Shown: positions 1 to 64,000 of the stretch, in pieces | How positions within the stretch are numbered: position 1 is the stretch's first letter | Layout of the letters: each line of letters opens with the position of its first letter | NCBI RefSeq assembly: GCF_036250755.1 | Contig: NZ_CP109583.1 | Location: 6,735,501 to 6,799,500, forward strand | Length of the DNA stretch: 64,000 nt | From: Streptomyces uncialis | GTDB taxonomy: Bacteria > Actinomycetota > Actinomycetes > Streptomycetales > Streptomycetaceae | Direction of reading: 5' to 3' | Notes under the pieces: generated by a model | Told to the model about the DNA's origin: nothing | The model's database searches: none | Seen by the model: only the letters and a program-made list of their open reading frames with translations | Program-made: the position numbers and the translations under genes

Positions 1-154
1 GCTTGTTCGGGAACAGCCGGAAGAGATAGGGCTGCGAGATCCCGGCCCGTCCGGCGATCCGGTCCATGGGCGTGCCGTGGAAGCCGCCCGCCGCGAACTC
101 GGTCACCGCGGCCCGGACGACCGCCTCTCGCCGCTGCGCCGAGCTCAGCCGCAT
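1..154 (-). CDS. TetR-family regulator, N-terminal fragment
   Basis: The minus strand from an ATG at 152-154 encodes 51 residues that run off the left edge. The fragment has the typical TetR helix-turn-helix: an alpha-1 helix (RREAVVRAAVTEFAAGGFHG) followed by MDRIAGRAGISQPYLFRLF with the characteristic Y/F-LF-x-LF-P-NK recognition-helix ending. It would act as a cytoplasmic DNA-binding repressor whose ligand pocket lies outside the window. It is 58 bp upstream of the stop of the FAD oxidoreductase gene and points the same way, so it may be the last gene of, or a neighbour to, the polyketide cluster. Ligand and targets cannot be told. Confidence 0.85.
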   Translation of the reverse strand, partial: MRLSSAQRREAVVRAAVTEFAAGGFHGTPMDRIAGRAGISQPYLFRLFPNK

Positions 155-212
155 GCCCCCTCCCGTCTTCGCGCGCCGCTGTCCGGCCCCGCCGCGTACC
201 GGGGGGAGCGGA

Positions 213-1916
213 TCATGAACGGCCCTGCCGGGATCCGCGCAGCGGCTCCCAGCCGGCGCCGCGCTCCGGCAGCAGCGACGGGTCCCCGAGGACCGCGCCC
301 GCGTGCACCTCGTGCATCAGCCGCCGTCCGAGGATCTGGCCCGCGCACGCGATACCGCTCACCGCGGAACCGGTGATGCCGTTGCCGTAGCGGGTGTTGG
401 CGCCCGCGATGTGCAGGCCCTCGATCACGGTCGCCGTGTCGGGGCGGGCCCCGGTGGCGCCCCAGCGCGCCATGCCGAAGGGGGTGCCGCCGGTGGACAG
501 CGTGTACCGCTCCTGGGTGAGCGGGGTCGCCGTCTCCAGATGGGTGATCCGGTCCCGGAAGGTGCCGAGCACCTCCTCCGCGGCGTCCAGCACCGACTCC
601 GTCAGCGCCGCCTTGCGCCGCAGGTACTCCGGGTTGTCGCGGTACCGCTCGCCGTCCGCCGGACCGGCGCTCACCCCCCAGGGCTCCAGACCGGGCGGGC
701 ACAGCGTCATCAGCTGGAAGTTGGAGTGGCCCGGCGGGCAGATACGGCGGGTGTCCGGGTCCTTGCCGTTGGCGAAGGAGACGAACAGGAAGTCCGTGCC
801 GCCGGAGGCGGAGCCGTCGCGCAGGGAGCGGTAGAACCGCTCGATGTCGTCGTCGCGGTACCACCAGAGGTTGGCGTGCCGCCCGAGGTCCTCGGACAGC
901 CCGACGTAGACGGTCGCCCAGGGCAGCGCCATCCGCGCGTCCTGGGTCTTCGCCGCCAGTCGGCGGGGCAGATGCTCGGCGCCCACCAGGTCCAGCATGG
1001 TCCGCCGGTAGTCCGCGTTGGAGACGACGACCGGCGCCGCTACCCGGGTCCCGTCCGCGAACTCGACGCCCGTGGCCCGCTTCCCGTCCACCAGGACCCG
1101 CCGCACCCGGGCATGGGTACGCAGCTCACCGCCCCACGCGCGGATCACCTCCAGCAGCCCGGCGGCCAGCATCTGACCGCCGCCCTCGGGGTAGTAGGCG
1201 CCCCGCATGTAGTGGTCGACGAGCGTCGCGTGGGTCGCCACGGTCGCCTCGTCCGGCGCCATCCCGTAGTTGGGGGACTGCGCGGCGAGCAGCGTCCGGG
1301 CCCGCGCGGAGAGCCCGCAGTGGTCGAAGAGATCGGCGAGGGTGCGCCGCCCCCAGGCCACCGACTGCGGTGCGCGCTGCGGCAGTTCGGCCATCGGCAC
1401 GTCCTCGGCGGTGAGGATGGCGTCCCGCCGTTCGGCGCCGAGTCCGGAGACCACGTCCACGAACACGTCGATCCCGGCGGAGTCCTGCGGGCACAGGTCC
1501 GTGACCCGCTTGCGGTACCCGGCCCAGTCGGCGGGGACGTCGAGCGCGGCGCCGGGGATCAGCACCCGGTCGAAGCCGTCCGGGTCCATCTCCCGGTAGG
1601 TGATACGGCCGCGCAGCCCGAGACCGTCGAGGATCGCGGGCAGCACCCCGTCCGACCCGCAGTCGCCGAGGTAGTGCAGCCCCACGTCGAACTCGTAGGC
1701 GCGGCGTCTTCGGAACACATGGCTGTTCCCGCCGGCGACACCCGCCTGCTCGGCGACCAGGACGCGTTTGCCCGCGACGGCGAGATACGCGGCGCTCACC
1801 AGCCCGCCGATACCGGAGCCGATCACCACCGCGTCCCACGACGAGCCGCTGCCGCCACCGGCCGTACCCGTACCGCTCACGCTCTCCGCTCCGTTCACGT
1901 TCCCCGTCCCGCTCAC
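213..1916 (-). CDS. CrtI/phytoene-desaturase-like FAD oxidoreductase
   Basis: 567 residues from a GTG whose first bases overlap the stop of the upstream acyltransferase gene (GTGA, 1913-1916), so the two are translationally coupled. After about 30 low-complexity Gly/Ser residues comes the dinucleotide-binding motif VVIGSGIGGLVSAAYL and then GLHYLGD, as in the phytoene desaturase/carotenoid isomerase/retinol saturase superfamily. The C-terminus has the family's IEGLHIAGANTRYGNGITGS flavin-contact block. Members oxidise, reduce or isomerise conjugated polyenes. Next to a reducing type II polyketide synthase, a role in adjusting double bonds of a polyene chain is a sensible inference. The substrate is unknown, and other FAD amine oxidase-fold activities are possible. 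Confidence 0.85.
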   Translation of the reverse strand: MSGTGNVNGAESVSGTGTAGGGSGSSWDAVVIGSGIGGLVSAAYLAVAGKRVLVAEQAGVAGGNSHVFRRRRAYEFDVGLHYLGDCGSDGVLPAILDGLGLRGRITYREMDPDGFDRVLIPGAALDVPADWAGYRKRVTDLCPQDSAGIDVFVDVVSGLGAERRDAILTAEDVPMAELPQRAPQSVAWGRRTLADLFDHCGLSARARTLLAAQSPNYGMAPDEATVATHATLVDHYMRGAYYPEGGGQMLAAGLLEVIRAWGGELRTHARVRRVLVDGKRATGVEFADGTRVAAPVVVSNADYRRTMLDLVGAEHLPRRLAAKTQDARMALPWATVYVGLSEDLGRHANLWWYRDDDIERFYRSLRDGSASGGTDFLFVSFANGKDPDTRRICPPGHSNFQLMTLCPPGLEPWGVSAGPADGERYRDNPEYLRRKAALTESVLDAAEEVLGTFRDRITHLETATPLTQERYTLSTGGTPFGMARWGATGARPDTATVIEGLHIAGANTRYGNGITGSAVSGIACAGQILGRRLMHEVHAGAVLGDPSLLPERGAGWEPLRGSRQGRS

Positions 1917-2872
1917 GCGACGTTCCGTCCGGCGGGCGCGGGCACGGCCGGCAGCTGGCCCGGTTCGCTGACGGTCAGCCGGGAGACCCGGGGACTGATC
2001 CGGCGGGCCAGCCCGGTGAGGGTGCGGCCCGGGCCGATCTCCACGAGCATGTCGCAGTACAGGTCGTCGGCCATCGTCCGCACCGAGTCCGCCCACCGCA
2101 CCGGGGAGGTGAGCTGCCGCTCCAGGATGCGCGGCCAGTTGTCGCGGCCCCGGTGCGCCCGCGCGTCGATGTTCGCCACGACCGGCGCGAACCCGGCCCG
2201 GAACTCGGTACCGCTCAGCGCCTTGCGGAACGCCAGCGCGGCGGGGGCCATCAGCGGGGTGTGGAAGGCGCCGCCGACCGGGATCGACACGATCCGCGCG
2301 GCGGGGGAGTCCCCGAGCAGCTTCGCGCAGTGCCCGACGGACTCCTCGCTGCCCGAGAGCACCGACTGGAGCGGCGAGTTCAGGTTCGCCACCCACACCC
2401 GGCCCCCGTCGGCGCGCACCGAGGCGGTGGCCGCCTCGACCTCGTCCGGCGGCAGCCCCACGACGACCGCCATCGTGCCGGCCTCGGCGGCGCACGCCGC
2501 CCGCATCGCGGCGCCGCGCCCGGCGACCAGCCGCGCCCCGTCCTCGAAGCTCAGGATGCCCGCGGCGACCAGCGCCGAGTACTCGCCCAGACTGTGCCCG
2601 GCGCACACCAGCGGCCGGTCCGCCGTGGGCAGCGCCTGACGCAGCTCATGGAGGATCACCATCTCCAGCACGAACGTGGCGAGCTGCGCGTTGTCGGTGC
2701 GGCGCAGCCGCTGCTCGTTGGCGTGCAGCAGCAGATCCACCACATCGCGGCCGGTGACCTCAGCGGCCCGCTCCGCCAGGAACCAGCCAGGGCTGGTCGT
2801 CCAGGGGCGGCCCATCCCGGGCTGCTGCGCACCCTGGCCGGGAAATGTCAGTGCCAAACGTGGACCGCTCAT
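1913..2872 (-). CDS. Malonyl-CoA:ACP transacylase (FabD-like)
   Basis: 319 residues. The start chosen at 2870-2872 gives the family N-terminus (ALTFPGQGAQ) and is preceded by an AGGTGGGGG-type ribosome site. The longer open frame upstream has a non-family, AT-rich sequence. GHSLGEYSAL carries the nucleophile Ser94, and GAFHTPLM carries the catalytic His about 105 residues later. It would load malonyl units onto the cluster ACP. Most Streptomyces aromatic type II PKS clusters borrow the fatty-acid FabD, so a dedicated copy here is notable and is shared with some reducing type II systems. It is the first gene of a minus-strand pair with the FAD oxidoreductase and is divergent from the ACP gene. 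Confidence 0.92.
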   Translation of the reverse strand: MSGPRLALTFPGQGAQQPGMGRPWTTSPGWFLAERAAEVTGRDVVDLLLHANEQRLRRTDNAQLATFVLEMVILHELRQALPTADRPLVCAGHSLGEYSALVAAGILSFEDGARLVAGRGAAMRAACAAEAGTMAVVVGLPPDEVEAATASVRADGGRVWVANLNSPLQSVLSGSEESVGHCAKLLGDSPAARIVSIPVGGAFHTPLMAPAALAFRKALSGTEFRAGFAPVVANIDARAHRGRDNWPRILERQLTSPVRWADSVRTMADDLYCDMLVEIGPGRTLTGLARRISPRVSRLTVSEPGQLPAVPAPAGRNVA

Positions 2873-2891
2873 ATCGGCTGACCCCCACCTT

Positions 2892-2912
2892 CTGGTATTC
2901 GCTGGATACCAG
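2892..2912. promoter_or_regulatory. Inverted repeat in fabD/ACP divergent promoter
   Basis: A perfect dyad, CTGGTAT (2892-2898), 7-nt spacer, ATACCAG (2906-2912), lies 20 bp upstream of the fabD-like start in the divergent control region before the ACP/ketosynthase operon. It is a plausible operator for one of the cluster regulators (TetR, MerR). No regulator can be assigned from sequence alone. Confidence 0.45.
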
Positions 2913-3002
2913 ATTGACAACCCCCTCTGGAAGCCCGATGGAGCACGAATAAAAGCGAGAAAAAGGGGCGGGCAAATGCCGTGGAACGTGGTCACCACAC
3001 GG

Positions 3003-3056
3003 TTCGATGTCACTTTCGATGAATGTCGTACGCCTTTCGTGGGGTGACTCTTGTAC
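3003..3056 (+). promoter_or_regulatory. Candidate SARP-binding heptamer repeats and -10
   Basis: TTCGATG occurs at 3003-3009 and again at 3015-3021, and a relaxed copy TTCGTGG is at 3036-3042. The spacing is close to one and two helical turns. A possible -10 (TTGTAC, 3051-3056) starts 8 nt after the last copy, the arrangement known for SARP activators, which bind TCGAG-like heptamers spaced 11 or 22 bp upstream of -10. The operon downstream is ACP-KS-CLF-dehydratases, and a SARP gene is present at 19085-19921. Binding is inferred, not shown. Confidence 0.4.
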
Positions 3057-3118
3057 GCCCAACTTCGGCCTGTTTACGTTCCGTTCTGTTCGCCCCGCAC
3101 AGGATGAGAGGAACGCGC

Positions 3119-3394
3119 ATGACTCAGCAGACCGTTACCACGGCCGTCGAATACCACGCGCAGGTCAGCCAGATCGTCAACGAGGAACTGGAGCTGGAGG
3201 ACGGCGAGCTGACCGACAGCGGACACTTCATCGACGACTACGACAGCGACTCGCTCTCGCTGATCACGGTGGTCTCCCGCATCGAGAAGGAACTCGGCGT
3301 CGCCATTCCGAAGACCGAGCTCGGTGAACTCTTCAACCTGCGCCTGCTGGTGGACGCGGTCGTGCAGTACGCCAAGGAGCGCGCGGATGGCTGA
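3119..3394 (+). CDS. Acyl carrier protein
   Basis: 91 residues. The ATG at 3119 follows a GATGAGAGGAA ribosome site, and in-frame codons upstream do not resemble an ACP. The phosphopantetheine attachment site is Ser45 in the D44-S45-L46 motif (YDSDSLSLI), followed by the acidic helix typical of ACPs. It carries the growing chain for the adjacent ketosynthase pair and is presumably activated by the Sfp-type transferase at 18378-19088. Its stop overlaps the ketosynthase start by 8 nt (ATGGCTGA), so the two are co-translated. Confidence 0.93.
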   Translation: MTQQTVTTAVEYHAQVSQIVNEELELEDGELTDSGHFIDDYDSDSLSLITVVSRIEKELGVAIPKTELGELFNLRLLVDAVVQYAKERADG

Positions 3395-4634
3395 GCCCGG
3401 TCTTTCCGTAGCCGGGGCGCCGGAAATGCGCCGCGTCGTGATCACGGGGCTCGGCGCGGTGTCGCCCGTCGGTATCGGCGCCGATGTGTTCGCCGCCGCC
3501 GTCCGTGCGGGGACGGTCGGAACCAAGCCGATCACGAGCTTCGACGCGAGTGCCTTCCCGCGTCGCAACGCCGGTGAGGTCCTCGACTTCGAACCGGCCG
3601 ACCACCTCAAGCGGCTCGACCCGGGAAGCTGGGGGCGCAGCGGTCTGCTGGCGGCCGCGGCCGCCCGGCTCGCCGTCGCCGACGCCGGGATCGACGAGGG
3701 CCAGCTGGAGCTCGCCCGCGCCGGCGCGATCATGGGCACCACCAGCGGTGAGTCCGCGGTCATCCAGGAACTCGCCGAGCAGTGGGTGGCCGACGGGCTG
3801 CACACGATCGACGGACGGCTGGCCGGGCAGACCCCGGCCTCCCGGATCGCCAACGCGGTCAGCACGGAACTGCGGCTCAGCGGCGAGACGCAGACCATCC
3901 CGACCGCCTGCTCCGCCTCCAACTACGCGCTGGGCTACGCCTACGACCTGGTCCGCAGCGGCGAGGCCGAGGTGATGCTGGCGGGCGGCGCGGACGCCGT
4001 CAACCGGCTCACCCACGCGGGCTTCTACGCGCTGGGCGCGATGGCCGAGGACGTCCCGCGGCCCTTCGCGGCCGACCGCACCGGTATCGTCACCGGTGAG
4101 GGCGGGGCCGTCCTGGTGCTGGAGACGTACGAGCACGCGGTCGGACGCGGGGCGCGGATCTACGCCGAGGTGCTCGGCTACGCCGCCAACTGCGACGCCT
4201 CCCACATGGTCCACCCGGACAACACCAGCATCGCCGCGTGCATCCGTGCCGCGCACGAGGCCGCCGGGGTCCGCCCCGAGCAGATCGACTACATCTGCGC
4301 CCACGGCACCGGCACCCCGACCAACGACGCCACCGAGGTCGCCGCCGCGCGCGAGGTGTTCGGCGAGCGCATCCCGCCGATCAGCTCCATCAAGTCGATG
4401 CTCGGCCACACCATGGGCGCCGCCTCCGGCTTCGGGGCGATCGCCTGCTGCAAGGCCCTGGAGCAGGACTTCCTGCCGCCCACCGCCAACATCACCGAGC
4501 CCGATCCGGAACTCGGCGAGGGCGTCGACCCCGTGGCCGGCGTCGGACGCGCGGCCCGGCTCGACATCGTGCAGAACCACGGCTTCGCGTTCGGCGGCAA
4601 CAACGTCATCACCATCTTGGGGAGGGTGTCGTGA
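3387..4634 (+). CDS. Ketosynthase alpha (FabF-type, type II PKS)
   Basis: 415 residues of the thiolase-fold beta-ketoacyl-ACP synthase family. The catalytic triad is visible: Cys175 in IPTACSASNYALG, His in CAHGTGTPTND and His in MLGHTMGAASGFGA. It catalyses decarboxylative Claisen condensation of malonyl-ACP with the growing chain, as a heterodimer with the chain-length-factor partner encoded next. The start ATG overlaps the ACP stop; an internal ATG 13 codons on is less likely. The sequence looks closer to FabF and to KS proteins of reducing (polyene) type II systems than to aromatic minimal PKSs, an impression that needs a phylogeny. Confidence 0.93.
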   Translation: MAEPGLSVAGAPEMRRVVITGLGAVSPVGIGADVFAAAVRAGTVGTKPITSFDASAFPRRNAGEVLDFEPADHLKRLDPGSWGRSGLLAAAAARLAVADAGIDEGQLELARAGAIMGTTSGESAVIQELAEQWVADGLHTIDGRLAGQTPASRIANAVSTELRLSGETQTIPTACSASNYALGYAYDLVRSGEAEVMLAGGADAVNRLTHAGFYALGAMAEDVPRPFAADRTGIVTGEGGAVLVLETYEHAVGRGARIYAEVLGYAANCDASHMVHPDNTSIAACIRAAHEAAGVRPEQIDYICAHGTGTPTNDATEVAAAREVFGERIPPISSIKSMLGHTMGAASGFGAIACCKALEQDFLPPTANITEPDPELGEGVDPVAGVGRAARLDIVQNHGFAFGGNNVITILGRVS

Positions 4635-5749
4635 CGGCCACCACCACGGGTCCGGCCCCCGCCGGCCCGGCCACCACCGTCGTCGAGCCGCTGTACATCA
4701 CCGCGGCCGGGGTCGTGTCCTCGGCGGGCATCGGGCTCGGTCCGCTGGCCGACGGGCTCCTCGGGCTCACCGAGTCGCAGGAGGGGCCGGTCGGCGAGGA
4801 CGCCGAGGCGTACCCGCCGCGCCCGGTACGCGCGGTGCGGGGTCTGGACGTCAAGGAGCACCTGGGCCGCAAGGGCACCAAGTACCTCGACCGCCTCACG
4901 TCGTTCGGGCTGATCTCCACCAAGGAGGTGCTCCGCGACACCGAGGTCGACGGGGCGCGCACCGGAGTGGTCATGGCCACCAACACGGGCTCGGTGTCCA
5001 CGCACAGCACCCTGCTGTACGACACGCTGACGCTCGACAAGCCGTACCTGGTCAACCCGGGCCGGTTCCCGAACACCGTCATGAACAGCGCCGCGGGACA
5101 GATCGCCATCCGCAACGGGCTGCGCGGCCTCAACGCCACCGTCGCGGGCGGCCAGACCGCCTCCCTGCTGGCCTTCCGGCACGCACGGCTCGCCCTCGGG
5201 CTGCGCCGCGCGGACCGGCTGGTGGTCGGCGGTGCGGAGGAGCTGAGCGCCCCGGCGGCGTGGGGCTGGCACCGTACGGGGGTGCTGCGGGACGGGGCGG
5301 CCCTGGGCGAGGGCGCCGCCGTGTTCACCGTGCAGCGGGAGCGGCCCGCCGAGGGCCCGCTCGCCGAACTGCTCGCCTGCGAGACCCGGTTCACCCCCGA
5401 CCCCCGCGGCTACACCGACGGCCTGGCCGACGCGGTGACGCGGGCGCTGCTCCGCAGCGGGGTGTCCCCCGACGAGGTGGACGTCGTCTCGCTCGGCGCC
5501 GTCCACCAGCGTGGCCTGGAGCGGCTGGAGGAGCGCGGCGTGCGGGCCGCGCTGGGGGGCGGGCTGCCGCGCACCGTACGGATCGCCGATGTGCTCGGCG
5601 AGACGTTCAGTGCCAGCGGCGCGATGCAGCTCGCCGCCCTCCTCGCGCTGTGGCAGGCCGAGCCGGCCGCCCCGCCGGTGACCGCCCTGGTCACCTCGGT
5701 GGGGTGGGACGGCCAAGCCGCGGCCATGGTGGTGCGAAGCCCCCGCTGA
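4631..5749 (+). CDS. Chain-length factor / ketosynthase beta
   Basis: 372 residues starting at a GTG that overlaps the KS stop (GTGA, 4631-4634). The active-site Cys of a ketosynthase is replaced by Gln in VAGGQTASLL, the hallmark of KS-beta partners, and the His residues of the KS triad are absent. At 372 residues it is shorter than the usual roughly 400, with a compact C-terminal half. It would heterodimerise with KS-alpha and set the number of elongation rounds. A strong hairpin follows 12 bp after the stop, before the dehydratase genes. Confidence 0.9.
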   Translation: MTATTTGPAPAGPATTVVEPLYITAAGVVSSAGIGLGPLADGLLGLTESQEGPVGEDAEAYPPRPVRAVRGLDVKEHLGRKGTKYLDRLTSFGLISTKEVLRDTEVDGARTGVVMATNTGSVSTHSTLLYDTLTLDKPYLVNPGRFPNTVMNSAAGQIAIRNGLRGLNATVAGGQTASLLAFRHARLALGLRRADRLVVGGAEELSAPAAWGWHRTGVLRDGAALGEGAAVFTVQRERPAEGPLAELLACETRFTPDPRGYTDGLADAVTRALLRSGVSPDEVDVVSLGAVHQRGLERLEERGVRAALGGGLPRTVRIADVLGETFSASGAMQLAALLALWQAEPAAPPVTALVTSVGWDGQAAAMVVRSPR

Positions 5750-5760
5750 GGCCCGCGGTA

Positions 5761-5801
5761 CGGCAGCGGCGCCCGTGAGTTGTCCACGGGCGCCGCTGCC
5801 G
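5761..5801. terminator. 17-bp perfect hairpin between KS-beta and dehydratase
   Basis: Arms at 5761-5777 and 5785-5801 are perfectly complementary over 17 bp with a 7-nt loop. No T-run follows. It may be a partial terminator or an RNA stability element that sets KS/CLF expression above that of the dehydratases downstream. Confidence 0.6.
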
Positions 5802-5868
5802 TTGGCCGTCGCCCGTGCCACCCCGGAGCCCGGAGCCCGGCCCCGTACGCGCTGCCCGGTGGCCCCCG

Positions 5869-5944
5869 CCGACCCACTCCCGCAGCACCCGCTCCCGCAG
5901 CACCCACCGAGCCACCCAGCAGCACCCACCGACCCACCGACCCA
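5869..5944 (+). repeat. Degenerate CCCACCGA/CCCGCAGCAC repeats in leader
   Basis: The untranslated stretch before the first dehydratase holds short imperfect direct repeats: two copies of CTCCCGCAGCACCC, two of AGCACCCACCGA and a run of GACCCACC. It is C-rich and G-poor on the plus strand, so the transcript would be largely unstructured. That would be consistent with a spacer between the upstream hairpin and the AGGAGG ribosome site at 5955-5960. Confidence 0.5.
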
Positions 5945-5964
5945 TCTTGACCACAGGAGGTCAC

Positions 5965-6390
5965 GTGCCCGGCGTCTTCGACACGTCCTGCCAGGGACGC
6001 GTCTACCCACCCGGCGAGCCCTACGAAGTGGGCCGCGAGAAGATCAGGGAGTTCTCGGCGGCGGTGGGGGGCGGGCCCGGCGACGGGCTCGTCGCGCCGC
6101 CCACGTTCCCCATCGTGCTGTCCATGCACGCCGAACGGCAGGTCATCGACGATCCGGGGCTCGGCTTCGACTTCTCCCGGGTCCTCCACCGCGACCAGCG
6201 GTTCGAGGCCGTACGGCCGGTGCGGGCCGGGGACCGGCTGTCGGTGAGCGTCGAGGTGCTCGCCGCGGCGACCGTGGACGGCAACGACGTGCTCACCCTG
6301 CGTGGTCTTGTGCACGAGGCCGGCACCGAGGTGCTGGTGTGCACCACGACGTCCACCCTGGTCTCCCGCGGTGCGGAGGCGGGCGCGTGA
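5965..6390 (+). CDS. MaoC-like dehydratase subunit (HadA-type)
   Basis: 141 residues from a GTG preceded by a perfect AGGAGG (5955-5960). The sequence fits the N-terminal MaoC/FAS1 dehydratase hot-dog family: a YEVGREKIREFSAAVG start, VAPPTFPIVL, a HRDQRFEAVRPVRAGD block, and a closing strand ending in CTTTSTLV. As in mycobacterial HadA it lacks the catalytic D-x4-H motif and likely forms the substrate-binding half of a heterodimer with the next gene, whose GTG overlaps its stop. Together they would dehydrate beta-hydroxyacyl-ACP to enoyl-ACP and so generate a polyene. Confidence 0.85.
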   Translation: MPGVFDTSCQGRVYPPGEPYEVGREKIREFSAAVGGGPGDGLVAPPTFPIVLSMHAERQVIDDPGLGFDFSRVLHRDQRFEAVRPVRAGDRLSVSVEVLAAATVDGNDVLTLRGLVHEAGTEVLVCTTTSTLVSRGAEAGA

Positions 6391-6794
6391 TCGGCTCCGG
6401 CGACAAGCTGCCCCTGCGCGTCTTCCGTGTCACCCGCGCCGATCTGGTGCGGTACGCGGCGGCGTCCGGCGACCACAACCCCATCCACTGGTCCGACTCC
6501 CGGGCCCTGGCCGTGGGGCTGCCGGGGGTGATCGCGCACGGGATGCTCAGCATGGGGCTTGCGGCCACCGCGCTCACCGAGTGGGCGGGCCCGGACGCGG
6601 TCGTCGTCGAGTACGGGACCCGTTTCACGCGTCCCGTGGTGGTGCCCGACACCGCCGACGGCGTGGAACTCACCGTCGACGGTGTGGCGGGCGACGTCAG
6701 CCCGGACGGCTCGGTTCGGGTAGATCTGACGGTGCGCTGCGGAGCGGAGAAGGTCCTGGCGCGGACCCGGGCCCGGGTTTCCCCCGGTCGATAG
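6387..6794 (+). CDS. MaoC-like dehydratase catalytic subunit (HadB-type)
   Basis: 135 residues starting at a GTG that overlaps the previous stop (GTGA, 6387-6390). The hydratase-2 motif ASGDHNPIHW supplies catalytic Asp29 and His34, followed by GVIAHGMLSMG, typical of HadB/MaoC (R)-specific hydratases. With the upstream subunit it would perform the beta-dehydration step. Its last 98 bases overlap, tail to tail, the 3' end of the MFS gene on the other strand. Two separate small dehydratase subunits, with no aromatase or cyclase of the aromatic type, point to a reduced linear product. Confidence 0.9.
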   Translation: MIGSGDKLPLRVFRVTRADLVRYAAASGDHNPIHWSDSRALAVGLPGVIAHGMLSMGLAATALTEWAGPDAVVVEYGTRFTRPVVVPDTADGVELTVDGVAGDVSPDGSVRVDLTVRCGAEKVLARTRARVSPGR

Positions 6795-8097
6795 CGAACC
6801 CGGCGAACGCGCCGGCGAACACCACGGCGGCCCCCGTCAGCACCGCGCTGCGGAGGCCGCTGTTCACATAGACGGCGGTGAGCACGGCGATGCCGAGCGC
6901 GCCGCCGAACTCGCGCAGGGTGTTGTTCACGCCGGACGCCACATTGTGCTCGTGCTCGGCGACCGAGCCGATCACCGTCGAGGGGTTCGCCGCGAACACC
7001 AGCCCCATGCCGATCCCCGCGAGGGCCATCGCGGCGGACATCTCCGAGTAGGACACCCCGGGCCGGGCCGTCAGACCCAGCCAGAGCAGGGCGCCCGCCT
7101 GGAGCAGACAGCCGACGGCCTGGAGGATGCCGCCGCCGACCCGGCCGACCAGCGCGCTGGCCACGGGGACGGCCACCATGGGCGCCGCCGTCCACGGCAG
7201 GGTGCGCAGCCCGGCCTCGAAGGGGGAGTACCCCATCGTGTTCTGGAGGAACTGGGCGAGGAAGAACACCGAGCCGAACACCCCGAAGTACATCGCCAGG
7301 GCGAGGACGTTGCTCAGCATGAACGCCCGTACCCGGTACAGATGCGGGGGGACGAGCGGGGCGGGTGCCCGCTGCTGCCAGTACCGGAACACGACCAGCA
7401 GCGCGGTGGCGACGACGAGCCCGCCGAGCAGTACGGGCAGCCCGCCCGCCTCGAACTGGACGATGCCCCAGACCGCGGAGATCACCGCCCCGGTGATCAG
7501 GACGGTGCCGAGGACGTCCAGCGGGCGCGGTGCCCCCCGGGACTCCCGCAGCACCCAGAGCGCGAGCGGCAGGGCCAGCACCCCGACCGGTACGTTGATC
7601 CAGAAGATCCAGTGCCAGTCGAGTCCTTCGGTCACCAGACCGCCGACGAGGGGGCCGACCGCGATCCCCAGACCGTTGACCCCGCCCCACACGCCGACGG
7701 CCAGCGCCCGGCGCTCGGTCCCGGCGGCCTGGACGGCGAGGGTGAGGGACACCGGCAGGATGGCCGCCGCCCCGATGCCCTGGAGCGCGCGGGCCGCGAT
7801 CAGGGTGGCGGAGGTGTCCGCCAGCGCGCACGCCGCGGACGCCACGGTGAACAGCGCGATGCCCCAGACGAAGACCCGGCGCCGTCCGATCCGGTCGCCG
7901 AGGGCCGCCCCGGCCAGCAGCAGCCCGGCGAAGACCAGGATGTATCCGCTCATCACCCATTGCAGACCGGCCTGGTCCGTGTCCAGGTCCTCGGCGATCA
8001 CGGCGAGGGCGTTGGTGACCACCAGATTGTCCACGGCCACCATGAACATGGGCAGCGAGGTCGCCACGAGGGCCCATGCCACCGACTTGCGTTCCAT
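6697..8097 (-). CDS. MFS drug-efflux transporter (DHA2/EmrB-QacA type)
   Basis: 466 residues with about 14 hydrophobic segments. The start at 8095-8097 follows a purine-rich GGAGAAGGAGG site. It has the DHA2 motifs: N-terminal PMFMVAVDNLVVTNAL (motif D1-like), GAALGDRIGRRRVF (motif A) and the GPLVGG antiporter motif C. It is last in the AfsA-HAD-KR-SnoaL-MFS operon and is the likely exporter of the cluster product. The C-terminal roughly 30 residues are Pro/Ser-rich and are encoded antisense to the dehydratase gene, so they are probably dispensable. Confidence 0.9.
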   Translation of the reverse strand: MERKSVAWALVATSLPMFMVAVDNLVVTNALAVIAEDLDTDQAGLQWVMSGYILVFAGLLLAGAALGDRIGRRRVFVWGIALFTVASAACALADTSATLIAARALQGIGAAAILPVSLTLAVQAAGTERRALAVGVWGGVNGLGIAVGPLVGGLVTEGLDWHWIFWINVPVGVLALPLALWVLRESRGAPRPLDVLGTVLITGAVISAVWGIVQFEAGGLPVLLGGLVVATALLVVFRYWQQRAPAPLVPPHLYRVRAFMLSNVLALAMYFGVFGSVFFLAQFLQNTMGYSPFEAGLRTLPWTAAPMVAVPVASALVGRVGGGILQAVGCLLQAGALLWLGLTARPGVSYSEMSAAMALAGIGMGLVFAANPSTVIGSVAEHEHNVASGVNNTLREFGGALGIAVLTAVYVNSGLRSAVLTGAAVVFAGAFAGFAIDRGKPGPGSAPGPSPLRSAPSDLPEPSRPG

Positions 8098-8114
8098 CCT
8101 CCTTCTCCTTCTCC

Positions 8115-8127
8115 TTGTACGTACCAA
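8115..8127. promoter_or_regulatory. Near-palindrome upstream of MFS gene
   Basis: TTGTACGTACCAA sits 18 bp before the MFS start. It is a nearly symmetrical 13-mer around TACGTA, resembling small TetR-family operators. The TetR gene at the left edge is one candidate binder; this is inference only. Confidence 0.3.
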
Positions 8128-8143
8128 CGGTTCTCATACGGAT

Positions 8144-8192
8144 GCGCACAGGCCGCCGGACCCTGTGGGGGAGGGCCCGGCGGCCTGTGCGC
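8144..8192. terminator. 16-bp hairpin between SnoaL-like and MFS genes
   Basis: Perfect 16-bp arms at 8144-8159 and 8177-8192 enclose a 17-nt loop just after the SnoaL-like stop on the minus strand. It could terminate or attenuate transcription of the operon before the MFS gene, which then may also have its own promoter. Confidence 0.5.
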
Positions 8193-8200
8193 GCGGGGAG

Positions 8201-8644
8201 TTACGCCTGGGTGCCGGTGGGCGGCAGCTTCAGCTCGACGGCGCCGATCTGGGCCAGCAGGAACAGGTCCTGGCGGCAGGCCCAGTGCTCGTGGACGAGC
8301 CCGTCGTCACCGACGCGGTAGATGTGGATGTGCTCCACGTCGACCTTGTTGCCGCTGCCCTCGAAGCCGAGGAAGTTGCCGGTGTGGATACCGGTGAACC
8401 GGACCCGGACGACGGCCTTGTCGCCGTCCGCGAACGAGTCGATGTGGTCCCAGCTGGCCTCGGTGAACACGGAGTTCATCCAGCGGGCGGTGCCGAGGTA
8501 GCCGTCGGGGCCGCCGGGGGTGCCGGGCGGGGCCTCGTAGTCGACGAAGTCCGGGGCGACGAGGTCGTGGGCGACCTTCTCGTCCAGGTCGTTGAACACC
8601 TTGCCCATCTGGTGGGCGATCTCCAGCACCTTCTGGTTCGACAT
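8201..8644 (-). CDS. SnoaL-like polyketide cyclase-fold protein
   Basis: 147 residues; the start is preceded by AAAGGA 7 nt upstream. The sequence fits the SnoaL/NTF2-like ester-cyclase family: an N-terminal helix (MGKVFNDLDEKVAHDLVAPDFVDYEAPPG), a central DGDKAVVRVRFTGIHTG strand pair, and VEHIHIYRVGDDGLVHEHW near the end. Relatives include aldol cyclases of anthracycline pathways and hydroxylases without cofactors, but many are of unknown function. In this operon a ring-closure or chain-handling role is possible. No fully established catalytic residue can be assigned without an alignment. Confidence 0.85.
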   Translation of the reverse strand: MSNQKVLEIAHQMGKVFNDLDEKVAHDLVAPDFVDYEAPPGTPGGPDGYLGTARWMNSVFTEASWDHIDSFADGDKAVVRVRFTGIHTGNFLGFEGSGNKVDVEHIHIYRVGDDGLVHEHWACRQDLFLLAQIGAVELKLPPTGTQA

Positions 8645-8718
8645 ATGTGTCCTTTCGTACGGTGGGACGGGGAGGAAAGAGGTCTGTGGGCGGGTGGGGC
8701 GGACGCGGGGGCCGGGAC

Positions 8719-9423
8719 TCAGTGGCCGACGCCCAGGCCACCGGTGACGGGGATGACCCCGGCGGTGACGTAGGAGGCGTCGTCGCTCGCGAGGAACCGG
8801 ATGACACCCGCGACCTCCTCGGGCTGGCCGGCCCGGAACAGCGAGGTCTGGCTGAGCAGATGGTCCCGGCGCGGGCCGGTGACCTCCTTGACCATGTCGG
8901 TCTCGATCAGCCCGGGGGTGACGATGTTGACGGTGACGTTGCGCCGTCCGACCTCCAGGGCCAGGGACCGGCCGAAGCCGATGAGTCCGGCCTTGGACGC
9001 GGCGTAGTTGGTCTGGCCCGGGGCGCCGGCCAGCGAGCTGACCGAGGAGACGAGGACGATCCGGCCCCAGCGGGCCTTGATCATGTCCGGGACGACCTCC
9101 TTGACCACCCCGACGGCCGCCAGCAGGTTCGTCTCGACGACGGCGCGGAAGTCGGACTCGTCCATGGCGACCAGCAGCTCGTCACGGGTGATCCCGGCGT
9201 TGGAGACCAGCACCTGGAGGGGGCCGTGCTGGATACGGGCCTCCTCGACGGCGCGGCGCACGGACTCGGCGTCCGTGATGTCGCAGCGCACCCCGAACAG
9301 GCCCTCCGGCGGCTCCCCGGTGCGGTAGGTGACGGCGACCTTGTCGCCCTGGGCGGCGAGGGCCCGCGCGGTCGCGAGACCGATACCGCGGTTGCCGCCG
9401 GTCACGAGTACGGAACGGCTCAC
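8719..9423 (-). CDS. 3-ketoacyl-ACP reductase (FabG-type SDR)
   Basis: 234 residues from a GTG with GGGGAG upstream. The classical short-chain dehydrogenase motifs are present: TGGNRGIG (8-15) for NADPH binding, NAG at 75-77, and the catalytic Ser127, Tyr140 and Lys144 (YAASK). It would reduce beta-keto groups on the ACP-bound chain before the MaoC pair dehydrates them. It lies 7 bp after the HAD gene in the AfsA operon. The ketoreductase is thus separated from the KS operon but inside the same divergent cluster. Confidence 0.92.
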   Translation of the reverse strand: MSRSVLVTGGNRGIGLATARALAAQGDKVAVTYRTGEPPEGLFGVRCDITDAESVRRAVEEARIQHGPLQVLVSNAGITRDELLVAMDESDFRAVVETNLLAAVGVVKEVVPDMIKARWGRIVLVSSVSSLAGAPGQTNYAASKAGLIGFGRSLALEVGRRNVTVNIVTPGLIETDMVKEVTGPRRDHLLSQTSLFRAGQPEEVAGVIRFLASDDASYVTAGVIPVTGGLGVGH

Positions 9424-9430
9424 TGGCTGC

Positions 9431-10093
9431 TCAACTCCCCTGGCTGAGAGCGGACCCCAGCAGCGCGTCCAGCCGCTCGGCCGCCGTGGTGGTGTCGGTG
9501 AAGTGGACCGCCTGCCAGCCGGCCGCCTCGGCGCCCGCGCAGTTGTGCGCGAGGTCGTCGATCAGGACACAGCTGCCGGCGGGGACCCCGGCGCGTTCGG
9601 CGGCGAGCGCGAACATCCCGGGCGAGGGCTTGCGGTGGCCGACCTCGAACGACAGCACGACGTCGTCGAAGAGTTCGGCCGGGTCGACCATCCGGCGCCA
9701 GTGGGCGTCCCAGGTCGGGACCATGTTGGAGAGCATCCCGACGAAGGCGCCCCGGTCCCGGGCCTTGCGGAGCACCGCGACCCACTCGTGGTTGGTCTCC
9801 CGCCCGTCGAACCAGGCGTCGGCCAGTGAGGTGAGCCGCTTGCCGGTGACCCCGTGGTCGGCGGCCAGCACCTCGGAGATCTGGGCGAGCCACTCCTCCT
9901 CGGTGATCAGCGGGGTGTCGATGGGCTCCATCACATCGGTGGTGTTGTACCGGGCGGTGACCTTGCCGAGGGCCTGGAGCAGGACCTGCGGGTCGAGTCC
10001 CTGGGCCGCGCAGAAGGTGCCCATGGTGTGCTGGATCGGCGGGGTCAGGACCCCGCCGAAGTCGGTCCAGACGGCGATGCGCCGGGTGTTCAC
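9431..10093 (-). CDS. HAD-superfamily phosphatase
   Basis: 220 residues from a GTG overlapping the AfsA stop (GTGA, 10090-10093). HAD motif I is WTDFGGVLTPP (nucleophile Asp, with Gly in place of the usual second Asp two residues on, a variant common in actinobacterial HAD proteins). Motif II is in MLSNMVP, motif III Lys in GHRKPSPGMF, and motif IV is VLIDDLAHN. The second motif I residue normally serves as acid/base, so true phosphatase activity is not certain. Coupling to AfsA suggests it removes the phosphate that AfsA-type condensation with dihydroxyacetone phosphate would leave, as proposed for gamma-butyrolactone pathways. Confidence 0.8.
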   Translation of the reverse strand: MNTRRIAVWTDFGGVLTPPIQHTMGTFCAAQGLDPQVLLQALGKVTARYNTTDVMEPIDTPLITEEEWLAQISEVLAADHGVTGKRLTSLADAWFDGRETNHEWVAVLRKARDRGAFVGMLSNMVPTWDAHWRRMVDPAELFDDVVLSFEVGHRKPSPGMFALAAERAGVPAGSCVLIDDLAHNCAGAEAAGWQAVHFTDTTTAAERLDALLGSALSQGS

Positions 10094-11082
10094 AGTGCCT
10101 CCTTGGTGGCGACGGTGACCGTCACCTGGGCGATCTCGTTGCCGTCCTGGACGAACCGCACCGGCACCTCGCCCCGGCCGTCGAGGGGGACGGCCCGGGG
10201 CGCCTCGGCCCGGACCACGTCGTCCAGCTCCGCGAATCTGCTGAAGCCCGCCTCGAAGCCGACGGCGTACGTGCCGAGCGGCTCCCCGGACCCCAGCAGG
10301 GCGAGCTGGCGCGCCGCCTCGACCAGCGTCATCGCCGGCAGATGGTCGTACTCGTGGTCGAACAGGGCCCGGTTGTCGAAGCGCGGGGTGACCTCGGCGC
10401 CGACCCGCTCGCCGAAGCGCTCGGCCCGGGACAGGACGACGTTCAGCGGGTTGGCGCGGCCCACCTCGTGCGCCGGGACCTGGCGGCTGCCGTCCCCGCC
10501 CGGTCCGTGGTCGCCGAAGTCGGAGGTCATCGGCGCCGGGGTGCCCCGCTGCGAGTGGCGCAGCACCTCGTTCTCGTGCGGGTTGAGGAAGAGCACGTCC
10601 ATCTCGTGCGTGGCCACCTCGGTGTCCCCGACGAAGTACCGCTGCGCGACCTGGCCGTTGCGGACCCGGCCCCGCTTGTTGATCTTGCCGTCGTACGCGG
10701 TGTCGATCCGGATGTGCCCCGGCTTGGTGCCGATCGTCAGCCCGCCGGGCTGGTCCAGCGAGAAGCGGAACCGGTCGACGATCATCATCGTGTTCGGCGC
10801 CAGACCCATGAACACGTGGGACCCGGCGATGGCGGCCTGCCGTCCCGACTCCAGCAGCAGCAGCGCGTCGAAGACGGCCGGCCGCTGGAGATGGTCGCTG
10901 TAGTAGCCGTGGGTCAGCGGGAGCTGGACGGCGGTGCGCACCTTGCGGGCGGCCAGCTGCTGCACATCGGTGACGAAGACCTCGGAGACCGCGGTCCGGT
11001 GGACCAGGGAGCGGTCCACCGTGCGGCCGAAACTGAGCTCGGCGGGCGCCGAAGAGGTCTCCGGAGCCGCGTGTGGGGTCAT
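10090..11082 (-). CDS. AfsA-family (A-factor synthase-like) protein
   Basis: 330 residues; AAAGGA precedes the ATG. It contains two AfsA-type hot-dog repeats (roughly 30-165 and 190-325) with the conserved blocks FDALLLLESGRQA and LVEAARQLALLGSGEPLG, and VFMGLAPNTMMIVDRF in the first repeat. AfsA enzymes join a beta-ketoacyl group to dihydroxyacetone phosphate to make a phosphorylated butenolide. As first gene of the AfsA-HAD-KR-SnoaL-MFS operon it either makes a hormone that controls the cluster or releases the polyketide chain itself. No gamma-butyrolactone receptor gene is visible beside it, which favours the second reading. Confidence 0.88.
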   Translation of the reverse strand: MTPHAAPETSSAPAELSFGRTVDRSLVHRTAVSEVFVTDVQQLAARKVRTAVQLPLTHGYYSDHLQRPAVFDALLLLESGRQAAIAGSHVFMGLAPNTMMIVDRFRFSLDQPGGLTIGTKPGHIRIDTAYDGKINKRGRVRNGQVAQRYFVGDTEVATHEMDVLFLNPHENEVLRHSQRGTPAPMTSDFGDHGPGGDGSRQVPAHEVGRANPLNVVLSRAERFGERVGAEVTPRFDNRALFDHEYDHLPAMTLVEAARQLALLGSGEPLGTYAVGFEAGFSRFAELDDVVRAEAPRAVPLDGRGEVPVRFVQDGNEIAQVTVTVATKEAL

Positions 11083-11141
11083 GGCTGCTTCCTTTGGCTG
11101 GGTGCCCTCGAAGGCTGCGGTTCACGTTGCCGCCGTCGTCG

Positions 11142-11219
11142 CCCTTGTCGGCAAGGGGTGTTGACGGTGTCGTCCGATCCTGACAGGGGGTCATGAATTC
11201 GAGGTCGTGCCAGAATTCA
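11142..11219. promoter_or_regulatory. Divergent AfsA/MerR control region
   Basis: Within the 236-bp gap between the divergent afsA-like and merR genes there are two dyads. One is a short stem, CCCTTG-TCGG-CAAGGG (11142-11157), on the afsA side. The other is a wider one, TGAATTC (11194-11200) and GAATTCA (11213-11219), separated by 12 nt. The second spans 26 bp and has the size of an operator for a dimeric regulator such as the MerR protein encoded next to it. The rest of the gap shows no gene. Confidence 0.4.
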
Positions 11220-11318
11220 AGGCCGATAAAAGACGGAGCAAATAGGGTGCGGCGTCGCGTAGCGGTTGGATCCCTCGCGGGCGGTCTGGATACGGGGGAA
11301 GCGCAGTATCCTTATGGA

Positions 11319-11963
11319 ATGCGTATCGGAGAGCTGGCGCGGCATACGGGAGTTCCGGCCCCCACGATCAAGTACTACACACGTGAGGGGCTGCTGCCGC
11401 CCGGCGAGCGCACCAGTCCCAACCAGGTGCGCTATGCCGGGTCCCATGTCCGCAGGCTCAAGCTGATCAGGGCGATGCTGGAGGTCGGCGGCATGTCCGT
11501 CGCCACTGTGCGTGATGTCCTGGCGCAGGTGGACGCTCCCGGGCGCACGGTCCACGGCATGCTCGGGGTGGCCCAGTCGGCGGTCAGCAGGTCCGCCACC
11601 GAGCGCGGTACCGAGGAGGAGCGGCGCGAGGCCGAGCGGGAGGCGGCCGAGCTGGTCCGCCGGCACGGCTGGGACGTCAAGCCGGAGAACCCGGGCTGGC
11701 CCGCGCTCGTCCAGATCATCGTCACCTACCGGGACCTCGACCGGGGTGATCTGCTGGCCCTCCTCGACGAGTACGCGGCGGCGGCCGGCCGGCTGGCCCA
11801 GGTGGAGCTGGCCACGGTCGCCGACGTCCCCACCGTGGACGGCATGGTGGAGGGCGTGGTCCTCGGCACGGTGCTCGGGGACGCCGCGATGTCGGCGATG
11901 CGCCGGATCGCCCAGGAGAGCGCCTCGTCCCGTTTCGCCAGACCCCGGACTCAGTCGGTGTAG
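11319..11963 (+). CDS. MerR-family transcriptional regulator
   Basis: 214 residues from the ATG at 11319. The N-terminal winged helix is standard for the family: MRIGELARHTGVPAPTIKYYTREGLLPP, then VRYAGSHVRRLKLIRAMLEVGGMSVATVRDVL. The C-terminal two thirds is helical and ends in a segment (DVKPENPGWPALVQIIVTY) that is clearly related to the second MerR protein at 23057-23674. Its divergent position to the afsA-like operon suggests it controls that promoter. The upstream TATCCTTATGGA could serve as -10 and ribosome site for a short leader. Its 3' end overlaps the converging methyltransferase gene by 13 bp. Confidence 0.88.
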   Translation: MRIGELARHTGVPAPTIKYYTREGLLPPGERTSPNQVRYAGSHVRRLKLIRAMLEVGGMSVATVRDVLAQVDAPGRTVHGMLGVAQSAVSRSATERGTEEERREAEREAAELVRRHGWDVKPENPGWPALVQIIVTYRDLDRGDLLALLDEYAAAAGRLAQVELATVADVPTVDGMVEGVVLGTVLGDAAMSAMRRIAQESASSRFARPRTQSV

Positions 11964-12583
11964 GTCACCGCGGGCCGCACCGGCACCAGATGGTGGACAT
12001 GGGCCGGCGGGAGGTTGCCGAGCACGGTCTCGGTACGGAAGCGGTGGCGCTGGAGGGTCCGGGTGATGACCGCCTGGGTCCGCAGCGCGCGCCGCCGCTC
12101 CTCGGGGCCCACGAGCGCCCGGCGCAGGGCGGGGAGCCCCGCGTAGGCGAAGAAGGAGAGGGTCCCGCCGGGGCGCAGCGCGCCCAGCAGCCGGTCGAAG
12201 ATGTCCTGCACCGTCGCGGCGTCGAAGTTCGCGAACGGCAGTCCGCACACGATCGTGTCGTACGAGCCCAGCTCGTGCTCCTGCACCAGGCCGGTCAGCA
12301 GCCGGACCTGGCCGTCGCCCGCGTACCGCTGCTGGAGCAGCTCGGCGAAGCGCGGATTGGCCTCGACCAGGTCCAGGGTGTCCAGCGGCCCTATCGCGGC
12401 CCGCGCCCGCCGGGTGACGGCCCCGGTGCCCGGCCCCACCTCCAGTACCGCGCGTGCGTGGCCCGGGCTCGGGATCACGAAGCGGGTCAGGGCGCCGGCC
12501 AGCGCGGGACTGCTCGGGGCGATGGCCCCCGTCTCCCGGCGCGATCGGGCGAACTCCTGGAAGAAAAGCGTCACTTCGGTCAT
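11951..12583 (-). CDS. SAM-dependent methyltransferase (phospholipid-type)
   Basis: 210 residues from the ATG at 12581-12583 with AGGTGGGGG just upstream (a GTG 9 nt earlier is an alternative). The Rossmann SAM motif is AVLEVGPGTGAVT, then DLVEANPRF for motif II and VCGLPFANFDAATV as motif IV. The layout, FFQEFARSRRETGAIAPSSPALA at the N-terminus included, resembles PmtA-like phosphatidylethanolamine N-methyltransferases and KsgA-fold enzymes. It is divergent from a DedA gene across a 16-bp palindrome, so a membrane-lipid role for the pair is plausible. Confidence 0.82.
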   Translation of the reverse strand: MTEVTLFFQEFARSRRETGAIAPSSPALAGALTRFVIPSPGHARAVLEVGPGTGAVTRRARAAIGPLDTLDLVEANPRFAELLQQRYAGDGQVRLLTGLVQEHELGSYDTIVCGLPFANFDAATVQDIFDRLLGALRPGGTLSFFAYAGLPALRRALVGPEERRRALRTQAVITRTLQRHRFRTETVLGNLPPAHVHHLVPVRPAVTYTD

Positions 12584-12612
12584 GACCCCCACCTGCGTCC
12601 TTGGTGATAGTG

Positions 12613-12628
12613 AAACTATCGATAGTTT
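12613..12628. promoter_or_regulatory. 16-bp perfect palindrome operator
   Basis: AAACTATCGATAGTTT is perfectly self-complementary and lies 30 bp upstream of the methyltransferase start, in the 211-bp gap before the divergent DedA gene. It sits in a locally AT-rich patch and is a strong candidate operator, probably for a TetR-like or similar dimeric repressor. No regulator gene lies immediately beside it. Confidence 0.55.
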
Positions 12629-12794
12629 AGGTTACTGTAGGGGTCAGGCGGGGTCGTTCACCGCCATGCGCGACGTTAACGGCCTTGCGGCCAGGGAGCA
12701 TCACCTCCTTCCGACCCCGTGCATACCTCCAAAGACACATGCGCGTCTCGCGAACCCGTCCCCGGACGGCTACCGACAGCCCTGGGGGAAGACC

Positions 12795-13433
12795 ATGGAC
12801 TTCTCGTCGCTCCTCTCATGGGTCGACATCACGGCCGGCCTGGCCCCCCGCCTGGGGGAGATGGCCTGCTGGGCCTACGCGATCCTGGCGATCACCACCC
12901 TGCCGCCGCTGCTGCCCAACAATCTGCTGCTCATCACCGGCGGCATGCTCGCCGCCCGCGGCGAGATGTCCCTGGTACTCGTCCTGCTGTCGGTCGCGGG
13001 CAGCGCGCTGCTCGGTGATCTGCTGCTGCACCGCTTCGGCTGGTCCGCGGGCGGCAGGTTCCGGCGCTCGGAGCCGACCGGCCGCCGCGGCGAGATGTTC
13101 GTCTGGGCGTCGGACCGGATACGGCGCCAGGGGCTCCCGTTCGTGATCGGCGTACGGTTCCTGCCCAGCGGACGGCTCCTCGGGCCGCTCGCGGCGGGCG
13201 CCGCGGGCTACCCGGTACGGCGCTTCGTCATCGGCGCCGCGATCGCCGAGACGGTCTGGACGGCCTACTCGGTGGGCGTCGGCTACTTCGGCGGCGCGCT
13301 CAGCGACAACCCCGTGCACGCCCTCGCGATCGGACTCTCGTTGTCGCTGGGAGTAGCCGCCGTGGCCACCGCCGTCCAGCGGCGCGGAACGGCGCGGATG
13401 AGGGCCGGCGCCGATGTCCCGAAAGAGGCATGA
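12795..13433 (+). CDS. DedA/SNARE-associated (VTT) membrane protein
   Basis: 212 residues from the ATG at 12795 after GGGGGAAG. Hydrophobic segments flank the DedA signature area, and a re-entrant region reads GLPFVIGVRFLPSGRLLGPLAAGAAGYPVRRF, equivalent to the conserved F/E-x-R-F-x-P-x-x-R motif of the family. DedA proteins act in phospholipid translocation and in resistance to membrane stress. It is followed 113 bp downstream by the MmpL gene on the same strand, though a separate promoter for that operon is likely. Confidence 0.85.
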   Translation: MDFSSLLSWVDITAGLAPRLGEMACWAYAILAITTLPPLLPNNLLLITGGMLAARGEMSLVLVLLSVAGSALLGDLLLHRFGWSAGGRFRRSEPTGRRGEMFVWASDRIRRQGLPFVIGVRFLPSGRLLGPLAAGAAGYPVRRFVIGAAIAETVWTAYSVGVGYFGGALSDNPVHALAIGLSLSLGVAAVATAVQRRGTARMRAGADVPKEA

Positions 13434-13546
13434 ACCGCACCCCCAGCGCGCATTCCTTTGAAATTCCGGGCTCTGTAAGGATTGTGACAACAGTTCAGGC
13501 GGGCCGCCGGTAGACCATCGCTCGTCATTCAAGCAGGGAGAGGGAA

Positions 13547-15742
13547 ATGTTTGCCGCCATCGGAGAATTCACCGCGCGGCGCCGGAAATGGGTGGTCGTA
13601 GCCGCAGTCGTATTCACGCTGTTCGCCGGAGTGTGGGGAACAGGCGTATTCGGCTCGTTCACCGGTGGTGCGGGCTTCGACGATCCCTCCAGCGAATCCG
13701 TACAGGCCGACAAGGTCCTCGAAGGCCCGCTCGGACGTGAGTCCAACGATCTGATCGTCCTCTACGAGTCGGACAAGTCCGGACAGAGCGTGGACGAGTT
13801 CGGGCCAGCCGTGAAGGCCGCCCTCGACGCCGTCCCCCGGGAGGGCATCGAGCGCCTCGACTCCTTCTGGCAGCCCGGCGCCCAGGGCGCGGACGGCTAT
13901 GTCTCCAAGGACCGCGACCAGACCTATGTCACGGTCCAGTTCACCAGCGACAACGACCAGGACCAGGTCGAGCTGCTCACCGAGATCGAGGACCGTTTCG
14001 CCGCCGAGGGCACCGACGTCCGCTTCGGCGGGGTCGCCGCGATGACCCAGCAGGTCAACGCGCTCACCGGCTCCGACATCGCCCGCGCCGAGATGCTCTC
14101 CGTCCCGCTGCTGCTCCTGCTGCTCGTGCTGATCTTCCGCAGCGCGATCGCCGCGCTGCTGCCGCTGGCCGTGGGCACCTTCGTGGCACTCGGGTCGTTC
14201 GTGGTGCTGCGGGTGCTCACCATGTTCACCGAGATCTCCAGCACCGTCATCAACGTCATCACCATCCTCGCCCTCGGCCTCGCCATCGACTACGCCCTGT
14301 TCATGGTCAGCCGGTACCGGGACGAACTCCGGGCGGGCGCCGACGTCGACGAGGCGGTCCGCCGCGCCACGGCCACCGCCGGACGCACGGTCGCCTTCTC
14401 CGGACTCGCGGTCGCGATCTCCTTCGCGGGCCTCATCGTCTTCCCGTCCCGTTTCCTGTCCTCCATGGGCTACGCCGCGGTCGCCGTCGTCACCTTCGCC
14501 GTCGTCGGCTCGCTGTTCCTGCTGCCGGCGCTGCTGCGCTACACCGGGCACAGCATCGACAAGTGGCGCATCCCGCTGCCCGGCGGCAAGAAGGAGCGCC
14601 CGGCCAAGCCGGAGAACCAGGGCGCCTGGTACCGCACCGCGCACGCCGTGATGCGCAAGCCGCTGATCTCGTCCTTCCTCATCGTCGCCGCCCTGGTGGG
14701 CCTCGGCGCCCCGCTGCTCGGGGTCAACTGGGCGCGGCCCGGCGAGTGGGTACTGCCCTCCGGCGCCGACGCCAAGGTCGTCAGCAAGGACCTCGGCTCG
14801 GAGTTCCCCACCAACCCCGGCCGGATCATGACCACCGTCGTCCGCTTCGACGGCGATGCCGACCGCGACGCGACGAGCGCCTACGCCGCACGCCTGGGAG
14901 AGGTCGACGGCGTCGCCTCGGCCACCCCCACCGCGTTCTCCGGCGGCGACGCCCGGGTGACCATCCGCTACACCCCCGACCCGATGTCGACCGACGCCGG
15001 GGACATGGTCCGCGACATCCGCGCCACCGAGGCACCCCCGGGCGCCCAGACACTGACCACCGGTATGCCCGCCTCCCGGGTGGACATCGTCGGGATGATC
15101 GGTGAACGGCTCCCCTGGATGGCCCTGTTCGTCGCCGTCGTCTCGTTCCTGGTGCTCTTCCTGGCCTTCGGGTCGCTGCTGCTGCCGCTGAAGTCGGTGG
15201 TCCTGAACCTCCTCTCGCTGCTCGCCACCTTCGGCGCCATCAAGTGGATCTTCCAGGACGGCCATCTCTCCGGGCTGCTCGGCTTCGAGCCCATCGGCGC
15301 GGTGGACGCCAACTTCCCGGTCCTCGTCGTCGCGATCGCCTTCGGTCTCGCCATGGACTACGAGGTGTTCCTGCTCTCCCGGGTCCGCGAGGAGTGGGAG
15401 ATCAGCGGCGACCCGATCGAGTCGATGGCACTGGGTCTCCAGCGCTCCGCGAAGATCATCACCAGTGCCGCACTGCTCCTGGTCGTGGTGGTCGGCGGGT
15501 TCATGACCTCGTCCATCCTCTTCATGAAGATGATCGGCGTGGGTCTGGTGATCGCGGTCATCGTGGACGCGACCATCGTCCGGGGTCTGCTCGTCCCCGC
15601 CACGATGGCGCTGCTCGGCAGCAAGGCGTGGTGGGCACCCGCCCCGCTGGCCCGCTGGTGGTCCCGCTTCAACCTCAGCGAGTCGTCGGCCCCGCCGCCG
15701 CCCGCCGAGCCCACCGCGGCCCGCGCCGAGGCGTTGCGGTGA
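13547..15742 (+). CDS. MmpL/RND-type membrane transporter
   Basis: 731 residues with GGGAGAGG before the ATG. Topology is that of an MMPL protein: one N-terminal membrane segment (KWVVVAAVVFTLFAGVWG), a periplasmic domain to about 180, five membrane segments, then a second repeat of the same pattern after LISSFLIVAALVGLGAPLL. Proton-relay Asp/Tyr motifs are seen in LALGLAIDYALFMVSRYRDE and AFGLAMDYEVFLLSRVREEW. It would export lipidic or polyketide material across the membrane. It is the first gene of an operon with a membrane protein and a secreted lactonase, all joined by overlapping stop/start codons. Confidence 0.92.
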   Translation: MFAAIGEFTARRRKWVVVAAVVFTLFAGVWGTGVFGSFTGGAGFDDPSSESVQADKVLEGPLGRESNDLIVLYESDKSGQSVDEFGPAVKAALDAVPREGIERLDSFWQPGAQGADGYVSKDRDQTYVTVQFTSDNDQDQVELLTEIEDRFAAEGTDVRFGGVAAMTQQVNALTGSDIARAEMLSVPLLLLLLVLIFRSAIAALLPLAVGTFVALGSFVVLRVLTMFTEISSTVINVITILALGLAIDYALFMVSRYRDELRAGADVDEAVRRATATAGRTVAFSGLAVAISFAGLIVFPSRFLSSMGYAAVAVVTFAVVGSLFLLPALLRYTGHSIDKWRIPLPGGKKERPAKPENQGAWYRTAHAVMRKPLISSFLIVAALVGLGAPLLGVNWARPGEWVLPSGADAKVVSKDLGSEFPTNPGRIMTTVVRFDGDADRDATSAYAARLGEVDGVASATPTAFSGGDARVTIRYTPDPMSTDAGDMVRDIRATEAPPGAQTLTTGMPASRVDIVGMIGERLPWMALFVAVVSFLVLFLAFGSLLLPLKSVVLNLLSLLATFGAIKWIFQDGHLSGLLGFEPIGAVDANFPVLVVAIAFGLAMDYEVFLLSRVREEWEISGDPIESMALGLQRSAKIITSAALLLVVVVGGFMTSSILFMKMIGVGLVIAVIVDATIVRGLLVPATMALLGSKAWWAPAPLARWWSRFNLSESSAPPPPAEPTAARAEALR

Positions 15743-17078
15743 CCACCGCGAAACCCGGCGACACCGCGTCGCCCGCGCCGCACCCGGCGCCCGCCCCGCC
15801 CGCGTCGGTGACGCGGGCGGGGCCCGCCACCCCGGCGGCACGGTCCGCCACCCAGGCCGGACCCGCCACCCAGGCCGGACAGGCCGACCGCAGCCCCGCC
15901 CCGGCCCGCCGGGCAGGGCACCCGCACCACCCCGCGCCGACCGGGGCACCCGCCCCCGCCGGCGCCCCCAGACCGCGCCGCGCCCCGGACCCGCACATCC
16001 CCCGACGGGCAACCGGGGCGCGGCGCCTCAATCCGGGACCGCCGGGCCCGCCACCACGGGCCCGGCGAGCCCCCCGGCCACCGGGTCCGCCCCGGCCCCG
16101 GCGAGCCCCGGGCCCCCCGGCGGCGGCACGGAGCCCGACCCCGGCGGTACGGGGACAGGGACGGGGACCCGTACGGCCACCGGCACCACCGGCACCACCG
16201 GCACCAGCAGCACCAGCAGCACGGCCACGGACACCCGTACGGCCACCGGCACCACCGGCACGGCCACGGGAACCGGTACGGCCAGCACCAGCACCAGTAC
16301 GCCCACGGACACCCGTACGGGCACCGCCGCCGCCCCCGCCGGGCGGTACCGGGTCGAGGCGGCCGGGGCCCTCGCGGCCTGTGTCACCGCGCTGCTCGCC
16401 GCCCTCTTCGGCAGCTGGGGCAGCTGGTCGGCGCCGCTCGGGGACGTCCTGCCCGGGTTCCCGCTGCCGTGGGGGGTGACCGCGGGGCCCCCGCTGCTCC
16501 TGGTGACGCTCGCCGGGGCGTTCGTCGGCTGGGCCGGCGCACCCTCGTTCGCCCGCACCTGGGCGCACACGGCGGCGGCCCTCGCCGCCGCCACCGGACT
16601 GCTGGCCCTGCCGCGAGCCCCCTTCGGCGCCGACGGCGTCTGGGCGGCGCTCTCGGAGGCCGCGCACGCGGGCCTCTTCGGTGTCCTCGCCGGATGGCTG
16701 CCCGCGCTGGCGGCCCTGGCGCTCACCCGCCGGGCCACCGGGCCCGGCGGCCTCGCCCCCTATGTGTGGACCACCGCGCTCGCCGCGCTGGGCCCCCTGC
16801 TCTGGTTCGCCGTGAACGCGGCCCTGGCCGACCCCGCGGCCGACCCCTGCACCGCCACCGGATGCGTCTCCGCCCGCGCCGAACTCCAGTTCACCGGCGA
16901 GATCGCGCTGCGCCTGGCGCTGCCCGCGTGGGCCGCCGCCGTCGCCCTGCTCGCCGCCGCGCGGCGCGCCCGGCGGATCAGGGAGCTGCGCACCGTATGG
17001 CAGGTACTGATCGCACTGGCCCTCGTCGGGACGCTCGCCGTCCTCTCGCCCGGTCTCGTCATCGGAGCCGACGTATGA
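15739..17078 (+). CDS. Pro/Thr-rich membrane protein, apparent frameshift
   Basis: A GTG at 15739 overlaps the MmpL stop, and its frame encodes about 95 Pro/Ala-rich residues with good codon bias. The membrane part is in the neighbouring frame, open from well before 16023 through 17078: a Thr/Gly/Ser repeat linker, then about five to six hydrophobic segments starting at RYRVEAAGALAACVTALLAALFGSW. The only start codon in that second frame is a GTG at 16476, which would remove the first membrane segment. A one-base loss between about 15980 and 16030 would join the two frames. It is either a real frameshift or an assembly error in a GC-rich tract. The final ATGA overlaps the lactonase start. Function unknown. 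Confidence 0.6.
16140..16330 (+). repeat. Thr/Gly-coding tandem repeats in membrane protein gene
   Basis: Imperfect tandem units built from ACCGGCACC and ACGGACACCCGTACGG encode a TGT/TST-type linker. Such tracts are prone to slippage and may explain the length or frame variation in this gene. Confidence 0.6.
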
Positions 17079-18289
17079 CCCCTGGACCCCTGGACCCCGA
17101 GAACCGCGCCGACCGCACCAGGCGCCGATTCCTCGCCGCCACCGCGGCCGCCGCCGCCTCGGCGGCGGGCTGGGCGGCCACCACCGCCGCCGCGGGCGGC
17201 ACCCCGCGCCCGCACGCCCGCCACGCCTACATCGGCGGCTTCACCCGCGGCGAGTACGGGCTCCCCGGACTGCCCGGTATCGGCATCGCCGCCGTCACCG
17301 GGAGCGGCCGGCTGGAACTGCGGGGCTGGCAGAAGGACATCGAGAACCCGTCCTTCCTCACCCTCTCCCCGGACCGCGACCGGCTCTACGCCGTCAGCCA
17401 GCTGCCCGGGGGCGCCACCGGGGCCGTCCACGCCTACCGCGTCGACGGCGACCGGCTGCGTCCCGTCGGACGGCCCCGCTCCAGCGGGGGAGCGGCCCCC
17501 GTCCATCTCGCGTTCCACCCGGACGGCCGGTTCCTGTTGACGGTCAACTACGACTCCGGGCATGTGGCGGTGCTGCCCGTGGGCACCGACGGCGCCCTCG
17601 GGGACCCCGTCCAGGTACTGCGCCACGAGGGCCGCGGACCGCACCCGGTGGAACAGCGGGGCCCCCACCCGCACATGGTCGCCTTCGACCCGGCGGGCAC
17701 CCGGGTCCTCGTGCCCGACAAGGGCGACGACCGTATCCACGTCTACGACTTCGACGCCCGCGCCGGACGGCTGAGCCCGCGCACCACCACCCGCCTCGGC
17801 AGCGGGGTCGGGCCCCGGCACCTGGTCTTCCACCCGGGCGGACGCCTCGCCTACGTGACCAACGAGATCGGTCACTCCGTCAGCGTCCTGTCCTACGACT
17901 CCCGCACGGGCGAGGTCCGGGCCCTGTCGCACACCTCCGTGGCACCGCCGGGCATCGACCCGCGCAACGCCCCGTCCGCCGTGCATCTGACCCCGGGCGC
18001 CCGGCTCCTCGTCACCGCCGACCGGGGACTGGACACCGTCCAGTCGTTCCGGGTCGGCGACGGGGGCCGCACCCTCACCCTGCTGGAGTCCCAGCCCGTG
18101 ACCCCGAAGGCACCCGGCACCCGCTGGCCCCGGGACGTGGCGCTGGACGGCTCGGGGCGGTTCGTCTGGACCGCCAACCAGGCGGGCCAGTCCGTCAGCG
18201 CGTTCCGTCTCGACCCCGACGACGGACGCCTCACCCCCGCCGCACATCCGCTGCCGGTCGCCAGCCCGAGCTGTGTACTGCTCCGCTGA
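17075..18289 (+). CDS. TAT-secreted lactonase (beta-propeller family)
   Basis: 404 residues. The N-terminus carries a twin-arginine signal (RTRRRFLAATAAAAASAAGWAA). The mature part matches the 7-bladed 6-phosphogluconolactonase/lactonase family: repeated blocks such as NPSFLTLSPDRDRLYAVSQ, PVHLAFHPDGRFLLTVNYDSGHVAVLPV, GPHPHMVAFDPAGTRVLVPDKGDDRIHVY and GPRHLVFHPGGRLAYVTNE. Family members open lactones, but many secreted ones have unknown substrates. It is the last gene of the MmpL operon (ATGA overlap at 17075). Its position inside a cluster with an AfsA lactone-forming protein suggests, but does not prove, action on the exported product or on a lactone signal. Confidence 0.88.
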   Translation: MTPGPLDPENRADRTRRRFLAATAAAAASAAGWAATTAAAGGTPRPHARHAYIGGFTRGEYGLPGLPGIGIAAVTGSGRLELRGWQKDIENPSFLTLSPDRDRLYAVSQLPGGATGAVHAYRVDGDRLRPVGRPRSSGGAAPVHLAFHPDGRFLLTVNYDSGHVAVLPVGTDGALGDPVQVLRHEGRGPHPVEQRGPHPHMVAFDPAGTRVLVPDKGDDRIHVYDFDARAGRLSPRTTTRLGSGVGPRHLVFHPGGRLAYVTNEIGHSVSVLSYDSRTGEVRALSHTSVAPPGIDPRNAPSAVHLTPGARLLVTADRGLDTVQSFRVGDGGRTLTLLESQPVTPKAPGTRWPRDVALDGSGRFVWTANQAGQSVSAFRLDPDDGRLTPAAHPLPVASPSCVLLR

Positions 18290-18292
18290 ACG

Positions 18293-18322
18293 CCGTGGGG
18301 GGCCGTCGGCGGCCCCCCACGG
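18293..18322. terminator. Bidirectional hairpin terminator
   Basis: Perfect 13-bp arms (18293-18305 and 18310-18322, CCGTGGGGGGCCG and its complement) with a 4-nt loop stand just after the lactonase stop, between two converging genes. A second GGCACGGG/CCCGTGCC stem follows before 18378. There is no T-run, as is usual in Streptomyces. Confidence 0.65.
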
Positions 18323-18377
18323 ACCCGTGGCACGGGCGGGGGCCGGACCCGCCGGGCCCGGCCCCGTGCCGCGCCCG

Positions 18378-19088
18378 TCAGGACCGCCAGGCCGCCGTCG
18401 ACACCCGGGTGTCCGCGCTGGCGCTGGCGACCGACGCGGCGTAGCCGTCCGGGCAGCGGACGCTGCGCACGTACCACTCCTGGGCCGAGTGCGGCACCGT
18501 GGCGGCGCGCCAGGCCCCGAACACCCGGCCGGTGTAGCGCGGCGGGGTACGGCTCAGTCCGGTGCCCGCCGCCTTCACCAGGGCCTCGGCGCGGGTCCAC
18601 TGCTCGAAGCCGTGGGTGGTCCGGCCGCCGTCGACACAGGGGATGGCGCTCCAGTCCATGTGCGGACGCACCCGCTCGATGTCCACGCCCACCTCGACGC
18701 CGGGGCTGTCGCTGAGGGCGATCAGCGCGTACGCGCCGGAGTGGGACAGGCTGGCCGACAGGTCGCGGCCGTCGGGGCCGACGGGCCGCGGCTTGCCGTG
18801 CCCGTCCTCGCGGCACTTCCCGCAGTGGCGGCGGAAGGAGACCTCCTCGGCGGGCACGCCCAGCCGCCGTCCCAGCAGGGTGCGGAAGGCGTGGTGGATG
18901 GCCAGGTAGCGCATCCGGTCGCCGACCCGCCGCATCCCGGCCAGCCGGGCCCGCTCGGACGCGTCGAGGACGGCGTACGCCTCGTCGTAGGGCACCGCCG
19001 CGGCTGCGGGGGCCGTCGCGACCGTCCAGATCCGCACCCCGACCGTACGGGTGGGGGAGAGCGGTGCCGCTTCCAAGGTCACACTCAT
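18378..19088 (-). CDS. Sfp-type 4'-phosphopantetheinyl transferase
   Basis: 236 residues. Motif 2 is GVDIER (134-139), with the Mg-binding Asp136 and Glu138. Motif 3 is W164-TRAE168-ALVK172, and the CoA-binding Ser/His block is SASLSHSGAYALIAL. It would activate the cluster ACP by attaching phosphopantetheine from CoA. Its ATG overlaps the SARP stop (ATGA), making them one translational unit. Having a PPTase co-expressed with the pathway activator fits a cluster that must prime its own carrier protein. Confidence 0.9.
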   Translation of the reverse strand: MSVTLEAAPLSPTRTVGVRIWTVATAPAAAAVPYDEAYAVLDASERARLAGMRRVGDRMRYLAIHHAFRTLLGRRLGVPAEEVSFRRHCGKCREDGHGKPRPVGPDGRDLSASLSHSGAYALIALSDSPGVEVGVDIERVRPHMDWSAIPCVDGGRTTHGFEQWTRAEALVKAAGTGLSRTPPRYTGRVFGAWRAATVPHSAQEWYVRSVRCPDGYAASVASASADTRVSTAAWRS

Positions 19089-19921
19089 GCCGCGGAACCC
19101 CCGGCCAGGATGTGGTGCTGCAACTGTCTCAGGTCCTCGGAGGGTTCCAGTCCCAGCTCCTCGGCGAGGACGCTGCGGACATGGTTGAACGCGCGTAGCG
19201 CGTCACCGCGGCGGCCGCTGCGGTGCAGGGCGTCGATGAGCCGGGCGTGCAGCCATTCGTTGAGCGGGTCGACCGCGATGAGGCGGATCAGATCGGGGAC
19301 CACCTCCCGGTGCTGGCCCAGTCCCATCGCCGCCTCGATGCGTAACTCCTGGGCCCGTAGGCGCAGATCCTCGATCCGGGCGACATGGCCGGCGAGCACC
19401 CGCCCGCGGGACACGTCGGACAGGGGGCGGCCCCGCCACAGCCCGAGCGCGGTGTCCAGGGTCTGGATCGCCGCCTCCCGTCTCCCGGCGCGCAGTTCGG
19501 CACGTGCCTGGGCGCACAGCCGGGTGAACTCCTCCAGGTCGAGCCGGCCGGGCGGGAGGTGCAGGGCGTAGCCGGAGCCCTCGGTGACGAGGACGTCGCG
19601 GGCGGCGCTGCCCAGCTCCCGTTCGAGTTCCTGGCGCAGATGGTAGACGTGGGTGCGGACGGTGCTCACCGCGGTGGTCGGGGGCGCGCCGTCCCACAGC
19701 TCCTCCACGATGGTGTCCAGGTCGATGATGTCCCGCGGGCGTACCGCCAGCAGGGCGAGCACCTTGCGCACCTTGGGCCCGCGCGGCCGGTGGGTGGAGG
19801 CGCCGTTGACGACCTGCAAGGGTCCGAGGATGCGGACGCCGAAGCCGTCGCCCGCTGTACCGGCCACCGGCCGGTACGGGTCGTGGTGTGCGGTGGGTCT
19901 GAGGGTCTGCTGGCTGATCAT
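19085..19921 (-). CDS. SARP-family pathway activator
   Basis: 278 residues starting at the ATG 19919-19921 with GGGGGAA upstream. An N-terminal OmpR-type winged helix (about 28-120: FGVRILGPLQVVNG, KVRKVLALLAVRPRDIIDLDTIVEELWDGAPP) is followed by a bacterial transcription activation domain (LDLEEFTRLCAQARAEL, PLNEWLHARLIDALHRSGRRGDALRAFNHVRSVLAEELGLEPSEDL). This is the short SARP layout of ActII-ORF4/RedD types. Codon 193 (19343-19345) is TTA, so translation depends on the bldA tRNA and should be delayed to late growth. A likely target is the heptamer array upstream of the ACP gene. Confidence 0.92.
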   Translation of the reverse strand: MISQQTLRPTAHHDPYRPVAGTAGDGFGVRILGPLQVVNGASTHRPRGPKVRKVLALLAVRPRDIIDLDTIVEELWDGAPPTTAVSTVRTHVYHLRQELERELGSAARDVLVTEGSGYALHLPPGRLDLEEFTRLCAQARAELRAGRREAAIQTLDTALGLWRGRPLSDVSRGRVLAGHVARIEDLRLRAQELRIEAAMGLGQHREVVPDLIRLIAVDPLNEWLHARLIDALHRSGRRGDALRAFNHVRSVLAEELGLEPSEDLRQLQHHILAGGSAA

Positions 19922-19950
19922 CGTCGTTCCCCCGGCTTCTGTGTGCTGGC

Positions 19951-20907
19951 TCAGGTGATGGGAAGTGCGAACGCGACCAGATGGGTCGCGTACTGCGTGA
20001 CCATGAAGATCCGGTACGGGACGCGGCGCTGGGCGCGGGTCTCGTCCGGCCGGGCGGTGAGGGCCACAGCGGCGAGCACCAGCGCGCTGCCGAGCAGCAC
20101 GGCGCTGGGCAGGAGCAGCCCGGGGGCGGACAGGGAGAGGGCGCACAGCAGGAGTCCGGTGCCGATCGTGAGGGCGCTGACACAGACCAGGCAGGCCGTG
20201 ACGGCGGGACCCCACAGCACGGTCCAGTTGCGGCGGCCGTGCCGGGCGTCGCCCTCCGCGTCGGAGAAGTCCTTGGCGATCGCGCCGACCAGACCCATCC
20301 ACAGGCACATGGCGCCGCAGAAGGCGAGCGAGGCGGGGGTGAGGGGGGTCGCCCCGCACAGCAGGCCCGCCACATAGGTCAGGGCGCCGCCGCCGATCAC
20401 CGCGGCGATGGTGCCGGGGGTGTGCCGCTTGAGAGCGATCCGGGGCGCCGAGTACGCGTAGCCGAGCAGCAGGAAGCCGACGGTCACCGCACACATCAGC
20501 GGCCCGACGAGGGCGGCGCCGACGACAGCGGCGGCGGCCAGACCCCGGGCGGTGCGCAGGGCCGTGTCGAGGGGCAGCAGCCCGCTCGACACGGGGCGGG
20601 TGGAGCCGTTGGACCGGTCCTCCTCCACATCGGTGACGCCGTTGTAGAGATAGACGGCCGTGACGGCGCTGATCCATACGGCCGCGCCCAGGAAGAGCGC
20701 GGGTTCAGCAGGTGATCGGGAGGTTCCGTCCGCCGTTCCGGCAAGCAGGAAACGTAAAAGGAATATCGCGAGTACCGCGCCCCGGGATTCCCGGAGGCAG
20801 AGCGCGACGAACCTTAACCCTTTAGGAGGTGCGGAGGGTTCCCCCGGTTCCGTCCCGGCCGTGAACGTTGCGGGATTGATGTATTTATCATGCTTCGCTC
20901 TCGGCAT
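19951..20907 (-). CDS. UbiA-family prenyltransferase
   Basis: 318 residues with about eight or nine membrane segments. The two Mg-diphosphate motifs of UbiA enzymes are visible: NGVTDVEED (89-97) and KDFSDAEGD in the second half. It would move an isoprenoid (or similar) chain onto an acceptor within the membrane. The first 55 codons are AT-richer and include two TTA codons (residue 31 at 20815-20817, residue 51 at 20755-20757), so expression should need bldA. No ribosome site precedes the ATG at 20907. It is 29 bp upstream of the SARP gene on the same strand, which ties it to the cluster. The prenyl donor and acceptor are unknown. Confidence 0.88.
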   Translation of the reverse strand: MPRAKHDKYINPATFTAGTEPGEPSAPPKGLRFVALCLRESRGAVLAIFLLRFLLAGTADGTSRSPAEPALFLGAAVWISAVTAVYLYNGVTDVEEDRSNGSTRPVSSGLLPLDTALRTARGLAAAAVVGAALVGPLMCAVTVGFLLLGYAYSAPRIALKRHTPGTIAAVIGGGALTYVAGLLCGATPLTPASLAFCGAMCLWMGLVGAIAKDFSDAEGDARHGRRNWTVLWGPAVTACLVCVSALTIGTGLLLCALSLSAPGLLLPSAVLLGSALVLAAVALTARPDETRAQRRVPYRIFMVTQYATHLVAFALPIT

Positions 20908-21026
20908 ATTCGGAAATTTACTCGACGGGTGCCGGAGAGTGCAGACCCTCCGGAGGCATGCCGCCTACATCCTAAGAAACATATGGTCGTCAACCGGGGA
21001 GGGGGAGCCCGTGACCGGGGGTAAGT

Positions 21027-21761
21027 CTAATCTTTTGGTGGCGTTTTCCGGTGCGCCCGGGGATTTTCCATTTCCGTTACCTCGGGCCGGCTTGTCATGG
21101 CCCGTCGGATCAGCCGGGCGTCAATCGCCTTGTTCACCGCGTCGATGCGCGACACCGCTCCGAGCTTTTCGAAGATATTACGAAGATGTCGTTTCACGGT
21201 GCCCTCGGTGATGCTCAGCCGGGTCGCGATCTGACGGTTGCTCAGCGCTTCGGCGGCGAGGGTCAGGACTTCCCGCTCACGTGGCGACAGGGTCTGCGCG
21301 GAGGTGGCGAATCCGGTGTCCGGCATTCCGCTGCTCGGCAGCGCGATCGTGACCTGGGGATCACGCGCGACGGAGTTGCGGATCGCCGACAGCAGCGATT
21401 CACGGGGCACGCTCTTGTGCAGATACCCGCGGGCCCCCTGGGCCAGCAGCTCCTGGACGAGCTGGGCGTCGCCGTGCATGGACAGCATCAGGACGTGCAG
21501 CCCCGGGAAGCGGCGGGTCAGTTCACCCACCACGGTGGGCGCGTGACTGCCCGGGATCTCCACGTCCAGCAGGACCACCTGGGCCCGGGTCCGCTCGATC
21601 AGTTCGGCGAGCCCCTCACTGCTCTCGGTGTCGGCGACGATCGTCAGATCGCTCTCCGCCTCGATCAGCCGGCACAGCGCGTCACGGAGCAGCGAGTGGT
21701 CGTCGACGGCGACGATACGTATGGCTCTGCCGTCGGGTTCGGGTCTACTCGTGGCGAGCAC
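21027..21761 (-). CDS. NarL/FixJ-type response regulator
   Basis: 244 residues. The receiver domain has the acidic pair in VAVDDH, the phosphoacceptor Asp66 in LLDVEIPG and the conserved Lys in YLHKSVP. A LuxR-type HTH follows (about 157-220: LSPREREVLTLAAEALSNRQIATRLSITEGTVKRHLRNIFEKLG). The start overlaps the kinase 3' end by 17 bp, so it is the cognate partner. It lies upstream of UbiA-SARP-PPTase and may control them. The 119-bp gap after its stop shows no gene, and a promoter for UbiA may lie in its AT-richer part. Confidence 0.92.
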   Translation of the reverse strand: MLATSRPEPDGRAIRIVAVDDHSLLRDALCRLIEAESDLTIVADTESSEGLAELIERTRAQVVLLDVEIPGSHAPTVVGELTRRFPGLHVLMLSMHGDAQLVQELLAQGARGYLHKSVPRESLLSAIRNSVARDPQVTIALPSSGMPDTGFATSAQTLSPREREVLTLAAEALSNRQIATRLSITEGTVKRHLRNIFEKLGAVSRIDAVNKAIDARLIRRAMTSRPEVTEMENPRAHRKTPPKD

Positions 21762-22851
21762 GGTTCTCCTTGTCGATGGGGGCGATCAGATCGACGACCG
21801 TGCCTTCCCCGGGAGAACTGTTGATCTCCAGCTGACCGCCCAGCAGTCTGGCGCGCTCGACCATCGACGCGAGACCGTGCCCGCGTCTGCGCTCCGGATC
21901 GAACCCGATGCCGTTGTCGTGGACGGAGGCACGGATCAGTCCGTCCTCGATCACGACAGCGATGTCTATCCGGGTCGCGGAGGCGTGGGCGAAGGCGTTG
22001 CGCAAACATTCGCGCAGCATCAGATAGAGATCATCGGCGAGCCCTGGGGGCATATGGTCGCCCGGGTCCTCGACCCGGATCTCCACCGTCGTCTTGTCCA
22101 GCGCCATTGCCGTGACGAACGAGGAGAGGGCGACCTGGAGGGACCGTGTGGTGTCGGCGCGGTTGCGCAGTTCCGTCACCAGGTCGCGGGTGATGTGCTG
22201 GGTCTCCCGGATGGCCTGCTTGAGGGCCGTCAGACGGGAGTCGGGCTGCTGGGACAACTCGTAGAGCTCTAACTGGCGCAGGGCGACACTCGCGGCGCCC
22301 CCGATACGGTCGTGTATCTCCCTGGCCATGCTGTTGCGGCCCTGCTGGGCCGCATCCCGCACCACGTCGAGCAGGAACAGGTCATGGCCGATGGCGCCCT
22401 GCTCCAGCCGTCTGATGATCGACGACTGAAGGCCCAGCAGCGCCTGGATGAGATGACGCTCCGAGCCGGGCCGGTCCGCGCAGATCCGGCTCAGGTGATC
22501 CATCGTCACCTGGAACAGGAGGGAGCCCGCGCGCACGGAGTGGATAGGGGCGATCCCCTGGGAGATGCGGGCTCCGCCGAGTCTTCGCGTCTTCAGCACG
22601 AGACCCGCGTCGAACGGCGACTCCCCGCCGTGCCGCAGGGTCGCCAGACAGTCCGCGACGACGTGTTCCGCCTGCTCATGGCAGGTCTGCCAGGCCTCCG
22701 GATTGGTGCCGAGGGGGTTTCCTTGCTCGACGAGCGCCTGGCGGTAGGAGTCGAGCAGCTGTGGCCGGATCGCCTGGAGCCGCTCCGCGAGTGCGGCGGC
22801 TCCGTCCTCCGGCCCCCGCCGCTCGGAGTCCCCACGCAGTGGCCTGTCCAT
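21745..22851 (-). CDS. Cytosolic sensor histidine kinase (HisKA_3)
   Basis: 368 residues from the ATG at 22849-22851. No membrane segment is evident. The N-terminal 165 residues form a helical sensor region. The dimerisation/phosphorylation box is SMAREIHDRIGG with His180, as in the NarX/DesK family. The ATPase domain shows ECLRNAFAHASATRID (N box) and DNGIGFDPERRRGHGLASMVERARLLGG (G boxes). Codon 194 (22270-22272) is TTA, so bldA dependence extends to the signalling pair. A soluble kinase implies an intracellular cue. Confidence 0.9.
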   Translation of the reverse strand: MDRPLRGDSERRGPEDGAAALAERLQAIRPQLLDSYRQALVEQGNPLGTNPEAWQTCHEQAEHVVADCLATLRHGGESPFDAGLVLKTRRLGGARISQGIAPIHSVRAGSLLFQVTMDHLSRICADRPGSERHLIQALLGLQSSIIRRLEQGAIGHDLFLLDVVRDAAQQGRNSMAREIHDRIGGAASVALRQLELYELSQQPDSRLTALKQAIRETQHITRDLVTELRNRADTTRSLQVALSSFVTAMALDKTTVEIRVEDPGDHMPPGLADDLYLMLRECLRNAFAHASATRIDIAVVIEDGLIRASVHDNGIGFDPERRRGHGLASMVERARLLGGQLEINSSPGEGTVVDLIAPIDKENRARHE

Positions 22852-22992
22852 ACGCCCCCGTCCCCGTCCGGGCCGGGACCGCCCCCCACTGACGGTAGAA
22901 CCGCACACCTGGTGCGATTGCAAAAGGCCCGGTTGTTCAGATAGTCAAGTGGGAGTCTGCAAGAGCTGTGCGTGATCGTCAAGCTTCACATG

Positions 22993-23023
22993 GTTACCGA
23001 TGCGTAAAGCGGGGTTCGGTAAC
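22993..23023. promoter_or_regulatory. Inverted repeat upstream of kinase operon
   Basis: GTTACCGA (22993-23000) and TCGGTAAC (23016-23023) form a perfect 8-bp dyad with a 15-nt spacer. It is in the 205-bp gap between the kinase start and the second MerR gene's stop, a locally AT-rich patch. It is a candidate operator for the kinase-regulator-UbiA-SARP-PPTase unit. Confidence 0.4.
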
Positions 23024-23056
23024 ACCACTTGGCTGGTTTCATGGGGAAATCAAGGT

Positions 23057-23674
23057 TCAGTGAGGCGAGGGGGCGGCGCACAGCCGGGTGGAGACGTGTT
23101 CGTGCACGAGTCTGCGCAGCGCGGTGATCACCGTGTCGCCGATGACCGTGCCGTTCACCATGCGGGTCGCCGCGGTCTCCCGGTCGGGCTGGCGCAGGAC
23201 CAGACAGAGTTCGGCCTCGGCGACCTTCTCCAGGGCCTCCGCGTAGGCCAGCAGCGGACGGATCAACTCCCCCTGCCCCAGCCACTCGGTGACCACCAGG
23301 GCCTGGATCAGCGTCCGCCAGGCGGGGTTGTCGGGGCTCACGTCCCACTGCCTGGCCTCCGCGAGTTCACGGACCCGCTCGCCCGCCTGCGCCCAGTCGG
23401 CGTCGTCGGTCGCGGAACCCGCCGACGGCAGGGCGTACTGGATGGCGCCCAGCAACTGGTGCAGCGAGGTCTCCGGGGACTCCAGCCGCCCCAGCACCCG
23501 CCGGGTGTCGGAGTGGGTGAGCCCGCCGACCTCCATCAGCGCCCGCACCAGTTCGACCCGGCGGACGTACGACTCGTCGTACGGGGGCGGGACGGGGATC
23601 AGCCCCGACTGCTGGAACGTGCGGAGCGTCAGCACCGGCACCCCGGTCCTGCGGCTCACATCGGATAGTCGCAC
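23057..23674 (-). CDS. MerR-like regulator with diverged wing
   Basis: 205 residues from a GTG at 23672-23674, preceded by GGGAAGGCGTGAG. It is related to the MerR protein at 11319-11963: SYVRRVELVRALMEVGGLTHSDTRRVL and DVSPDNPAWRTLIQALVVTEW align with blocks of that protein. However, the recognition segment reads TLRTFQQSGLIP where MerR proteins have a near-invariant KYYxREGLLP, so DNA specificity may differ or binding may be altered. It likely marks the right end of the polyketide cluster. A ligand-binding C-terminal domain is shared by both proteins. Confidence 0.78.
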   Translation of the reverse strand: MRLSDVSRRTGVPVLTLRTFQQSGLIPVPPPYDESYVRRVELVRALMEVGGLTHSDTRRVLGRLESPETSLHQLLGAIQYALPSAGSATDDADWAQAGERVRELAEARQWDVSPDNPAWRTLIQALVVTEWLGQGELIRPLLAYAEALEKVAEAELCLVLRQPDRETAATRMVNGTVIGDTVITALRRLVHEHVSTRLCAAPSPH

Positions 23675-24022
23675 CTCACGCCTTCCCTGGCAGCGGCCCC
23701 GTCCGGTCCTTCCCGGGTCGTCGCAAGCGGGATCATGGCTGGACTGTAGGCACCGTGAGCACCCCGTCACAAGACACGGTCCCGGAGGTGGGGCACGCGA
23801 TGTGTCGAAAGAGGTGGCCCGGGGGGACCCTGCGACCCCGCCCCGGGCGCGCCGCCGTGACCCGGCCCCCGCCGGGGTGCGACTCTCACGCGGTCGGAGG
23901 CGCTTCGCGCTCCCGAAGCCGGTCAGGTGCGCCGTCCACGGGGTACGTGGTCCGAGTTCATTTCCCGCGTGCCCTCGCGCGGCCGACCCGCACTCGGCCG
24001 GTGGGGGCCTAGTGTTCCGGTG
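23675..24022. other. 348-bp gap without a gene
   Basis: This lies between the divergent MerR-like and HAD genes. It contains GC-rich short stems (for example around 23860-23885) and probably both promoters. No coding frame with convincing codon bias or a ribosome site was found. Confidence 0.6.
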
Positions 24023-24664
24023 GTGATCGAAACCATCGTTCTTGATGTGGGCGAGACCCTGGTACGGCGGGACAGGTACTGGGACGGCTGGGCCGACTGG
24101 CTCCAGATGCCACGGCACACCGTGTCGGCGCTGGTCGGTGCGGTGGTCGCGCAAGGGCGGGCCGCCGAGGACGCGTTGCGGCTGATCAACCCCGACATGG
24201 ACATCGCCTCCGCCGACGCGGCCCGGGACGTCTCGGGCCGCGGGGAGTACCTCGACGAACGGGACCTCTACCCGGACGTGCGTCCCGCGCTGGCCGCCCT
24301 GCGCGAACGCGGACTGCGGGTGGTCGTCGCCGGGGACGCCAGCGCCCGCTGCACGGAGATGCTGCGCGGGCTCGATCTGCCGGTCGACCTCGTCGCCGAC
24401 ACCGCCGAGTGGGATGTCGCGAAGCCGAAGGGCGAGTTCTTCGAACGGGTCCTCGACCTCGCGCAGAGCCCCGCCCGCTCCACCGTCTACGTCGGTGACC
24501 ACCCCGGCGACGACGTGTTCCCGGCGAAGGCCGCCGGGCTCCGCGTCGCCCATGTGCGGCGCGGCCCGTGGGGTCATCTGTGGGGCGAGGACCCCGAGGT
24601 GCTGGCCGCCGCCGACTGGCAGGTCGACTCCCTGGTCCAGCTGGCGTCCGCGCTCGGCGACTGA
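24023..24664 (+). CDS. HAD-superfamily hydrolase (subfamily IA)
   Basis: About 213 residues; two adjacent GTG codons at 24020 and 24023 are both possible starts, and no clear ribosome site is present, so a leaderless mRNA is possible. HAD motif I is IVLDVGETLV (Asp nucleophile, Gly at the second position), motif II is the small residue in VVVAGDAS, motif III Lys lies in VAKPKGEFF and motif IV is VYVGDHPGDDV. A cap region of about 100 residues sits between motifs I and II. It is a small-molecule phosphatase or dehalogenase-like enzyme of unknown substrate, and nothing ties it to the polyketide cluster. Confidence 0.8.
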   Translation: MIETIVLDVGETLVRRDRYWDGWADWLQMPRHTVSALVGAVVAQGRAAEDALRLINPDMDIASADAARDVSGRGEYLDERDLYPDVRPALAALRERGLRVVVAGDASARCTEMLRGLDLPVDLVADTAEWDVAKPKGEFFERVLDLAQSPARSTVYVGDHPGDDVFPAKAAGLRVAHVRRGPWGHLWGEDPEVLAAADWQVDSLVQLASALGD

Positions 24665-24683
24665 GCGGGGCCCTGCCGGGCGG

Positions 24684-25145
24684 CTACGGGTGTCCGGCCG
24701 CCGGGTGCCCGGCGGGGCGCTGGAAGCCGCGTACGTAGCGCCGTTGCCAGGGGGTCTCCACCGCGTGCCGGTCGTAGTGCGCGCGGACATAGGCCACGGC
24801 CTCGCCCTGCGGTACGCCGTCGAGTACCGCGAGGCACGCCAGCGCCGTCCCGGTACGTCCCCGGCCGCCTCCGCAGGCCACCTCGACCCGCTCGGTGGCC
24901 GACCGGGTCCAGACCCGCGCCAGGGTGGTGGCGGCGGCCGTCCGGTCCTTCGGCAGCCGGAAGTCCGGCCAGCGCAGCCAGTCCGCGTCCCACGCGGTCG
25001 CGGGCGGGGGGCTCCCGAGCAGATACACGCCGTACTCCGGCGCGGGGCCCCCGGGCAGCGGGCGGCGCAGCCCCCGGCCCCGTACGGTCCGTCCGGACGG
25101 CAGCCGCAGTACGCCCGGGGCGTCCGGGCTCCAGGTCGTCGTCAT
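24684..25145 (-). CDS. Protein-tyrosine/dual-specificity phosphatase-like
   Basis: 153 residues. The phosphatase loop is C-GGGRG-R-TGTAL (CX5R-T), with a conserved Trp-Pro-Asp (RWPDFRLP) upstream acting as the likely general-acid loop. The compact size fits actinobacterial PTP-like proteins with a cytosolic role. It converges on the HAD gene, with only 19 bp between their ends. Substrate unknown. Confidence 0.82.
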   Translation of the reverse strand: MTTTWSPDAPGVLRLPSGRTVRGRGLRRPLPGGPAPEYGVYLLGSPPPATAWDADWLRWPDFRLPKDRTAAATTLARVWTRSATERVEVACGGGRGRTGTALACLAVLDGVPQGEAVAYVRAHYDRHAVETPWQRRYVRGFQRPAGHPAAGHP

Positions 25146-25170
25146 CCGGTCAGCCTAGGGCCGGCCGCCC

Positions 25171-25347
25171 TCAGTGGTCCGGGCTTTTGCGCTGCCCGTC
25201 GTCCGACGACCGGGCGGTGCCGGAGCGGTCCACCTCGAAGACCCGGCGCGGTCCCTTGGCGGGCCGCTCGCGGTCGTCCGGTTCGGGGCGCTGTTCCTTG
25301 TCCGGCCCGGTGTCCGCTCCGCGCCGTTCCTGCTGGGGCTTCGCCAT
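25171..25347 (-). CDS. Small charged hypothetical protein
   Basis: 58 residues (MAKPQQERRGADTG...), rich in Arg, Asp, Glu and Gln and predicted disordered. A GGAGG lies 5 nt upstream of the ATG at 25345-25347, which supports expression. It ends 25 bp before the phosphatase start on the same strand. Similar short charged proteins are common in Streptomyces; function unknown. Confidence 0.6.
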   Translation of the reverse strand: MAKPQQERRGADTGPDKEQRPEPDDRERPAKGPRRVFEVDRSGTARSSDDGQRKSPDH

Positions 25348-25472
25348 GGGGACCTCCATCGCTGCGGTTGGGCCATCCGGGGGACGTGGTCTTCGTCCGC
25401 GGGTCGTGCTGTTCCCCGCGTCGCTGGGTTTCCTGTGCCGGGCGTAGTTGTCTCTGTGCGGGTCGTTCGTGG

Positions 25473-25653
25473 GTGCGCAGTTCCCCGCGCCCCTGGATGC
25501 TGCCCCTGTTCGTTGTCCGTCGGGTGCGGGTCGGCCCTCGTCTTTTGCGCAGTTCCCCGCGCCCCTTTGGGGCGCCCCTTCCGCCGTCTTTCGGCGTACT
25601 CAGTGGAACGAGTGGGCCGCAGGTGGAACCCCAGGGGCGCGGGGAACTGCGCA
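25473..25653. repeat. Three copies of a GC-rich dispersed repeat
   Basis: Two forward copies of the core GCGCAGTTCCCCGCGCCCC (about 25473-25494 and 25547-25576, the second ending in a CCCCTTTGGGG stem) and one reverse copy (25633-25653) fill the gap before the DoxX gene's 3' end. The same core recurs near 30.3-30.9, 36.2-36.9 and 43.6 kb. The rest of 25348-25724 holds no gene that I can support. Confidence 0.8.
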
Positions 25654-25724
25654 GCCACGTCGGTACCCGGGCGGGCGTCGGGCGTTCGGCCGGGGTGACC
25701 CGGGGCGCCGTCGGGCGGCCGTGG

Positions 25725-26267
25725 TCAGGGGGTTTCCGCCGGGGTGGGTTCCGCGCGGAGCCTTCGTTGGCGGGTGCCGACCACGCACACCGCGGCCACC
25801 GCGCTCGCGACCAGCGCCAGCGGAACCATCCAGTCCCGGTCCAGCGCATGCCCGATCGCGTGATCGACCGAGTACCGGCCGGGCCCGGTCAGCGCGAGGC
25901 TGGCCGCGGCCGTACCGAACGCGGCGGGGAGCTCGTAGCCGCCCTCCGTGGTGAAGAAGCCGTTGGGGGCGTGCACCGCGGCGGCGCCCGCCATCCCGCC
26001 GGAGGCCGCCGCGCCCGCGAACGGCGTCGCGAGCCCGAGGGCCAGCAGGGTCCCGCCGCCCGCCTCGGCGAGCCCGGAGGCGATCGCGCTGGGCCTGCCG
26101 GGGATGTACCCCATCGACTCCATGGCGGTGCCCGTGCCCTCGATGCCGCCGCCCCCGAACCAGCCGAACAGCTTCTGCGTGCCGTGCGCCGTCAGCGCCC
26201 CGCCGATGCCGACCCGGAGCAGCAGCAGACCCAGATCGCGCCGGTGGACATGGAAACAGCCGGTCAT
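25725..26267 (-). CDS. DoxX-family membrane protein
   Basis: 180 residues from the ATG at 26265-26267, with GGAGGAA 7 nt upstream. Four hydrophobic segments and the DoxX signature are present: LGLLLLRVGIGGALTAHGTQKLFGWFGGGG near the N-terminus and LAEAGGGTLLALGLATP in the second segment. DoxX proteins are small inner-membrane proteins linked to redox and thiol homeostasis in some actinobacteria, but the biochemical role is unsettled. It is a single gene, with repeats beyond its 3' end. Confidence 0.85.
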   Translation of the reverse strand: MTGCFHVHRRDLGLLLLRVGIGGALTAHGTQKLFGWFGGGGIEGTGTAMESMGYIPGRPSAIASGLAEAGGGTLLALGLATPFAGAAASGGMAGAAAVHAPNGFFTTEGGYELPAAFGTAAASLALTGPGRYSVDHAIGHALDRDWMVPLALVASAVAAVCVVGTRQRRLRAEPTPAETP

Positions 26268-26486
26268 CGCGTTCCTCCTCAGGGGATGCCTGGCCTTCCC
26301 CTCCACGGTGGCACCTCCCGGGCCCGTCCGCCCGCCCGTACCCCCGGGTGCCCGAACGCCCCCGCGCCCGGTAGCGGGGCACACGGACGGGTGTGAGGGT
26401 GGGCGGCGTCGGCCCCGTGGTCCCGCGGTGCCGGCGCCCGGGGGCCAGGAGGCCGCGGGCGGCAGCGAGGAGGCCCGGGAGGCCCC

Positions 26487-26810
26487 ATGTCCATCCAGCT
26501 CGCCAAGCTCAGCGAGCCCGCCGTGCGCGACTTCGTCGCCGCGGTGAACGCGCACGACCGGACGGCGTTCCGGGCGGTGCTCACCCCGGACGCCACCATG
26601 TCCGACGACGGCACCGAGCGGGATCTCGACGAGTGGACCGAGCGGGAGATCTTCTCCTCGCACGGGCATCTGGACATCGACAAGGAGAAGGCGGGCGGCC
26701 GCTCGCTCATCGCCCGCTACAGCAACGACACCTGGGGCGAGATGCGGACCCGGTGGGACTTCGTGGTGGAGGGCGGCAAGGTCACACGGTTCGAGACCGG
26801 CCAGGCATGA
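26487..26810 (+). CDS. NTF2/SnoaL-like small protein
   Basis: 107 residues; GGAGG lies about 10 nt before the ATG. The sequence pattern (VRDFVAAVNAHDRTAFRAVLTPDATMSDDG, then EIFSSHGHLDI, ending in WDFVVEGGKVTRFETGQA) is that of single-domain NTF2-like proteins. It is probably a small ligand-binding or enzyme-like protein of unknown substrate. It is the only plus-strand gene between the DoxX and lamin-tail genes and is not in an operon. Confidence 0.75.
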   Translation: MSIQLAKLSEPAVRDFVAAVNAHDRTAFRAVLTPDATMSDDGTERDLDEWTEREIFSSHGHLDIDKEKAGGRSLIARYSNDTWGEMRTRWDFVVEGGKVTRFETGQA

Positions 26811-26979
26811 GGACGGGACCGTCGCCCTGTGGTGCCGGCGCGGTCCCGCTCGTCCCGTGTACCGGGGGGCGACCGTCCCGTGGTGCGGGTCGTTCCCGCT
26901 GTCCGCGCGGTTCCGGTCGCGCGGAGCGGTCACCCCCCCCGCCCGGCCCCGGGACGGTCGCCTGCCCCTTCAGGATGGC

Positions 26980-27444
26980 TCAGTGGCAGTACGTGGTGCC
27001 GCGGCCGTCGCCCCAGGAGCAGGAGTCGGCCTGGGAACCGCTGGGACGCAGCAGCCGGGCCTTGTCACCGGTGTTGTTCCAGACGTACGAGCCGCGGTTC
27101 CAGTACACGTAACCGGCGCTGTTGGTGCCCCGGCCGGTGCGCAGCTGGACGGTCTTGCCCGCGCCGATCTTGTGGTTGCCGAAGGTGTACGTGTAGCCGG
27201 TGTTGTCCTTGATCTTGTAGCCCTTGAGCTGGATCGTGGAACGGGTGTTGTTGTGGATGTTGACGCGCTCGGCGTTCAGCGAGGCGTTCGAGCGGGTGTC
27301 GCGGCCCGGGCTGTCGTACTGGACCCAGCCGAAGTGCAGTCCTCCCTGGTGCGGCGCGGCGGCGGCCGGGGTGGCGGCGAGCAGCGGGGCGGCCAGGGCG
27401 GCGACGGCGACGGCGGCGGATGCGGCGAAACGGATACGCAACAC
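26980..27444 (-). CDS. Secreted lamin-tail-domain protein
   Basis: 154 residues. A Sec signal peptide covers about residues 1-30 (RFAASAAVAVAALAAPLLAATPAAAA). The mature part has the lamin-tail beta fold pattern: LHFGWVQYDSPG, NAERVNIHNNTRSTIQLKGYKIKDNTGYTYTFG, and a GDKARLLRPSGSQADSCSWG end. Such domains are found in extracellular nucleases and adhesion-like proteins; alone, its function is unknown. Start is GTG at 27444 or TTG at 27441; GGAG is 2 or 5 nt upstream, which favours the TTG. Confidence 0.85.
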   Translation of the reverse strand: MLRIRFAASAAVAVAALAAPLLAATPAAAAPHQGGLHFGWVQYDSPGRDTRSNASLNAERVNIHNNTRSTIQLKGYKIKDNTGYTYTFGNHKIGAGKTVQLRTGRGTNSAGYVYWNRGSYVWNNTGDKARLLRPSGSQADSCSWGDGRGTTYCH

Positions 27445-27616
27445 GGCTCCAAATGTGGATATTCGATGAACATACTTATGAAGGAACCCTGAGCATAGGC
27501 GTGTTGCCCGGCCATACCGGACGGAAGGTCTCGTTCCGCTTGTGGAGATTCTCAGGACGGAGGAATGCCGGTCCCACGCCCCGGGCAGACGTGGTCGCCC
27601 CGGACGAAGAGGCTCC

Positions 27617-28618
27617 TCAGACCCGCTCGCCCGGGTACCGCACCCCGGTCCGCTCCCGCACCGCGTCCAGCGTCCGCATCACGGCGAGCGATCCGTCCAG
27701 CGGGACCAGCGGGGACTCCACCGCCCCCGCGCGCAGACACCGCATCACCTCGGCCGCCTCATGACGGAACGTGTCCCGGGGCCCGTCCGCCGGGTCCGTC
27801 ACGAACTCCCGCGGCTCCTTGCCGTCCCGGTGGAGCACGAACCGCTCCGGGTAGAAGAACCCGCCGGGGATCTCCACCCGCCCCTCGCTGCCGGTGACCG
27901 ACGCGACGACCGGGGTGTGCGCGTTGACCGCGCAGTGCAGCACCGCGAGCGCGCCGCTGTCGTACGACAGCACCATGCCGGTCTGGAGGTCGACCCCTTC
28001 CGGCGACAGCGTGGCCGCCGCGCTCACCCCGGCCGGCTCACCGAGGAACAGCTGCGCGAACGACACCGGGTACACACCGAGGTCGAGCAGCGCGCCGCCG
28101 CCCTGCGCCGGGTCCCGCAGCCGGTGCGTGGCCGGGAAGCTGCCGTCGATCCCGAAGTCGGCGTGCACCGCCCGGACCGTACCGATCGCCCCGTCGTCCA
28201 CCAGCCCCTTCAGCCTGCGGATCAGCGGGTTGCAGTACATCCACATGGCCTCCATCAGGAACAGGCCCCGGGCCCGTGCCAGCGCCACCAGCTCCACCGC
28301 CTCGGGCGCGTTCAGCGTGAACGCCTTCTCGACCAGCACCGGACGGCCCGCCCCCAGACACAGCCCGGCGGCCCGCCGGTGCGCGGCGTGCGGAGTGGCG
28401 ACGTACACCACGTCGACGTCCTCGTCGGCGGCGAGCGAGGCCCAGTCGCCGTACGCGCGCCCGATCCCGAACCGCTCGGCGAACGCCTTCGCGCCCGCCT
28501 CGGTACGGGACGCGACCGCGACGACCTCGGCGTCCGGCATGTCCAGCAGATCGGCGGTGAAGGAGGCGGCTATCCCGCCCGTCGCCAGTACTCCCCAGCG
28601 CACACGTTCCCCGGCCAT
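27617..28618 (-). CDS. Gfo/Idh/MocA-family NAD(P) oxidoreductase
   Basis: 333 residues from the ATG at 28616-28618 after GGAAGGGG. The N-terminal Rossmann fold begins RWGVLATGGIAASFTADL, the family's conserved Glu-Lys pair is in PVLVEKAFTLN, and the C-terminal alpha/beta domain includes GGGALLDLGVYPVSFAQLFLG. Members oxidise or reduce sugars, inositols or diols. No sugar operon surrounds it, so the substrate is open. Confidence 0.88.
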   Translation of the reverse strand: MAGERVRWGVLATGGIAASFTADLLDMPDAEVVAVASRTEAGAKAFAERFGIGRAYGDWASLAADEDVDVVYVATPHAAHRRAAGLCLGAGRPVLVEKAFTLNAPEAVELVALARARGLFLMEAMWMYCNPLIRRLKGLVDDGAIGTVRAVHADFGIDGSFPATHRLRDPAQGGGALLDLGVYPVSFAQLFLGEPAGVSAAATLSPEGVDLQTGMVLSYDSGALAVLHCAVNAHTPVVASVTGSEGRVEIPGGFFYPERFVLHRDGKEPREFVTDPADGPRDTFRHEAAEVMRCLRAGAVESPLVPLDGSLAVMRTLDAVRERTGVRYPGERV

Positions 28619-28713
28619 GAGGCCCCTTCCGTTCCTGGGCGGTGCCCCTGGGGCAGCCGCTCCCGCGAGAAACGGACCGCCCCGCCACCGGGCCGGGCCC
28701 GGTACGTGGATAA

Positions 28714-28727
28714 ATGGTCTCAACCAT
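28714..28727. promoter_or_regulatory. Inverted repeat before Bcr/CflA gene
   Basis: ATGGT-CTCA-ACCAT is a perfect 5-bp dyad with a 4-nt loop, in an AT-rich patch midway in the 215-bp divergent gap between the oxidoreductase and the transporter. It is a possible operator for either promoter. Confidence 0.3.
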
Positions 28728-28833
28728 CCGATCCGGACTGCGAGCATAGAGAACGGACCCGGCGAACTCCATCGGCATCCAACGGAAACCAACGCCGGCG
28801 AACACCAGGAACGGCAGACGAAGGGGAGGGCGC

Positions 28834-30204
28834 ATGCCCGAGCGCGGGAGTGCCGCACAGGACGGGGACGACATACCGGGGCCCCTGGACACCGACGTCC
28901 GGGCGGGGGAGCAGGTCGCGCCGCCACCGGTCCCCGTGCCCGTCCCCGCGCCACCGGGCGACCCGGGACCCGCCGTCCACCCCCCGGCCGTCCGCCGCAC
29001 CGGAATCCTGGTGACGCTGGTCCTCGGCGGACTCACCGCGATGCCCCCGCTGTCCATGGACATGTACCTCCCGGCGCTGCCGGAGGTCACCGGGATGCTG
29101 GGCGCCTCCGCCGCGACCGTGCAGCTCACCCTCACCGCCTGCCTCGCGGGCATGGCCCTCGGACAACTCGTCGTGGGACCCATGAGCGACAAGTGGGGCC
29201 GCAGACGCCCGCTGCTGATCGGTCTGCTGATCTACATCGTCGCCACCGCCGCGTGCGCCGTCGCCCCCGATGTCGAACTCCTCATCGCCTTCCGGCTCGC
29301 CCAGGGACTCGCGGGCGCCGCGGGCATCGTGATCGCCCGCGCGATCGTCCGGGACCTCTACGACGGGGTCGCGATGGCCCGGTTCTTCTCCACCCTGATG
29401 CTGATCTCCGGGGTCGCCCCGATCATCGGTCCCGTCATCGGCGGCCAGGTGCTGCGGTTCACCGACTGGCGCGGGGTGTTCTGGGTGCTCACCGTCGTCG
29501 GGGTGGTCCTGACCCTCCTCGTCCGCTTCCGGCTGCCGGAGACCCTGCCGCCCGCCCGCCGGCACCCCGGCGGGGTCCGGGCCGCGCTGCGCACCATGCG
29601 CGGACTCCTCGCCGACCGCGCGTTCACCGGCTACACCCTCGCGGGCGGCTTCACCTTCGCCGCGCTGTTCGCGTACGTGTCCGCCTCGCCGTTCGTCGTC
29701 CAGGAGATCTACGGGGCCTCACCTCAGACGTTCTCGCTGCTGTTCGGTGTCAACTCGGTCGGCCTGGTGATCGTCGGCCAGATCAACGGCCGTCTGCTCG
29801 TCGGCCGGGTCAGCCTCGACAAGGCCGTCGGGGTGGGGCTCGCGGTGATCGGTCTCGCGTCGGTCGCGCTGCTGCTGCTCACGGCGGGGGTGTTCGGGAA
29901 GGCGGGGCTCTTCCCGGTCGCCGCGGCGCTGTTCGTGCTGATGTCCGCGATGGGGCTGGTGCTGCCCAACACCAACGCGCTGGCCCTCTTCCGGGCGGGG
30001 CACGCGGCGGGGTCCGCGTCCGCGCTGATCGGTACGTCGTCGTTCCTGATCGGCGCGGTGGCTTCGCCTCTCGTCGGGATCGCGGGGGAGCACACGGCTG
30101 TGCCGATGGCCGTCGTCCAGCTCACCGCCGCCCTGGCCGCCGCCCTGGCCTTCCTCACCCTCTCCCGCCCCCACACCACCCCCCACCAGGAGTCACCCCT
30201 GTAA
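28834..30204 (+). CDS. MFS transporter, Bcr/CflA subfamily
   Basis: 456 residues, ATG after GAAGGGGAGG. A Pro-rich cytosolic N-terminus (about 50 residues) is followed by 12 membrane segments. Family features are MPPLSMDMYLPALPEV in the first segment, GQLVVGPMSDKWGRRRPLLIG (motif A) and FRLAQGLAGAAGIVIARAIVRDLYDG. These carriers export drugs such as bicyclomycin, sulfonamides or cysteine-pathway products. It is a single gene, followed by the repeat-filled gap at 30205-30931. Confidence 0.9.
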   Translation: MPERGSAAQDGDDIPGPLDTDVRAGEQVAPPPVPVPVPAPPGDPGPAVHPPAVRRTGILVTLVLGGLTAMPPLSMDMYLPALPEVTGMLGASAATVQLTLTACLAGMALGQLVVGPMSDKWGRRRPLLIGLLIYIVATAACAVAPDVELLIAFRLAQGLAGAAGIVIARAIVRDLYDGVAMARFFSTLMLISGVAPIIGPVIGGQVLRFTDWRGVFWVLTVVGVVLTLLVRFRLPETLPPARRHPGGVRAALRTMRGLLADRAFTGYTLAGGFTFAALFAYVSASPFVVQEIYGASPQTFSLLFGVNSVGLVIVGQINGRLLVGRVSLDKAVGVGLAVIGLASVALLLLTAGVFGKAGLFPVAAALFVLMSAMGLVLPNTNALALFRAGHAAGSASALIGTSSFLIGAVASPLVGIAGEHTAVPMAVVQLTAALAAALAFLTLSRPHTTPHQESPL

Positions 30205-30269
30205 CCCACGCCCCGCCCCCGGGAGTTCCACACCTGGACGCACTTGTCCCCGTACAGGTCGTCCGTGGG

Positions 30270-30673
30270 TGCGCAGTTCCCCGCGCCCCTGGGTCTGTCC
30301 GGCTGGGCCCACTTGTCCCTGTGCCGTCGCTCGGTGGTTTCGCGCAGTTCCCCGCGCCCCTAGGTGGTGCCCCCTTGCGGTCGTTCTTCGGGTGCGGGCC
30401 GGTTCTCGTCTTTGCGCAGTTCCCCGCGCCCCTTTGGGGGCGCCACCTGGGGCTGTTCTCCGTCTGCTGTGGTGGGGTTGAACCATCCTCCTCGTGCAGG
30501 CGCTCGGCTACGGGAGGGGGTGGGCGGGAATCTCTGCCCGCAGACTCCGATGCTCTTCAGTCGGGTAAGGGGGATGTCCGACCGAGCGCGTTGGAGCGAG
30601 GACGGAGAATCCCGACCGGCACCGACCCGAAGAGCCGGCCGGGAGCGCCCCAAAGGGGCGCGGGGAACTGCGC
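30270..30673. repeat. Strand-symmetric cluster of GC-rich repeats
   Basis: Three forward copies of GCGCAGTTCCCCGCGCCCC (near 30270, 30341, 30414) are followed by reverse copies (near 30648 and onward). The gap lies between two converging genes, and each copy is oriented as if trailing the nearest gene. Between forward and reverse halves (about 30475-30640) the sequence looks non-coding. The whole 30205-30931 gap has no supported gene. Confidence 0.8.
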
Positions 30674-30908
30674 GAAACCACCGAGCGACGGCACAGGAAC
30701 GAAGTGCGTCACGCCGGACAGACTTCGGAAGCGCAAGCGAAGGCGACCCGCGGGGAACTGCGCGAAACCACCGAGCGACGGCACAGGAACGAAGTGCGCC
30801 CAGCCGGACGGACCTGGGAAGCGCAAGCGAAGGCGACCCGCGGGGAACCGCGAAAACGACGAGCGACGGCACAGGAACGAAGTGCGTCCAGCGCAAGGGG
30901 CCTACGGA
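30662..30908. repeat. 90-bp tandem repeat, 2 full copies plus partial
   Basis: Units begin at 30662, 30752 and 30842, each with GGGGAAC(T/C)G, then a CGAGCGACGGCACAGGAACG block and, at the end of the full units, a GCGCAAGCGAAGGCGACCC segment. The last unit is truncated. This is a long form of the dispersed repeat core, with a roughly 17-bp insert splitting it. Confidence 0.75.
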
Positions 30909-30931
30909 CCGCTGGCGAAGGCGGCCCGGGG

Positions 30932-31657
30932 TCAGCCGCGCAGCGGCCACCCCACCCCCGCCGGTTCGCCCCCGAACCTCGCACAGGAATCCGTGAGGAA
31001 CTCCAGCAGCGTCAGCGGATCGGGCAACCCGTACTCAGGCCCCCGTACCCACTCCACCACCCGCTCCCCGGGCAGCCGCGCCGGCGGCACCAGTACGTAC
31101 GACCCCCGGCAGTGCCACCGCAGCCCCGGATGCTCGTCCATCGTCTCGGGATGGCAGTCCAGCTCGCAGGGCCACCACTCGTCCTCCTGCTCCGGCGTCC
31201 CCCGGGTCGCCGTGAAGAAGAGCATCCGGTCCTCGCCGGAGACCGCCACCGGCCCTACCTCGACCCCGGCGGCCAGCAGCCGCTCCAGCGCCTCCCGCCC
31301 CGCGGCCTGCGGTACGTCCAGCACATCGTGGACCATCCCGGTGGACGTGATGAAGTTCGCCTCGGGCGCGCTCCGCGCCCAGCGCTCGATCTGGGCCCGG
31401 TCCGTCGTGGACTGGGTCTGCCAGGCGAACGAGACGGGGTGCTGGCCCGGAGTGGGACAGCCGACCCGGTCGCAGGAACATCCGTATCCGGACGGGTGCG
31501 CGGCGGGCGCGAGCGGCAGCCCGGCTCCCGCGGCGGCCAGCAGCAGCTCTTCACGGCCGGCGCTGTCCACCGTGTCCCCGGTGTCCCGGGGCCGGCGGCC
31601 TCGCAGCCATTGGGAAATCCTGCTCCGTCCGCCCGAGCGGCCGTTCTCCACGCCCAT
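30932..31657 (-). CDS. Prim-Pol-domain-like protein
   Basis: 241 residues from the ATG at 31655-31657 with GAGGGG upstream. The sequence resembles the stand-alone bifunctional primase/polymerase N-terminal proteins of Streptomyces: LLLAAAGAGLPLAPAAHPSGYGCSCDRVGCPTPGQHPVSFAWQTQSTTDRAQIERWARSA-type layout with a Cys cluster, and VPPARLPG...YVL near the end. The catalytic acidic residues of true primases are not obvious, so enzymatic activity is uncertain. A phage or plasmid origin for the family is common, but no other mobile gene is nearby. Confidence 0.7.
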   Translation of the reverse strand: MGVENGRSGGRSRISQWLRGRRPRDTGDTVDSAGREELLLAAAGAGLPLAPAAHPSGYGCSCDRVGCPTPGQHPVSFAWQTQSTTDRAQIERWARSAPEANFITSTGMVHDVLDVPQAAGREALERLLAAGVEVGPVAVSGEDRMLFFTATRGTPEQEDEWWPCELDCHPETMDEHPGLRWHCRGSYVLVPPARLPGERVVEWVRGPEYGLPDPLTLLEFLTDSCARFGGEPAGVGWPLRG

Positions 31658-31819
31658 GTATCCCCTCACCCAGTCCTGAGTCCCGAGTCCGGCACGGCGT
31701 CGGCGCCGGTTCGCGCGGATGTGACCGGGGCGGCTCGTGGCGTTTCCCGGACCTCCGTGGCCTTCCATCGTCCCACCATCCTGCGCCCCGCGTGGCCGGA
31801 CCCCGCAGCCGGGGTGCGT

Positions 31820-32482
31820 TCAGCGCGCGGCGATGCCGTGCAGGGCGTAGTCGACGAGGGTGTCCGTATAGCCGTGGCTGAGCGGTCCGCTGCGCTGGAG
31901 CCAGCGCTGGGCGAGCGGCGCGACGAAGAGTTCCAGCGCGATCCGCGGGTCGATGTCGGCCCGTACCTGCCCGCTGTCCTGCGCCGATCGCAGCCGGCCG
32001 ACGTAGAGCTGGAGCTGGGGTTCGAGCAGTTTGGTGACGAACTGCTCACCGAGCCGGGCGTTCACCACGCCCTCGGCGGCCAGCGCGCGGGAGGGCGCCT
32101 CGAACTTGGGGTCGAGGAGTTCGTCGACGGTGGCGCGGAGCACGAACTTCAGATCGGCCGCGAGGTCCCCGGTGTCCGGGAACTCCCAGGGGGTGCCGCC
32201 CGCGGCCTCGCTCGCCTGCTCGCTCAGGTCCAGGAAGGCTTCGAGCAGTACATCGGCCTTGGAGGACCACCAGCGGTAGATGGTCTGCTTGCCGACACCC
32301 GCGCGGGAGGCGATGCCCTCGATGGTGGTGCGCTGGTAGCCGACCTCGGCGACGGAGGCGAGCGCGGCGTCGTAGATGGCGTGGCGGGAGCGCTCACTGC
32401 GGCGGCTGGAGTCGGGCCCGTCCTTGCGGGCGGTGCCGGGGGGCCGGGTGGGCGCGGTAGGGGTGCTGGAATCGCTGGACAT
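31820..32482 (-). CDS. TetR-family transcriptional repressor
   Basis: 220 residues. A charged, probably disordered N-terminus (about 30 residues) precedes the HTH (RHAIYDAALASVAEVGYQRTTIEGIASRAGVGKQTIYRWWSSKADVLLEAF). The C-terminal ligand/dimer domain is helical. Two operator-like sites lie directly upstream, so it probably represses itself and the small gene divergent to it. No transporter sits beside it that would hint at the ligand. Confidence 0.9.
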   Translation of the reverse strand: MSSDSSTPTAPTRPPGTARKDGPDSSRRSERSRHAIYDAALASVAEVGYQRTTIEGIASRAGVGKQTIYRWWSSKADVLLEAFLDLSEQASEAAGGTPWEFPDTGDLAADLKFVLRATVDELLDPKFEAPSRALAAEGVVNARLGEQFVTKLLEPQLQLYVGRLRSAQDSGQVRADIDPRIALELFVAPLAQRWLQRSGPLSHGYTDTLVDYALHGIAAR

Positions 32483-32504
32483 GCACCGAATCTACCTCGT
32501 GACG

Positions 32505-32554
32505 AGACGGAGCGTCTTTATTCGATTGACGAGACGTATCGTCTTGCCTAACGT
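32505..32554 (+). promoter_or_regulatory. Two TetR-type operators with overlapping promoter
   Basis: AGACG-GAG-CGTCT (32505-32517) and AGACG-TAT-CGTCT (32532-32544) are matching dyads 27 bp apart. A plus-strand promoter, TTGACG (32526-32531), 17 nt, TAACGT (32549-32554), overlaps the second dyad. Binding of the adjacent TetR protein would therefore block transcription toward the small gene at 32635 and back over itself. Confidence 0.65.
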
Positions 32555-32634
32555 GTGGTGCGGTCGCTACGGGGCGTATCGTCCCGTAGGACGTCGACCG
32601 ACGGACGACGACCATCACACGGAGGTGAGGGCAT

Positions 32635-32901
32635 ATGGCCCGCAACGGAAACATGCTCGGCGTGGGCGGCACCCGCAGCAATCTCTCGCGGGGCGCGCTG
32701 CGCGGCAAGGGCCGCGACGGCAGGGGCGCCGCGGTGGACCCCGCCGCGCAGAAGCGCGAGCTGCTGCGCAAGCTCCAGGCGGCCCGGACGGCCGAGCAGG
32801 ACGCGTCCGGCGACACATCCGCGGCCACGCCCGGGAGCGCGCCCGACGCCGGGCCCGGACCCGCCACCGACGAGGACACCACGGCCACCGACGGGTCGTG
32901 A
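32635..32901 (+). CDS. Small basic hypothetical protein (DUF6243-like)
   Basis: 88 residues; GGAGGTGAGGG precedes the ATG. The N-terminus (MARNGNMLGVGGTRSNLSRGALRGKGRDGR) is glycine/arginine rich, a helical middle (RELLRKLQAA) follows and the tail is acidic. This layout matches a small protein family restricted to Streptomyces of unknown function. Control by the divergent TetR is likely given the operators in the gap. 32902-33087 beyond it holds nothing that I recognise. Confidence 0.75.
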   Translation: MARNGNMLGVGGTRSNLSRGALRGKGRDGRGAAVDPAAQKRELLRKLQAARTAEQDASGDTSAATPGSAPDAGPGPATDEDTTATDGS

Positions 32902-33087
32902 ACCCGGGCCGTGGCCGCGCCGCCGACCGCGCGCGGACGGCGGACCACCTGTCCGGCCCAGCACCACGAGGGCTCCTCACCCCGCACCAGGACACAACGG
33001 CTTCCCGCCGGGCGGCGTTCTGCCGCACCATGGGCAGCGTCGCCCCCGATCGGGACGGCATGAACCTGCGGTCGTGAGGAGCCCTCA

Positions 33088-33906
33088 TTGCCCCGTCGCC
33101 ACGCCACACCCCGGCGTTATCTCATGTGCCCACCGGCACACTTCAAGGTGACCTACTCCATCAATCCGTGGATGGACCCCGCCAAACCCGTCGATCTCCC
33201 GCTCGCCGTCGCCCAGTGGGAGGACCTGCGGGACCGGTACCGCTCCCTCGGCCACACCGTCGAGGTGCTCGAACCCCACCCCGAACTGCCCGACATGGTC
33301 TTCGCCGCCAACGGCGCGACCGTCGTCGACGGCCGGGTCCTCGGTGCCCGCTTCGCCTATCCGGAACGTGTCCCGGAGGCCGCGGTACACCTCGACTGGT
33401 TCCGGGACCACGGCTGGAGCGCCGTCCAGGAACCGCTGCACATCAACGAGGGCGAGGGCGACTTCGCCGTCACCGCCTCGTACCTCCTCGCCGGACGGGG
33501 CTTTCGCGCGAGCCCGCTGTCGCACGGCGAGGCCCAGGAGTTCTTCGGCCGCCCGGTCATCGGGCTCGATCTCGTCGACCCCCGCTACTACCACCTGGAC
33601 ACCGCGCTCGCCGTCCTCGACGACCGCGCGGACGACGTCATGTACTACCCGGGCGCCTTCTCACCGGGCAGCCGGGCCGTCCTGCGGCATCTGTTCCCCG
33701 ACGCCCTGATCGCCACCGGACGTGACGCCGAGGCCCTCGGCCTCAACGCCGTCTCCGACGGCCGGCACGTCCTGCTCCCGCAAGCCGCCCTCGGCCTCCT
33801 CGACCCGCTGCGCGAGCGGGGCTACGAGCCCATCGGCATGGATCTGTCCGAACTGCTCAAGGGCGGGGGCAGCGTCAAGTGCTGCACCCAGGAGCTGCGG
33901 GGTTAG
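33088..33906 (+). CDS. ddaH: Dimethylarginine dimethylaminohydrolase (DDAH)
   Basis: 272 residues from a TTG at 33088 that has GAGGAG 6 nt upstream (an ATG at 33124 is the alternative). Guanidino-hydrolase features are present: PPAHFKVTYSINPWMD at the substrate loop, EGEGDF with the conserved Glu/Asp, the catalytic His region in DPRYYHLDTAL, and the nucleophile Cys in VKCCTQEL at the C-terminus. It would split methylated arginine into citrulline and dimethylamine, or act on a related guanidine. Its stop shares four bases (TTAG) with the converging gene. Confidence 0.88.
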   Translation: MPRRHATPRRYLMCPPAHFKVTYSINPWMDPAKPVDLPLAVAQWEDLRDRYRSLGHTVEVLEPHPELPDMVFAANGATVVDGRVLGARFAYPERVPEAAVHLDWFRDHGWSAVQEPLHINEGEGDFAVTASYLLAGRGFRASPLSHGEAQEFFGRPVIGLDLVDPRYYHLDTALAVLDDRADDVMYYPGAFSPGSRAVLRHLFPDALIATGRDAEALGLNAVSDGRHVLLPQAALGLLDPLRERGYEPIGMDLSELLKGGGSVKCCTQELRG

Positions 33907-34925
33907 TCCTTCCCCGACCGCTCGCCGTCCTCCGGCGGCGGTGGCCAGGCGTCGCCCCAGTCCGTGTCCCGCGCGGACCGGTACAGGGGCCCATGGCGCT
34001 TGGTCACCGTCTCGCGGCGCAGCGCGCCGTCCGCGCCGCACAGTTCGAGCAGCACCTGGCCCTTGCGGATCTGCGGGCGCCGCACCACCCGCGCCGCCGC
34101 CGGTGAGCCGGGGAAACGGACCGCGGCCACGAAGCTGAACTTCTCGTCCTCGTACCCGAGCGAACCGCCCTTCACCTGGCGATGCAGGGACGAGCGGCTG
34201 ACCCGGGCCGAGAAGTGGCACCAGTCCGCGCCCGGGACGATCGGGCACGCCAGGTCGTGCGGGCACGGGGCCAGCACCCGGAAACCCGCGGCGAGCAGCG
34301 CCCGCCGGGCCTCCAGCACCCGGGCGTAGCCCTCCGGGGTGCCCGGTTCCACGACGACCACCGCCTGCGCGGCGTCCGCCGCCGCGGCCACCACCGCCGT
34401 ACGGTCCTCCTCGGTCAGCTCCCCGAGGACATAGCTGACGGTCACCAGGTCCGCGGGCGCCAGGACCAGCTCGGCGCCGATCCTCGCGCGCTGCCACCGG
34501 GCGGTGCGCAGGGCCGGGTTCGCGGCGGCGATCTCCGCGCCGAGGGTGAGCGCGGGCTGCGCCCAGTCGAGGACCGTGATGTCGCGGGGGCCCGCCCAGG
34601 TCGCGGCGGTGGCCCAGGTCGCGGCGCCGGTGCCGCCGCCCACGTCGGTATGGCTCGCGGGGGTCCAGCCGGGGGCCGCCGCCGCGAGCGCCGCCAGCGC
34701 GGTGCGGGCGGCCTCGAAGGTGGCGGGCATGCGGTACGCGGCGTAGGCCGCGACGTCCGGGCGGTCCCGCAGGACCGGGGCGGCGGTGGGGATACGGCCG
34801 CGGTACGTGGTGATCAGCCGTTCCACGGCCCGGGAGGCCTCCCGGGCGGGAAGCTCTGCGAGAAGGGTGTCCAGGGCGGTGCGCAAGGGAGCGGCACCGG
34901 TCGGGGACGCGGTCGGCTGGTTCAC
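33903..34925 (-). CDS. Rsm22-like small-subunit methyltransferase
   Basis: 340 residues from a GTG at 34923-34925. The SAM-binding region is TDVGGGTGAATWA, followed by ITVLDWAQPAL and VTVSYVLGELTEEDRTAVV. A Cys-rich patch (LAPCPHDLACPIVPGADWCHFS) matches the metal-binding cysteines of Rsm22/mitochondrial ribosome-assembly methyltransferase-like proteins. It probably acts in ribosome maturation. The ribosome site is weak. Confidence 0.85.
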   Translation of the reverse strand: MNQPTASPTGAAPLRTALDTLLAELPAREASRAVERLITTYRGRIPTAAPVLRDRPDVAAYAAYRMPATFEAARTALAALAAAAPGWTPASHTDVGGGTGAATWATAATWAGPRDITVLDWAQPALTLGAEIAAANPALRTARWQRARIGAELVLAPADLVTVSYVLGELTEEDRTAVVAAAADAAQAVVVVEPGTPEGYARVLEARRALLAAGFRVLAPCPHDLACPIVPGADWCHFSARVSRSSLHRQVKGGSLGYEDEKFSFVAAVRFPGSPAAARVVRRPQIRKGQVLLELCGADGALRRETVTKRHGPLYRSARDTDWGDAWPPPPEDGERSGKD

Positions 34926-35073
34926 CCACGAATTGTATTCCCCTGTCACGGTACGGACCGCTCGCCCCGGTCGCCCCCGCGGCGCACCGCCCCGCCTCCC
35001 TCCGGGCCCGGCGTCCGGTCCGTCCACCGCCCGGTAGGGTTCGGGGCCGGGAAGGGGAAGGTGAAGGGGCCCG

Positions 35074-36132
35074 ATGGAAGCAACGCCAGCAATCTCAGCA
35101 ACTCCTCCGCCACGCCCGCGGGCGGCGACACGCCGGTTCCCCCGGCGCGCGACGGCGCGGGGACTCACCCCCTGGGCCGTACTGACCGCCCTGACGCTGA
35201 CGGCGACGGGCTGTGTCACGGTGCACGGGGAACGCGAGATCATCCCCGCCGCGACCAAGGCCGAGGCGGACCGCGCGCTCGGGGACTTCCTCACCGCGTA
35301 CAACAAGGCCGACCGGGCCAACGACCCCGCGCTGGACGAGGACCGGGTCACCGGCGCGCTCGGCGCGATCGACCAGGCCGGGCTGCGGGCCCGCCGGAGC
35401 ATCGACCCGGACGGCGACCCGAACCGTTTGCCGCTGGAGCTGACGGACCGCCGGTTCACCGTCCCGAAGATGGCGGGCTGGCCCAAGTTCTTCCTGGCCG
35501 ACACGGACTCCAACCGGGACCAGGACACCGACAAGAGCAAGGACACCCGCTGGGTGCTCGCCTTCACCCGGGGCGGACCGGACGCCGGCTGGAAGGCGGC
35601 GTACCTCACGGTCATGTCGCCCGGCCAGATCCCGGAGTTCCGCACCGACGGCGACGGCCTCGCGAGCGCGGTGCCGGTACGGGACAAGGAACTCGCGGTG
35701 CCGCCCGCGGAGTTGAGCGAACGGTACGCGACGTATCTCGACAAGGGCGGTCCCGACTTCGCGCCGGGCCCGCACACCACCGACTGGCGGGAGGAGCGGC
35801 GGCGGGGGGCGACCCGGCCCGGACTGTCCCGGCAGTACATCGACCAGCCGCTCGGCGACGGCGCGTACGCCCCGCTCGGGCTGCGGACCGAGGACGGCGG
35901 AGCGCTGGTGTTCTTCGCGACGCGGCACTACGAGAAGCAGACTGCGGCGAAGGGGCGTGACCTGCGGCTGGAGCCGCCGGTGCGGGCGCTGATGCGGGGT
36001 GCCGTCAAGCAGTCGGTGACCCTTGAACGGACCTCCAACCAGGCGGTACGGGTTTCCGTGCGGGGGGCTTCGGGGGGCGGGGTGCTCGTCCTGAGCCGTA
36101 TCCAGGGCCTCACCGGAGCAAAGGGCGACTGA
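35074..36132 (+). CDS. Putative lipoprotein of unknown function
   Basis: 352 residues, ATG after GAAGGGGCCCG. An Arg-rich N-region, a hydrophobic stretch (WAVLTALTLTATGC) and a lipobox-like Cys at about residue 47 indicate export and lipidation. The mature protein has a conserved-looking alpha/beta pattern (TKAEADRALGDFLTAYNKADRANDP; KDTRWVLAFTRGG; YATYLDKGG) but matches no enzyme that I recognise. The C-terminal half (SVTLERTSNQAVRVSVRG) looks beta-rich. It is probably cell-surface. Confidence 0.72.
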   Translation: MEATPAISATPPPRPRAATRRFPRRATARGLTPWAVLTALTLTATGCVTVHGEREIIPAATKAEADRALGDFLTAYNKADRANDPALDEDRVTGALGAIDQAGLRARRSIDPDGDPNRLPLELTDRRFTVPKMAGWPKFFLADTDSNRDQDTDKSKDTRWVLAFTRGGPDAGWKAAYLTVMSPGQIPEFRTDGDGLASAVPVRDKELAVPPAELSERYATYLDKGGPDFAPGPHTTDWREERRRGATRPGLSRQYIDQPLGDGAYAPLGLRTEDGGALVFFATRHYEKQTAAKGRDLRLEPPVRALMRGAVKQSVTLERTSNQAVRVSVRGASGGGVLVLSRIQGLTGAKGD

Positions 36133-36205
36133 CGGCCGGACCCCGACCGAGCCGTCCCTGGGTTCCCCATGCCGGGCGCACAAGTTCCTGTGCCGTCGCT
36201 CGTGG

Positions 36206-36900
36206 GTGCGCAGTTCCCCGCAGGTCGCCTTCGCTCGCGCCCCTGGGTCCGTCCGGCTGGCCGCGCTTGTTCCCGTACGGGTCGTTCGTGGGTTGCGCAG
36301 TTCCCCGCGCCCCTTGGGTGGCGCCTCTTGCGGTGGCTGTTCGCCTGCGGGTGGCGCCTGGTTGCTCGCGCAGTTCCCCGCGCTCCTGGGTCGTCCCGGG
36401 TGGGCGTCGCACGTCCTGTGCGGGTGGTCCGTGGGTGCGCAGTTCCCCGCGGGTCGCCTTCGCTCGCGCCGCTGGGTTTCCTGTGCTGGGCGCACTTGTT
36501 CCTGGGCCGTCGTTCGTGGGTTGCGCAGTTCCCCGCGCCCCTTGGGTAGCGCCTCTTGCGGTGGCTGTTCGCCTGCGGGTGGCGCCTGGTTACTCGCGCA
36601 GTTCCCCGCGCCCCTGAGGTCGCGCCCCTTGCTGCCCCCGCCCGACCGCGGGTCACCAGGGGGTGCCCAAAGGGGCGCGGGGAACTGCGCGAAACCCCGG
36701 ACCACCCGCACAGAAACAAGTACACCCAGCGACGAGTACCCAGGGGCGCGAGGAACTGCGCACCCCCGGAGTACCCGCACAGGAACAGGTACGCCCCGCC
36801 GGGGAACCCTAGGGGCGCGAGGAACTGCGCACCCCCGGAGTACCCGCACAGGAACAGGTACGCCCCGCCGGGGAACCCCAGGGGCGCGAGGAACTGCGCA
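36206..36900. repeat. About ten copies of the GC-rich repeat, orientation flips
   Basis: Six forward copies of the GCGCAGTTCCCC core (near 36207, 36296, 36369, 36437, 36524, 36596) are followed by four reverse copies (36664, 36742, 36811, 36880). Copies near 36207 and 36437 carry a GGTCGCCTTCGCTCGC insert that splits the core. A 96-bp block (36293-36388) is repeated almost exactly at 36520-36615. The gap 36133-37019 separates two converging genes and shows no supported gene. Confidence 0.85.
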
Positions 36901-36948
36901 CCCACGTCGGGCCCGTACGGGAACAAGTACGTTCAGCCGGACGGACCC
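36742..36948. repeat. 69-bp tandem repeat
   Basis: Units start at 36742, 36811 and 36880, each opening with AGGGGCGCGAGGAACTGCGC. The first two units are nearly identical over 69 bp; the third diverges after about 24 bp. Confidence 0.75.
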
Positions 36949-37019
36949 AGGGGCGCAAGTGAAGGCGACCCGGACAGGGACACGTGCGGCCGCAGGGACG
37001 ACCACGCCCCCCGGGAAGG

Positions 37020-37847
37020 CTATTCGCGGCGGGGGAAGACCAGCAGCGCCCCGGTCCGGGGATGGGGGAGTACCTCGACCGGCTGGCGGTAGACCTCCGT
37101 GAGGGACTCGTCCGTGAAGACCACCCCGGGCGCCCCGTCCGCCACCACCCGCCCGTCCCGCAGCACCGCCACCCGGTCCGCGTACGCCGCCGCGAGCCCC
37201 AGATCGTGCAGCACCACGACCACCGCGTCACCCGCCTCGGCCCGCCGCCGGCAGACCCCGAGTACCAGCTCCTGATGGCGCAGATCGAGCGCGGCGGTCG
37301 GCTCGTCGAGCAGCAGCAGCGATGTCCGCTGCGCCAGCACCCGCGCCAGCGCGACCCGCGCCCGCTCACCCCCGCTCAGCCCGGAGAACGCCCGCCCGGC
37401 GAAGTCCGTGACCTCGGTGGAGGCCATCGCCGCGGCGACCGCCTCGTCGTCCTCGTCCTCCCGCTCGGTCCCGGCCCAGGGCGCCCGTCCCATCCGTACG
37501 ACGTCCTCGACGGGGAACGGGAACGACAGCGACGCGTCCTGCGGCAGCACGGCCCGGCGCAGCGCGAGTTCGGCGGCCGACCACGCGGCGGCGGGCCGTC
37601 CGGCGATCGTCACGGACCCCTCGTCGGGGGCCCGGTCCGCCGCGAGCGCGGCGAGCAGCGTCGACTTGCCGGCGCCGTTCGGCCCGACCAGCGCCAGCAC
37701 CTCACCGGCCCGCGCCGTGACGCCGACCTCCGACAGCACGGGACGGGAGTCCAGCCGTACCGTCAGGTTCCGTGCCTCGGCCAGCACCTCGCCGGGGGCG
37801 ACCGGCGCGGGCATGTTCCGTGTCCGTGACGCGAACAGGGACCTCAT
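37020..37847 (-). CDS. hmuV: Heme ABC transporter ATP-binding protein
   Basis: 275 residues. Walker A is GPNGAGKST, the signature is LSGGERARV, Walker B is LLLLDEPTAALD and the switch His is in VVLHDLGLAAAYADR. The order T-U-V and the iron box upstream identify it as the ATPase powering heme import through HmuU. The ATG at 37847 shares one base with the permease stop (TGATG); a GTG 3 nt earlier is also possible. Confidence 0.9.
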   Translation of the reverse strand: MRSLFASRTRNMPAPVAPGEVLAEARNLTVRLDSRPVLSEVGVTARAGEVLALVGPNGAGKSTLLAALAADRAPDEGSVTIAGRPAAAWSAAELALRRAVLPQDASLSFPFPVEDVVRMGRAPWAGTEREDEDDEAVAAAMASTEVTDFAGRAFSGLSGGERARVALARVLAQRTSLLLLDEPTAALDLRHQELVLGVCRRRAEAGDAVVVVLHDLGLAAAYADRVAVLRDGRVVADGAPGVVFTDESLTEVYRQPVEVLPHPRTGALLVFPRRE

Positions 37848-39046
37848 CACGCCCAGCCTCCTTGCTTGCGGCGGGTCCGGCGCAGCAGCCAGAAGAAGAA
37901 CGGGCTGCCGAAGAGCGCGGTGAGCACCCCGAGCGGCAGTTCGGCGGGCGCGGCGACGGTCCGGGCGGCGAGGTCCGCGGAGACGAGGACCAGTCCGCCG
38001 CCCAGCGCGCTGCCGGGCACCAGGAAGCGGTGTCCCGGTCCCGCGGCCATCCGCAGCAGATGGGGGACGAGCAGTCCCACGAAGGTGATGACCCCCGCGA
38101 CGGCGACGGCTGCCGCGGTGAGCAGCGCCACGACCAGGATCATGGTGATCCGCAGCCGCTCCACGTCCACACCCAGATGCCGGGCGGGGCGCTCACCGAG
38201 GGCCAGCAGATCGAGCTTGCGGGCCGACAGCGGGGCGACGAGCAGCCCGAGCAGCGCGCAGGGCAGGACCGCGAGCACCTTCGGCCAGGTGGCCTGGGAG
38301 AGCGAGCCGAGCTGCCAGAACGTGATCTGGGTGATCGCGGAGTTGTCGGCGAAGAAGACCGAGAGCCCGATCAGGGCGCCCGCGAACGCGTTGACGGCGA
38401 TACCCGTGAGGATCAGGGTCACCACCTCGGTCCGGCCGCCCGAGCGGGACAGCGCGTACACGAGGCTGACGGTCGCGAGTCCGGCGATGAACGCCGCCGC
38501 CGTGACCGTCCAGTTGCCGAGGAAGGTGAGGCCGAAGGCGATGGCGACGACCGCGCCGACGGCCGCGCCCGCCGAGATGCCGATGACGCCCGGCTCGGCG
38601 AGCGGGTTGCCGAACACGCCCTGCATCAGGGCGCCCGCGCAGCCCAGCGACGCCCCGACGAGGAGCGCGAGGACGACCCGGGGGAGCCGGACGTTCCACA
38701 GGACGCTCTCACCGACCCGGTCGAGGGCCTGTCCGCCGAGTCCGATCCGGTGCCGGACGGAGGAGAGGACGTCCCCGATCGGGATGTCGTACGCGCCGGT
38801 CCCGGCGGAGACCAGGGCCATCACGAGCAGCGCCGCGATCAGCCCGGTGGTCAGCAGGGACGTGGTGCCGCGCCGCCGGGGGGCGGCCTGCGCCGGTGCC
38901 CCGCGTACCGGGTCCGGGGCGGGCGACGGGTCCGCCGCCGCTTCCTTCGTCGCTCCGTCCGCCGTCGCCGCGGACTTGGTGAGGGCGACGGCGCGGGGTT
39001 CCTCCGGGCCGTCGTCCGCCCGGTCGGGCCTGGCCAGGGTCGTCAC
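37847..39046 (-). CDS. hmuU: Heme ABC transporter permease (FecCD type)
   Basis: 399 residues. A long charged/Pro-rich cytosolic N-terminus (about 60 residues) is followed by nine or ten membrane segments. Typical BtuC/FecCD sequences are present: RLPRVVLALLVGASLGCAGALMQGVFGNPLAEPGVIGISAGAAVGA and GVITFVGLLVPHLLRM. It forms the channel with HmuV and takes heme from HmuT. The start overlaps the hmuT stop (39043-39046). Confidence 0.92.
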   Translation of the reverse strand: MTTLARPDRADDGPEEPRAVALTKSAATADGATKEAAADPSPAPDPVRGAPAQAAPRRRGTTSLLTTGLIAALLVMALVSAGTGAYDIPIGDVLSSVRHRIGLGGQALDRVGESVLWNVRLPRVVLALLVGASLGCAGALMQGVFGNPLAEPGVIGISAGAAVGAVVAIAFGLTFLGNWTVTAAAFIAGLATVSLVYALSRSGGRTEVVTLILTGIAVNAFAGALIGLSVFFADNSAITQITFWQLGSLSQATWPKVLAVLPCALLGLLVAPLSARKLDLLALGERPARHLGVDVERLRITMILVVALLTAAAVAVAGVITFVGLLVPHLLRMAAGPGHRFLVPGSALGGGLVLVSADLAARTVAAPAELPLGVLTALFGSPFFFWLLRRTRRKQGGWA

Positions 39047-40056
39047 TTCGCGGGACCCTTCGCGTAGAGCTGGTCCACCAGGCTCTGGAGGACCTGGTCG
39101 GTACGGGGACCGTAGTTGAGCATCACGCCGTCGTCGATGGAGACGATCCGGCGGTCCATCCCGGCGGGGGTCTCCGCGACCCCGGGGATCTTGACGAGTC
39201 CGTCGACACCGCCGACGGACTTCAGGCCCTTGGTCATCACGAGGACGGCGTCCGGCGCGGCCTTGGCGAGCGCCTCGCTGGTGATGGGGGTGAAGTCCTT
39301 CTTCAGTCCGGACGCCTTGCCCGCGTCGACCGCGCCCGCGGCCTCCAGCAGGGAGCTGGCGCCGGAGTCCCGGCCGCCCAGCAGATAGACGGACGCGGAA
39401 CCGCGGACGTACAGGAAGGCGACCCGGGGCTTGTCCGCGTCCTTCGCGGGCGCCGGGATGTCCGCCTGGACCTTCCCGATCCGCTCCTGGGTACGGGCCG
39501 TCAGCTCGGCGCCCGAGTCCGGGACACCGAGGGTCCGCGCGACGGCCTCGATGCGCTTGTCCACGTCGTCGAGGCCCTTGGCCGCCTCGTAGACGACGAG
39601 GGGGATGCCCGCGTCACGGATCTGGTCGATCGCCTCGACCGGACCGCTGGTGGAGTCGGCGAGGACGACGGTCGGGCGCAGCGACAGCACGGATTCGGCG
39701 GAGACATCGTGCGCGCGGGTCACCACGGGCAGCTTCTCGGCCTGTTCGAAGGTCGCGGTGATGTCCTTGGCCACCACTTTTCCGCCGAGTCCGAGTGTGA
39801 AGACAATCTCATTCAGACTACCGCTCAGCGGGACGATCCGGCTGATGTCGGTGATCTCCACCGTGCGCCCGTCGGCGGAATCAACCGTGGCCGGAAGTCG
39901 CGGTTGTGGAGCCTTGGCCAGCGGTTCCACCCGGTCGGCGGCGGTCTTCGCGCGGGCCGTGGCCGGGGCGCCTGTGTCGTCCTGGGAGCCGCCGCAGCCG
40001 GTGAGGGCCAGGGCGAGGACGACGGTGAGGGCGCCTGCCAGTCGTGGGATGCGCAC
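39043..40056 (-). CDS. hmuT: Heme-binding lipoprotein of ABC importer
   Basis: 337 residues from a GTG at 40054-40056, chosen because it gives a proper lipoprotein signal (LAGALTVVLALALTGC) and has AGGA upstream. An ATG at 40137 would add 27 non-signal residues and lies 4 bp from the iron box. The fold is that of a TroA-like substrate-binding protein: RTVEITDISRIVPLSGSLNEIVFTLGLGGKVV, then the long helix region and SVYLLGGRDSGASSLLEAAG. It should capture heme at the cell surface, with HtaA proteins handing heme on. Confidence 0.9.
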   Translation of the reverse strand: MRIPRLAGALTVVLALALTGCGGSQDDTGAPATARAKTAADRVEPLAKAPQPRLPATVDSADGRTVEITDISRIVPLSGSLNEIVFTLGLGGKVVAKDITATFEQAEKLPVVTRAHDVSAESVLSLRPTVVLADSTSGPVEAIDQIRDAGIPLVVYEAAKGLDDVDKRIEAVARTLGVPDSGAELTARTQERIGKVQADIPAPAKDADKPRVAFLYVRGSASVYLLGGRDSGASSLLEAAGAVDAGKASGLKKDFTPITSEALAKAAPDAVLVMTKGLKSVGGVDGLVKIPGVAETPAGMDRRIVSIDDGVMLNYGPRTDQVLQSLVDQLYAKGPAK

Positions 40057-40140
40057 GAATACACCGTCCTGTCGTGCTGGTTGTGAGGTTCGGGTGACCG
40101 AAGGAGGTGACCGAAGGGTTCCGGCCAGGTCAGCCATAGT

Positions 40141-40160
40141 TTAGGTTAGCCTTACCTTAA
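40141..40160. promoter_or_regulatory. DtxR/DmdR-type iron box
   Basis: TTAGGTTAGCCTTACCTTAA matches the DtxR-family consensus (TTAGGTTAGGCTAACCTAA) at 16 of its 19 positions. It lies between the divergent hmuT and HtaA-domain genes, so both arms of the heme locus should be repressed when iron is plentiful. Confidence 0.85.
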
Positions 40161-40186
40161 ATGACCAGGCCCAGGAAGGGGCATCG

Positions 40187-41680
40187 ATGCTGTCCGGACG
40201 GGTTGCCCGTACCGCCGCCGCCACGGCGTGCTCGGCTCTCATGGGAGCGCTGCTGCTCCTGGCGTCGACCGCGCACGCGGCCGAGCGCACGGTGAACGGA
40301 GGCCGGCTGGACTGGGGCATCAAGTCCTCGTTCCAGCGATACGTCACCGGTCCGATCGCCCAGGGGAACTTCACCCTGCAAGGCGGTTCGGCGACCGTGG
40401 GCGCGGGCCAGTTCCGCTTCCACTCGGCGAACGGCACCTACGACCCGGACACCGGCGCCTTCCGCGCGGGCTTCTCCGGCGGGGTGCGGTTCACGGGCCA
40501 CAAGAAGCCGAACGGTGACCTCCAACTGGATCTCACCATCTCACGCCCCACCGTCCGGATCTCCGGCGGTTCCGGCACCCTCTACGCCGACATGCTCAGC
40601 AAGGAGCTCAACACCGGCAAGGTGACCAACACCAGCCAGGTGCCGATGGCCTCGCTGAACCTGTCCGGTGTCGACATGCGCGGCGGCGGCAGCCCGGTCG
40701 CCCTCAACGGCATCCCCGCCACCCTCACCGCCCAGGGCGCCAAGGCGTTCGCCGGTTACTACACCGCCGGTACCGCCCTCGACCCGGTGAACCTCTCCGC
40801 CGATGTCGCCGCCGCGGCCACCCGGCCCGCGCCGGAGCCGTCCCAGGAGACACCGCCGCCCGGCAAGAAGGACGAGAAGGCCGACAAGGACAAGGCCGGC
40901 GCGGACAAGAAGGACGAGAAGAGCGAGAAGGACGGCAAGGGCGACAAGAAGCCCGCGGCCGGACGCATCGAGGACGCGGCCGTCGACTGGGGCGTGCGCC
41001 GCACCTTCCGCGAGTACGTCAACGGCTCCATCGCCAACGGCGAATGGAAGCTGACCGACGGCGCCCAGGACGGCGGCGCGCTCTTCCGTTTCCCCGAGGG
41101 CAAGGGCACCTACGAGAAGAAGGCGCTCGACGCCACCTTCACCGGCACCGTGCGCTTCTCCGGCGACCAGGGTCTCGACCTGACGTTCAGCAGGGTCGCC
41201 GTGACCACCAAGGGAGCCAAGGGCACCCTGTTCGCGGATGTGAAGAACTCCGCCTTCCACGACGCCAAGGTCCCGCTGGTCACCTTCGACACCGCCGCGC
41301 TGAAGACCTCCGGCGGCCTCGTCACCATCACCGAGGCCCCGGCCGAACTGACCGCCCAGGGCGCCAAGGCGTTCGGCGGGATGTACAAGGCCGGTACGCG
41401 GATGGACCCCGTCTCGCTCGCCGTCGCCCTCGACACCAAGGCCGAACTGCCCGCGCTGCCCGACCTCGGCAGTGACCCCTCACCCAGCCCCGCCCCCGAG
41501 AAGTCCGCCGAGGCCACCCCCGCCGACCAGGGCGACAAGACCGAGAAGGCCGCCGCCGCCGAGGACTCGTCGGGCTTCCCGGCCGTCCCCGTCGCGATCG
41601 GCGCGGGTGTGCTGCTGCTCGCCGCGCTCGCCTTCTGGTTCGTCCGCTCCCGTCGCGCCGGGACCACCGACGCCGGCTGA
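40187..41680 (+). CDS. htaA: HtaA-domain heme-binding surface protein
   Basis: 497 residues. Signal peptide about 1-31 (ending TAHAAE). Two HtaA domains (about 35-205 and 258-415), each opening with DWGI/VxxxFxxYV and containing F-R-F-x-x-A/G-x-GTY followed by a GxVxFxGH/D strand. A Lys/Glu-rich linker joins them, and a C-terminal membrane helix (VAIGAGVLLLAALAFWFVRSRR) anchors it. In corynebacteria HtaA binds heme or hemoglobin and delivers it to HmuT. Divergent from hmuT under the iron box. Confidence 0.9.
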   Translation: MLSGRVARTAAATACSALMGALLLLASTAHAAERTVNGGRLDWGIKSSFQRYVTGPIAQGNFTLQGGSATVGAGQFRFHSANGTYDPDTGAFRAGFSGGVRFTGHKKPNGDLQLDLTISRPTVRISGGSGTLYADMLSKELNTGKVTNTSQVPMASLNLSGVDMRGGGSPVALNGIPATLTAQGAKAFAGYYTAGTALDPVNLSADVAAAATRPAPEPSQETPPPGKKDEKADKDKAGADKKDEKSEKDGKGDKKPAAGRIEDAAVDWGVRRTFREYVNGSIANGEWKLTDGAQDGGALFRFPEGKGTYEKKALDATFTGTVRFSGDQGLDLTFSRVAVTTKGAKGTLFADVKNSAFHDAKVPLVTFDTAALKTSGGLVTITEAPAELTAQGAKAFGGMYKAGTRMDPVSLAVALDTKAELPALPDLGSDPSPSPAPEKSAEATPADQGDKTEKAAAAEDSSGFPAVPVAIGAGVLLLAALAFWFVRSRRAGTTDAG

Positions 41681-41724
41681 CCCGGACACCCTGACCCCTT
41701 GACCTCTTCCCCGCGCGAGGACGC

Positions 41725-41742
41725 GGCCCCCGGCCGGGGGCC
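41725..41742. terminator. GC-rich palindrome between HtaA genes
   Basis: GGCCCCCGGCCGGGGGCC is a perfect 18-bp palindrome in the 215-bp gap between the two HtaA genes. It may end part of the transcription of the first gene or act as a stabilising stem. The rest of the gap is GC-rich and not coding. Confidence 0.4.
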
Positions 41743-41895
41743 CGCGCACCCGGCCCCGGGCCGCACCGGCCCCGGCCGCGGTGCCCGGGGCCGTCGCCGT
41801 ACGGTCCGCGTCCGCGCACCCACCACACAACAGCCGTCCGGGCGGGCCCTCCCCCCCCGGCCCCCCGGACCGGCCCTCACCTAGGAGAACGGATC

Positions 41896-43593
41896 ATGGC
41901 AGTTCCCCGCCGCCGCCCGACATCACTCGCGGTCTGCGCCGCGACAGCGGTGACCCTCGGGGCCACCGCGCTGGCCCTGCCCGCCGTCGCCGCCCCCGCC
42001 GCCCCGTCCGCCCCCGCCGCGCCGCCGATCGGGCTGGGGGAAGGCACCCTGGACTGGGGCTTCAAGGAGACGTTCCGCAAGTACCTGGTCGGGCCGATCG
42101 GCAACGGCAAGATCACCGCCGCCGAAGGCGCCCGGCAGGCCGCCGGGAACGGCCCGTTCACCTTCACGGACGGCACGGGCACCTACGACATGGGCAACCA
42201 CGCGACGAACACCGCGTTCAAGGGGTCCGTCCACTTCGAGGGCCATGCCGGCGTCCTCGACATCAAGCTCTCCGACGTCAAGGTGAAGACCACCCGGACC
42301 GACGGCACGATCAGCGCGGACGTGACGACGAAGAAGGACGGCAGGACCACCACCGACCAGGACGTGGTCCTCGCCGATCTGAGTCTCACGGGCGTCCGGC
42401 CCGGTTCGGGCCCGGGTGGCGCGATGGTCTTCAAGGACATCCCCGCCAAGCTGACGTCCGGCGGCGCCAAGGCGTTCCAGAACTTCTACCAGGCGGGTGC
42501 CGTACTCGACCCCGCCACCCTCACCGTCACCTCCGAGTCCTCCGGCACCCCCACCGGTACCCCGACGGGTACACCGACCGGTACCCCCACGGGCACCCCC
42601 ACCGGCACGCCGACGGGTACGCCGACCGGCACTCCCACGGGCACCCCGACCGGCACTCCCACAGGGGGCCCGACCAGTACGCCGACGGGCCCCTCGCCCG
42701 AGCCGACCGACGACCCGACCGACGACCCGACCGATGAGCCGACGGACGGGCCCGGTGAGCCCGGTGAGCCCTCCACGCCCGGCGAGGAAGGGCCGGTCGG
42801 AGAGGTCGTCGACGGCAAGCTGTCGTGGGGCCTCAAGGAGTCCTTCCGCTCCTACATCAAGAGCGGCGGCTCCATCAATCTGTCCGAGACCGCCACCGAC
42901 AACGGCAACGGCTTCGACTTCCCGTTCGCCTCGGCCGAACTCGACCCCGAGGCGAAGACGCTGGACGCGTCCTTCAACGGCACGGTGCAGTTCCTCTTCC
43001 TGAGCCACACGATCGACATGGCGTTCACCGACGTCAAGATCAAGGCGAACGGCTCCAAGGGCACGCTCGTCGTCGATGTGATCACCCCGCAGCGGACCAG
43101 CGACGACGTGGAGTTCGCCACGCTGGACCTGTCCGGGGTGTCGTACCGCCCGACGAACGACGTCCTGCTGCTCGACAAGGTGCCCGCCAAGTTCACCGCG
43201 GACGGGGCGAAGCAGTTCGCCAACGACACGGTGGGATCGATCTACCAGCCGGGGATGGAGATCGACCCGGTCACCGTCGCGCTCGCGCTGTCCGACGACG
43301 TGGAGCTGCCCAGCGGCTCCGGCGGCTCGTCCTCCGGCGGGAGCGAGGGCAGCGGGTCCGCCGGCGGCGGCGCCGGTGGCTCGGCGGGCGGGTCCGTCGG
43401 CGGCGGGTCGGTCGGCGGGGGTTCCGCGGGCGGTTCCGTCGGCGGGGGCTCCGCCGGTGGCTCGGCCGGAGGGTCGCTCGCGGCCACCGGTGCGGGGCTC
43501 CCGACGGGGTCGCTGCTCGCCGGGGCCGGAGCCGTCGTCGCGGCCGGGGCGGCCGTGGTGATCGGCGTGCGGAGGCGTACGACGGCGCAGTGA
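41896..43593 (+). CDS. Second HtaA-domain protein with LAATG sorting signal
   Basis: 565 residues, AGGAGAAC before the ATG. Signal peptide about 1-36. Two HtaA domains flank a long GTPT repeat linker (about 216-300). A Gly/Ser-rich stalk leads to LAATG, a hydrophobic helix and RRR at the end. LAATG fits the LAXTG motif cut by class E sortases of Streptomyces, so this copy should be covalently wall-linked while the first is membrane-anchored. The pair could form a heme relay from wall to membrane. Confidence 0.88.
   Translation: MAVPRRRPTSLAVCAATAVTLGATALALPAVAAPAAPSAPAAPPIGLGEGTLDWGFKETFRKYLVGPIGNGKITAAEGARQAAGNGPFTFTDGTGTYDMGNHATNTAFKGSVHFEGHAGVLDIKLSDVKVKTTRTDGTISADVTTKKDGRTTTDQDVVLADLSLTGVRPGSGPGGAMVFKDIPAKLTSGGAKAFQNFYQAGAVLDPATLTVTSESSGTPTGTPTGTPTGTPTGTPTGTPTGTPTGTPTGTPTGTPTGGPTSTPTGPSPEPTDDPTDDPTDEPTDGPGEPGEPSTPGEEGPVGEVVDGKLSWGLKESFRSYIKSGGSINLSETATDNGNGFDFPFASAELDPEAKTLDASFNGTVQFLFLSHTIDMAFTDVKIKANGSKGTLVVDVITPQRTSDDVEFATLDLSGVSYRPTNDVLLLDKVPAKFTADGAKQFANDTVGSIYQPGMEIDPVTVALALSDDVELPSGSGGSSSGGSEGSGSAGGGAGGSAGGSVGGGSVGGGSAGGSVGGGSAGGSAGGSLAATGAGLPTGSLLAGAGAVVAAGAAVVIGVRRRTTAQ
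42541..42670 (+). repeat. 12-bp tandem repeats coding GTPT linker
   Basis: About ten units of the ACCGG(T/C)AC(C/G/T)CC type encode (GTPT)n between the two HtaA domains. Third positions vary while the protein repeat is kept, which suggests selection for a flexible spacer. Confidence 0.8.
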
Positions 43594-43620
43594 GCCTGAC
43601 GGGGCGTCGGGACCCGCGCC

Positions 43621-43720
43621 GTGCGCGGAGTTCCCCGCGCCCCTGGGTTCTCACCCGCGGTCATGGTTGTCCCCCGGGCGGGCCCCACGGGTGCGCGGTT
43701 CGCCGCGCCCCGCGGGGCCC
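43621..43720 (+). repeat. Copies of dispersed GC-rich repeat
   Basis: One good forward copy (GAGTTCCCCGCGCCCCTGGG, near 43627-43646) and a decayed one (near 43690) follow the second HtaA gene, in the orientation that trails the gene. The gap 43594-43771 has no other content. Confidence 0.6.
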
Positions 43721-43771
43721 GCCCGTGGACGTGGCTGTTCGGGTGCGGGGGTGGGCGGGCACAATGCTGCG

Positions 43772-44437
43772 GTGACCCAACTCGACGTACTACGAGTCTT
43801 CTGCGGACCGGACGGTGGCCGCGGCAATGAGCTGGGCGTCGTCCGGGACGGCGCACCGGTGCCGCGGGAGGCGTCCCGCAGGCGTATCGCCGGGAAACTC
43901 GGGTTCAGCGAAACCGTGTTCGTGGACGATCCCGAACGCGGCCAGATCGACATCCACACCCCGAGCCTGCGGCTGCCGTTCGCGGGACACCCGTGCGTGG
44001 GCGCCGCGTGGCTGCTGGACGTGCCCGAACTCGTCACCCCGGCGGGCGTCGTGGGGGCGCGTCAGGACGGGGAGTTCTCGTGGATCGAGGCGCTGCCCGA
44101 GTGGGCGCCGGAACGCACGCTGAGGCAGTACGCCTCGGCGGCCGAGGTGGACGCGCTGGAGGTCCCGCCGCCCGGTGAGTGGATCTACGCCTGGGCCTGG
44201 GAGGAAGAGGCCGCGGGGCGGATCCGGGCGCGGGCGTTCCCCGGCCGGGACGACGGGGTCCGCGAGGACGAGGCGACCGGCGCGGCGGCGCTGCTGCTCA
44301 CCGCGGAACTCGGCCGCGCGCTCAACATCCGCCAGGGGCTGGGCTCCCAGATCCTGACCGCGCCGCAGCCGTACGGCTGGGTGGAGGTCGGCGGGCGGGT
44401 CCGGCTGACGCATTCGGGGCTGCCGCTGCCCCGCTGA
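43772..44437 (+). CDS. PhzF-family isomerase/epimerase-like protein
   Basis: 221 residues from a GTG at 43772. The PhzF fold's catalytic Glu is in KLGFSETVFV, with the LPFAGHPCVGAAW substrate loop and the C-terminal LTAPQPYGWVEVGGRVRLTHSG strand. At 221 residues it is shorter than the usual 260-300, with a small second domain, so it may be a reduced member. Substrate unknown. It lies between the heme-uptake and heme oxygenase genes but has no obvious iron role. Confidence 0.82.
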   Translation: MTQLDVLRVFCGPDGGRGNELGVVRDGAPVPREASRRRIAGKLGFSETVFVDDPERGQIDIHTPSLRLPFAGHPCVGAAWLLDVPELVTPAGVVGARQDGEFSWIEALPEWAPERTLRQYASAAEVDALEVPPPGEWIYAWAWEEEAAGRIRARAFPGRDDGVREDEATGAAALLLTAELGRALNIRQGLGSQILTAPQPYGWVEVGGRVRLTHSGLPLPR

Positions 44438-44448
44438 CGTACGGGTGA

Positions 44449-44500
44449 CGCCCGCCGCCGACCCGCCCCCGGAACTCCGGGGCCGGGTCGGCGGCGGGCG
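44449..44500. terminator. Long hairpin between converging genes
   Basis: Arms of 17 bp (44449-44465 and 44484-44500) are perfectly complementary and continue into an inner CCCCGGA/TCCGGGG stem, giving about 24 paired bases with one mismatch and a 2-nt loop. It ends the PhzF-like transcript. The next 140 bp carry degenerate CGGTCCGATCAGGC-type repeats up to the heme oxygenase 3' end. Confidence 0.7.
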
Positions 44501-44640
44501 GACGTCGGACCGGCGGCCGGGCGGGTCGACCGCTGGGCGGTCCAGGCGCCGGGCCGGTCAACGGCTGGGCGGATCGGGCACCCGGTCCGATCAGGCACTG
44601 GTCCGGTCGGGTACTGGGTGGTGCAGGGGTGCCGGTCCGA

Positions 44641-45294
44641 TCAGGCGCTGAGGGGGAACTCCTCGCCCAGCGCGTGGAACACGGCGGTGTTCAGCGCGAA
44701 CGCCCGCTTGCACTCGGCCACGATCCGCTGCTTCTCCAGGTCGTCGGCGGCGACACCGTCGAGGAGTTCGCGGTAACCGCGCTTGAACGCGGCCGGGTTG
44801 GTGATCTCGTCGAAGACATAGAACCGCACGCCGTCGCCCTTGCGGGCGAAGCCCCAGGTCTTCTCGGCCCGGTCACGGATGATCTGGCCGCCCGACAGAT
44901 CACCGAGGTAACGCGTGTAGTGGTGGGCGACATAGCCCGCGGGCCACTCGCGCACACACTCCTCGACGCGCTCCGCGTAGGCGCGGGTCGCGGGCAGCGC
45001 GACCAGGCCCTCCTGCCAGGACGGACCGCGCAGATGGGCGAGGTCACGCTCCAGGGCCGTGCTGCGCATCAGCTCGGGCTGGATGAAGGGACCGGCGACC
45101 GGGTGGTCGCGCAGGGACTCCGCACCGGCCTCCAGCGCGCGATAGACGAACCAGAGCTGCTCGGTGTAGCGCGCGTAGGCGTCCACCCCGAGCTTTCCGC
45201 CGAGCATGTCGCTCATGAACGACGAGCTCTCCGCTTCGGTGTGCGCGTCCTGCGACGCGGTGCGGATGAGGGTGGAGAACGGCGGCGTGTCCAT
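44641..45294 (-). CDS. Heme oxygenase
   Basis: 217 residues from the ATG at 45292-45294 with GGAGG just upstream. The proximal heme ligand is His18 (TASQDAHTEAE), and the distal helix has YLGDLSGGQII with the flexible glycines. The family member HmuO of corynebacteria splits heme to biliverdin, CO and iron, and this completes the uptake pathway encoded at 37-43.6 kb. An iron box lies 45 bp upstream, so expression should rise in iron starvation. Confidence 0.93.
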   Translation of the reverse strand: MDTPPFSTLIRTASQDAHTEAESSSFMSDMLGGKLGVDAYARYTEQLWFVYRALEAGAESLRDHPVAGPFIQPELMRSTALERDLAHLRGPSWQEGLVALPATRAYAERVEECVREWPAGYVAHHYTRYLGDLSGGQIIRDRAEKTWGFARKGDGVRFYVFDEITNPAAFKRGYRELLDGVAADDLEKQRIVAECKRAFALNTAVFHALGEEFPLSA

Positions 45295-45338
45295 GGGACC
45301 TCCGGGTGCCGAAGGGGGGCGGGGCTGCACCGATCATC

Positions 45339-45357
45339 TATGGTTAGGCTTACCTAA
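45339..45357. promoter_or_regulatory. DtxR-type iron box before heme oxygenase
   Basis: TATGGTTAGGCTTACCTAA matches the DtxR consensus at 16 of 19 positions and contains TTAGGCTTACCTAA. It lies upstream of the heme oxygenase start, on its promoter side. The rest of 45358-45562 shows no gene. Confidence 0.85.
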
Positions 45358-45562
45358 GTCAACAGCTTTCCGACAGGCTGTCGGGAAAAATATACCCGGA
45401 GAGCGGACCGGTGTGCCCCGATCCGGGGAATCCGGCCCGCTCCCGTACCTCTCCCGCCCCGCCGCGACCCGGTTCCACGGCGGCCGCAGACCCGGCCCTG
45501 AGGCGGCTTTCGGCCCTGCGGCAGCCGTACCCTCCACCGCGTCCGCTGGCCCAGGGCGGCCG

Positions 45563-46567
45563 TCAGGACAGCCGTCGGCGCAGCCACCACAAGCCCGCCG
45601 CGGCCGGCAACCCCGCGAGGGCGAGGTACAGCGCCGTCTCCAGCAGCTGGAACGTCCAGTACCGGTCGCCCGGCTGGTACTCCACCTCCACCCGCAGGCC
45701 GGCCTGCTCAAGGCACTTCCCCTGGGACGTGGGGCCGCTGTCCGCGCAGACCTCCGCCCCGGTCGCGGGCACCCCGTCCGGGGTCAGTGCCGGGGACCGG
45801 CCGGACGTCACCCACGCCCCGGCCATCTCCACGATCACGTCCATCCGGGCGTTGTCGCCGGAGCCGCGCGACTGGAGCCCCATCCCCGTGATCCCCTTCT
45901 CCAGCCCCGCCGGACCGGCCACCCGCAGCGTCCTGGTCTCCGGCGGCATCAGATGCGGGCGCACCGCCAGCGGGACGAGGATCTGTGCGGCGGCGACCAC
46001 CGCCAGCGTCACCGCCATCGCGGGCAGGGTCCGGCGGACCAGCAGCCCGGCGCACACTCCCACGGCGAACGCGAAGGCCGCGTACCCGAAGGGCACGACC
46101 CCGCGGACCTCGAAGACCAGCGGGGTGAACCGCTCCTGCGTGATCGCGTCGATCGGACGGGCCCACCAGGTCACCATCAGACCCAGCAGCCCCGTGGTGA
46201 GCACCGCGAAGCCGCCGACCGTCAGCATCCGGACCATCAGCCAGCGGGTCCGGGTGACGCCCTGGTTCCAGATCATCCGGTGCGTGCCGCTCTCCAGCTC
46301 ACGGGCCACCAGCGGGGCGCCCCACGCCATCCCCAGCAGCCCCGGCACGGCGATCAGCGCCGCCCCCACCGCGGAGACCATGGTCTGCTGCTGCCGCACG
46401 AACTCGTTCAGCGAGTCGCCGCAGCCGCCCGCGCACCCCGCCCGGATCTCGTCCAGACCGTCCCGCATCCCGATTCCCGTGATCAGCAGGAACGCCGCCA
46501 CGACGCCGAGCAGCGCCAGGGTCACCAGCAACGGGACACGGAACTGCCGCCAGGTGAGCCAGATCAT
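45563..46567 (-). CDS. ABC transporter permease
   Basis: 334 residues with about six membrane segments (LLVTLALLGVVAAFLLITG, AALIAVPGLLGMAWG, VGGFAVLTTGLLGLMVTWW and later ones) and a large extracellular loop between the last two. The pattern MIWLTWRQFR...MIWNQGVTRTRWL is common in YtrA-operon permeases of Streptomyces. It pairs with the ATPase upstream (overlap 46564-46567). Substrate unknown; such systems often respond to cell-wall stress. Confidence 0.85.
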   Translation of the reverse strand: MIWLTWRQFRVPLLVTLALLGVVAAFLLITGIGMRDGLDEIRAGCAGGCGDSLNEFVRQQQTMVSAVGAALIAVPGLLGMAWGAPLVARELESGTHRMIWNQGVTRTRWLMVRMLTVGGFAVLTTGLLGLMVTWWARPIDAITQERFTPLVFEVRGVVPFGYAAFAFAVGVCAGLLVRRTLPAMAVTLAVVAAAQILVPLAVRPHLMPPETRTLRVAGPAGLEKGITGMGLQSRGSGDNARMDVIVEMAGAWVTSGRSPALTPDGVPATGAEVCADSGPTSQGKCLEQAGLRVEVEYQPGDRYWTFQLLETALYLALAGLPAAAGLWWLRRRLS

Positions 46568-47457
46568 GAGCGGGCCTCCTGCCGGGACGCCGCCGGGGCC
46601 GCGGTGTCCCGCGCCGCCATATGGACGAGGACCAGGTCCTCCAGCCCTATCGGCTCCATCCGCCAGGCCGGATCACGCAGCTCGATCATCGACCGGACGA
46701 CGAAGGTGCTCTGCCGCTCGGTGTGCTGCGCCTGGACGACCGTCAGCTCCCCGGGCAGCGAACCGGGGTCCCGGCGCGCGGTGGTCAGCCGGAAGTGGGT
46801 GGCGAGCAGCTCGTCCACGTCCCCGGCGAGCCGTACCCGCGAGCCCACCAGGGTGATCAGATGGTCGCAGGTGCGCTCCAGGTCGGACACCAGATGCGAG
46901 GAGAGCAGCACCGAGATCCCGTGCTCGGCCACGTACGCCATCAGCGCCTGGTGGAACTCCCGCCGCGCCAGCGGGTCCAGCGCGGCCACCGGTTCGTCCA
47001 GGATCAGCAGCTCGGGGCGTTTGGCGAGGGCCAGGGCGAGCGCCAGCTGGGCCCGCTGGCCGCCGGACAGCCGCCCCGCGCGCTGCGCCGGGTCGAGACC
47101 CGTGGCGTCGATCCGGGCCCGCGCCAGCGCGGCGTCCCAGCCCGCGTTCAGCTTGGCGCCGAGCCGCAGGTGCTCGGCGACCGTCAGCCCCTTGTACACC
47201 GGGCTGTCCTGGGCGACGAAGCCCACCCGGGCGAGCTGTGCCGGGCCGGAATCGGGGCGTCCGCCGAGCACCGACAGGGTGCCCGAGGTCGGGGTGAGCA
47301 GCCCGCACGCCAGCTGTAACAGGGTCGACTTCCCGGCGCCGTTGGGGCCGACCAGGCCGACCACCCGGCCCTCGGGGACGCTCAGCGTGCACTCGCGCAG
47401 CGCCGTCCGCCGTCCGTAGCGCTTGGTCAGCCCGCGGGCTTCGAGGACCGCCGTCAT
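46564..47457 (-). CDS. ABC transporter ATP-binding protein
   Basis: 297 residues. Walker A GPNGAGKST, signature RLSGGQRAQLALALALA, Walker B LLILDEPVAALDPLAR and switch H in LLSSHLVSDLERT. The C-terminal 80 residues form an extra regulatory domain as in multidrug/antibiotic-type ATPases. The ATG overlaps the GntR stop (ATGA, 47454-47457). Confidence 0.92.
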   Translation of the reverse strand: MTAVLEARGLTKRYGRRTALRECTLSVPEGRVVGLVGPNGAGKSTLLQLACGLLTPTSGTLSVLGGRPDSGPAQLARVGFVAQDSPVYKGLTVAEHLRLGAKLNAGWDAALARARIDATGLDPAQRAGRLSGGQRAQLALALALAKRPELLILDEPVAALDPLARREFHQALMAYVAEHGISVLLSSHLVSDLERTCDHLITLVGSRVRLAGDVDELLATHFRLTTARRDPGSLPGELTVVQAQHTERQSTFVVRSMIELRDPAWRMEPIGLEDLVLVHMAARDTAAPAASRQEARS

Positions 47458-47867
47458 CGCACCGCCCCGTCCGGAGTACCCGGCTGACCGGCCGCCCTGG
47501 CCCGCAGCGCGGTCAGGACCAGCGCCTCCACGCTCTCGTCGGCCAGTCCGGCGGCCCGGGCGCGCACCAGCCAGTCGTCCAGTTCGCGGCGCAGCGCCTC
47601 GTACTCGGGGTGCGCGGTGTCGTCGAGCGTGCGGGTCACGAAGGTGCCGACGCCCGGCCTGGGCGCCACCAGACCCTCGTACTCCAGCTCGCGGTACGCC
47701 TTGAGCACGGTGTTCGGGTTGACCGCGACCTGCGTGGCCACGTCCTTGACGGTCGGCAGCCGGTCGCCCTCGGCCAGTACCCCGAGGCGCAGCGCGCGGT
47801 GCACCTGCTGGACGAGCTGGCGGTAGGGGGCCACTCCCGACCGTGCGTCCAGATGGAACTCGATCAT
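47454..47867 (-). CDS. GntR-family regulator, YtrA subfamily
   Basis: 137 residues. The winged-helix DNA-binding domain (FHLDARSGVAPYRQLVQQVHRALRLGVLAEGDRLPTVKDVATQVAVNPNTVLKAYRELEYEGLVAPRPGVGTFV) is followed by a short helical tail, the layout of YtrA-type repressors that control the ABC genes behind them. GGGAAACGC precedes the ATG. The upstream CTAGGTGGCTAGCACTTTAG stretch (about 47884-47903) is AT-rich and likely holds promoter and operator. Confidence 0.9.
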   Translation of the reverse strand: MIEFHLDARSGVAPYRQLVQQVHRALRLGVLAEGDRLPTVKDVATQVAVNPNTVLKAYRELEYEGLVAPRPGVGTFVTRTLDDTAHPEYEALRRELDDWLVRARAAGLADESVEALVLTALRARAAGQPGTPDGAVR

Positions 47868-47952
47868 GCGTTTCCCTATTCATCTAGGTGGCTAGCACTT
47901 TAGGACTCTAGGGCTTTCAGGCTCGGGTTGTCCTGAGAACGGCATGAGAAAA

Positions 47953-47975
47953 CCCGCCCCCGGCTCGGGGGCGGG
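47953..47975 (-). terminator. map: Rho-independent terminator of map
   Basis: CCCGCCCCCG-GCT-CGGGGGCGGG forms a 10-bp stem. Reading on the minus strand, it is followed by TTTTCT, a classical intrinsic terminator about 95 bp after the methionine aminopeptidase stop. Confidence 0.8.
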
Positions 47976-48069
47976 CTCATCGGTGCGTGTGCGGCCATGC
48001 GTGGCCGCGCTGGGCGTGCGCGGTGGGTGGCCCGTGCGTACGGCCGGGCCGGACCGGGGCCGGGGTCGG

Positions 48070-48927
48070 CTACGGGAGGGTGAGGATCTCCGTACCCGTG
48101 TCGGTGACGACGAGCGTGTGCTCGAACTGGGCGGTCCGCTTGCGGTCCTTCGTCACGACCGTCCAGCCGTCGTCCCACATGTCGTACTCATGGGTGCCGA
48201 GCGTCAGCATCGGCTCGATGGTGAACGTCATGCCCGGCTGGATGACGGTCGTGGCGTGCGGGCTGTCGTAGTGCGGGACGATCAGGCCGGAGTGGAACGA
48301 CGAGTTGATGCCGTGCCCCGTGAAGTCCCGTACCACCCCGTACCCGAACCGCTTGGCGTACGACTCGATGACCCGGCCGATCACATTGATCTGCCGTCCC
48401 GGCCGGACCGCCTTGATCGCCCGGTTCAGCGACTCCCGGGTCCGCTCCACCAGCAGCCGCGACTCCTCGTCCACGTCGCCGACGAGATACGTGGCGTTGT
48501 TGTCGCCGTGCACCCCGCCGATGTAGGCGGTGACGTCGAGGTTGACGATGTCGCCGTCGCGCAGCACCGTCGAATCGGGGATGCCGTGGCAGATCACCTC
48601 GTTGACGGAGGTGCACAGCGACTTCGGGAAGCCCCGGTACCCGAGCGTCGAGGGGTAGGCGCCGTGGTCGCACATGTACTCATGGGCGACCTTGTCCAGC
48701 GCGTCGGTGGTCACTCCCGGCGCGATGACGCTCGCGGCCTCCGCCATCGCCCGCGCGGCGATACCGCCCGCGATCCGCATCCGCTCGACGGTGTCGGCGT
48801 CCTGGACCTCGGGACCCGTGTACGGGGTGGGGGCGGCCTTGCCCACGTACTCGGGGCGGGTGATGTGTCCCGGGACGGCGCGGGGGGCGGAGAGTTCCCC
48901 GGGGACGAGCAGCGACTGGGCAGACAT
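48070..48927 (-). CDS. map: Methionine aminopeptidase, type I
   Basis: 285 residues. The five metal ligands of the pita-bread fold are visible: Asp in [14 protein letters not shown] (two Asp), His in [11 protein letters not shown], Glu in [10 protein letters not shown] and Glu in QFEHTLVVT. The N-terminal extension (about 40 residues, with a Pro-rich [17 protein letters not shown] motif) is typical of actinobacterial copies. It removes the initiator Met from new proteins. It is probably monocistronic and ends at the terminator at 47953-47975. Confidence 0.95.
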
Positions 48928-49073
48928 GTCAACGAGTGTAGCCAGCCCGGATGGGGCAACATGGCCGCTGTGGGCTTCCCGGGACCGGGGAGCCGGACGC
49001 CACCCGCCCGCCGCCGCGGACCCGAGGCGACGCGCGGGGGCACCCAGGACGCACAGGACGCAAAGGATTCGAC

Positions 49074-49307
49074 ATGGCGCTGTTCAAGAAGCGGGCGGCC
49101 GGCAAGCCGGGGGAGTGGTACTACTGCCTCGTCCATCAGAAGGTCGAGGAGGGCCCGGAGTGCCCGGCCAAGGACCGTTTCGGGCCGTACGCGAGCCGTG
49201 AGGAGGCCCAGCACGCGATGGACACCGCCCAGGAGCGCAACCAGGAGTGGGAGAACGACCCCCGCTGGCACGACGCGGCGGCGCGCGGCGAGGACGACGA
49301 CCGCTGA
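49074..49307 (+). CDS. Small hypothetical protein
   Basis: 77 residues; AAAGGA lies before the ATG at 49074. Sequence [39 protein letters not shown]...: two Cys residues, [26 protein letters not shown], and an acidic end. The SREEAQxAM-x-x-AxxRN segment resembles SPOR-like repeat helices, but no domain can be assigned. Conserved-looking proteins of this shape occur near map in Streptomyces. Function unknown. Confidence 0.72.
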
Positions 49308-49383
49308 CCCCGGGCCGCCGGGCGGGAACGGGGCGGGGGCGGGGGTCCGTCCGGGACGGGGGAAGGCCGGTCGGGAACGGGGG

Positions 49384-50748
49384 TCAGGCCCCGGCCGACG
49401 GTGAGCCCTCGGGAGCCGCTTCGGGGGATTCCGCGGAGGACTCCTTCTCCGCCCGGCGGCGCCGCGCGTCGGGGTCGGTCTCCGCGTCGTAGGCGATCAG
49501 TTTCGGCAGGACCGCCGCCAGCAGCGCCACCGAGGCCACACAGGCGAGCCCGCCGGACCAGAACGCGGCCCGGGTGCCGGTCCAGCTCGCCATCGCGCCC
49601 GCCCGGACCTGGCCGAGCTGCGGACCCACGCTGTAGGAGAGCACCTCTATACCCGCGAGCCGCCCCCGCAGCCCCTCCGGGATCGTCTGGTTCCAGATGG
49701 TGCTCCGGCCCAGTCCGCTGATCATGTCGCCCGCCCCGGCGACCGCCAGACACGCCAGCACGGGCCACACCGAGTCGAACCAGCCCGCCGCCGCGATCGC
49801 CAGCCCCCACACGGTGGCGCCCGCGACCACCAGCAGTCCATGGCGCCGGGTCCGCGACAGCCAGCCGCTGGTCAGGCCGATCAGCAGCGAACCGACGGCG
49901 CCCGCCGCGTACATCAGCCCGAGCGACCACTCCGCGTCCAGCTCGTCCGCGAGGAACGGGAAGATCGCGTGCGGGAACGCGAAGAACATCGCCGCCAGGT
50001 CGATCGCGTACGTCCCGAGCAGCACCGGACGCGACCAGGCGTACCGCGCGCCCTCCGCGAGTCCCCGCAGCGACGGTTTGGGCGCGCCCTCGGACGGCGG
50101 CGCCGCTCCGAGTCCCCGGCACATCAGCACGGACACCGCGAACGTCACCACCGTGATCCCGTACGCGGGCGCGCTGCCCGCGAACGCCACCACGACCCCC
50201 GCCAGCGACGGGCCCGCGATCTCGCCGGCCTGCCAGCGCAGCGCGTTCAGCGCCGCCGCCGCGGGCAGTTGGTCGTGCGGGACGATCCGGGCCATCAGCG
50301 AGTCGAGGGCCGGGCGCTGGAGTCCGGTGAGCGCGGCGACCCCCGCCGCCACCAGGTACAGCGGCCACAACAGCGGTTCCGGCAGCAGCGCGTTGACCAG
50401 CAGCACCGCCGCGAGCACCCCGAGGCCCGCCTCCGTCGCGATGATCACCTTGCGCCGGTCCACGGCGTCGGCGAGCGCCCCGCCGTACAGCCCGAAGACG
50501 ATCAGCGGCACCAGCTCGACGGCGCCCATCGCACCCACCGCGAGCGGCGACCCCGTCAGATCCTTGATCTGCAACGGCAGCGCGATCAGGGCCATCGCGG
50601 CCCCGATGTACGTGATCAGGCCCTGGGTCCACAGCAGCCGGAAGTCCCGGGAGGACCGCCAGGGGGAGAGGTCGGGCAGCAGACCGCGCGCTCCGGTGGC
50701 ACGGGCCGGGGGAGCGGGCTCCCCCCGTTCGATGGGGTCAGCGGTCAC
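49384..50748 (-). CDS. MFS transporter, EntS-like (MFS_3)
   Basis: 454 residues from a GTG at 50746-50748; the longer frame upstream is Pro/Gly-rich and unlikely. About 12 membrane segments. It has the family features FRLLWTQGLITYIGAAMALIALPLQIKDLTGSPLAVGAMG and YGGALADAVDRRKVIIATE (motif A), and the C-terminus is acidic and Ser-rich. Relatives export siderophores such as enterobactin, but no iron box or siderophore gene is near, so a different substrate is possible. 50749-50966 upstream has no gene. Confidence 0.85.
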   Translation of the reverse strand: MTADPIERGEPAPPARATGARGLLPDLSPWRSSRDFRLLWTQGLITYIGAAMALIALPLQIKDLTGSPLAVGAMGAVELVPLIVFGLYGGALADAVDRRKVIIATEAGLGVLAAVLLVNALLPEPLLWPLYLVAAGVAALTGLQRPALDSLMARIVPHDQLPAAAALNALRWQAGEIAGPSLAGVVVAFAGSAPAYGITVVTFAVSVLMCRGLGAAPPSEGAPKPSLRGLAEGARYAWSRPVLLGTYAIDLAAMFFAFPHAIFPFLADELDAEWSLGLMYAAGAVGSLLIGLTSGWLSRTRRHGLLVVAGATVWGLAIAAAGWFDSVWPVLACLAVAGAGDMISGLGRSTIWNQTIPEGLRGRLAGIEVLSYSVGPQLGQVRAGAMASWTGTRAAFWSGGLACVASVALLAAVLPKLIAYDAETDPDARRRRAEKESSAESPEAAPEGSPSAGA

Positions 50749-50966
50749 GGAAGGGCATTTTCCAGCCGCCCGCACCCCGCTGCCAACCGGTTTTCCCGCT
50801 GCCGACCGGTCACCGGGAGGCGGGCCCGGTCGCGGCGGTGGCCGACCGGCTTCCCCGCTGCCCCCGCGCTGCCCACTCCCCACGGCCCGGCCCGGCGCTC
50901 TGCCCACCGCTCTGCCCGGCGGCCTGTCGGTGACCGGAGGCGTTCAGCCGTGGTGGCCGGGGCCCG

Positions 50967-51572
50967 TCACCAGCGGGTGGGCGGCGGGGTGGTGAGGCGG
51001 TCGGCGAGCCGGGACAGCCGGTCGCGCAGCCGGTGCGGTGCGCGCGGGGCGGGCAGACTCGCCTCCCCGGCCGCCGCGCTCACCAGATGCTGCACCGTGT
51101 CGAGCGACAGCTCCGGATCGGTGGGCGCCGTCAGCCACTCATGGGCCAGCGACGTCAGCTCCGTGTCCCCCGCCGACAGCGCGAGGACCGTCGCCCCGGC
51201 CCGCCGGGCCCCGTGCACCCGTTCCAGCAGGCCCTCACCGGGTGCCCCGGGCGCGACGACGAGCAGCGTCTCACCCCGCCGCACCGCCTCGATCCGGGCG
51301 AGGCCCACCGCGAGATGCGCCGCCGTGCCCCCGGGCGGTACCCGGTGACGCACCAGCGTCGGGGCCAGCTCCGGGGTCCCCGACCACGCCGCCTCGTCCA
51401 CCAGGTGCGCCGCCAGATGCCACGGCTCGTACTCCTCCGTCCCCACCAGGAGGAGCCCGCCCCCGCGCGGCACCACGGAGGACCGCAGGGTGCCCGCGAA
51501 CCGGCGGGTGGCACCCAGCCACTCGGTCCCGGCGAGCACGTCCCGCAACATCGCGACTCGTACGGCGTCCAT
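50967..51572 (-). CDS. SIS-like domain protein
   Basis: 201 residues from the ATG at 51570-51572. The Rossmann-like pattern (LLLVGTEEYEPWHLAAHLVDEAA, TLLVVAPGAPGEGLLERVHGARRAGATVLALSAGDTELTSLAHEWLTAPTD) matches sugar-isomerase (SIS) domains that bind phosphosugars or act as regulators. A short helical C-terminus follows. No partner gene is visible. The match is by pattern only. Confidence 0.62.
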   Translation of the reverse strand: MDAVRVAMLRDVLAGTEWLGATRRFAGTLRSSVVPRGGGLLLVGTEEYEPWHLAAHLVDEAAWSGTPELAPTLVRHRVPPGGTAAHLAVGLARIEAVRRGETLLVVAPGAPGEGLLERVHGARRAGATVLALSAGDTELTSLAHEWLTAPTDPELSLDTVQHLVSAAAGEASLPAPRAPHRLRDRLSRLADRLTTPPPTRW

Positions 51573-51774
51573 GGCCTCGCATGATGCCCCAATCCGCCGT
51601 ACCGGCGGCGGAGGTTCACCCCGATTCGCCGGGGGCGCACGGATGTTCGGGACCGCCCCGGACGCCCGCCCCACGCGCCCCGCCCTGCGCACAGGACCCG
51701 CCCGAACGCCACCACCACCCGGGGTGAGGGATGCCACGCCGCGCGAGTGGATCACCGGCGCATAAGGTCGGGGC

Positions 51775-52497
51775 ATGACTTCTTCCGACAACGCGCAGCC
51801 CGGTCCGCCGCCCGCGAAGGCCCCCGCCAAGGACCCCTGGGAGCTGCCCGACGTGTCCGGCCTCGTCGTCGGCGTCCTCGGCGGCACGGGCGACCAGGGC
51901 CGTGGCCTCGCCTACCGGCTGGCCCGCGCGGGCCAGAAGGTGATCATCGGTTCCCGGGCCGCCGACCGCGCCGCGAGCGCCGCCGCCGAGCTGGGCCTCG
52001 GTGTCGAGGGCGCCGACAACGCCGAGTGCGCCCGCCGCAGCGACATCGTGATCATCGCCGTCCCCTGGGACGGCCACGCGGCGACCCTGGAGTCCCTGCG
52101 CGACGAACTGCGCGGCAAGATCGTGGTCGACTGCGTCAACCCGCTCGGCTTCGACAAGAAGGGCGCCTACGCCCTCAAGCCCGAGGAGGGCAGCGCCGCC
52201 GAGCAGGCCGCCGCGCTGCTCCCCGAGTCCCGCGTCACCGCCGCCTTCCACCATCTGTCGGCCGTGCTCCTCCAGGACGCGTCGATCGAGGAGATCGACA
52301 CCGATGTGATGGTCCTCGGGGAGGCCCGCGCCGACACCGACACCGTGCAGGCGCTCGCCGCCCGCATCCCCGGGATGCGGGGCGTGTTCGCAGGCCGGCT
52401 GCGGGGCGCCCACCAGGTCGAGTCGCTCGTCGCCAACCTGATCTCCGTCAACCGCCGCTACAAGGCCCACGCGGGCCTGCGGGTCACGGACGTCTGA
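51775..52497 (+). CDS. npdG: NADPH-dependent F420 reductase
   Basis: 240 residues, GGTCGGGGC before the ATG. The nucleotide-binding motif GVLGGTGDQGRGLAYRLARAGQKVIIGSR is followed by DIVIIAVPWDGH, VVDCVNPLGFDKKGAY and the FHHLSAVLL substrate loop of Fno-type enzymes. It reduces coenzyme F420 with NADPH (or the reverse) in the cytosol and feeds F420-dependent oxidoreductases. A roughly 25-residue Pro/Ala-rich N-terminus precedes the fold. Confidence 0.9.
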   Translation: MTSSDNAQPGPPPAKAPAKDPWELPDVSGLVVGVLGGTGDQGRGLAYRLARAGQKVIIGSRAADRAASAAAELGLGVEGADNAECARRSDIVIIAVPWDGHAATLESLRDELRGKIVVDCVNPLGFDKKGAYALKPEEGSAAEQAAALLPESRVTAAFHHLSAVLLQDASIEEIDTDVMVLGEARADTDTVQALAARIPGMRGVFAGRLRGAHQVESLVANLISVNRRYKAHAGLRVTDV

Positions 52498-52731
52498 GCC
52501 GCAGGCCACGGAAGTCCGGCGCCCGGCGGCAGCGACGTCCGGCGCCGGAGGTCACAGAAGTCCGTTCAGGGGCGGGCCCGACGCGTCCGGCGGGCACCCG
52601 GGGCCCTGGAGCAGAGACTTCGGGGACCGCGGAACGGACCTGCCCGGAACCGGCCGGGCGGGCGCCGGGCGGCGGCGGCCATGGGGGACACTGGGACGAC
52701 CGCGCAGTGTCCCCCGACAGGAGCCGACCCC

Positions 52732-52926
52732 ATGTCCCGCCTCGCCCTCTTCGCCCTTGTGGTGTGCCTGCTGTCCGTCACCGCCGCGGTGGTGTCGTTC
52801 GCCAACGGAAGCTGGCTCGGTGTCGTCTGGGTCCTGCTCACGGGGCTGTCGTCCAACATGGCCTGGTACTACTTCCGGCGCGACCGGCTCCGGGCCCGCA
52901 CCGCGGCGGGGCCCCAGGCCCGCTGA
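52732..52926 (+). CDS. Small two-helix membrane protein
   Basis: 64 residues; AGGAG lies 8 nt before the ATG at 52732. Two hydrophobic segments (LALFALVVCLLSVTAAVVSFANG and LGVVWVLLTGLSSNMAWYYF) are followed by a basic tail. Function unknown. 52498-52731 upstream and 52927-53141 downstream are GC-rich and show no other gene. Confidence 0.65.
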   Translation: MSRLALFALVVCLLSVTAAVVSFANGSWLGVVWVLLTGLSSNMAWYYFRRDRLRARTAAGPQAR

Positions 52927-53141
52927 CCCGGGACCGCCGCTCCCGGCGCTCCGGAGGACGTGTCACGGACGACGTGACCGGGGTGACGTGACCGGACGCC
53001 GGGTCCGGGACGCCGGGGCACCGGGCGCCGCACCCGGCCCGGCCCCGGTTCGCGGCCGGTTCGGGAACACCGTCGCGGCAGGCTCGCGCGCGGGCCGCAC
53101 AGCCGTCCCGTGCCCAGGGTTCACGGCAGGCCCGGGCCGCC

Positions 53142-53939
53142 TCACCCGGCCTCGCAGACCGGGTTCGCCTCCCGCCAGAACCGGAACAGGTCGTACCCGC
53201 AGTAGCGCTCCAGGTCCCCGACCCCCAGTGAGCCCAGCAGCACGTCGACCATGTCGAAGAAGACGCGGTTCACCTCGGGAATCCACAGCACCGCGAAGAC
53301 GAACAGCAGCCCGAACGGCGCGAACGGCTCCACCTGCCGCCGCACCTTGTACGACAGCCACGGCTCGATGACGCCGTACCCGTCGAGGCCCGGCACCGGC
53401 AGGAAGTTCAGGATCGCCGCGGTGACCTGGAGCAGCGCGAGGAAACCGAGCGCGTACCGGAAGACCGGCGGCACCCCGTCCAGCAGGCCCAGCCAGAACG
53501 GGGCCGTGCACACCACCGCGAACAGGACGTTGGTCAGCGGGCCCGCCGCCGAGATCAGACTGTGCTTCCAGCGGCCCTGGATGCGGCCCCGCTCGATGAA
53601 GACCGCGCCACCCGGCAGACCGATACCGCCCATGATCACGAAAAGCACCGGCAGCACGATGCTCAGCAGCGCGTGCGTGTACTTGAGCGGGTTCAGCGTC
53701 AGATAGCCCTTGGCCCCGACGGAGATGTCACCGCTGTGCAGCGCCGTCCGCGCGTGGGCGTACTCGTGCAGACACAGCGAGACGATCCACGCGCCCGTCA
53801 CGAACAGGAACACGGCGAGACCCGGCTGCGCGGCGAAGTCCGTCCAGGTCGCCCATCCGGCGACCGCGGTCACGGCGACGATCCCGAGGAACACGGGACT
53901 GATCCGGCGGTCCCCGCGAGGAATGCTGGCGGTGGTCAT
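53142..53939 (-). CDS. Site-2 protease (M50) family membrane protease
   Basis: 265 residues, six membrane segments. The zinc site is HEYAHA (His58, Glu59, His62) in the second hydrophobic segment, and the third ligand lies in NFLPVPGLDGYG. Such enzymes cut membrane-embedded substrates, for example anti-sigma factors. No regulatory partner is adjacent. The short core and absence of PDZ or CBS domains fit the compact type of S2P. Confidence 0.9.
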   Translation of the reverse strand: MTTASIPRGDRRISPVFLGIVAVTAVAGWATWTDFAAQPGLAVFLFVTGAWIVSLCLHEYAHARTALHSGDISVGAKGYLTLNPLKYTHALLSIVLPVLFVIMGGIGLPGGAVFIERGRIQGRWKHSLISAAGPLTNVLFAVVCTAPFWLGLLDGVPPVFRYALGFLALLQVTAAILNFLPVPGLDGYGVIEPWLSYKVRRQVEPFAPFGLLFVFAVLWIPEVNRVFFDMVDVLLGSLGVGDLERYCGYDLFRFWREANPVCEAG

Positions 53940-54048
53940 CTCACATGGCTCCTGGGGACGGGGACAGTACGGTCACGACGACAGCGGGCCCGCGGCCCGG
54001 CCACCGGCCCGCGGCGCCACCCGCCACCAGCGGCCCGCCGACCGTACC

Positions 54049-54091
54049 CGCCCACCACGAAAACGTCTCGCGGCGGGGCGGGAGTTCCGGG
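54049..54091 (+). repeat. Left 43-bp direct repeat flanking lasso cassette
   Basis: Matches 59731-59773 in 42 of 43 positions, in the same orientation (A versus G at position 9). Its centre is AAAACGTCTCGCGGCGGGGC. It lies in the gap between the site-2 protease and the methyltransferase, just past the 3' end of the methyltransferase. It could be one end of an inserted block or a copy of a dispersed chromosomal repeat. Confidence 0.8.
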
Positions 54092-54103
54092 ACGCCGGGT
54101 CGT

Positions 54104-54937
54104 CTACGTCCGGGCCTGCCGCGCCCCCCGGCACACGAGCACCCCGGCCAGGCAAGTGACGCGGAACGCGCCCTCGGCCCGGATCGTCTCCTGGACCCGC
54201 TCACGGGCACGCCCCACGGTTTCCAGGAACGGGACGCCCATCCGGTCCGCCCAGGCCTCGTACGAGGCCAGGTGGGCCACCACCGGTTCGGCGTCGGTCA
54301 CCGCGATCACCCCGGGCAGGAGGATCGTACGGATGTCGCCGAAGACCGCGCCGAGGACCGTCGGCGCGTCCTCCAGGGTGAACCGGGCGGACAGCCGCAC
54401 CCGGTCCGGCCCTTCCGGAGTACCCAGCACATCACCGGCGGCCCGCTTCCACAGGCTCTCCAGTTCCCGTTTGTCGGTCACGCTGTTGGTGGAGACGATC
54501 GCCACGCCGCCGGGCGACAGGACCCGGCCCAGTTCGCGCACGGCCCGGGCCTGGTCGTCGGCGTGGTACAGCATGTGCGGCGCGAGGGCCGCGCCGAGGG
54601 CTCCACCGGCGAAGGGAAGCTGCTCGGCGTCCGCGACGACGGCTCCCGGAACGCCCGCGAGGATGCCCTGCGAGATGTCCACGGGAACCAGCGGCAGGTC
54701 GGGCCGCTCCTCCCGCACCCGTGCGGTGAACCTCCCGTTGCCGCAGCCCACGTCCGCGACAGGGCCTCCTACGCCGGCCAACTCGCGCACGACGATGCCC
54801 GGCAGGTCGTGGCGCGGGGTCTGCCACTGATAGAGGGACTGGCGAGCGGCCAGATGCCGGCCTGTGCCGTACGCCTTGGTGGACAGCAGGCCCCGGTCGG
54901 TGACCAGGGCGTCGTCGTTCGCGGGCTGGGTGGTCAT
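54104..54937 (-). CDS. Class I SAM-dependent methyltransferase
   Basis: 277 residues. SAM motif PVADVGCGNGRFTARV, then PVDISQGIL, DAEQLPFAGGALGAALAPHMLYH and GGVAIVSTNSV. The helical cap and C-terminal tail are like small-molecule methyltransferases of the UbiE type. The ATG overlaps the upstream TPR-frame stop (ATGA, 54934-54937), so it is translated with the XRE/TPR regulator. It may be a pair partner of this regulator rather than a lasso-peptide modifier, since it points away from the lasso genes. Confidence 0.85.
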   Translation of the reverse strand: MTTQPANDDALVTDRGLLSTKAYGTGRHLAARQSLYQWQTPRHDLPGIVVRELAGVGGPVADVGCGNGRFTARVREERPDLPLVPVDISQGILAGVPGAVVADAEQLPFAGGALGAALAPHMLYHADDQARAVRELGRVLSPGGVAIVSTNSVTDKRELESLWKRAAGDVLGTPEGPDRVRLSARFTLEDAPTVLGAVFGDIRTILLPGVIAVTDAEPVVAHLASYEAWADRMGVPFLETVGRARERVQETIRAEGAFRVTCLAGVLVCRGARQART

Positions 54938-55458
54938 CGCGGCTCCGTGGGACGGCTGACGGGAGCGGGACGGTCGGTCATCTCACGGACACGCTCACGA
55001 AGACCGATCACCGACCGGGTGTCACGGTACGGTCCGCTGCCCAGGAGCGTGGCCAGATTGCGAAGCCTGATGGTGATGCTGGCGGTGTACTCCTCGGCAC
55101 CGAGCACCTCGGAGAGTTCCGCGTCGGCTCCTTCCACCTCACCGCTCGCGAGGTAGGCGGTGGCCAGATCCAGATGTGCGGCGTGCAGATCGCCGGAGGA
55201 GCGGTCTCCTTCCGGCCCTGCCTGGTACAGCTCCACCGCGCGGTTGGACGCGGTGATCGCCAGCTGAACCTGCTCGCGCCCCCCGACCGTCAGCAGGGTG
55301 GTTCCGGCGTAGGTCCATTGCTTCGCCTCGGGAAACGAGAAGACCCCGGCCAATTCATCCCGTTCCGCAGCGCTGCGCGCTTCATGGGCAAGCGCGAGCG
55401 AGCGCAACGCCTCGTGCCTGTCGCCCCGGGCCGCCAGGGCCCGTGCCTCCAGGCTCAC
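54934..55458 (-). CDS. TPR-like C-terminal half of split XRE regulator
   Basis: 174 residues from a GTG at 55456-55458. Helical repeats (ALAARGDRHEALRSLALAHEARSAAERDEL, VQLAITASNRAVELYQ, HLDLATAYLASGEVEGADAELSEVLG) fit the TPR region that follows the HTH in Streptomyces XRE regulators. A tandem 4-bp duplication (CTCA CTCA, 55454-55461) shifts the frame from the HTH half; removing one copy would read KARLLSLEARAL without interruption. It is either separately translated from the GTG or a broken gene. Confidence 0.65.
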   Translation of the reverse strand: MSLEARALAARGDRHEALRSLALAHEARSAAERDELAGVFSFPEAKQWTYAGTTLLTVGGREQVQLAITASNRAVELYQAGPEGDRSSGDLHAAHLDLATAYLASGEVEGADAELSEVLGAEEYTASITIRLRNLATLLGSGPYRDTRSVIGLRERVREMTDRPAPVSRPTEPR

Positions 55459-56245
55459 TCAGTAGCCGGGCCTTGATCGTCCCTGTGCCTGGGCCCCGGC
55501 CCTTCTCCCGCCCTGCCCGGGCAAGATCTGCCGCCCTCCCGTGCTCTCCCGCCCAGTAGGCGGCCAGTGACTGGAACGATCGCGCCCAGGACCCCAGCGT
55601 CGAGTGTTCTGCGATCTCCGCGCACTGCACCACGGTACGAGCATGGGTGGAAGCCGAGGAGCGGTCGCCGAGATCGAGCGACACATGTGCCGCGAGGCCG
55701 CACAACCAGCCCGCGACCACATACAGATGCTGTGTCTGGCCGGGGCGCTGGCGTCCTTCGAGCAGCCGGAACACCTCCGTACGCACCGAGCGGATCTCCG
55801 GGATCAGCAAGGACAGCGGCCGACTGACAAAACCCTCTGAGAGTCGTGCCACGTCAGCGTCGAACTGTTCCAGCACAAGAGCGTTGACGTTGGTCTCCGC
55901 AGCGTATCGGGCAAGCCGGGAGGACAGCTCCGTGTCGGTGGAGAAACCGCGCACATCGTCTGTGCGCCCCGGTGCGGAAGGCGCGCCCCTCCGCCCGGCA
56001 GGCTCCTTTGGGCACAAGCCCAGCTCTACCTCGCCGGATACCTGAAACACCGCGCACAAGGCCGCCCTGTACTCACCGGAGGGCCAGGTGATCGCCCCGC
56101 GTTCGAGACGGGAGATCCAGTTCGCGTCAAGGTCCGGGTTCCGTCCCGTGGCTGTTTGGACCTGCGCACAGACGCGCTCCGCGACCTGTGCCTGAGTCCA
56201 ACGCCGCTCGTGTCTGAGCCTTCGCAGGCTCTCGTTCGCCATCAT
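55382..56245 (-). CDS. XRE-family regulator, HTH half
   Basis: About 287 residues in this frame, from ATG 56245 (or 56242). An N-terminal HTH (LRRLRHERRWTQAQVAERVCAQVQTATGRNPDLDANWISRLERGAITWPSGEYRAALCAVFQV) is followed by a helical region. The last roughly 25 residues after KARLLS are out of frame relative to the TPR half. The gene is divergent from the lasso-peptide genes, and its target may be their promoter. The open question is whether the frameshift is real or an assembly error. Confidence 0.75.
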   Translation of the reverse strand: MMANESLRRLRHERRWTQAQVAERVCAQVQTATGRNPDLDANWISRLERGAITWPSGEYRAALCAVFQVSGEVELGLCPKEPAGRRGAPSAPGRTDDVRGFSTDTELSSRLARYAAETNVNALVLEQFDADVARLSEGFVSRPLSLLIPEIRSVRTEVFRLLEGRQRPGQTQHLYVVAGWLCGLAAHVSLDLGDRSSASTHARTVVQCAEIAEHSTLGSWARSFQSLAAYWAGEHGRAADLARAGREKGRGPGTGTIKARLLSEPGGTGPGGPGRQARGVALARACP

Positions 56246-56300
56246 CCCGCCGTCCGCTGGTCGAGTCGGGGCGCCGGAAAGCCTAGCGGGCATCGAGCCT

Positions 56301-56327
56301 TGCGAGTGCCTGCGATGTGCCTTGCGA
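56301..56327. repeat. TGCGA direct repeats before lasso precursor
   Basis: TGCGA occurs at 56301, 56311 and 56323 within near-repeats TGCGAGTGCC, TGCGATGTGC and TTGCGATATGCC, about one helical turn apart. They lie close to the XRE start and far upstream of the precursor, in a 285-bp divergent gap. They may form a binding site for the XRE regulator. The rest of 56246-56530 shows no gene. Confidence 0.4.
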
Positions 56328-56530
56328 TATGCCCTGTTGGGCTTCTGCGCACCGGAGTTGACTGAGGTGCGTTCCCCGATCGGACAGTCCCGGTACCAGG
56401 CGGCCTTTGTATGGCGGACACGCTCAAGGCGCTGTCTGGAGGTTGTGGATCAACGCGCCTGGGAGATCGCACCATCACGGCGAGAACAGTGTCGCCCCGT
56501 GAGCGAGGAAGGAAAGGAGGTGAAGACGTT

Positions 56531-56659
56531 ATGGCGGTAACCCCCCGGCTCGACACCGAGACGGACGACGAGATCGTGGTCCTGGAGGACGCGACGCTCC
56601 TGACAAGGGGCAACACCACCAACAGCGTGGAGAGCAAGCGTTCCCCGTACACCGGCTGA
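56531..56659 (+). CDS. Lasso peptide precursor (albusnodin-like)
   Basis: 42 residues, with an almost perfect AAGGAGGTGA 7 nt before the ATG. The leader (about residues 1-26) is acidic and hydrophobic (DDEIVVLEDATLLTR), with Thr at -2 of the cut site, as required in lasso leaders. The predicted core is GNTTNSVESKRSPYTG: Gly1 would form an isopeptide ring with Glu8, leaving an 8-residue tail, and Lys10 lies just outside the ring. From memory, albusnodin (GQGGGQSEDKRRAYNC) has the same Gly1, Glu8, Lys10, Arg11 and Tyr14 and is acetylated on Lys10. The leader lacks the YxxP motif of many lasso leaders. Confidence 0.82.
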   Translation: MAVTPRLDTETDDEIVVLEDATLLTRGNTTNSVESKRSPYTG

Positions 56660-56733
56660 CAGCACGGCGGCGGCACCCCACCCTTGAGATGCCGCCGCAC
56701 CCTTCCCAGGCTCGAAAGCATGGAGATGATCAC

Positions 56734-58425
56734 ATGGGCTGGTTCGGTGGAGCTGTCGGCCCACCCGGTACGACCCGCACTCCCGTCGGTGCCCGGTTGA
56801 TGTGGCCGGACTCCCAAGTCTGGACGGTCGCGACCTCGGTGCGTGCGTCAAGGACAGCGAACGGGCGACGGCTCGCGGTGTTCGGTCCGTGCGCCGCTGC
56901 GGACGCGGAACTGAACCGGCTGGTCGAGTCCGTCGGCATGAACGATCTTGACGCCGCGGCGACCGCGTGGCCTGGCGCGTACGCGCTGGTCCTGGATGAT
57001 GGGAAGGGCACTCTGACCCTGTGGGCCGATCCGGCCGGCGCTTGCCCTCTCTATACCGCCCAGGTGAACGGGACAGCCATGTGGGCGTCCAGTTCGATGG
57101 CGCTCGCCTCACTGCTCGGCGGCAAGCCCGACACCGCTTGGCTAGCTGCCCACCTGGCGTCTCCGACCGAGTGGGTTCCCGGCCGCTCGGCCTGGTCCGG
57201 CGTCGAACAGGTCCCGCCCGGATGCAGGTGGACAGCAACCACCGAGGGCGTCTCCGCCAGTGCTCCGTACTGGCGGTCACGCACCTGCACCCGGTCCGAG
57301 GCTGTGGACCGGTTGCGCGAGGACATCGCGGGCGGTGTCCGCGTCCGAGTGGACGGACGGCCGACGTCCTCGGACCTGTCCGGCGGCCTGGACTCAAGTT
57401 CCCTCGCCGCTCATGCCGCCCGGCGCGGCACGGTCACCGGGATCACCTACCACCCGACCGGGAGGGACACCGGCGGCGACGCTGACCACGCCCGTATGGT
57501 GGCTCGCGCCTTCCCGTCCATCCGGCACCGTTTCATGCCCCTGGGCCGGGAGCACCTGCCCTTCACGGACCTTGACGCGCTCGTCCTCACGGACGAGCCC
57601 GCCCCCTCCACTATCACCATCGCCCAACTCTTTTCCCAATTCGTCATGTTGGTATCCGAGGGTGCCTCAGTTCATCTGACCGGAGACGGCGGTGACACCC
57701 TGTTCATGCCGCCCCCGGTCCACTTCGCGGATCTTGCCCGCTCAGGGCGCGTCCTCCGGCTGGCCAGAGACGCTCAGTCATGGGCCCGCCTCAACCGGGC
57801 GAGCCCCTGGCCGGCCCTGGCCGCAGCCTGGAGAACGCCCGGACGCCTGAGTGGCACCCTGCCGAAGCCATGGCTGAGCGGTCACACCACCGACATGGCC
57901 GAGGCTGTCATCGCGCCCCACCCCCTGCCGGTCCTGGGTCACGCTGACCGCTACCTCCTGGCCGAAGCCCGGTATGTGGGCCGCACAGCCGCGGCGGAGA
58001 GCCAGCTGGCCACCGCGTTCGGTATCGAGATGCACAACCCGTACACCGATGCCCGTCTTGTAGAGGGGGTGTTGGCCGCCCCCTCCCTGGACCGATGGTC
58101 GGCTCACCGGTACAAGCCTCTGCTGGCCGACGCCGTCAAGGACCTCTTGCCGGAGGAAGTGGTACAGCGTGGTGCCAAGGGCCTGTTCGCGGTGGATCAC
58201 CACCATGGCCTCCGCGCCAACGAGGCGCGCGTCCTGGACCTCGCAGACGGCCACCTCGGAGATCTCGGGCTCGTCCGCCCTGCGGTCCTGCGTTCGCTCC
58301 TCCGCCGCGCCATGCTCGGCGTGGACATCCCGTGGGGATTGATCGAGCCCGTCCTGGGCGCTGAGCTGTGGCTCCGGATCTCTGGAACTGCCACCCGCCA
58401 CGTTCGATGGGAGGAGACAGCGTGA
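56734..58425 (+). CDS. Lasso cyclase (asparagine synthase-like)
   Basis: 563 residues from the ATG at 56734 with GGAG 8 nt upstream. The N-terminal glutaminase-like half starts MGWFGG with no catalytic Cys2, as in lasso cyclases. The ATP-pyrophosphatase motif is SGGLDSS (216-222), with LTGDGGDTLF and ENPYTD-like HNPYTDARLVEG further on. It would adenylate the Glu8 side chain and join it to the Gly1 amine. It sits between precursor and protease genes (GTGA overlap with the next). Confidence 0.9.
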   Translation: MGWFGGAVGPPGTTRTPVGARLMWPDSQVWTVATSVRASRTANGRRLAVFGPCAAADAELNRLVESVGMNDLDAAATAWPGAYALVLDDGKGTLTLWADPAGACPLYTAQVNGTAMWASSSMALASLLGGKPDTAWLAAHLASPTEWVPGRSAWSGVEQVPPGCRWTATTEGVSASAPYWRSRTCTRSEAVDRLREDIAGGVRVRVDGRPTSSDLSGGLDSSSLAAHAARRGTVTGITYHPTGRDTGGDADHARMVARAFPSIRHRFMPLGREHLPFTDLDALVLTDEPAPSTITIAQLFSQFVMLVSEGASVHLTGDGGDTLFMPPPVHFADLARSGRVLRLARDAQSWARLNRASPWPALAAAWRTPGRLSGTLPKPWLSGHTTDMAEAVIAPHPLPVLGHADRYLLAEARYVGRTAAAESQLATAFGIEMHNPYTDARLVEGVLAAPSLDRWSAHRYKPLLADAVKDLLPEEVVQRGAKGLFAVDHHHGLRANEARVLDLADGHLGDLGLVRPAVLRSLLRRAMLGVDIPWGLIEPVLGAELWLRISGTATRHVRWEETA

Positions 58426-59060
58426 GGAACCCGGCCCCGGATAAGCACACACGTACCGCGCTCACCGATGAGGCAGGAGTGATCGTCAACTACCGGACCG
58501 GCGAAACCGTCGTTCTCACCGGCGATACCCTGACCCGCTGGCTCGCCTCCCTGGAGAACAGCGCAGCACCCGTACCCATCGCCATTCGCGCCTCCGAGGT
58601 CTCCTGGGGCACCCATGAGTCACCCGCCCGACTGGAACCCTCACCTGGGTCGTCGTGGCCCTTCCGCGCGGCTGCGCTGGTGCTCCTGGTGATCACCCTC
58701 GCCGTCCGGCAGATCGGCCGCACGCGCACAAGGTTTGGCCGTTTGGTCCGCCTCGCTGAAGCAGGCCGGGAACTTCCCCTCCCCACCAGCAACCACGCCC
58801 GGCAGGCTGTCCGCTCGGTGCGCTGGGCAGCGCAGGCCCTTCCAGCCCGTATCGCGTGTCTGGAAGAGTCCACCGCCGCTTCGTTGCTGCTCATGCTCGG
58901 CGGTCGTGGAGGAGCCTGGCGGCACGGCCTTGCCACCGACCCGATACGCCTGCATGCCTGGATCTGTGACCTTCAAGGCCGTCCGATCGACGAACCCGTC
59001 CACACCGACCACTACACGCCCATCAACGCACCAGAGTCCGCATGGAAGAAGAACCGATGA
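58422..59060 (+). CDS. Lasso leader peptidase with N-terminal extension
   Basis: 212 residues from a GTG overlapping the cyclase stop. The C-terminal half is the B2-type transglutaminase-like protease, with Cys146 (RIACLEEST), His178 (LHAWI) and Asp190 (GRPIDEP). The 32- and 12-residue spacing matches, as I recall, the McjB triad Cys150/His182/Asp194. The first 65 residues (DEAGVIVNYRTGETVVLTGDTLTRWLASL) resemble a PqqD-like recognition element, so leader binding and cutting may be in one chain. A possible membrane-like stretch (AAALVLLVITLAV) lies at 83-95. No separate recognition-protein gene is present. Confidence 0.85.
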   Translation: MRNPAPDKHTRTALTDEAGVIVNYRTGETVVLTGDTLTRWLASLENSAAPVPIAIRASEVSWGTHESPARLEPSPGSSWPFRAAALVLLVITLAVRQIGRTRTRFGRLVRLAEAGRELPLPTSNHARQAVRSVRWAAQALPARIACLEESTAASLLLMLGGRGGAWRHGLATDPIRLHAWICDLQGRPIDEPVHTDHYTPINAPESAWKKNR

Positions 59061-59599
59061 CCGCTCCGCATATCCTCCTGCCCGGACAGCGCGTCAGTCT
59101 GGCGATGCCCGACCGCGATCACCTGCCCGCCTACCACCGCTGGGAGAACGACCCCGGCACGATTCTCGGATTCGGCACCCAGGTCACTCAGTCGTGGGAG
59201 GTCCGGGCCGGAGGCTGGGAAGGCCAGCAGGCCAACCGCGACTATCCGCAGTTCGAGGTGATCACCACGGACGATCACAGGCCGGTCGGGATCACGACTC
59301 TTCAGATCGACGGGGCCGTGCGGACGGCGGAGTTCGTGATCCTGCTGGCCCCCGAAGCCCGGGGCCAAGGCCTGGCCCCGGAGGCCACCGCACTGACGCT
59401 TCGGTGGGCGTTCGAGTACGCCGCCCTGCGCATGGTCTGGCTTAAGGTCCTTGCGCCGAACGCATCAGGCATCGCGGCCTACCAGAAGGCAGGATTCCAG
59501 CCTGCGGGCCGCCTGCGGCAGTCCGGCTACTGGCTGGGCCGCCCCTGCGACGAGCTGCTGATGGACGCGATCGCCGACGACCACCTCGGCACCTCGTGA
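59057..59599 (+). CDS. GNAT acetyltransferase of lasso cassette
   Basis: 180 residues from an ATG overlapping the protease stop (ATGA); an ATG 15 nt earlier is the alternative. The RimJ/L-type GNAT fold is visible: VSLAMPDRDHLPAYHRWEND at the start, motif A in APEARGQGLAPEATALTLRWAF and NASGIAAYQKAGFQPAGRLR in motif B. In the albusnodin type a linked GNAT acetylates Lys10 of the core. The present core also has Lys10, so it is the likely substrate. It is the last gene before the right 43-bp repeat. Confidence 0.88.
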   Translation: MTAPHILLPGQRVSLAMPDRDHLPAYHRWENDPGTILGFGTQVTQSWEVRAGGWEGQQANRDYPQFEVITTDDHRPVGITTLQIDGAVRTAEFVILLAPEARGQGLAPEATALTLRWAFEYAALRMVWLKVLAPNASGIAAYQKAGFQPAGRLRQSGYWLGRPCDELLMDAIADDHLGTS

Positions 59600-59730
59600 G
59601 TGCGCCCGATCGAGCGTCCTTCCCAGCACCGAACTAACAGATCGTGATCACTTCGTGACTCGACGCGCCGGGTGAGCCGCAATCGTCGGACCCCGCCGGG
59701 AATCCGCGAGGCGCGGGTTCCGCTTCGGCG

Positions 59731-59773
59731 CGCCCACCGCGAAAACGTCTCGCGGCGGGGCGGGAGTTCCGGG
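59731..59773 (+). repeat. Right 43-bp direct repeat flanking lasso cassette
   Basis: Second copy of the repeat at 54049-54091, same orientation, one mismatch. It stands in the 250-bp gap between the GNAT gene and the AfsR-like gene, so the two copies bracket exactly the methyltransferase, XRE/TPR, precursor, cyclase, protease and GNAT genes (5.7 kb). No integrase or transposase lies between them. The rest of the gap shows no gene. Confidence 0.8.
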
Positions 59774-59849
59774 GAGGGTGGGGGTGTTGTGGGGTGGGAA
59801 CCGCCCCGTTCCTCACCTCGTGCCTCAGGCACCGCGACAAGCGGAGACA

Positions 59850-62800
59850 ATGGACCTCGTGCGCTACCGCATTCTCGGCACCACCCAGGCATCGCGCGCC
59901 GACGGAACCCCGCTGCCCGTCGGCGGCGCCCGGCTGCGCGCACTGCTGACCGTGCTCGCCCTGCGGGCCGGCCGTACCGTACCGGTGGCCGTGCTGGTGG
60001 ACGAGGTGTGGGGCGACGAACCGCCCGCCGACGCCACCGCCGCCCTCCAGGCCCTCGTGGGACGGCTGCGACGGGCACTCGGCGCGGACGCCGTCGAGTC
60101 GGTGGAGCGCGGCTACCGGCTGCGCGCCGAGCCCGACGACATCGACCTGCACCGCTTCGAATGGCTCACCGGGGAAGGCGCCCGAGCCCTCGCCGACGGC
60201 GATCCCGCCAAGGCGGCGGTCGTCCTGAACGACGCCCTGGCCCTGTGGCGGGGCCCCGCCCTCGCCGACCTCCCCGGCCGCAACGGCGCCACCGCCCGGA
60301 CGGACGCCCTGCGGCTGAGCGCCCGGCGGGACCGGCTCACCGCCGTCGTCGCCCTCGGGGACGCGGACCGCGCCCTGCCGGAGCTGACCGCCCTGTGCGA
60401 GGCCCACCCGCTGGACGAACCGCTCCAGGCACTGCGTATCCGCGCCCTGCGCGACACCGGCCGCCCGGCCCAGGCCCTCGCCGCGTACGGCACCGTCCGC
60501 GAGACGCTCGTCGAACGGCTCGGCACCGACCCCGGACCGGAACTGCGCGCCCTGCACGACGCACTGCTGCGCCCGCCCGGCGCCCGGACCGCACCCCCGG
60601 CCCCGCCCCGGGCCCCGGCAGCCCCGGCCCCGGTACCCCCGGCCCCGGTACCCCTGGGCTCCGCACCACCCGCTGCCGTATCCCCGTCCCCGGAGCCCGC
60701 GCCCCCCAGCCCCATACCTCCGGGCCCCACACCTCCGGGCCCCGAATCGCCGGACCCCGTCTCCCCGGACGCCGCGCCCCCGGACCTCATACCTTCGGAT
60801 TCCGCGTCCCCGGACACCGTGCCCAGGCGCACCATCGCCACGGGCCGGGGCGCCGGCACGTACCTCACCGGACTCACCGGCCGCGCCACCGGCATCGCCC
60901 CGGCGGGCCCGCCCACCGCACCTGCCGGGCCGACGGCACCCCGGGACTCCGCCGACCAAGCGCCCACCGGCCCCTCGCCCACCGGCCCGCCCACCGCACC
61001 TGCCGGGCCGACCGCACCCCGGGACTGCGCCGCGGCCGGACGGCCGACGGCACCGGGACAACCCGCCGTACCCGCCGCGCCCGGGGACTCCGCCGCGCCC
61101 GCCGACTCCCTCGAACCCGCCGCACCCGCCGACTCCGCCGCACCCGGGGACCCCGCCGACTCCGCCGCACCCGGGCGGCCCGCCCCCGTCGGCCCCCCGG
61201 CCCAGGGGAATCTGCGGGCGCGGCTCACCTCCTTCGTCGGGCGGGAACGCGACCTCGTGGCGATCCGGGACGATCTCGGCCGGGCGCGGCTCATCACCCT
61301 GCTGGGGCCGGGGGGCGCGGGGAAGACGCGGTTGTCGCAGGAGGCCGGGGAGAGCGTCGCGGGCGATGTGCCCGACGGGGTCTGGATAGCCGAACTCGCG
61401 CCCGTCGACGACCCCGACGACGTACCGGACGCGGTGCTCACCGCGCTCGGTGCCCGGCAGACCGTGCTGCGCGGGGCCGGTGCCGAGGAGATCCGGGCCG
61501 TCACCGAACGGCACCCCGTCGAGCCGCTGGTCCGGCTCGCCGAGCACTGCGCGTCCCGCCGGATGCTGCTGATCCTCGACAACTGCGAGCACGTCGTCGG
61601 CGCCGCCGCCCACCTCGCCGAGTACCTGCTGGCCCGCTGTCCGGGGCTGACGGTCCTGGCCACCAGCCGGGAACCGCTCGGGGTGCCGGGGGAGTCGCTG
61701 CGGCCGGTGGAGCCCCTGCCGGAACCCTTCGCGATGCGGCTGTTCGCGGACCGGGGGGCCGCCGCGCGGCCCGGGTTCCGGATCGCGGACGACCCGGGCG
61801 CCGCCGCCGAGATCTGCCGCCGCCTCGACGGGCTGCCGCTCGCCATCGAACTCGCCGCCGCCCGGCTGCGGATGCTCACCCCCCGGCAGATCGCTGACCG
61901 GCTCGACGACCGCTTCCGGCTGCTGACCAGCGGCGCGCGGACCGTGCTGCCCCGGCAGCAGACGCTGCGCGCGGTCGTCGACTGGTCATGGGAACTGCTC
62001 GACGGCGACGAACGCACCGTGCTGCGGCGGCTGTCCGTCTTCGCGGGCGGCTGCGATCTGGCCGCCGCCGAGGACGTGTGCGGGCCCGCGGCCCTCGACG
62101 CGCTCGGTTCGCTGGTCGACAAGTCCCTCGTGGTCGCCGCGCCCGGACCCGACGGACCCATGCGGTACCGGCTCCTGGAGACCGTCGGGGAGTACGCCGC
62201 CGAACAACTCGACCTGGCCGACGACCGGGCCCCCACCGAACGCGCCCATCTCGTCCACTACCGCGAGGTCGCCCGTACCACCGACCCGCTGCTGCGGGGC
62301 GGCGGACAACCGGCGGCGATCCGGCTGCTCACCACCGAGTACGAGAACCTGCGGACCGCGCTGCGGCACGCCGTCGCCGCCCGGGACGAGCAGGAGTCGC
62401 TGTGCCTGGTGCTGTCCCTGGGCTGGTTCTGGCAGATCCGTGATCTGCGGACCGACGCCCGCAACTGGTCACGGGAGGCGGGCGCGCTCGGCCCCGACCC
62501 GTTCGCCCCGCCGGTGACCCCCGCGCTCCCGCTGTACGAGCCCGTCACCGCCGCCCCGCCGCCGATGCGGCCCGAGGTGCTCACCGAGGCCCGGCGCGGG
62601 GTCCACCTCATCCAACTGGCCTGCATGGACATGGATCTGGACGCCTGGCAGAACTCGGGGGCCCAGGACCGGCTGCGCAGGGTCGCCGCCACCTACCGGC
62701 CGGGGCTGCCGCAGACCTGCCGTACCCCCGGATACCTGTGGTTCTTCGCGGTGCTGCTCACCGGTGACCTGGACCAGCTGCACGAGGTCGTCGACGGGAC

Positions 62801-63713
62801 GGTCCAGACCTGCCGGGACCTCGGCTACGCGTGGGAGCTGGGCCAGGCCCTCCAGATGCGGGCCAACATCCTCGCCAACCGCACCGAGTGGAACGGCGAC
62901 GCCACCCGGGACGCCGACGAGGCCCTCGGGATCTTCCTGCGGCTCGGTGACGCCTGGGGCGCGGCGGAGTCGCTGTCGGCGCGCGGGGAGGCGTACGAGC
63001 GGCGGGGCGACCACGCGCGGGCCGCCGCCGACTTCGGGGCGGCCATCGAGCACTCGCGGAGCCTCGGCGCGCACGCGCAGGTCTCGGTGCTCAGCGCGCG
63101 GCTCGCGGGCGTCTGGCTGGAGATCGGGGGCGCGGACGCGCTGCGGGGCGAGGAACTGCTGCGCCAGGTGATCCACGACAACGCGGAGCAGGGCAACAAC
63201 GGCGCGATGCCGACCTCGCGGCTGTTCCTCGCGATGTATCTGGGCCGGACCGGGCGCCGGGCCGAGGCGCGGGAGCATCTGCGGCTGCTGCGGGAGAAGT
63301 TCACCGCGGCCGGGTTCGTCGTCTTCGACGGGTTCATCACCGGGATCGAGGCATGGCTCGACATCCTCGACGGGGAGTTCGACGCGGGTCTCGCGAAGCT
63401 GCGGACCGCGCTGGTCGGGGCCGCCGACCCGATGTGCCGGATGATGGCACCGCACCTCGGGGCGCAGCATCTGCTGACCGGCGCCCTCGCGCTCGCCCGA
63501 CGCGACGGCGGCGCGCGCGCCCGGGACGCGGCGCTGCTGCTGGGCGCGTCCCGGGCGCTGCTGCCCGCGCGGCACTGCGACACGGCCGCGGACCGTGAGA
63601 CATGGGCCGCGGCCGAGAAGGCGACCCGCGCGGCGCTGGACCCGGAGGTGTTCGACGCGGCGTTCGCGGAGGGCGCCGGACTGACCCTGGAGACCGCGAG
63701 CGCGCTGGTGTGA
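59850..63713 (+). CDS. AfsR/SARP-type large regulator (BTAD, NB-ARC, TPR)
   Basis: 1,287 residues; GGAG lies 4-5 nt before the ATG at 59850. Domains in order: winged helix (about 1-95: YRILGTTQASRADGTPLPVGGARLRALLTVLALRAGRTVPVAVLVDEVWG), BTAD activation domain (100-245), a Pro/Ala-rich linker of about 200 residues, an NB-ARC/STAND ATPase with P-loop LLGPGGAGKTRLSQ (about 486-498) and LILDNCEHVVGAA, and a TPR-like tail. It is an AfsR-like signal integrator. No TTA codon was noticed. It is outside the right repeat, so its link to the lasso genes is unproven. Confidence 0.88.
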   Translation: MDLVRYRILGTTQASRADGTPLPVGGARLRALLTVLALRAGRTVPVAVLVDEVWGDEPPADATAALQALVGRLRRALGADAVESVERGYRLRAEPDDIDLHRFEWLTGEGARALADGDPAKAAVVLNDALALWRGPALADLPGRNGATARTDALRLSARRDRLTAVVALGDADRALPELTALCEAHPLDEPLQALRIRALRDTGRPAQALAAYGTVRETLVERLGTDPGPELRALHDALLRPPGARTAPPAPPRAPAAPAPVPPAPVPLGSAPPAAVSPSPEPAPPSPIPPGPTPPGPESPDPVSPDAAPPDLIPSDSASPDTVPRRTIATGRGAGTYLTGLTGRATGIAPAGPPTAPAGPTAPRDSADQAPTGPSPTGPPTAPAGPTAPRDCAAAGRPTAPGQPAVPAAPGDSAAPADSLEPAAPADSAAPGDPADSAAPGRPAPVGPPAQGNLRARLTSFVGRERDLVAIRDDLGRARLITLLGPGGAGKTRLSQEAGESVAGDVPDGVWIAELAPVDDPDDVPDAVLTALGARQTVLRGAGAEEIRAVTERHPVEPLVRLAEHCASRRMLLILDNCEHVVGAAAHLAEYLLARCPGLTVLATSREPLGVPGESLRPVEPLPEPFAMRLFADRGAAARPGFRIADDPGAAAEICRRLDGLPLAIELAAARLRMLTPRQIADRLDDRFRLLTSGARTVLPRQQTLRAVVDWSWELLDGDERTVLRRLSVFAGGCDLAAAEDVCGPAALDALGSLVDKSLVVAAPGPDGPMRYRLLETVGEYAAEQLDLADDRAPTERAHLVHYREVARTTDPLLRGGGQPAAIRLLTTEYENLRTALRHAVAARDEQESLCLVLSLGWFWQIRDLRTDARNWSREAGALGPDPFAPPVTPALPLYEPVTAAPPPMRPEVLTEARRGVHLIQLACMDMDLDAWQNSGAQDRLRRVAATYRPGLPQTCRTPGYLWFFAVLLTGDLDQLHEVVDGTVQTCRDLGYAWELGQALQMRANILANRTEWNGDATRDADEALGIFLRLGDAWGAAESLSARGEAYERRGDHARAAADFGAAIEHSRSLGAHAQVSVLSARLAGVWLEIGGADALRGEELLRQVIHDNAEQGNNGAMPTSRLFLAMYLGRTGRRAEAREHLRLLREKFTAAGFVVFDGFITGIEAWLDILDGEFDAGLAKLRTALVGAADPMCRMMAPHLGAQHLLTGALALARRDGGARARDAALLLGASRALLPARHCDTAADRETWAAAEKATRAALDPEVFDAAFAEGAGLTLETASALV

Positions 63714-63734
63714 CCGGCCCCCCTCACCGGGTTT

Positions 63735-63775
63735 CCCGGGCTCGCGTTCCCGCCCGGCGGGAACGCGGGCCCGGG
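63735..63775. terminator. 20-bp hairpin terminator
   Basis: Arms 63735-63754 and 63756-63775 pair over 20 bp with one G-T mismatch and a very small loop. It separates the converging AfsR-like and ABC-2 permease genes and probably ends both transcripts. Confidence 0.7.
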
Positions 63776-63785
63776 GGTACGGCCG

Positions 63786-64000
63786 TCAGGTCCGGGTGCG
63801 GTACTTGTGGATCGCGACCGGGGCCATGACCGCGGTGATCGCGCCCGACCACAGCAGGACCATCAGGACGTCGTGGGCCAGCGGGCCGCCGTTGATCAGG
63901 TTGCGGGCGGCGTCCGCGAGGGACGACAGCGGGTTGTAGCCGGTGAACGTCTGGAGCCAGCCGGGCATGGACTCCGTCGGCGCGAAGATGGACGAGCCGA
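63786..64000 (-). CDS. ABC-2 type permease, C-terminal fragment
   Basis: 71 codons at the right edge, reading on the minus strand. SSIFAPTESMPGWLQTFTGYNPLSSLADAARNLINGGPLAHDVLMVLLWSGAITAVMAPVAIHKYRTRT matches the C-terminus of DrrB-type drug-efflux permeases (the NP-x-S/T and final membrane segment). The rest of the gene and any ATPase lie outside the window. The substrate is unknown. Confidence 0.82.
   Translation of the reverse strand, partial: GSSIFAPTESMPGWLQTFTGYNPLSSLADAARNLINGGPLAHDVLMVLLWSGAITAVMAPVAIHKYRTRT

Follow-up and report, generated by a model that had tools for sequence, protein, structure and literature searches.

A predicted albusnodin-type acetylated lasso peptide cassette in an apparently mobile island of Streptomyces uncialis

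The window (the whole stretch of DNA analysed, 64,000 nucleotides of a Streptomyces uncialis genome of 9.26 Mb in three contigs) carries a four-gene lasso cassette in the order A-C-B-T (56531–59599, + strand), recognised from its open reading frames and by profile searches. Judged from sequence, the cassette is a new member of the known albusnodin-type lasso clusters, and what is known of the enzymology of this class fits it. We put a probability of roughly 0.8 on the reading that its product is an albusnodin-type Gly1-Glu8 lasso peptide acetylated on Lys10. The features of the cassette and of the island around it are collected in Table 1.

Table 1. Features of the cassette and the surrounding island (window coordinates)
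Feature	Position	Strand	Basis or remark
Left 43-nt direct repeat copy (island left border)	54049..54091	+	
SAM-dependent methyltransferase carried in the island	54104..54937	-	PF08241 54.9 bits
XRE/TPR regulator of the NsdA family, divergent from the cassette; gene split across two frames	54934..56251	-	NF053720
Lasso precursor A, 42 aa	56531..56659	+	ORF, ribosome-binding sequence, NF033525 26.5 bits
Predicted core GNTTNSVESKRSPYTG	56609-56656	+	Follows 26-aa leader MAVTPRLDTETDDEIVVLEDATLLTR; Gly1, Glu8, Lys10
Macrolactam cyclase C, asparagine-synthetase-like	56734..58425	+	NF033561 641 bits; PF00733 111.5 bits
Leader peptidase B (B2, transglutaminase-like)	58422..59060	+	NF033537 75.5 bits; PF13471 61.2 bits
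GNAT acetyltransferase T	59057..59599	+	PF13302, PF00583; alternative start 59042
Right 43-nt direct repeat copy, 42/43 identical (island right border)	59731..59773	+	

All four genes are open frames. The sequence AAGGAGG sits 10 nt upstream of the precursor ORF, and the cyclase most likely starts at the ATG at 56734. The cyclase stop TGA (58423–58425) overlaps the GTG start of B as GTGA, and the stop of B (59058–59060) likely overlaps the ATG start of the GNAT as ATGA; aligned relatives of the GNAT start at about 59057, and the ATG at 59042 is an alternative. An earlier note on this DNA had described a precursor with Thr at -2, Gly1, Glu8 and Lys10, which the precursor ORF bears out, followed by overlapping cyclase, protease and GNAT genes; the genes and their overlaps were confirmed, but the GNAT frame, placed there at 59042, likely begins at 59057 instead. 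The cyclase scores far over the cut-off of 300 bits of the albusnodin/ikarugamycin subfamily model NF033561 and is 39–70% identical to 11 clade members, and the cut-off of NF033537 is 33 bits. The precursor stays under the cut-off of 30 bits of NF033525 (albusnodin family lasso peptide), which sister precursors in three genomes (G202, G266 and G035) pass with 31.8–35.6 bits. Because the precursor misses this cut-off, we file the cluster by its gene order and cyclase and not as an NF033525 member. The GNAT is of the RimJ/RimL type by its two Pfam matches and directly follows B, matching the albusnodin-type (ACBT) gene order.

The core has Gly1, an acid at position 8 and Lys10, with one Lys and one Arg, and Lys10 is the sole Lys of the whole precursor. 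An S. uncialis precursor (P0001) has the same 16-residue core and is 93% identical overall, with a leader that differs at 3 of 26 positions, and the corresponding named GNAT (P0004) is 96% identical to that of the cassette. The precursor is not a chance ORF, as the core recurs in S. uncialis and 71 of 80 loci have a precursor bearing the family leader directly before the cyclase gene. Within the family the core groups with GNT[NS]SSVENKRSPYGA and cores like it, and a literature search below full-text level, with subscription literature mostly outside it, recognised no report of GNTTNSVESKRSPYTG. B would recognise the leader and cleave between Arg -1 and Gly1, C would activate Glu8 and close the Gly1-Glu8 ring around the tail, and T would acetylate the Lys10 side chain, giving a predicted neutral monoisotopic mass of 1720.80 for the full 16-mer, or of 1663.78 or 1562.73 after loss of one or two C-terminal residues, respectively. 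The genes, the enzyme families and the strict co-occurrence of the GNAT with a Lys at ring residue +2 are read directly, and the cut site, ring, threading and acetylation of the product are what we infer.

Albusnodin (Streptomyces albus DSM 41398, albACBT) has a core that we take to be GQGGGQSEDKRRAYNC, and the cores of five loci (L085, L090, L098, L100 and L127) are identical to this sequence. The cassette shares with albusnodin the A-C-B-T order, Gly1, Glu8, Lys10, Arg11, Tyr14, the GNAT and the cyclase subfamily, whereas the remaining core residues differ and the C-terminus is Thr-Gly instead of Cys; the earlier note had likewise found the key positions shared, the rest of the core new and no Cys at the end. 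The GNAT and cyclase also belong to another sub-group, the cyclases of GQGGGQSEDKRRAYNC-type loci being about 39–41% identical to the one here. The available portions of two reviews give ACBT as the gene order of the albusnodin type and count 43 similar clusters (PMC9266682, PMC8498205). The solved structure nearest to the GNAT is, by its title, a lasso acetyltransferase, PDB 9iy3 ('Iterative acetyltransferase on lasso peptides from Actinomycetes'); it is titled iterative, whereas the core here has a single Lys. Triculamin and lariocidin, according to excerpts, are likewise lasso antibiotics with Lys acetylation (PMC13352647), and the lariocidin cluster also has a GNAT (PMC11451635, in the part available). 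They have a Ser1-Asp8 ring and a Lys/Arg-rich core and inhibit the ribosome, whereas Gly1/Glu8 and a core with one Lys and one Arg rule out membership of that type here. The lariocidin cluster further has an ABC exporter (excerpt of PMC11451635), unlike the present cassette, for which the earlier note had also reported no exporter gene. This agrees with an ABC ATPase motif scan, which can miss exporters, of the 20 kb read around the window cassette (L158): the nearest motif pair seen is on the - strand, some 8.6 kb upstream. The same fallible scan, applied to the 57 cassette loci whose flanks were long enough, placed an exporter motif within 4 kb in one of them, on the opposite strand.

Clade cyclases occur above 590 bits in 12 of 295 same-genus genomes, the next score being 368 bits, and a further genome (G116) holds a clade cyclase in pieces. 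A scan of named genomes yielded 79 loci (80 with the window), and in most of these A, C, B and the GNAT are consecutive. The precursor search used the family leader motif and did not require a Lys; it found no precursor just upstream of the cyclase in 9 of the 80. A Lys two residues past the ring-closing acid was present in 67 of 67 loci with both precursor and GNAT (window included; L087 counted as GNAT-bearing despite its split GNAT), 63 of them with an 8-residue ring and K10 and 4 with a 9-residue ring and K11. Because the latter four, all Promicromonosporaceae cores, combine a nine-residue ring with K11, the Lys tracks ring closure and not a fixed position. Seventy cores have that Lys; it is followed directly by Arg or Gln in all of them, and Tyr stands at K+4 in 68. 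As controls we used 33 loci of other lasso clades, taken as lower-scoring lasso cyclases and not at random, some of which (such as L143 and L166) are cut off by a contig end close after B; an albusnodin-type GNAT was found in none of the 33, and a Lys at ring +2 in none of the 19 control cores, which were read by eye (no core was recognised at the other 14 loci). The GNAT was not found at L128 and L129, and neither core has the ring +2 Lys, that of L129 being read by eye; L117, outside the 71 of 80 count, has a core with Lys10. L150, L152 and L154/L087 have a split or cut GNAT beside a precursor, cyclase or B that survives in part or in full (the genome of L154 has a second cassette with an intact GNAT), and L060 has a precursor and no GNAT. 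Taken together, cyclase family, A-C-B-T order and Lys-GNAT co-occurrence support the albusnodin-type acetylated lasso cassette that had been proposed for this DNA.

In B, Cys146 and His178 are invariant. Its N-terminus was modelled as a short domain of three strands and a helix (model mean pLDDT 87), possibly a reduced RRE; a full RRE is longer than this domain. At a threshold of E 1, no RRE profile matched any of the 17 B proteins of the family, and the match of the B N-terminus to TbiB1 in Foldseek was non-significant (E 2.6).

The cassette sits in a 5.7-kb, apparently mobile island bounded by the 43-nt direct repeat (54049–59773), whose 32-nt core has only these two occurrences in the genome with up to three mismatches allowed. 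The island site is empty in 7 of 7 relatives examined, which were chosen among same-genus genomes with a matching right-hand gene; both flanks are collinear with the window, and the empty sites measure 161–710 bp against about 5.9 kb in the window. One diverged repeat copy (5 to 10 mismatches of 33) lies in the gap of five of them and was absent from the other two; 20 shuffles of one gap stretch gave 11–13 mismatches at best. A tRNA search of the window found none, so a tRNA-borne island within it was rejected, and the evidence for an island here is the 43-nt repeat together with the empty sites. GC content falls to 67–69% across the cassette, with a similar dip at 20–23 kb of the window. In the divergent regulator, the piece at 55385–56251 matches positions 2–282 of 432 in NF053720 and the piece at 54937–55458 matches 286–432 in a different frame. 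A methyltransferase and regulator pair, 78% identical, lies elsewhere in G014 without a cassette. Recombination at repeats like the 43-nt pair would probably be what moves the gene set as a small island, with a recombinase presumably supplied in trans or lost.

In the sister group, the distance between cassette and a tRNA-Leu gene (L051–L057, L060, L104) or a tRNA-Ser gene (L058) is 0.1 to 8.5 kb; outside this group, tRNA genes are rare near cassettes, and at L126 a tmRNA gene follows immediately downstream. Direct repeats reach into the tRNA gene at L051 (91 nt), L057 (35 nt), L058 (58 nt) and L060 (45 nt), L104 has a 40-nt repeat pair beside it, and a search for direct repeats in L052–L056 found none. 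A resolvase gene is part of the L051 island. DNA identity between the Sinosporangium album copy and Streptomyces copies is 91–95% over 2.5 and 1.5 kb, and Sinosporangium belongs to a different order from Streptomyces. Cyclase and GNAT occur together on six plasmids of Pseudonocardia, Amycolatopsis and Streptomyces (annotation seen for two). The gene set can thus travel as a small island. Next to the L051 tRNA, a short ORF resembled an integrase tail, with no Pfam match.

The GNAT also occurs without a cassette. Our GNAT model found 21 full-length copies (at least 250 bits) in the 295 same-genus genomes, 11 of them cassette members and 10 without a cyclase or recognisable precursor in the 10.6–19 kb read; two of the ten genomes concerned (the source genome and G035) carry a cassette as well. 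The lone GNAT of the source genome (G000:C1:4417125-4417682) is 51% identical to the cassette GNAT, belongs to another subclade and is preceded by a weak 24-position match to B; the lone GNAT of G025 has a B remnant, and that of G231 still has B, in two frames. An S. anulatus plasmid bears a lone GNAT. A GNAT tree was built after setting aside 14 pieces that were partial or duplicate, along with 2 rows of the outgroup. Of its 87 rows, 12 are stand-alone GNATs (the ten lone ones plus those of L104 and L109, where the cyclase is truncated), and these fall among cassette GNATs. The lone GNATs need 9 label changes, at least 8 of them forced by well-supported branches, and these changes would be losses. 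Shuffled labels average 11.5 changes against the 9 found, so the lone copies are somewhat clustered, L207–L210 forming one clade. Eight of the 12 stand-alone GNATs keep 37–38 of 38 conserved positions; L207–L210 keep 34–35, with G108R, presumably in the acetyl-CoA loop, common to all four, and because of these lost positions they may be inactive. In three of the four, the DNA around the gene is common over more than 10 kb. Pairwise comparison by the Nei-Gojobori method (own script) gave a dN/dS of 0.08–0.23 for the other lone GNATs against the compared relatives and of 0.20–0.44 within L207–L210. Partial GNATs were found at L211–L213, showing that lone copies decay too, and at L216, at a contig end.

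What the acetylation is for is unsettled in the portions of the reviews available (PMC9266682, PMC8498205). We consider it an even bet that it serves chiefly self-protection: an un-acetylated knot would harm the producer, T would disarm the knot inside the cell, and T would be kept or carried alone for the same protective reason. Since the GNAT often outlives the cassette, in several separate lineages, we read it as bearing the signature of an immunity gene, and an excerpt of PMC13352647 calls Lys acetylation self-resistance for triculamin and lariocidin. Against self-protection may stand the loci with broken GNATs, L060 without one and the possibly inactive L207–L210, and the position of T at the operon end, with recent decay, could explain part of the lone-GNAT pattern. 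In a fuller form, which we hold tentatively and at somewhat under even odds, AlbT-type GNATs would be immunity enzymes first, the knots being harmful until acetylated, and the lone GNAT would be a resistance gene, kept or carried on chromosomes and plasmids by bacteria in which the cassette was lost or never present; the source genome would then hold a producer island and an older lone GNAT, perhaps covering two lasso types.

Acetylation could instead be an obligate maturation step, in which T modifies the linear precursor to allow its processing and folding by B and C, has no immunity role, and survives alone as a leftover of recent decay; we regard this as a real possibility but rather doubt it. 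According to the review portions, deletion of albT gave no un-acetylated product and early acetylation is suggested (PMC9266682, PMC8498205), and a product missing for this reason fits obligate maturation as well as self-protection; T is moreover the last gene, and losses from the 5' side would spare it. Lone B genes to match the lone GNATs were not seen, however, among 15 clade-type B genes above 140 bits, all 15 of which adjoin GNAT sequence (broken in 3). The lone GNATs also lie on several branches, most with their conserved positions kept, and their dN/dS against relatives counts against obligate maturation too, with part of that divergence predating the loss. An island that is silent or decaying in the source strain, with no peptide made, seems unlikely: the divergent regulator is split and decayed cassettes are known in the genus, but each of the four cassette genes has an open frame, the S. 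uncialis precursor P0001 has the identical core with a leader that differs, and the regulator may be a repressor or its split a sequencing error. That the GNAT is a bystander without action on the peptide, as suggested for the ulleungdin cluster, where an acetyltransferase gene lies nearby and an acetylated product was not detected (PMC9266682, in the portion available), is highly improbable given the overlapping genes, the Lys motif at all 67 loci that have both precursor and GNAT, the absence of motif and GNAT from controls, and the title of the nearest structure. Full cassettes, broken-GNAT cassettes and lone GNATs form a natural series with which maturation and self-protection could be separated by simple expression tests, and the related cores are a set for product discovery.

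A defence system was also considered and rejected, there being no PADLOC match for the GNAT or for the regulator piece at 55385–56251. Of 62 cassettes examined, 15 have a homologue of the window XRE/TPR gene or of the regulator at L051 nearby, and eight of these 15 (L051–L058) are very close kin; because this co-occurrence is weak and the gene in the window is split, we dropped the idea that the peptide is the ligand of an XRE/TPR quorum-type regulator. Among the upstream neighbours of other cassettes, a heavily filtered sample, a coding-like ORF passed the GC filter in 16 of 60, and five of these were HTH_31.

The genome that carries the lasso peptide cassette also holds other lasso-related genes (see the table). 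The product of its stand-alone albusnodin-type acetyltransferase (GNAT) gene, at locus L200, shares 51% identity with the GNAT of the cassette. Its second lasso-type cyclase, at locus L149, is accompanied by a B2-like gene, and at this locus we found neither an albusnodin-type GNAT nor a recognisable precursor. Beside the cassette itself, two frames share the NsdA-family regulator, with profile positions 2-282 in one and 286-432 in the other; the split marks either a pseudogene or a sequencing error.

Coordinates of features in this genome and at related cassettes
Feature	Location	Strand	Remark
NsdA-family XRE/TPR regulator	window 54934-56251	-	divergent from cassette; two frames
Stand-alone albusnodin-type GNAT, L200	G000:C1:4417125-4417682	-	second such GNAT of this genome (G000)
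Second lasso-type cyclase, L149	G000:C1:8643788-8645509	-	236 bits
S. jumonjinensis cassette, L058	778-8096		flanked by perfect 58-nt repeats
tmRNA gene, S. atratus cassette locus L126	13134-13501

One of the S. jumonjinensis repeats extends into tRNA-Ser(TGA), and the two resemble an att pair; in S. atratus, ~90 bp separate the GNAT from the downstream tmRNA gene. Albusnodin-type cyclase and GNAT genes are also found on Pseudonocardia plasmids (NZ_CP010991.1, NZ_CP012186.1, and NZ_CP013856.1), whose hosts came from Apterostigma ants.

The Promicromonospora cores (loci L106-L108) read GSKKK[AK]GTEDKRY[AT]YR, with a predicted ring of nine residues that would include several Lys; such cores would be natural substrates for an iterative acetyltransferase. 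Behind B in Nocardiopsis kunsanensis lies a tandem pair of albusnodin-family GNATs (L079, 12210-13425). At a locus in a Pseudonocardiales MAG (L092, 9929-11941), B is missing and one continuous reading frame spans the cyclase and then the GNAT; this join is a deletion, a fusion, or an assembly error. At another locus (L206, 7416-10273), a TetR regulator gene directly precedes a stand-alone GNAT and is divergent from an MFS transporter gene.
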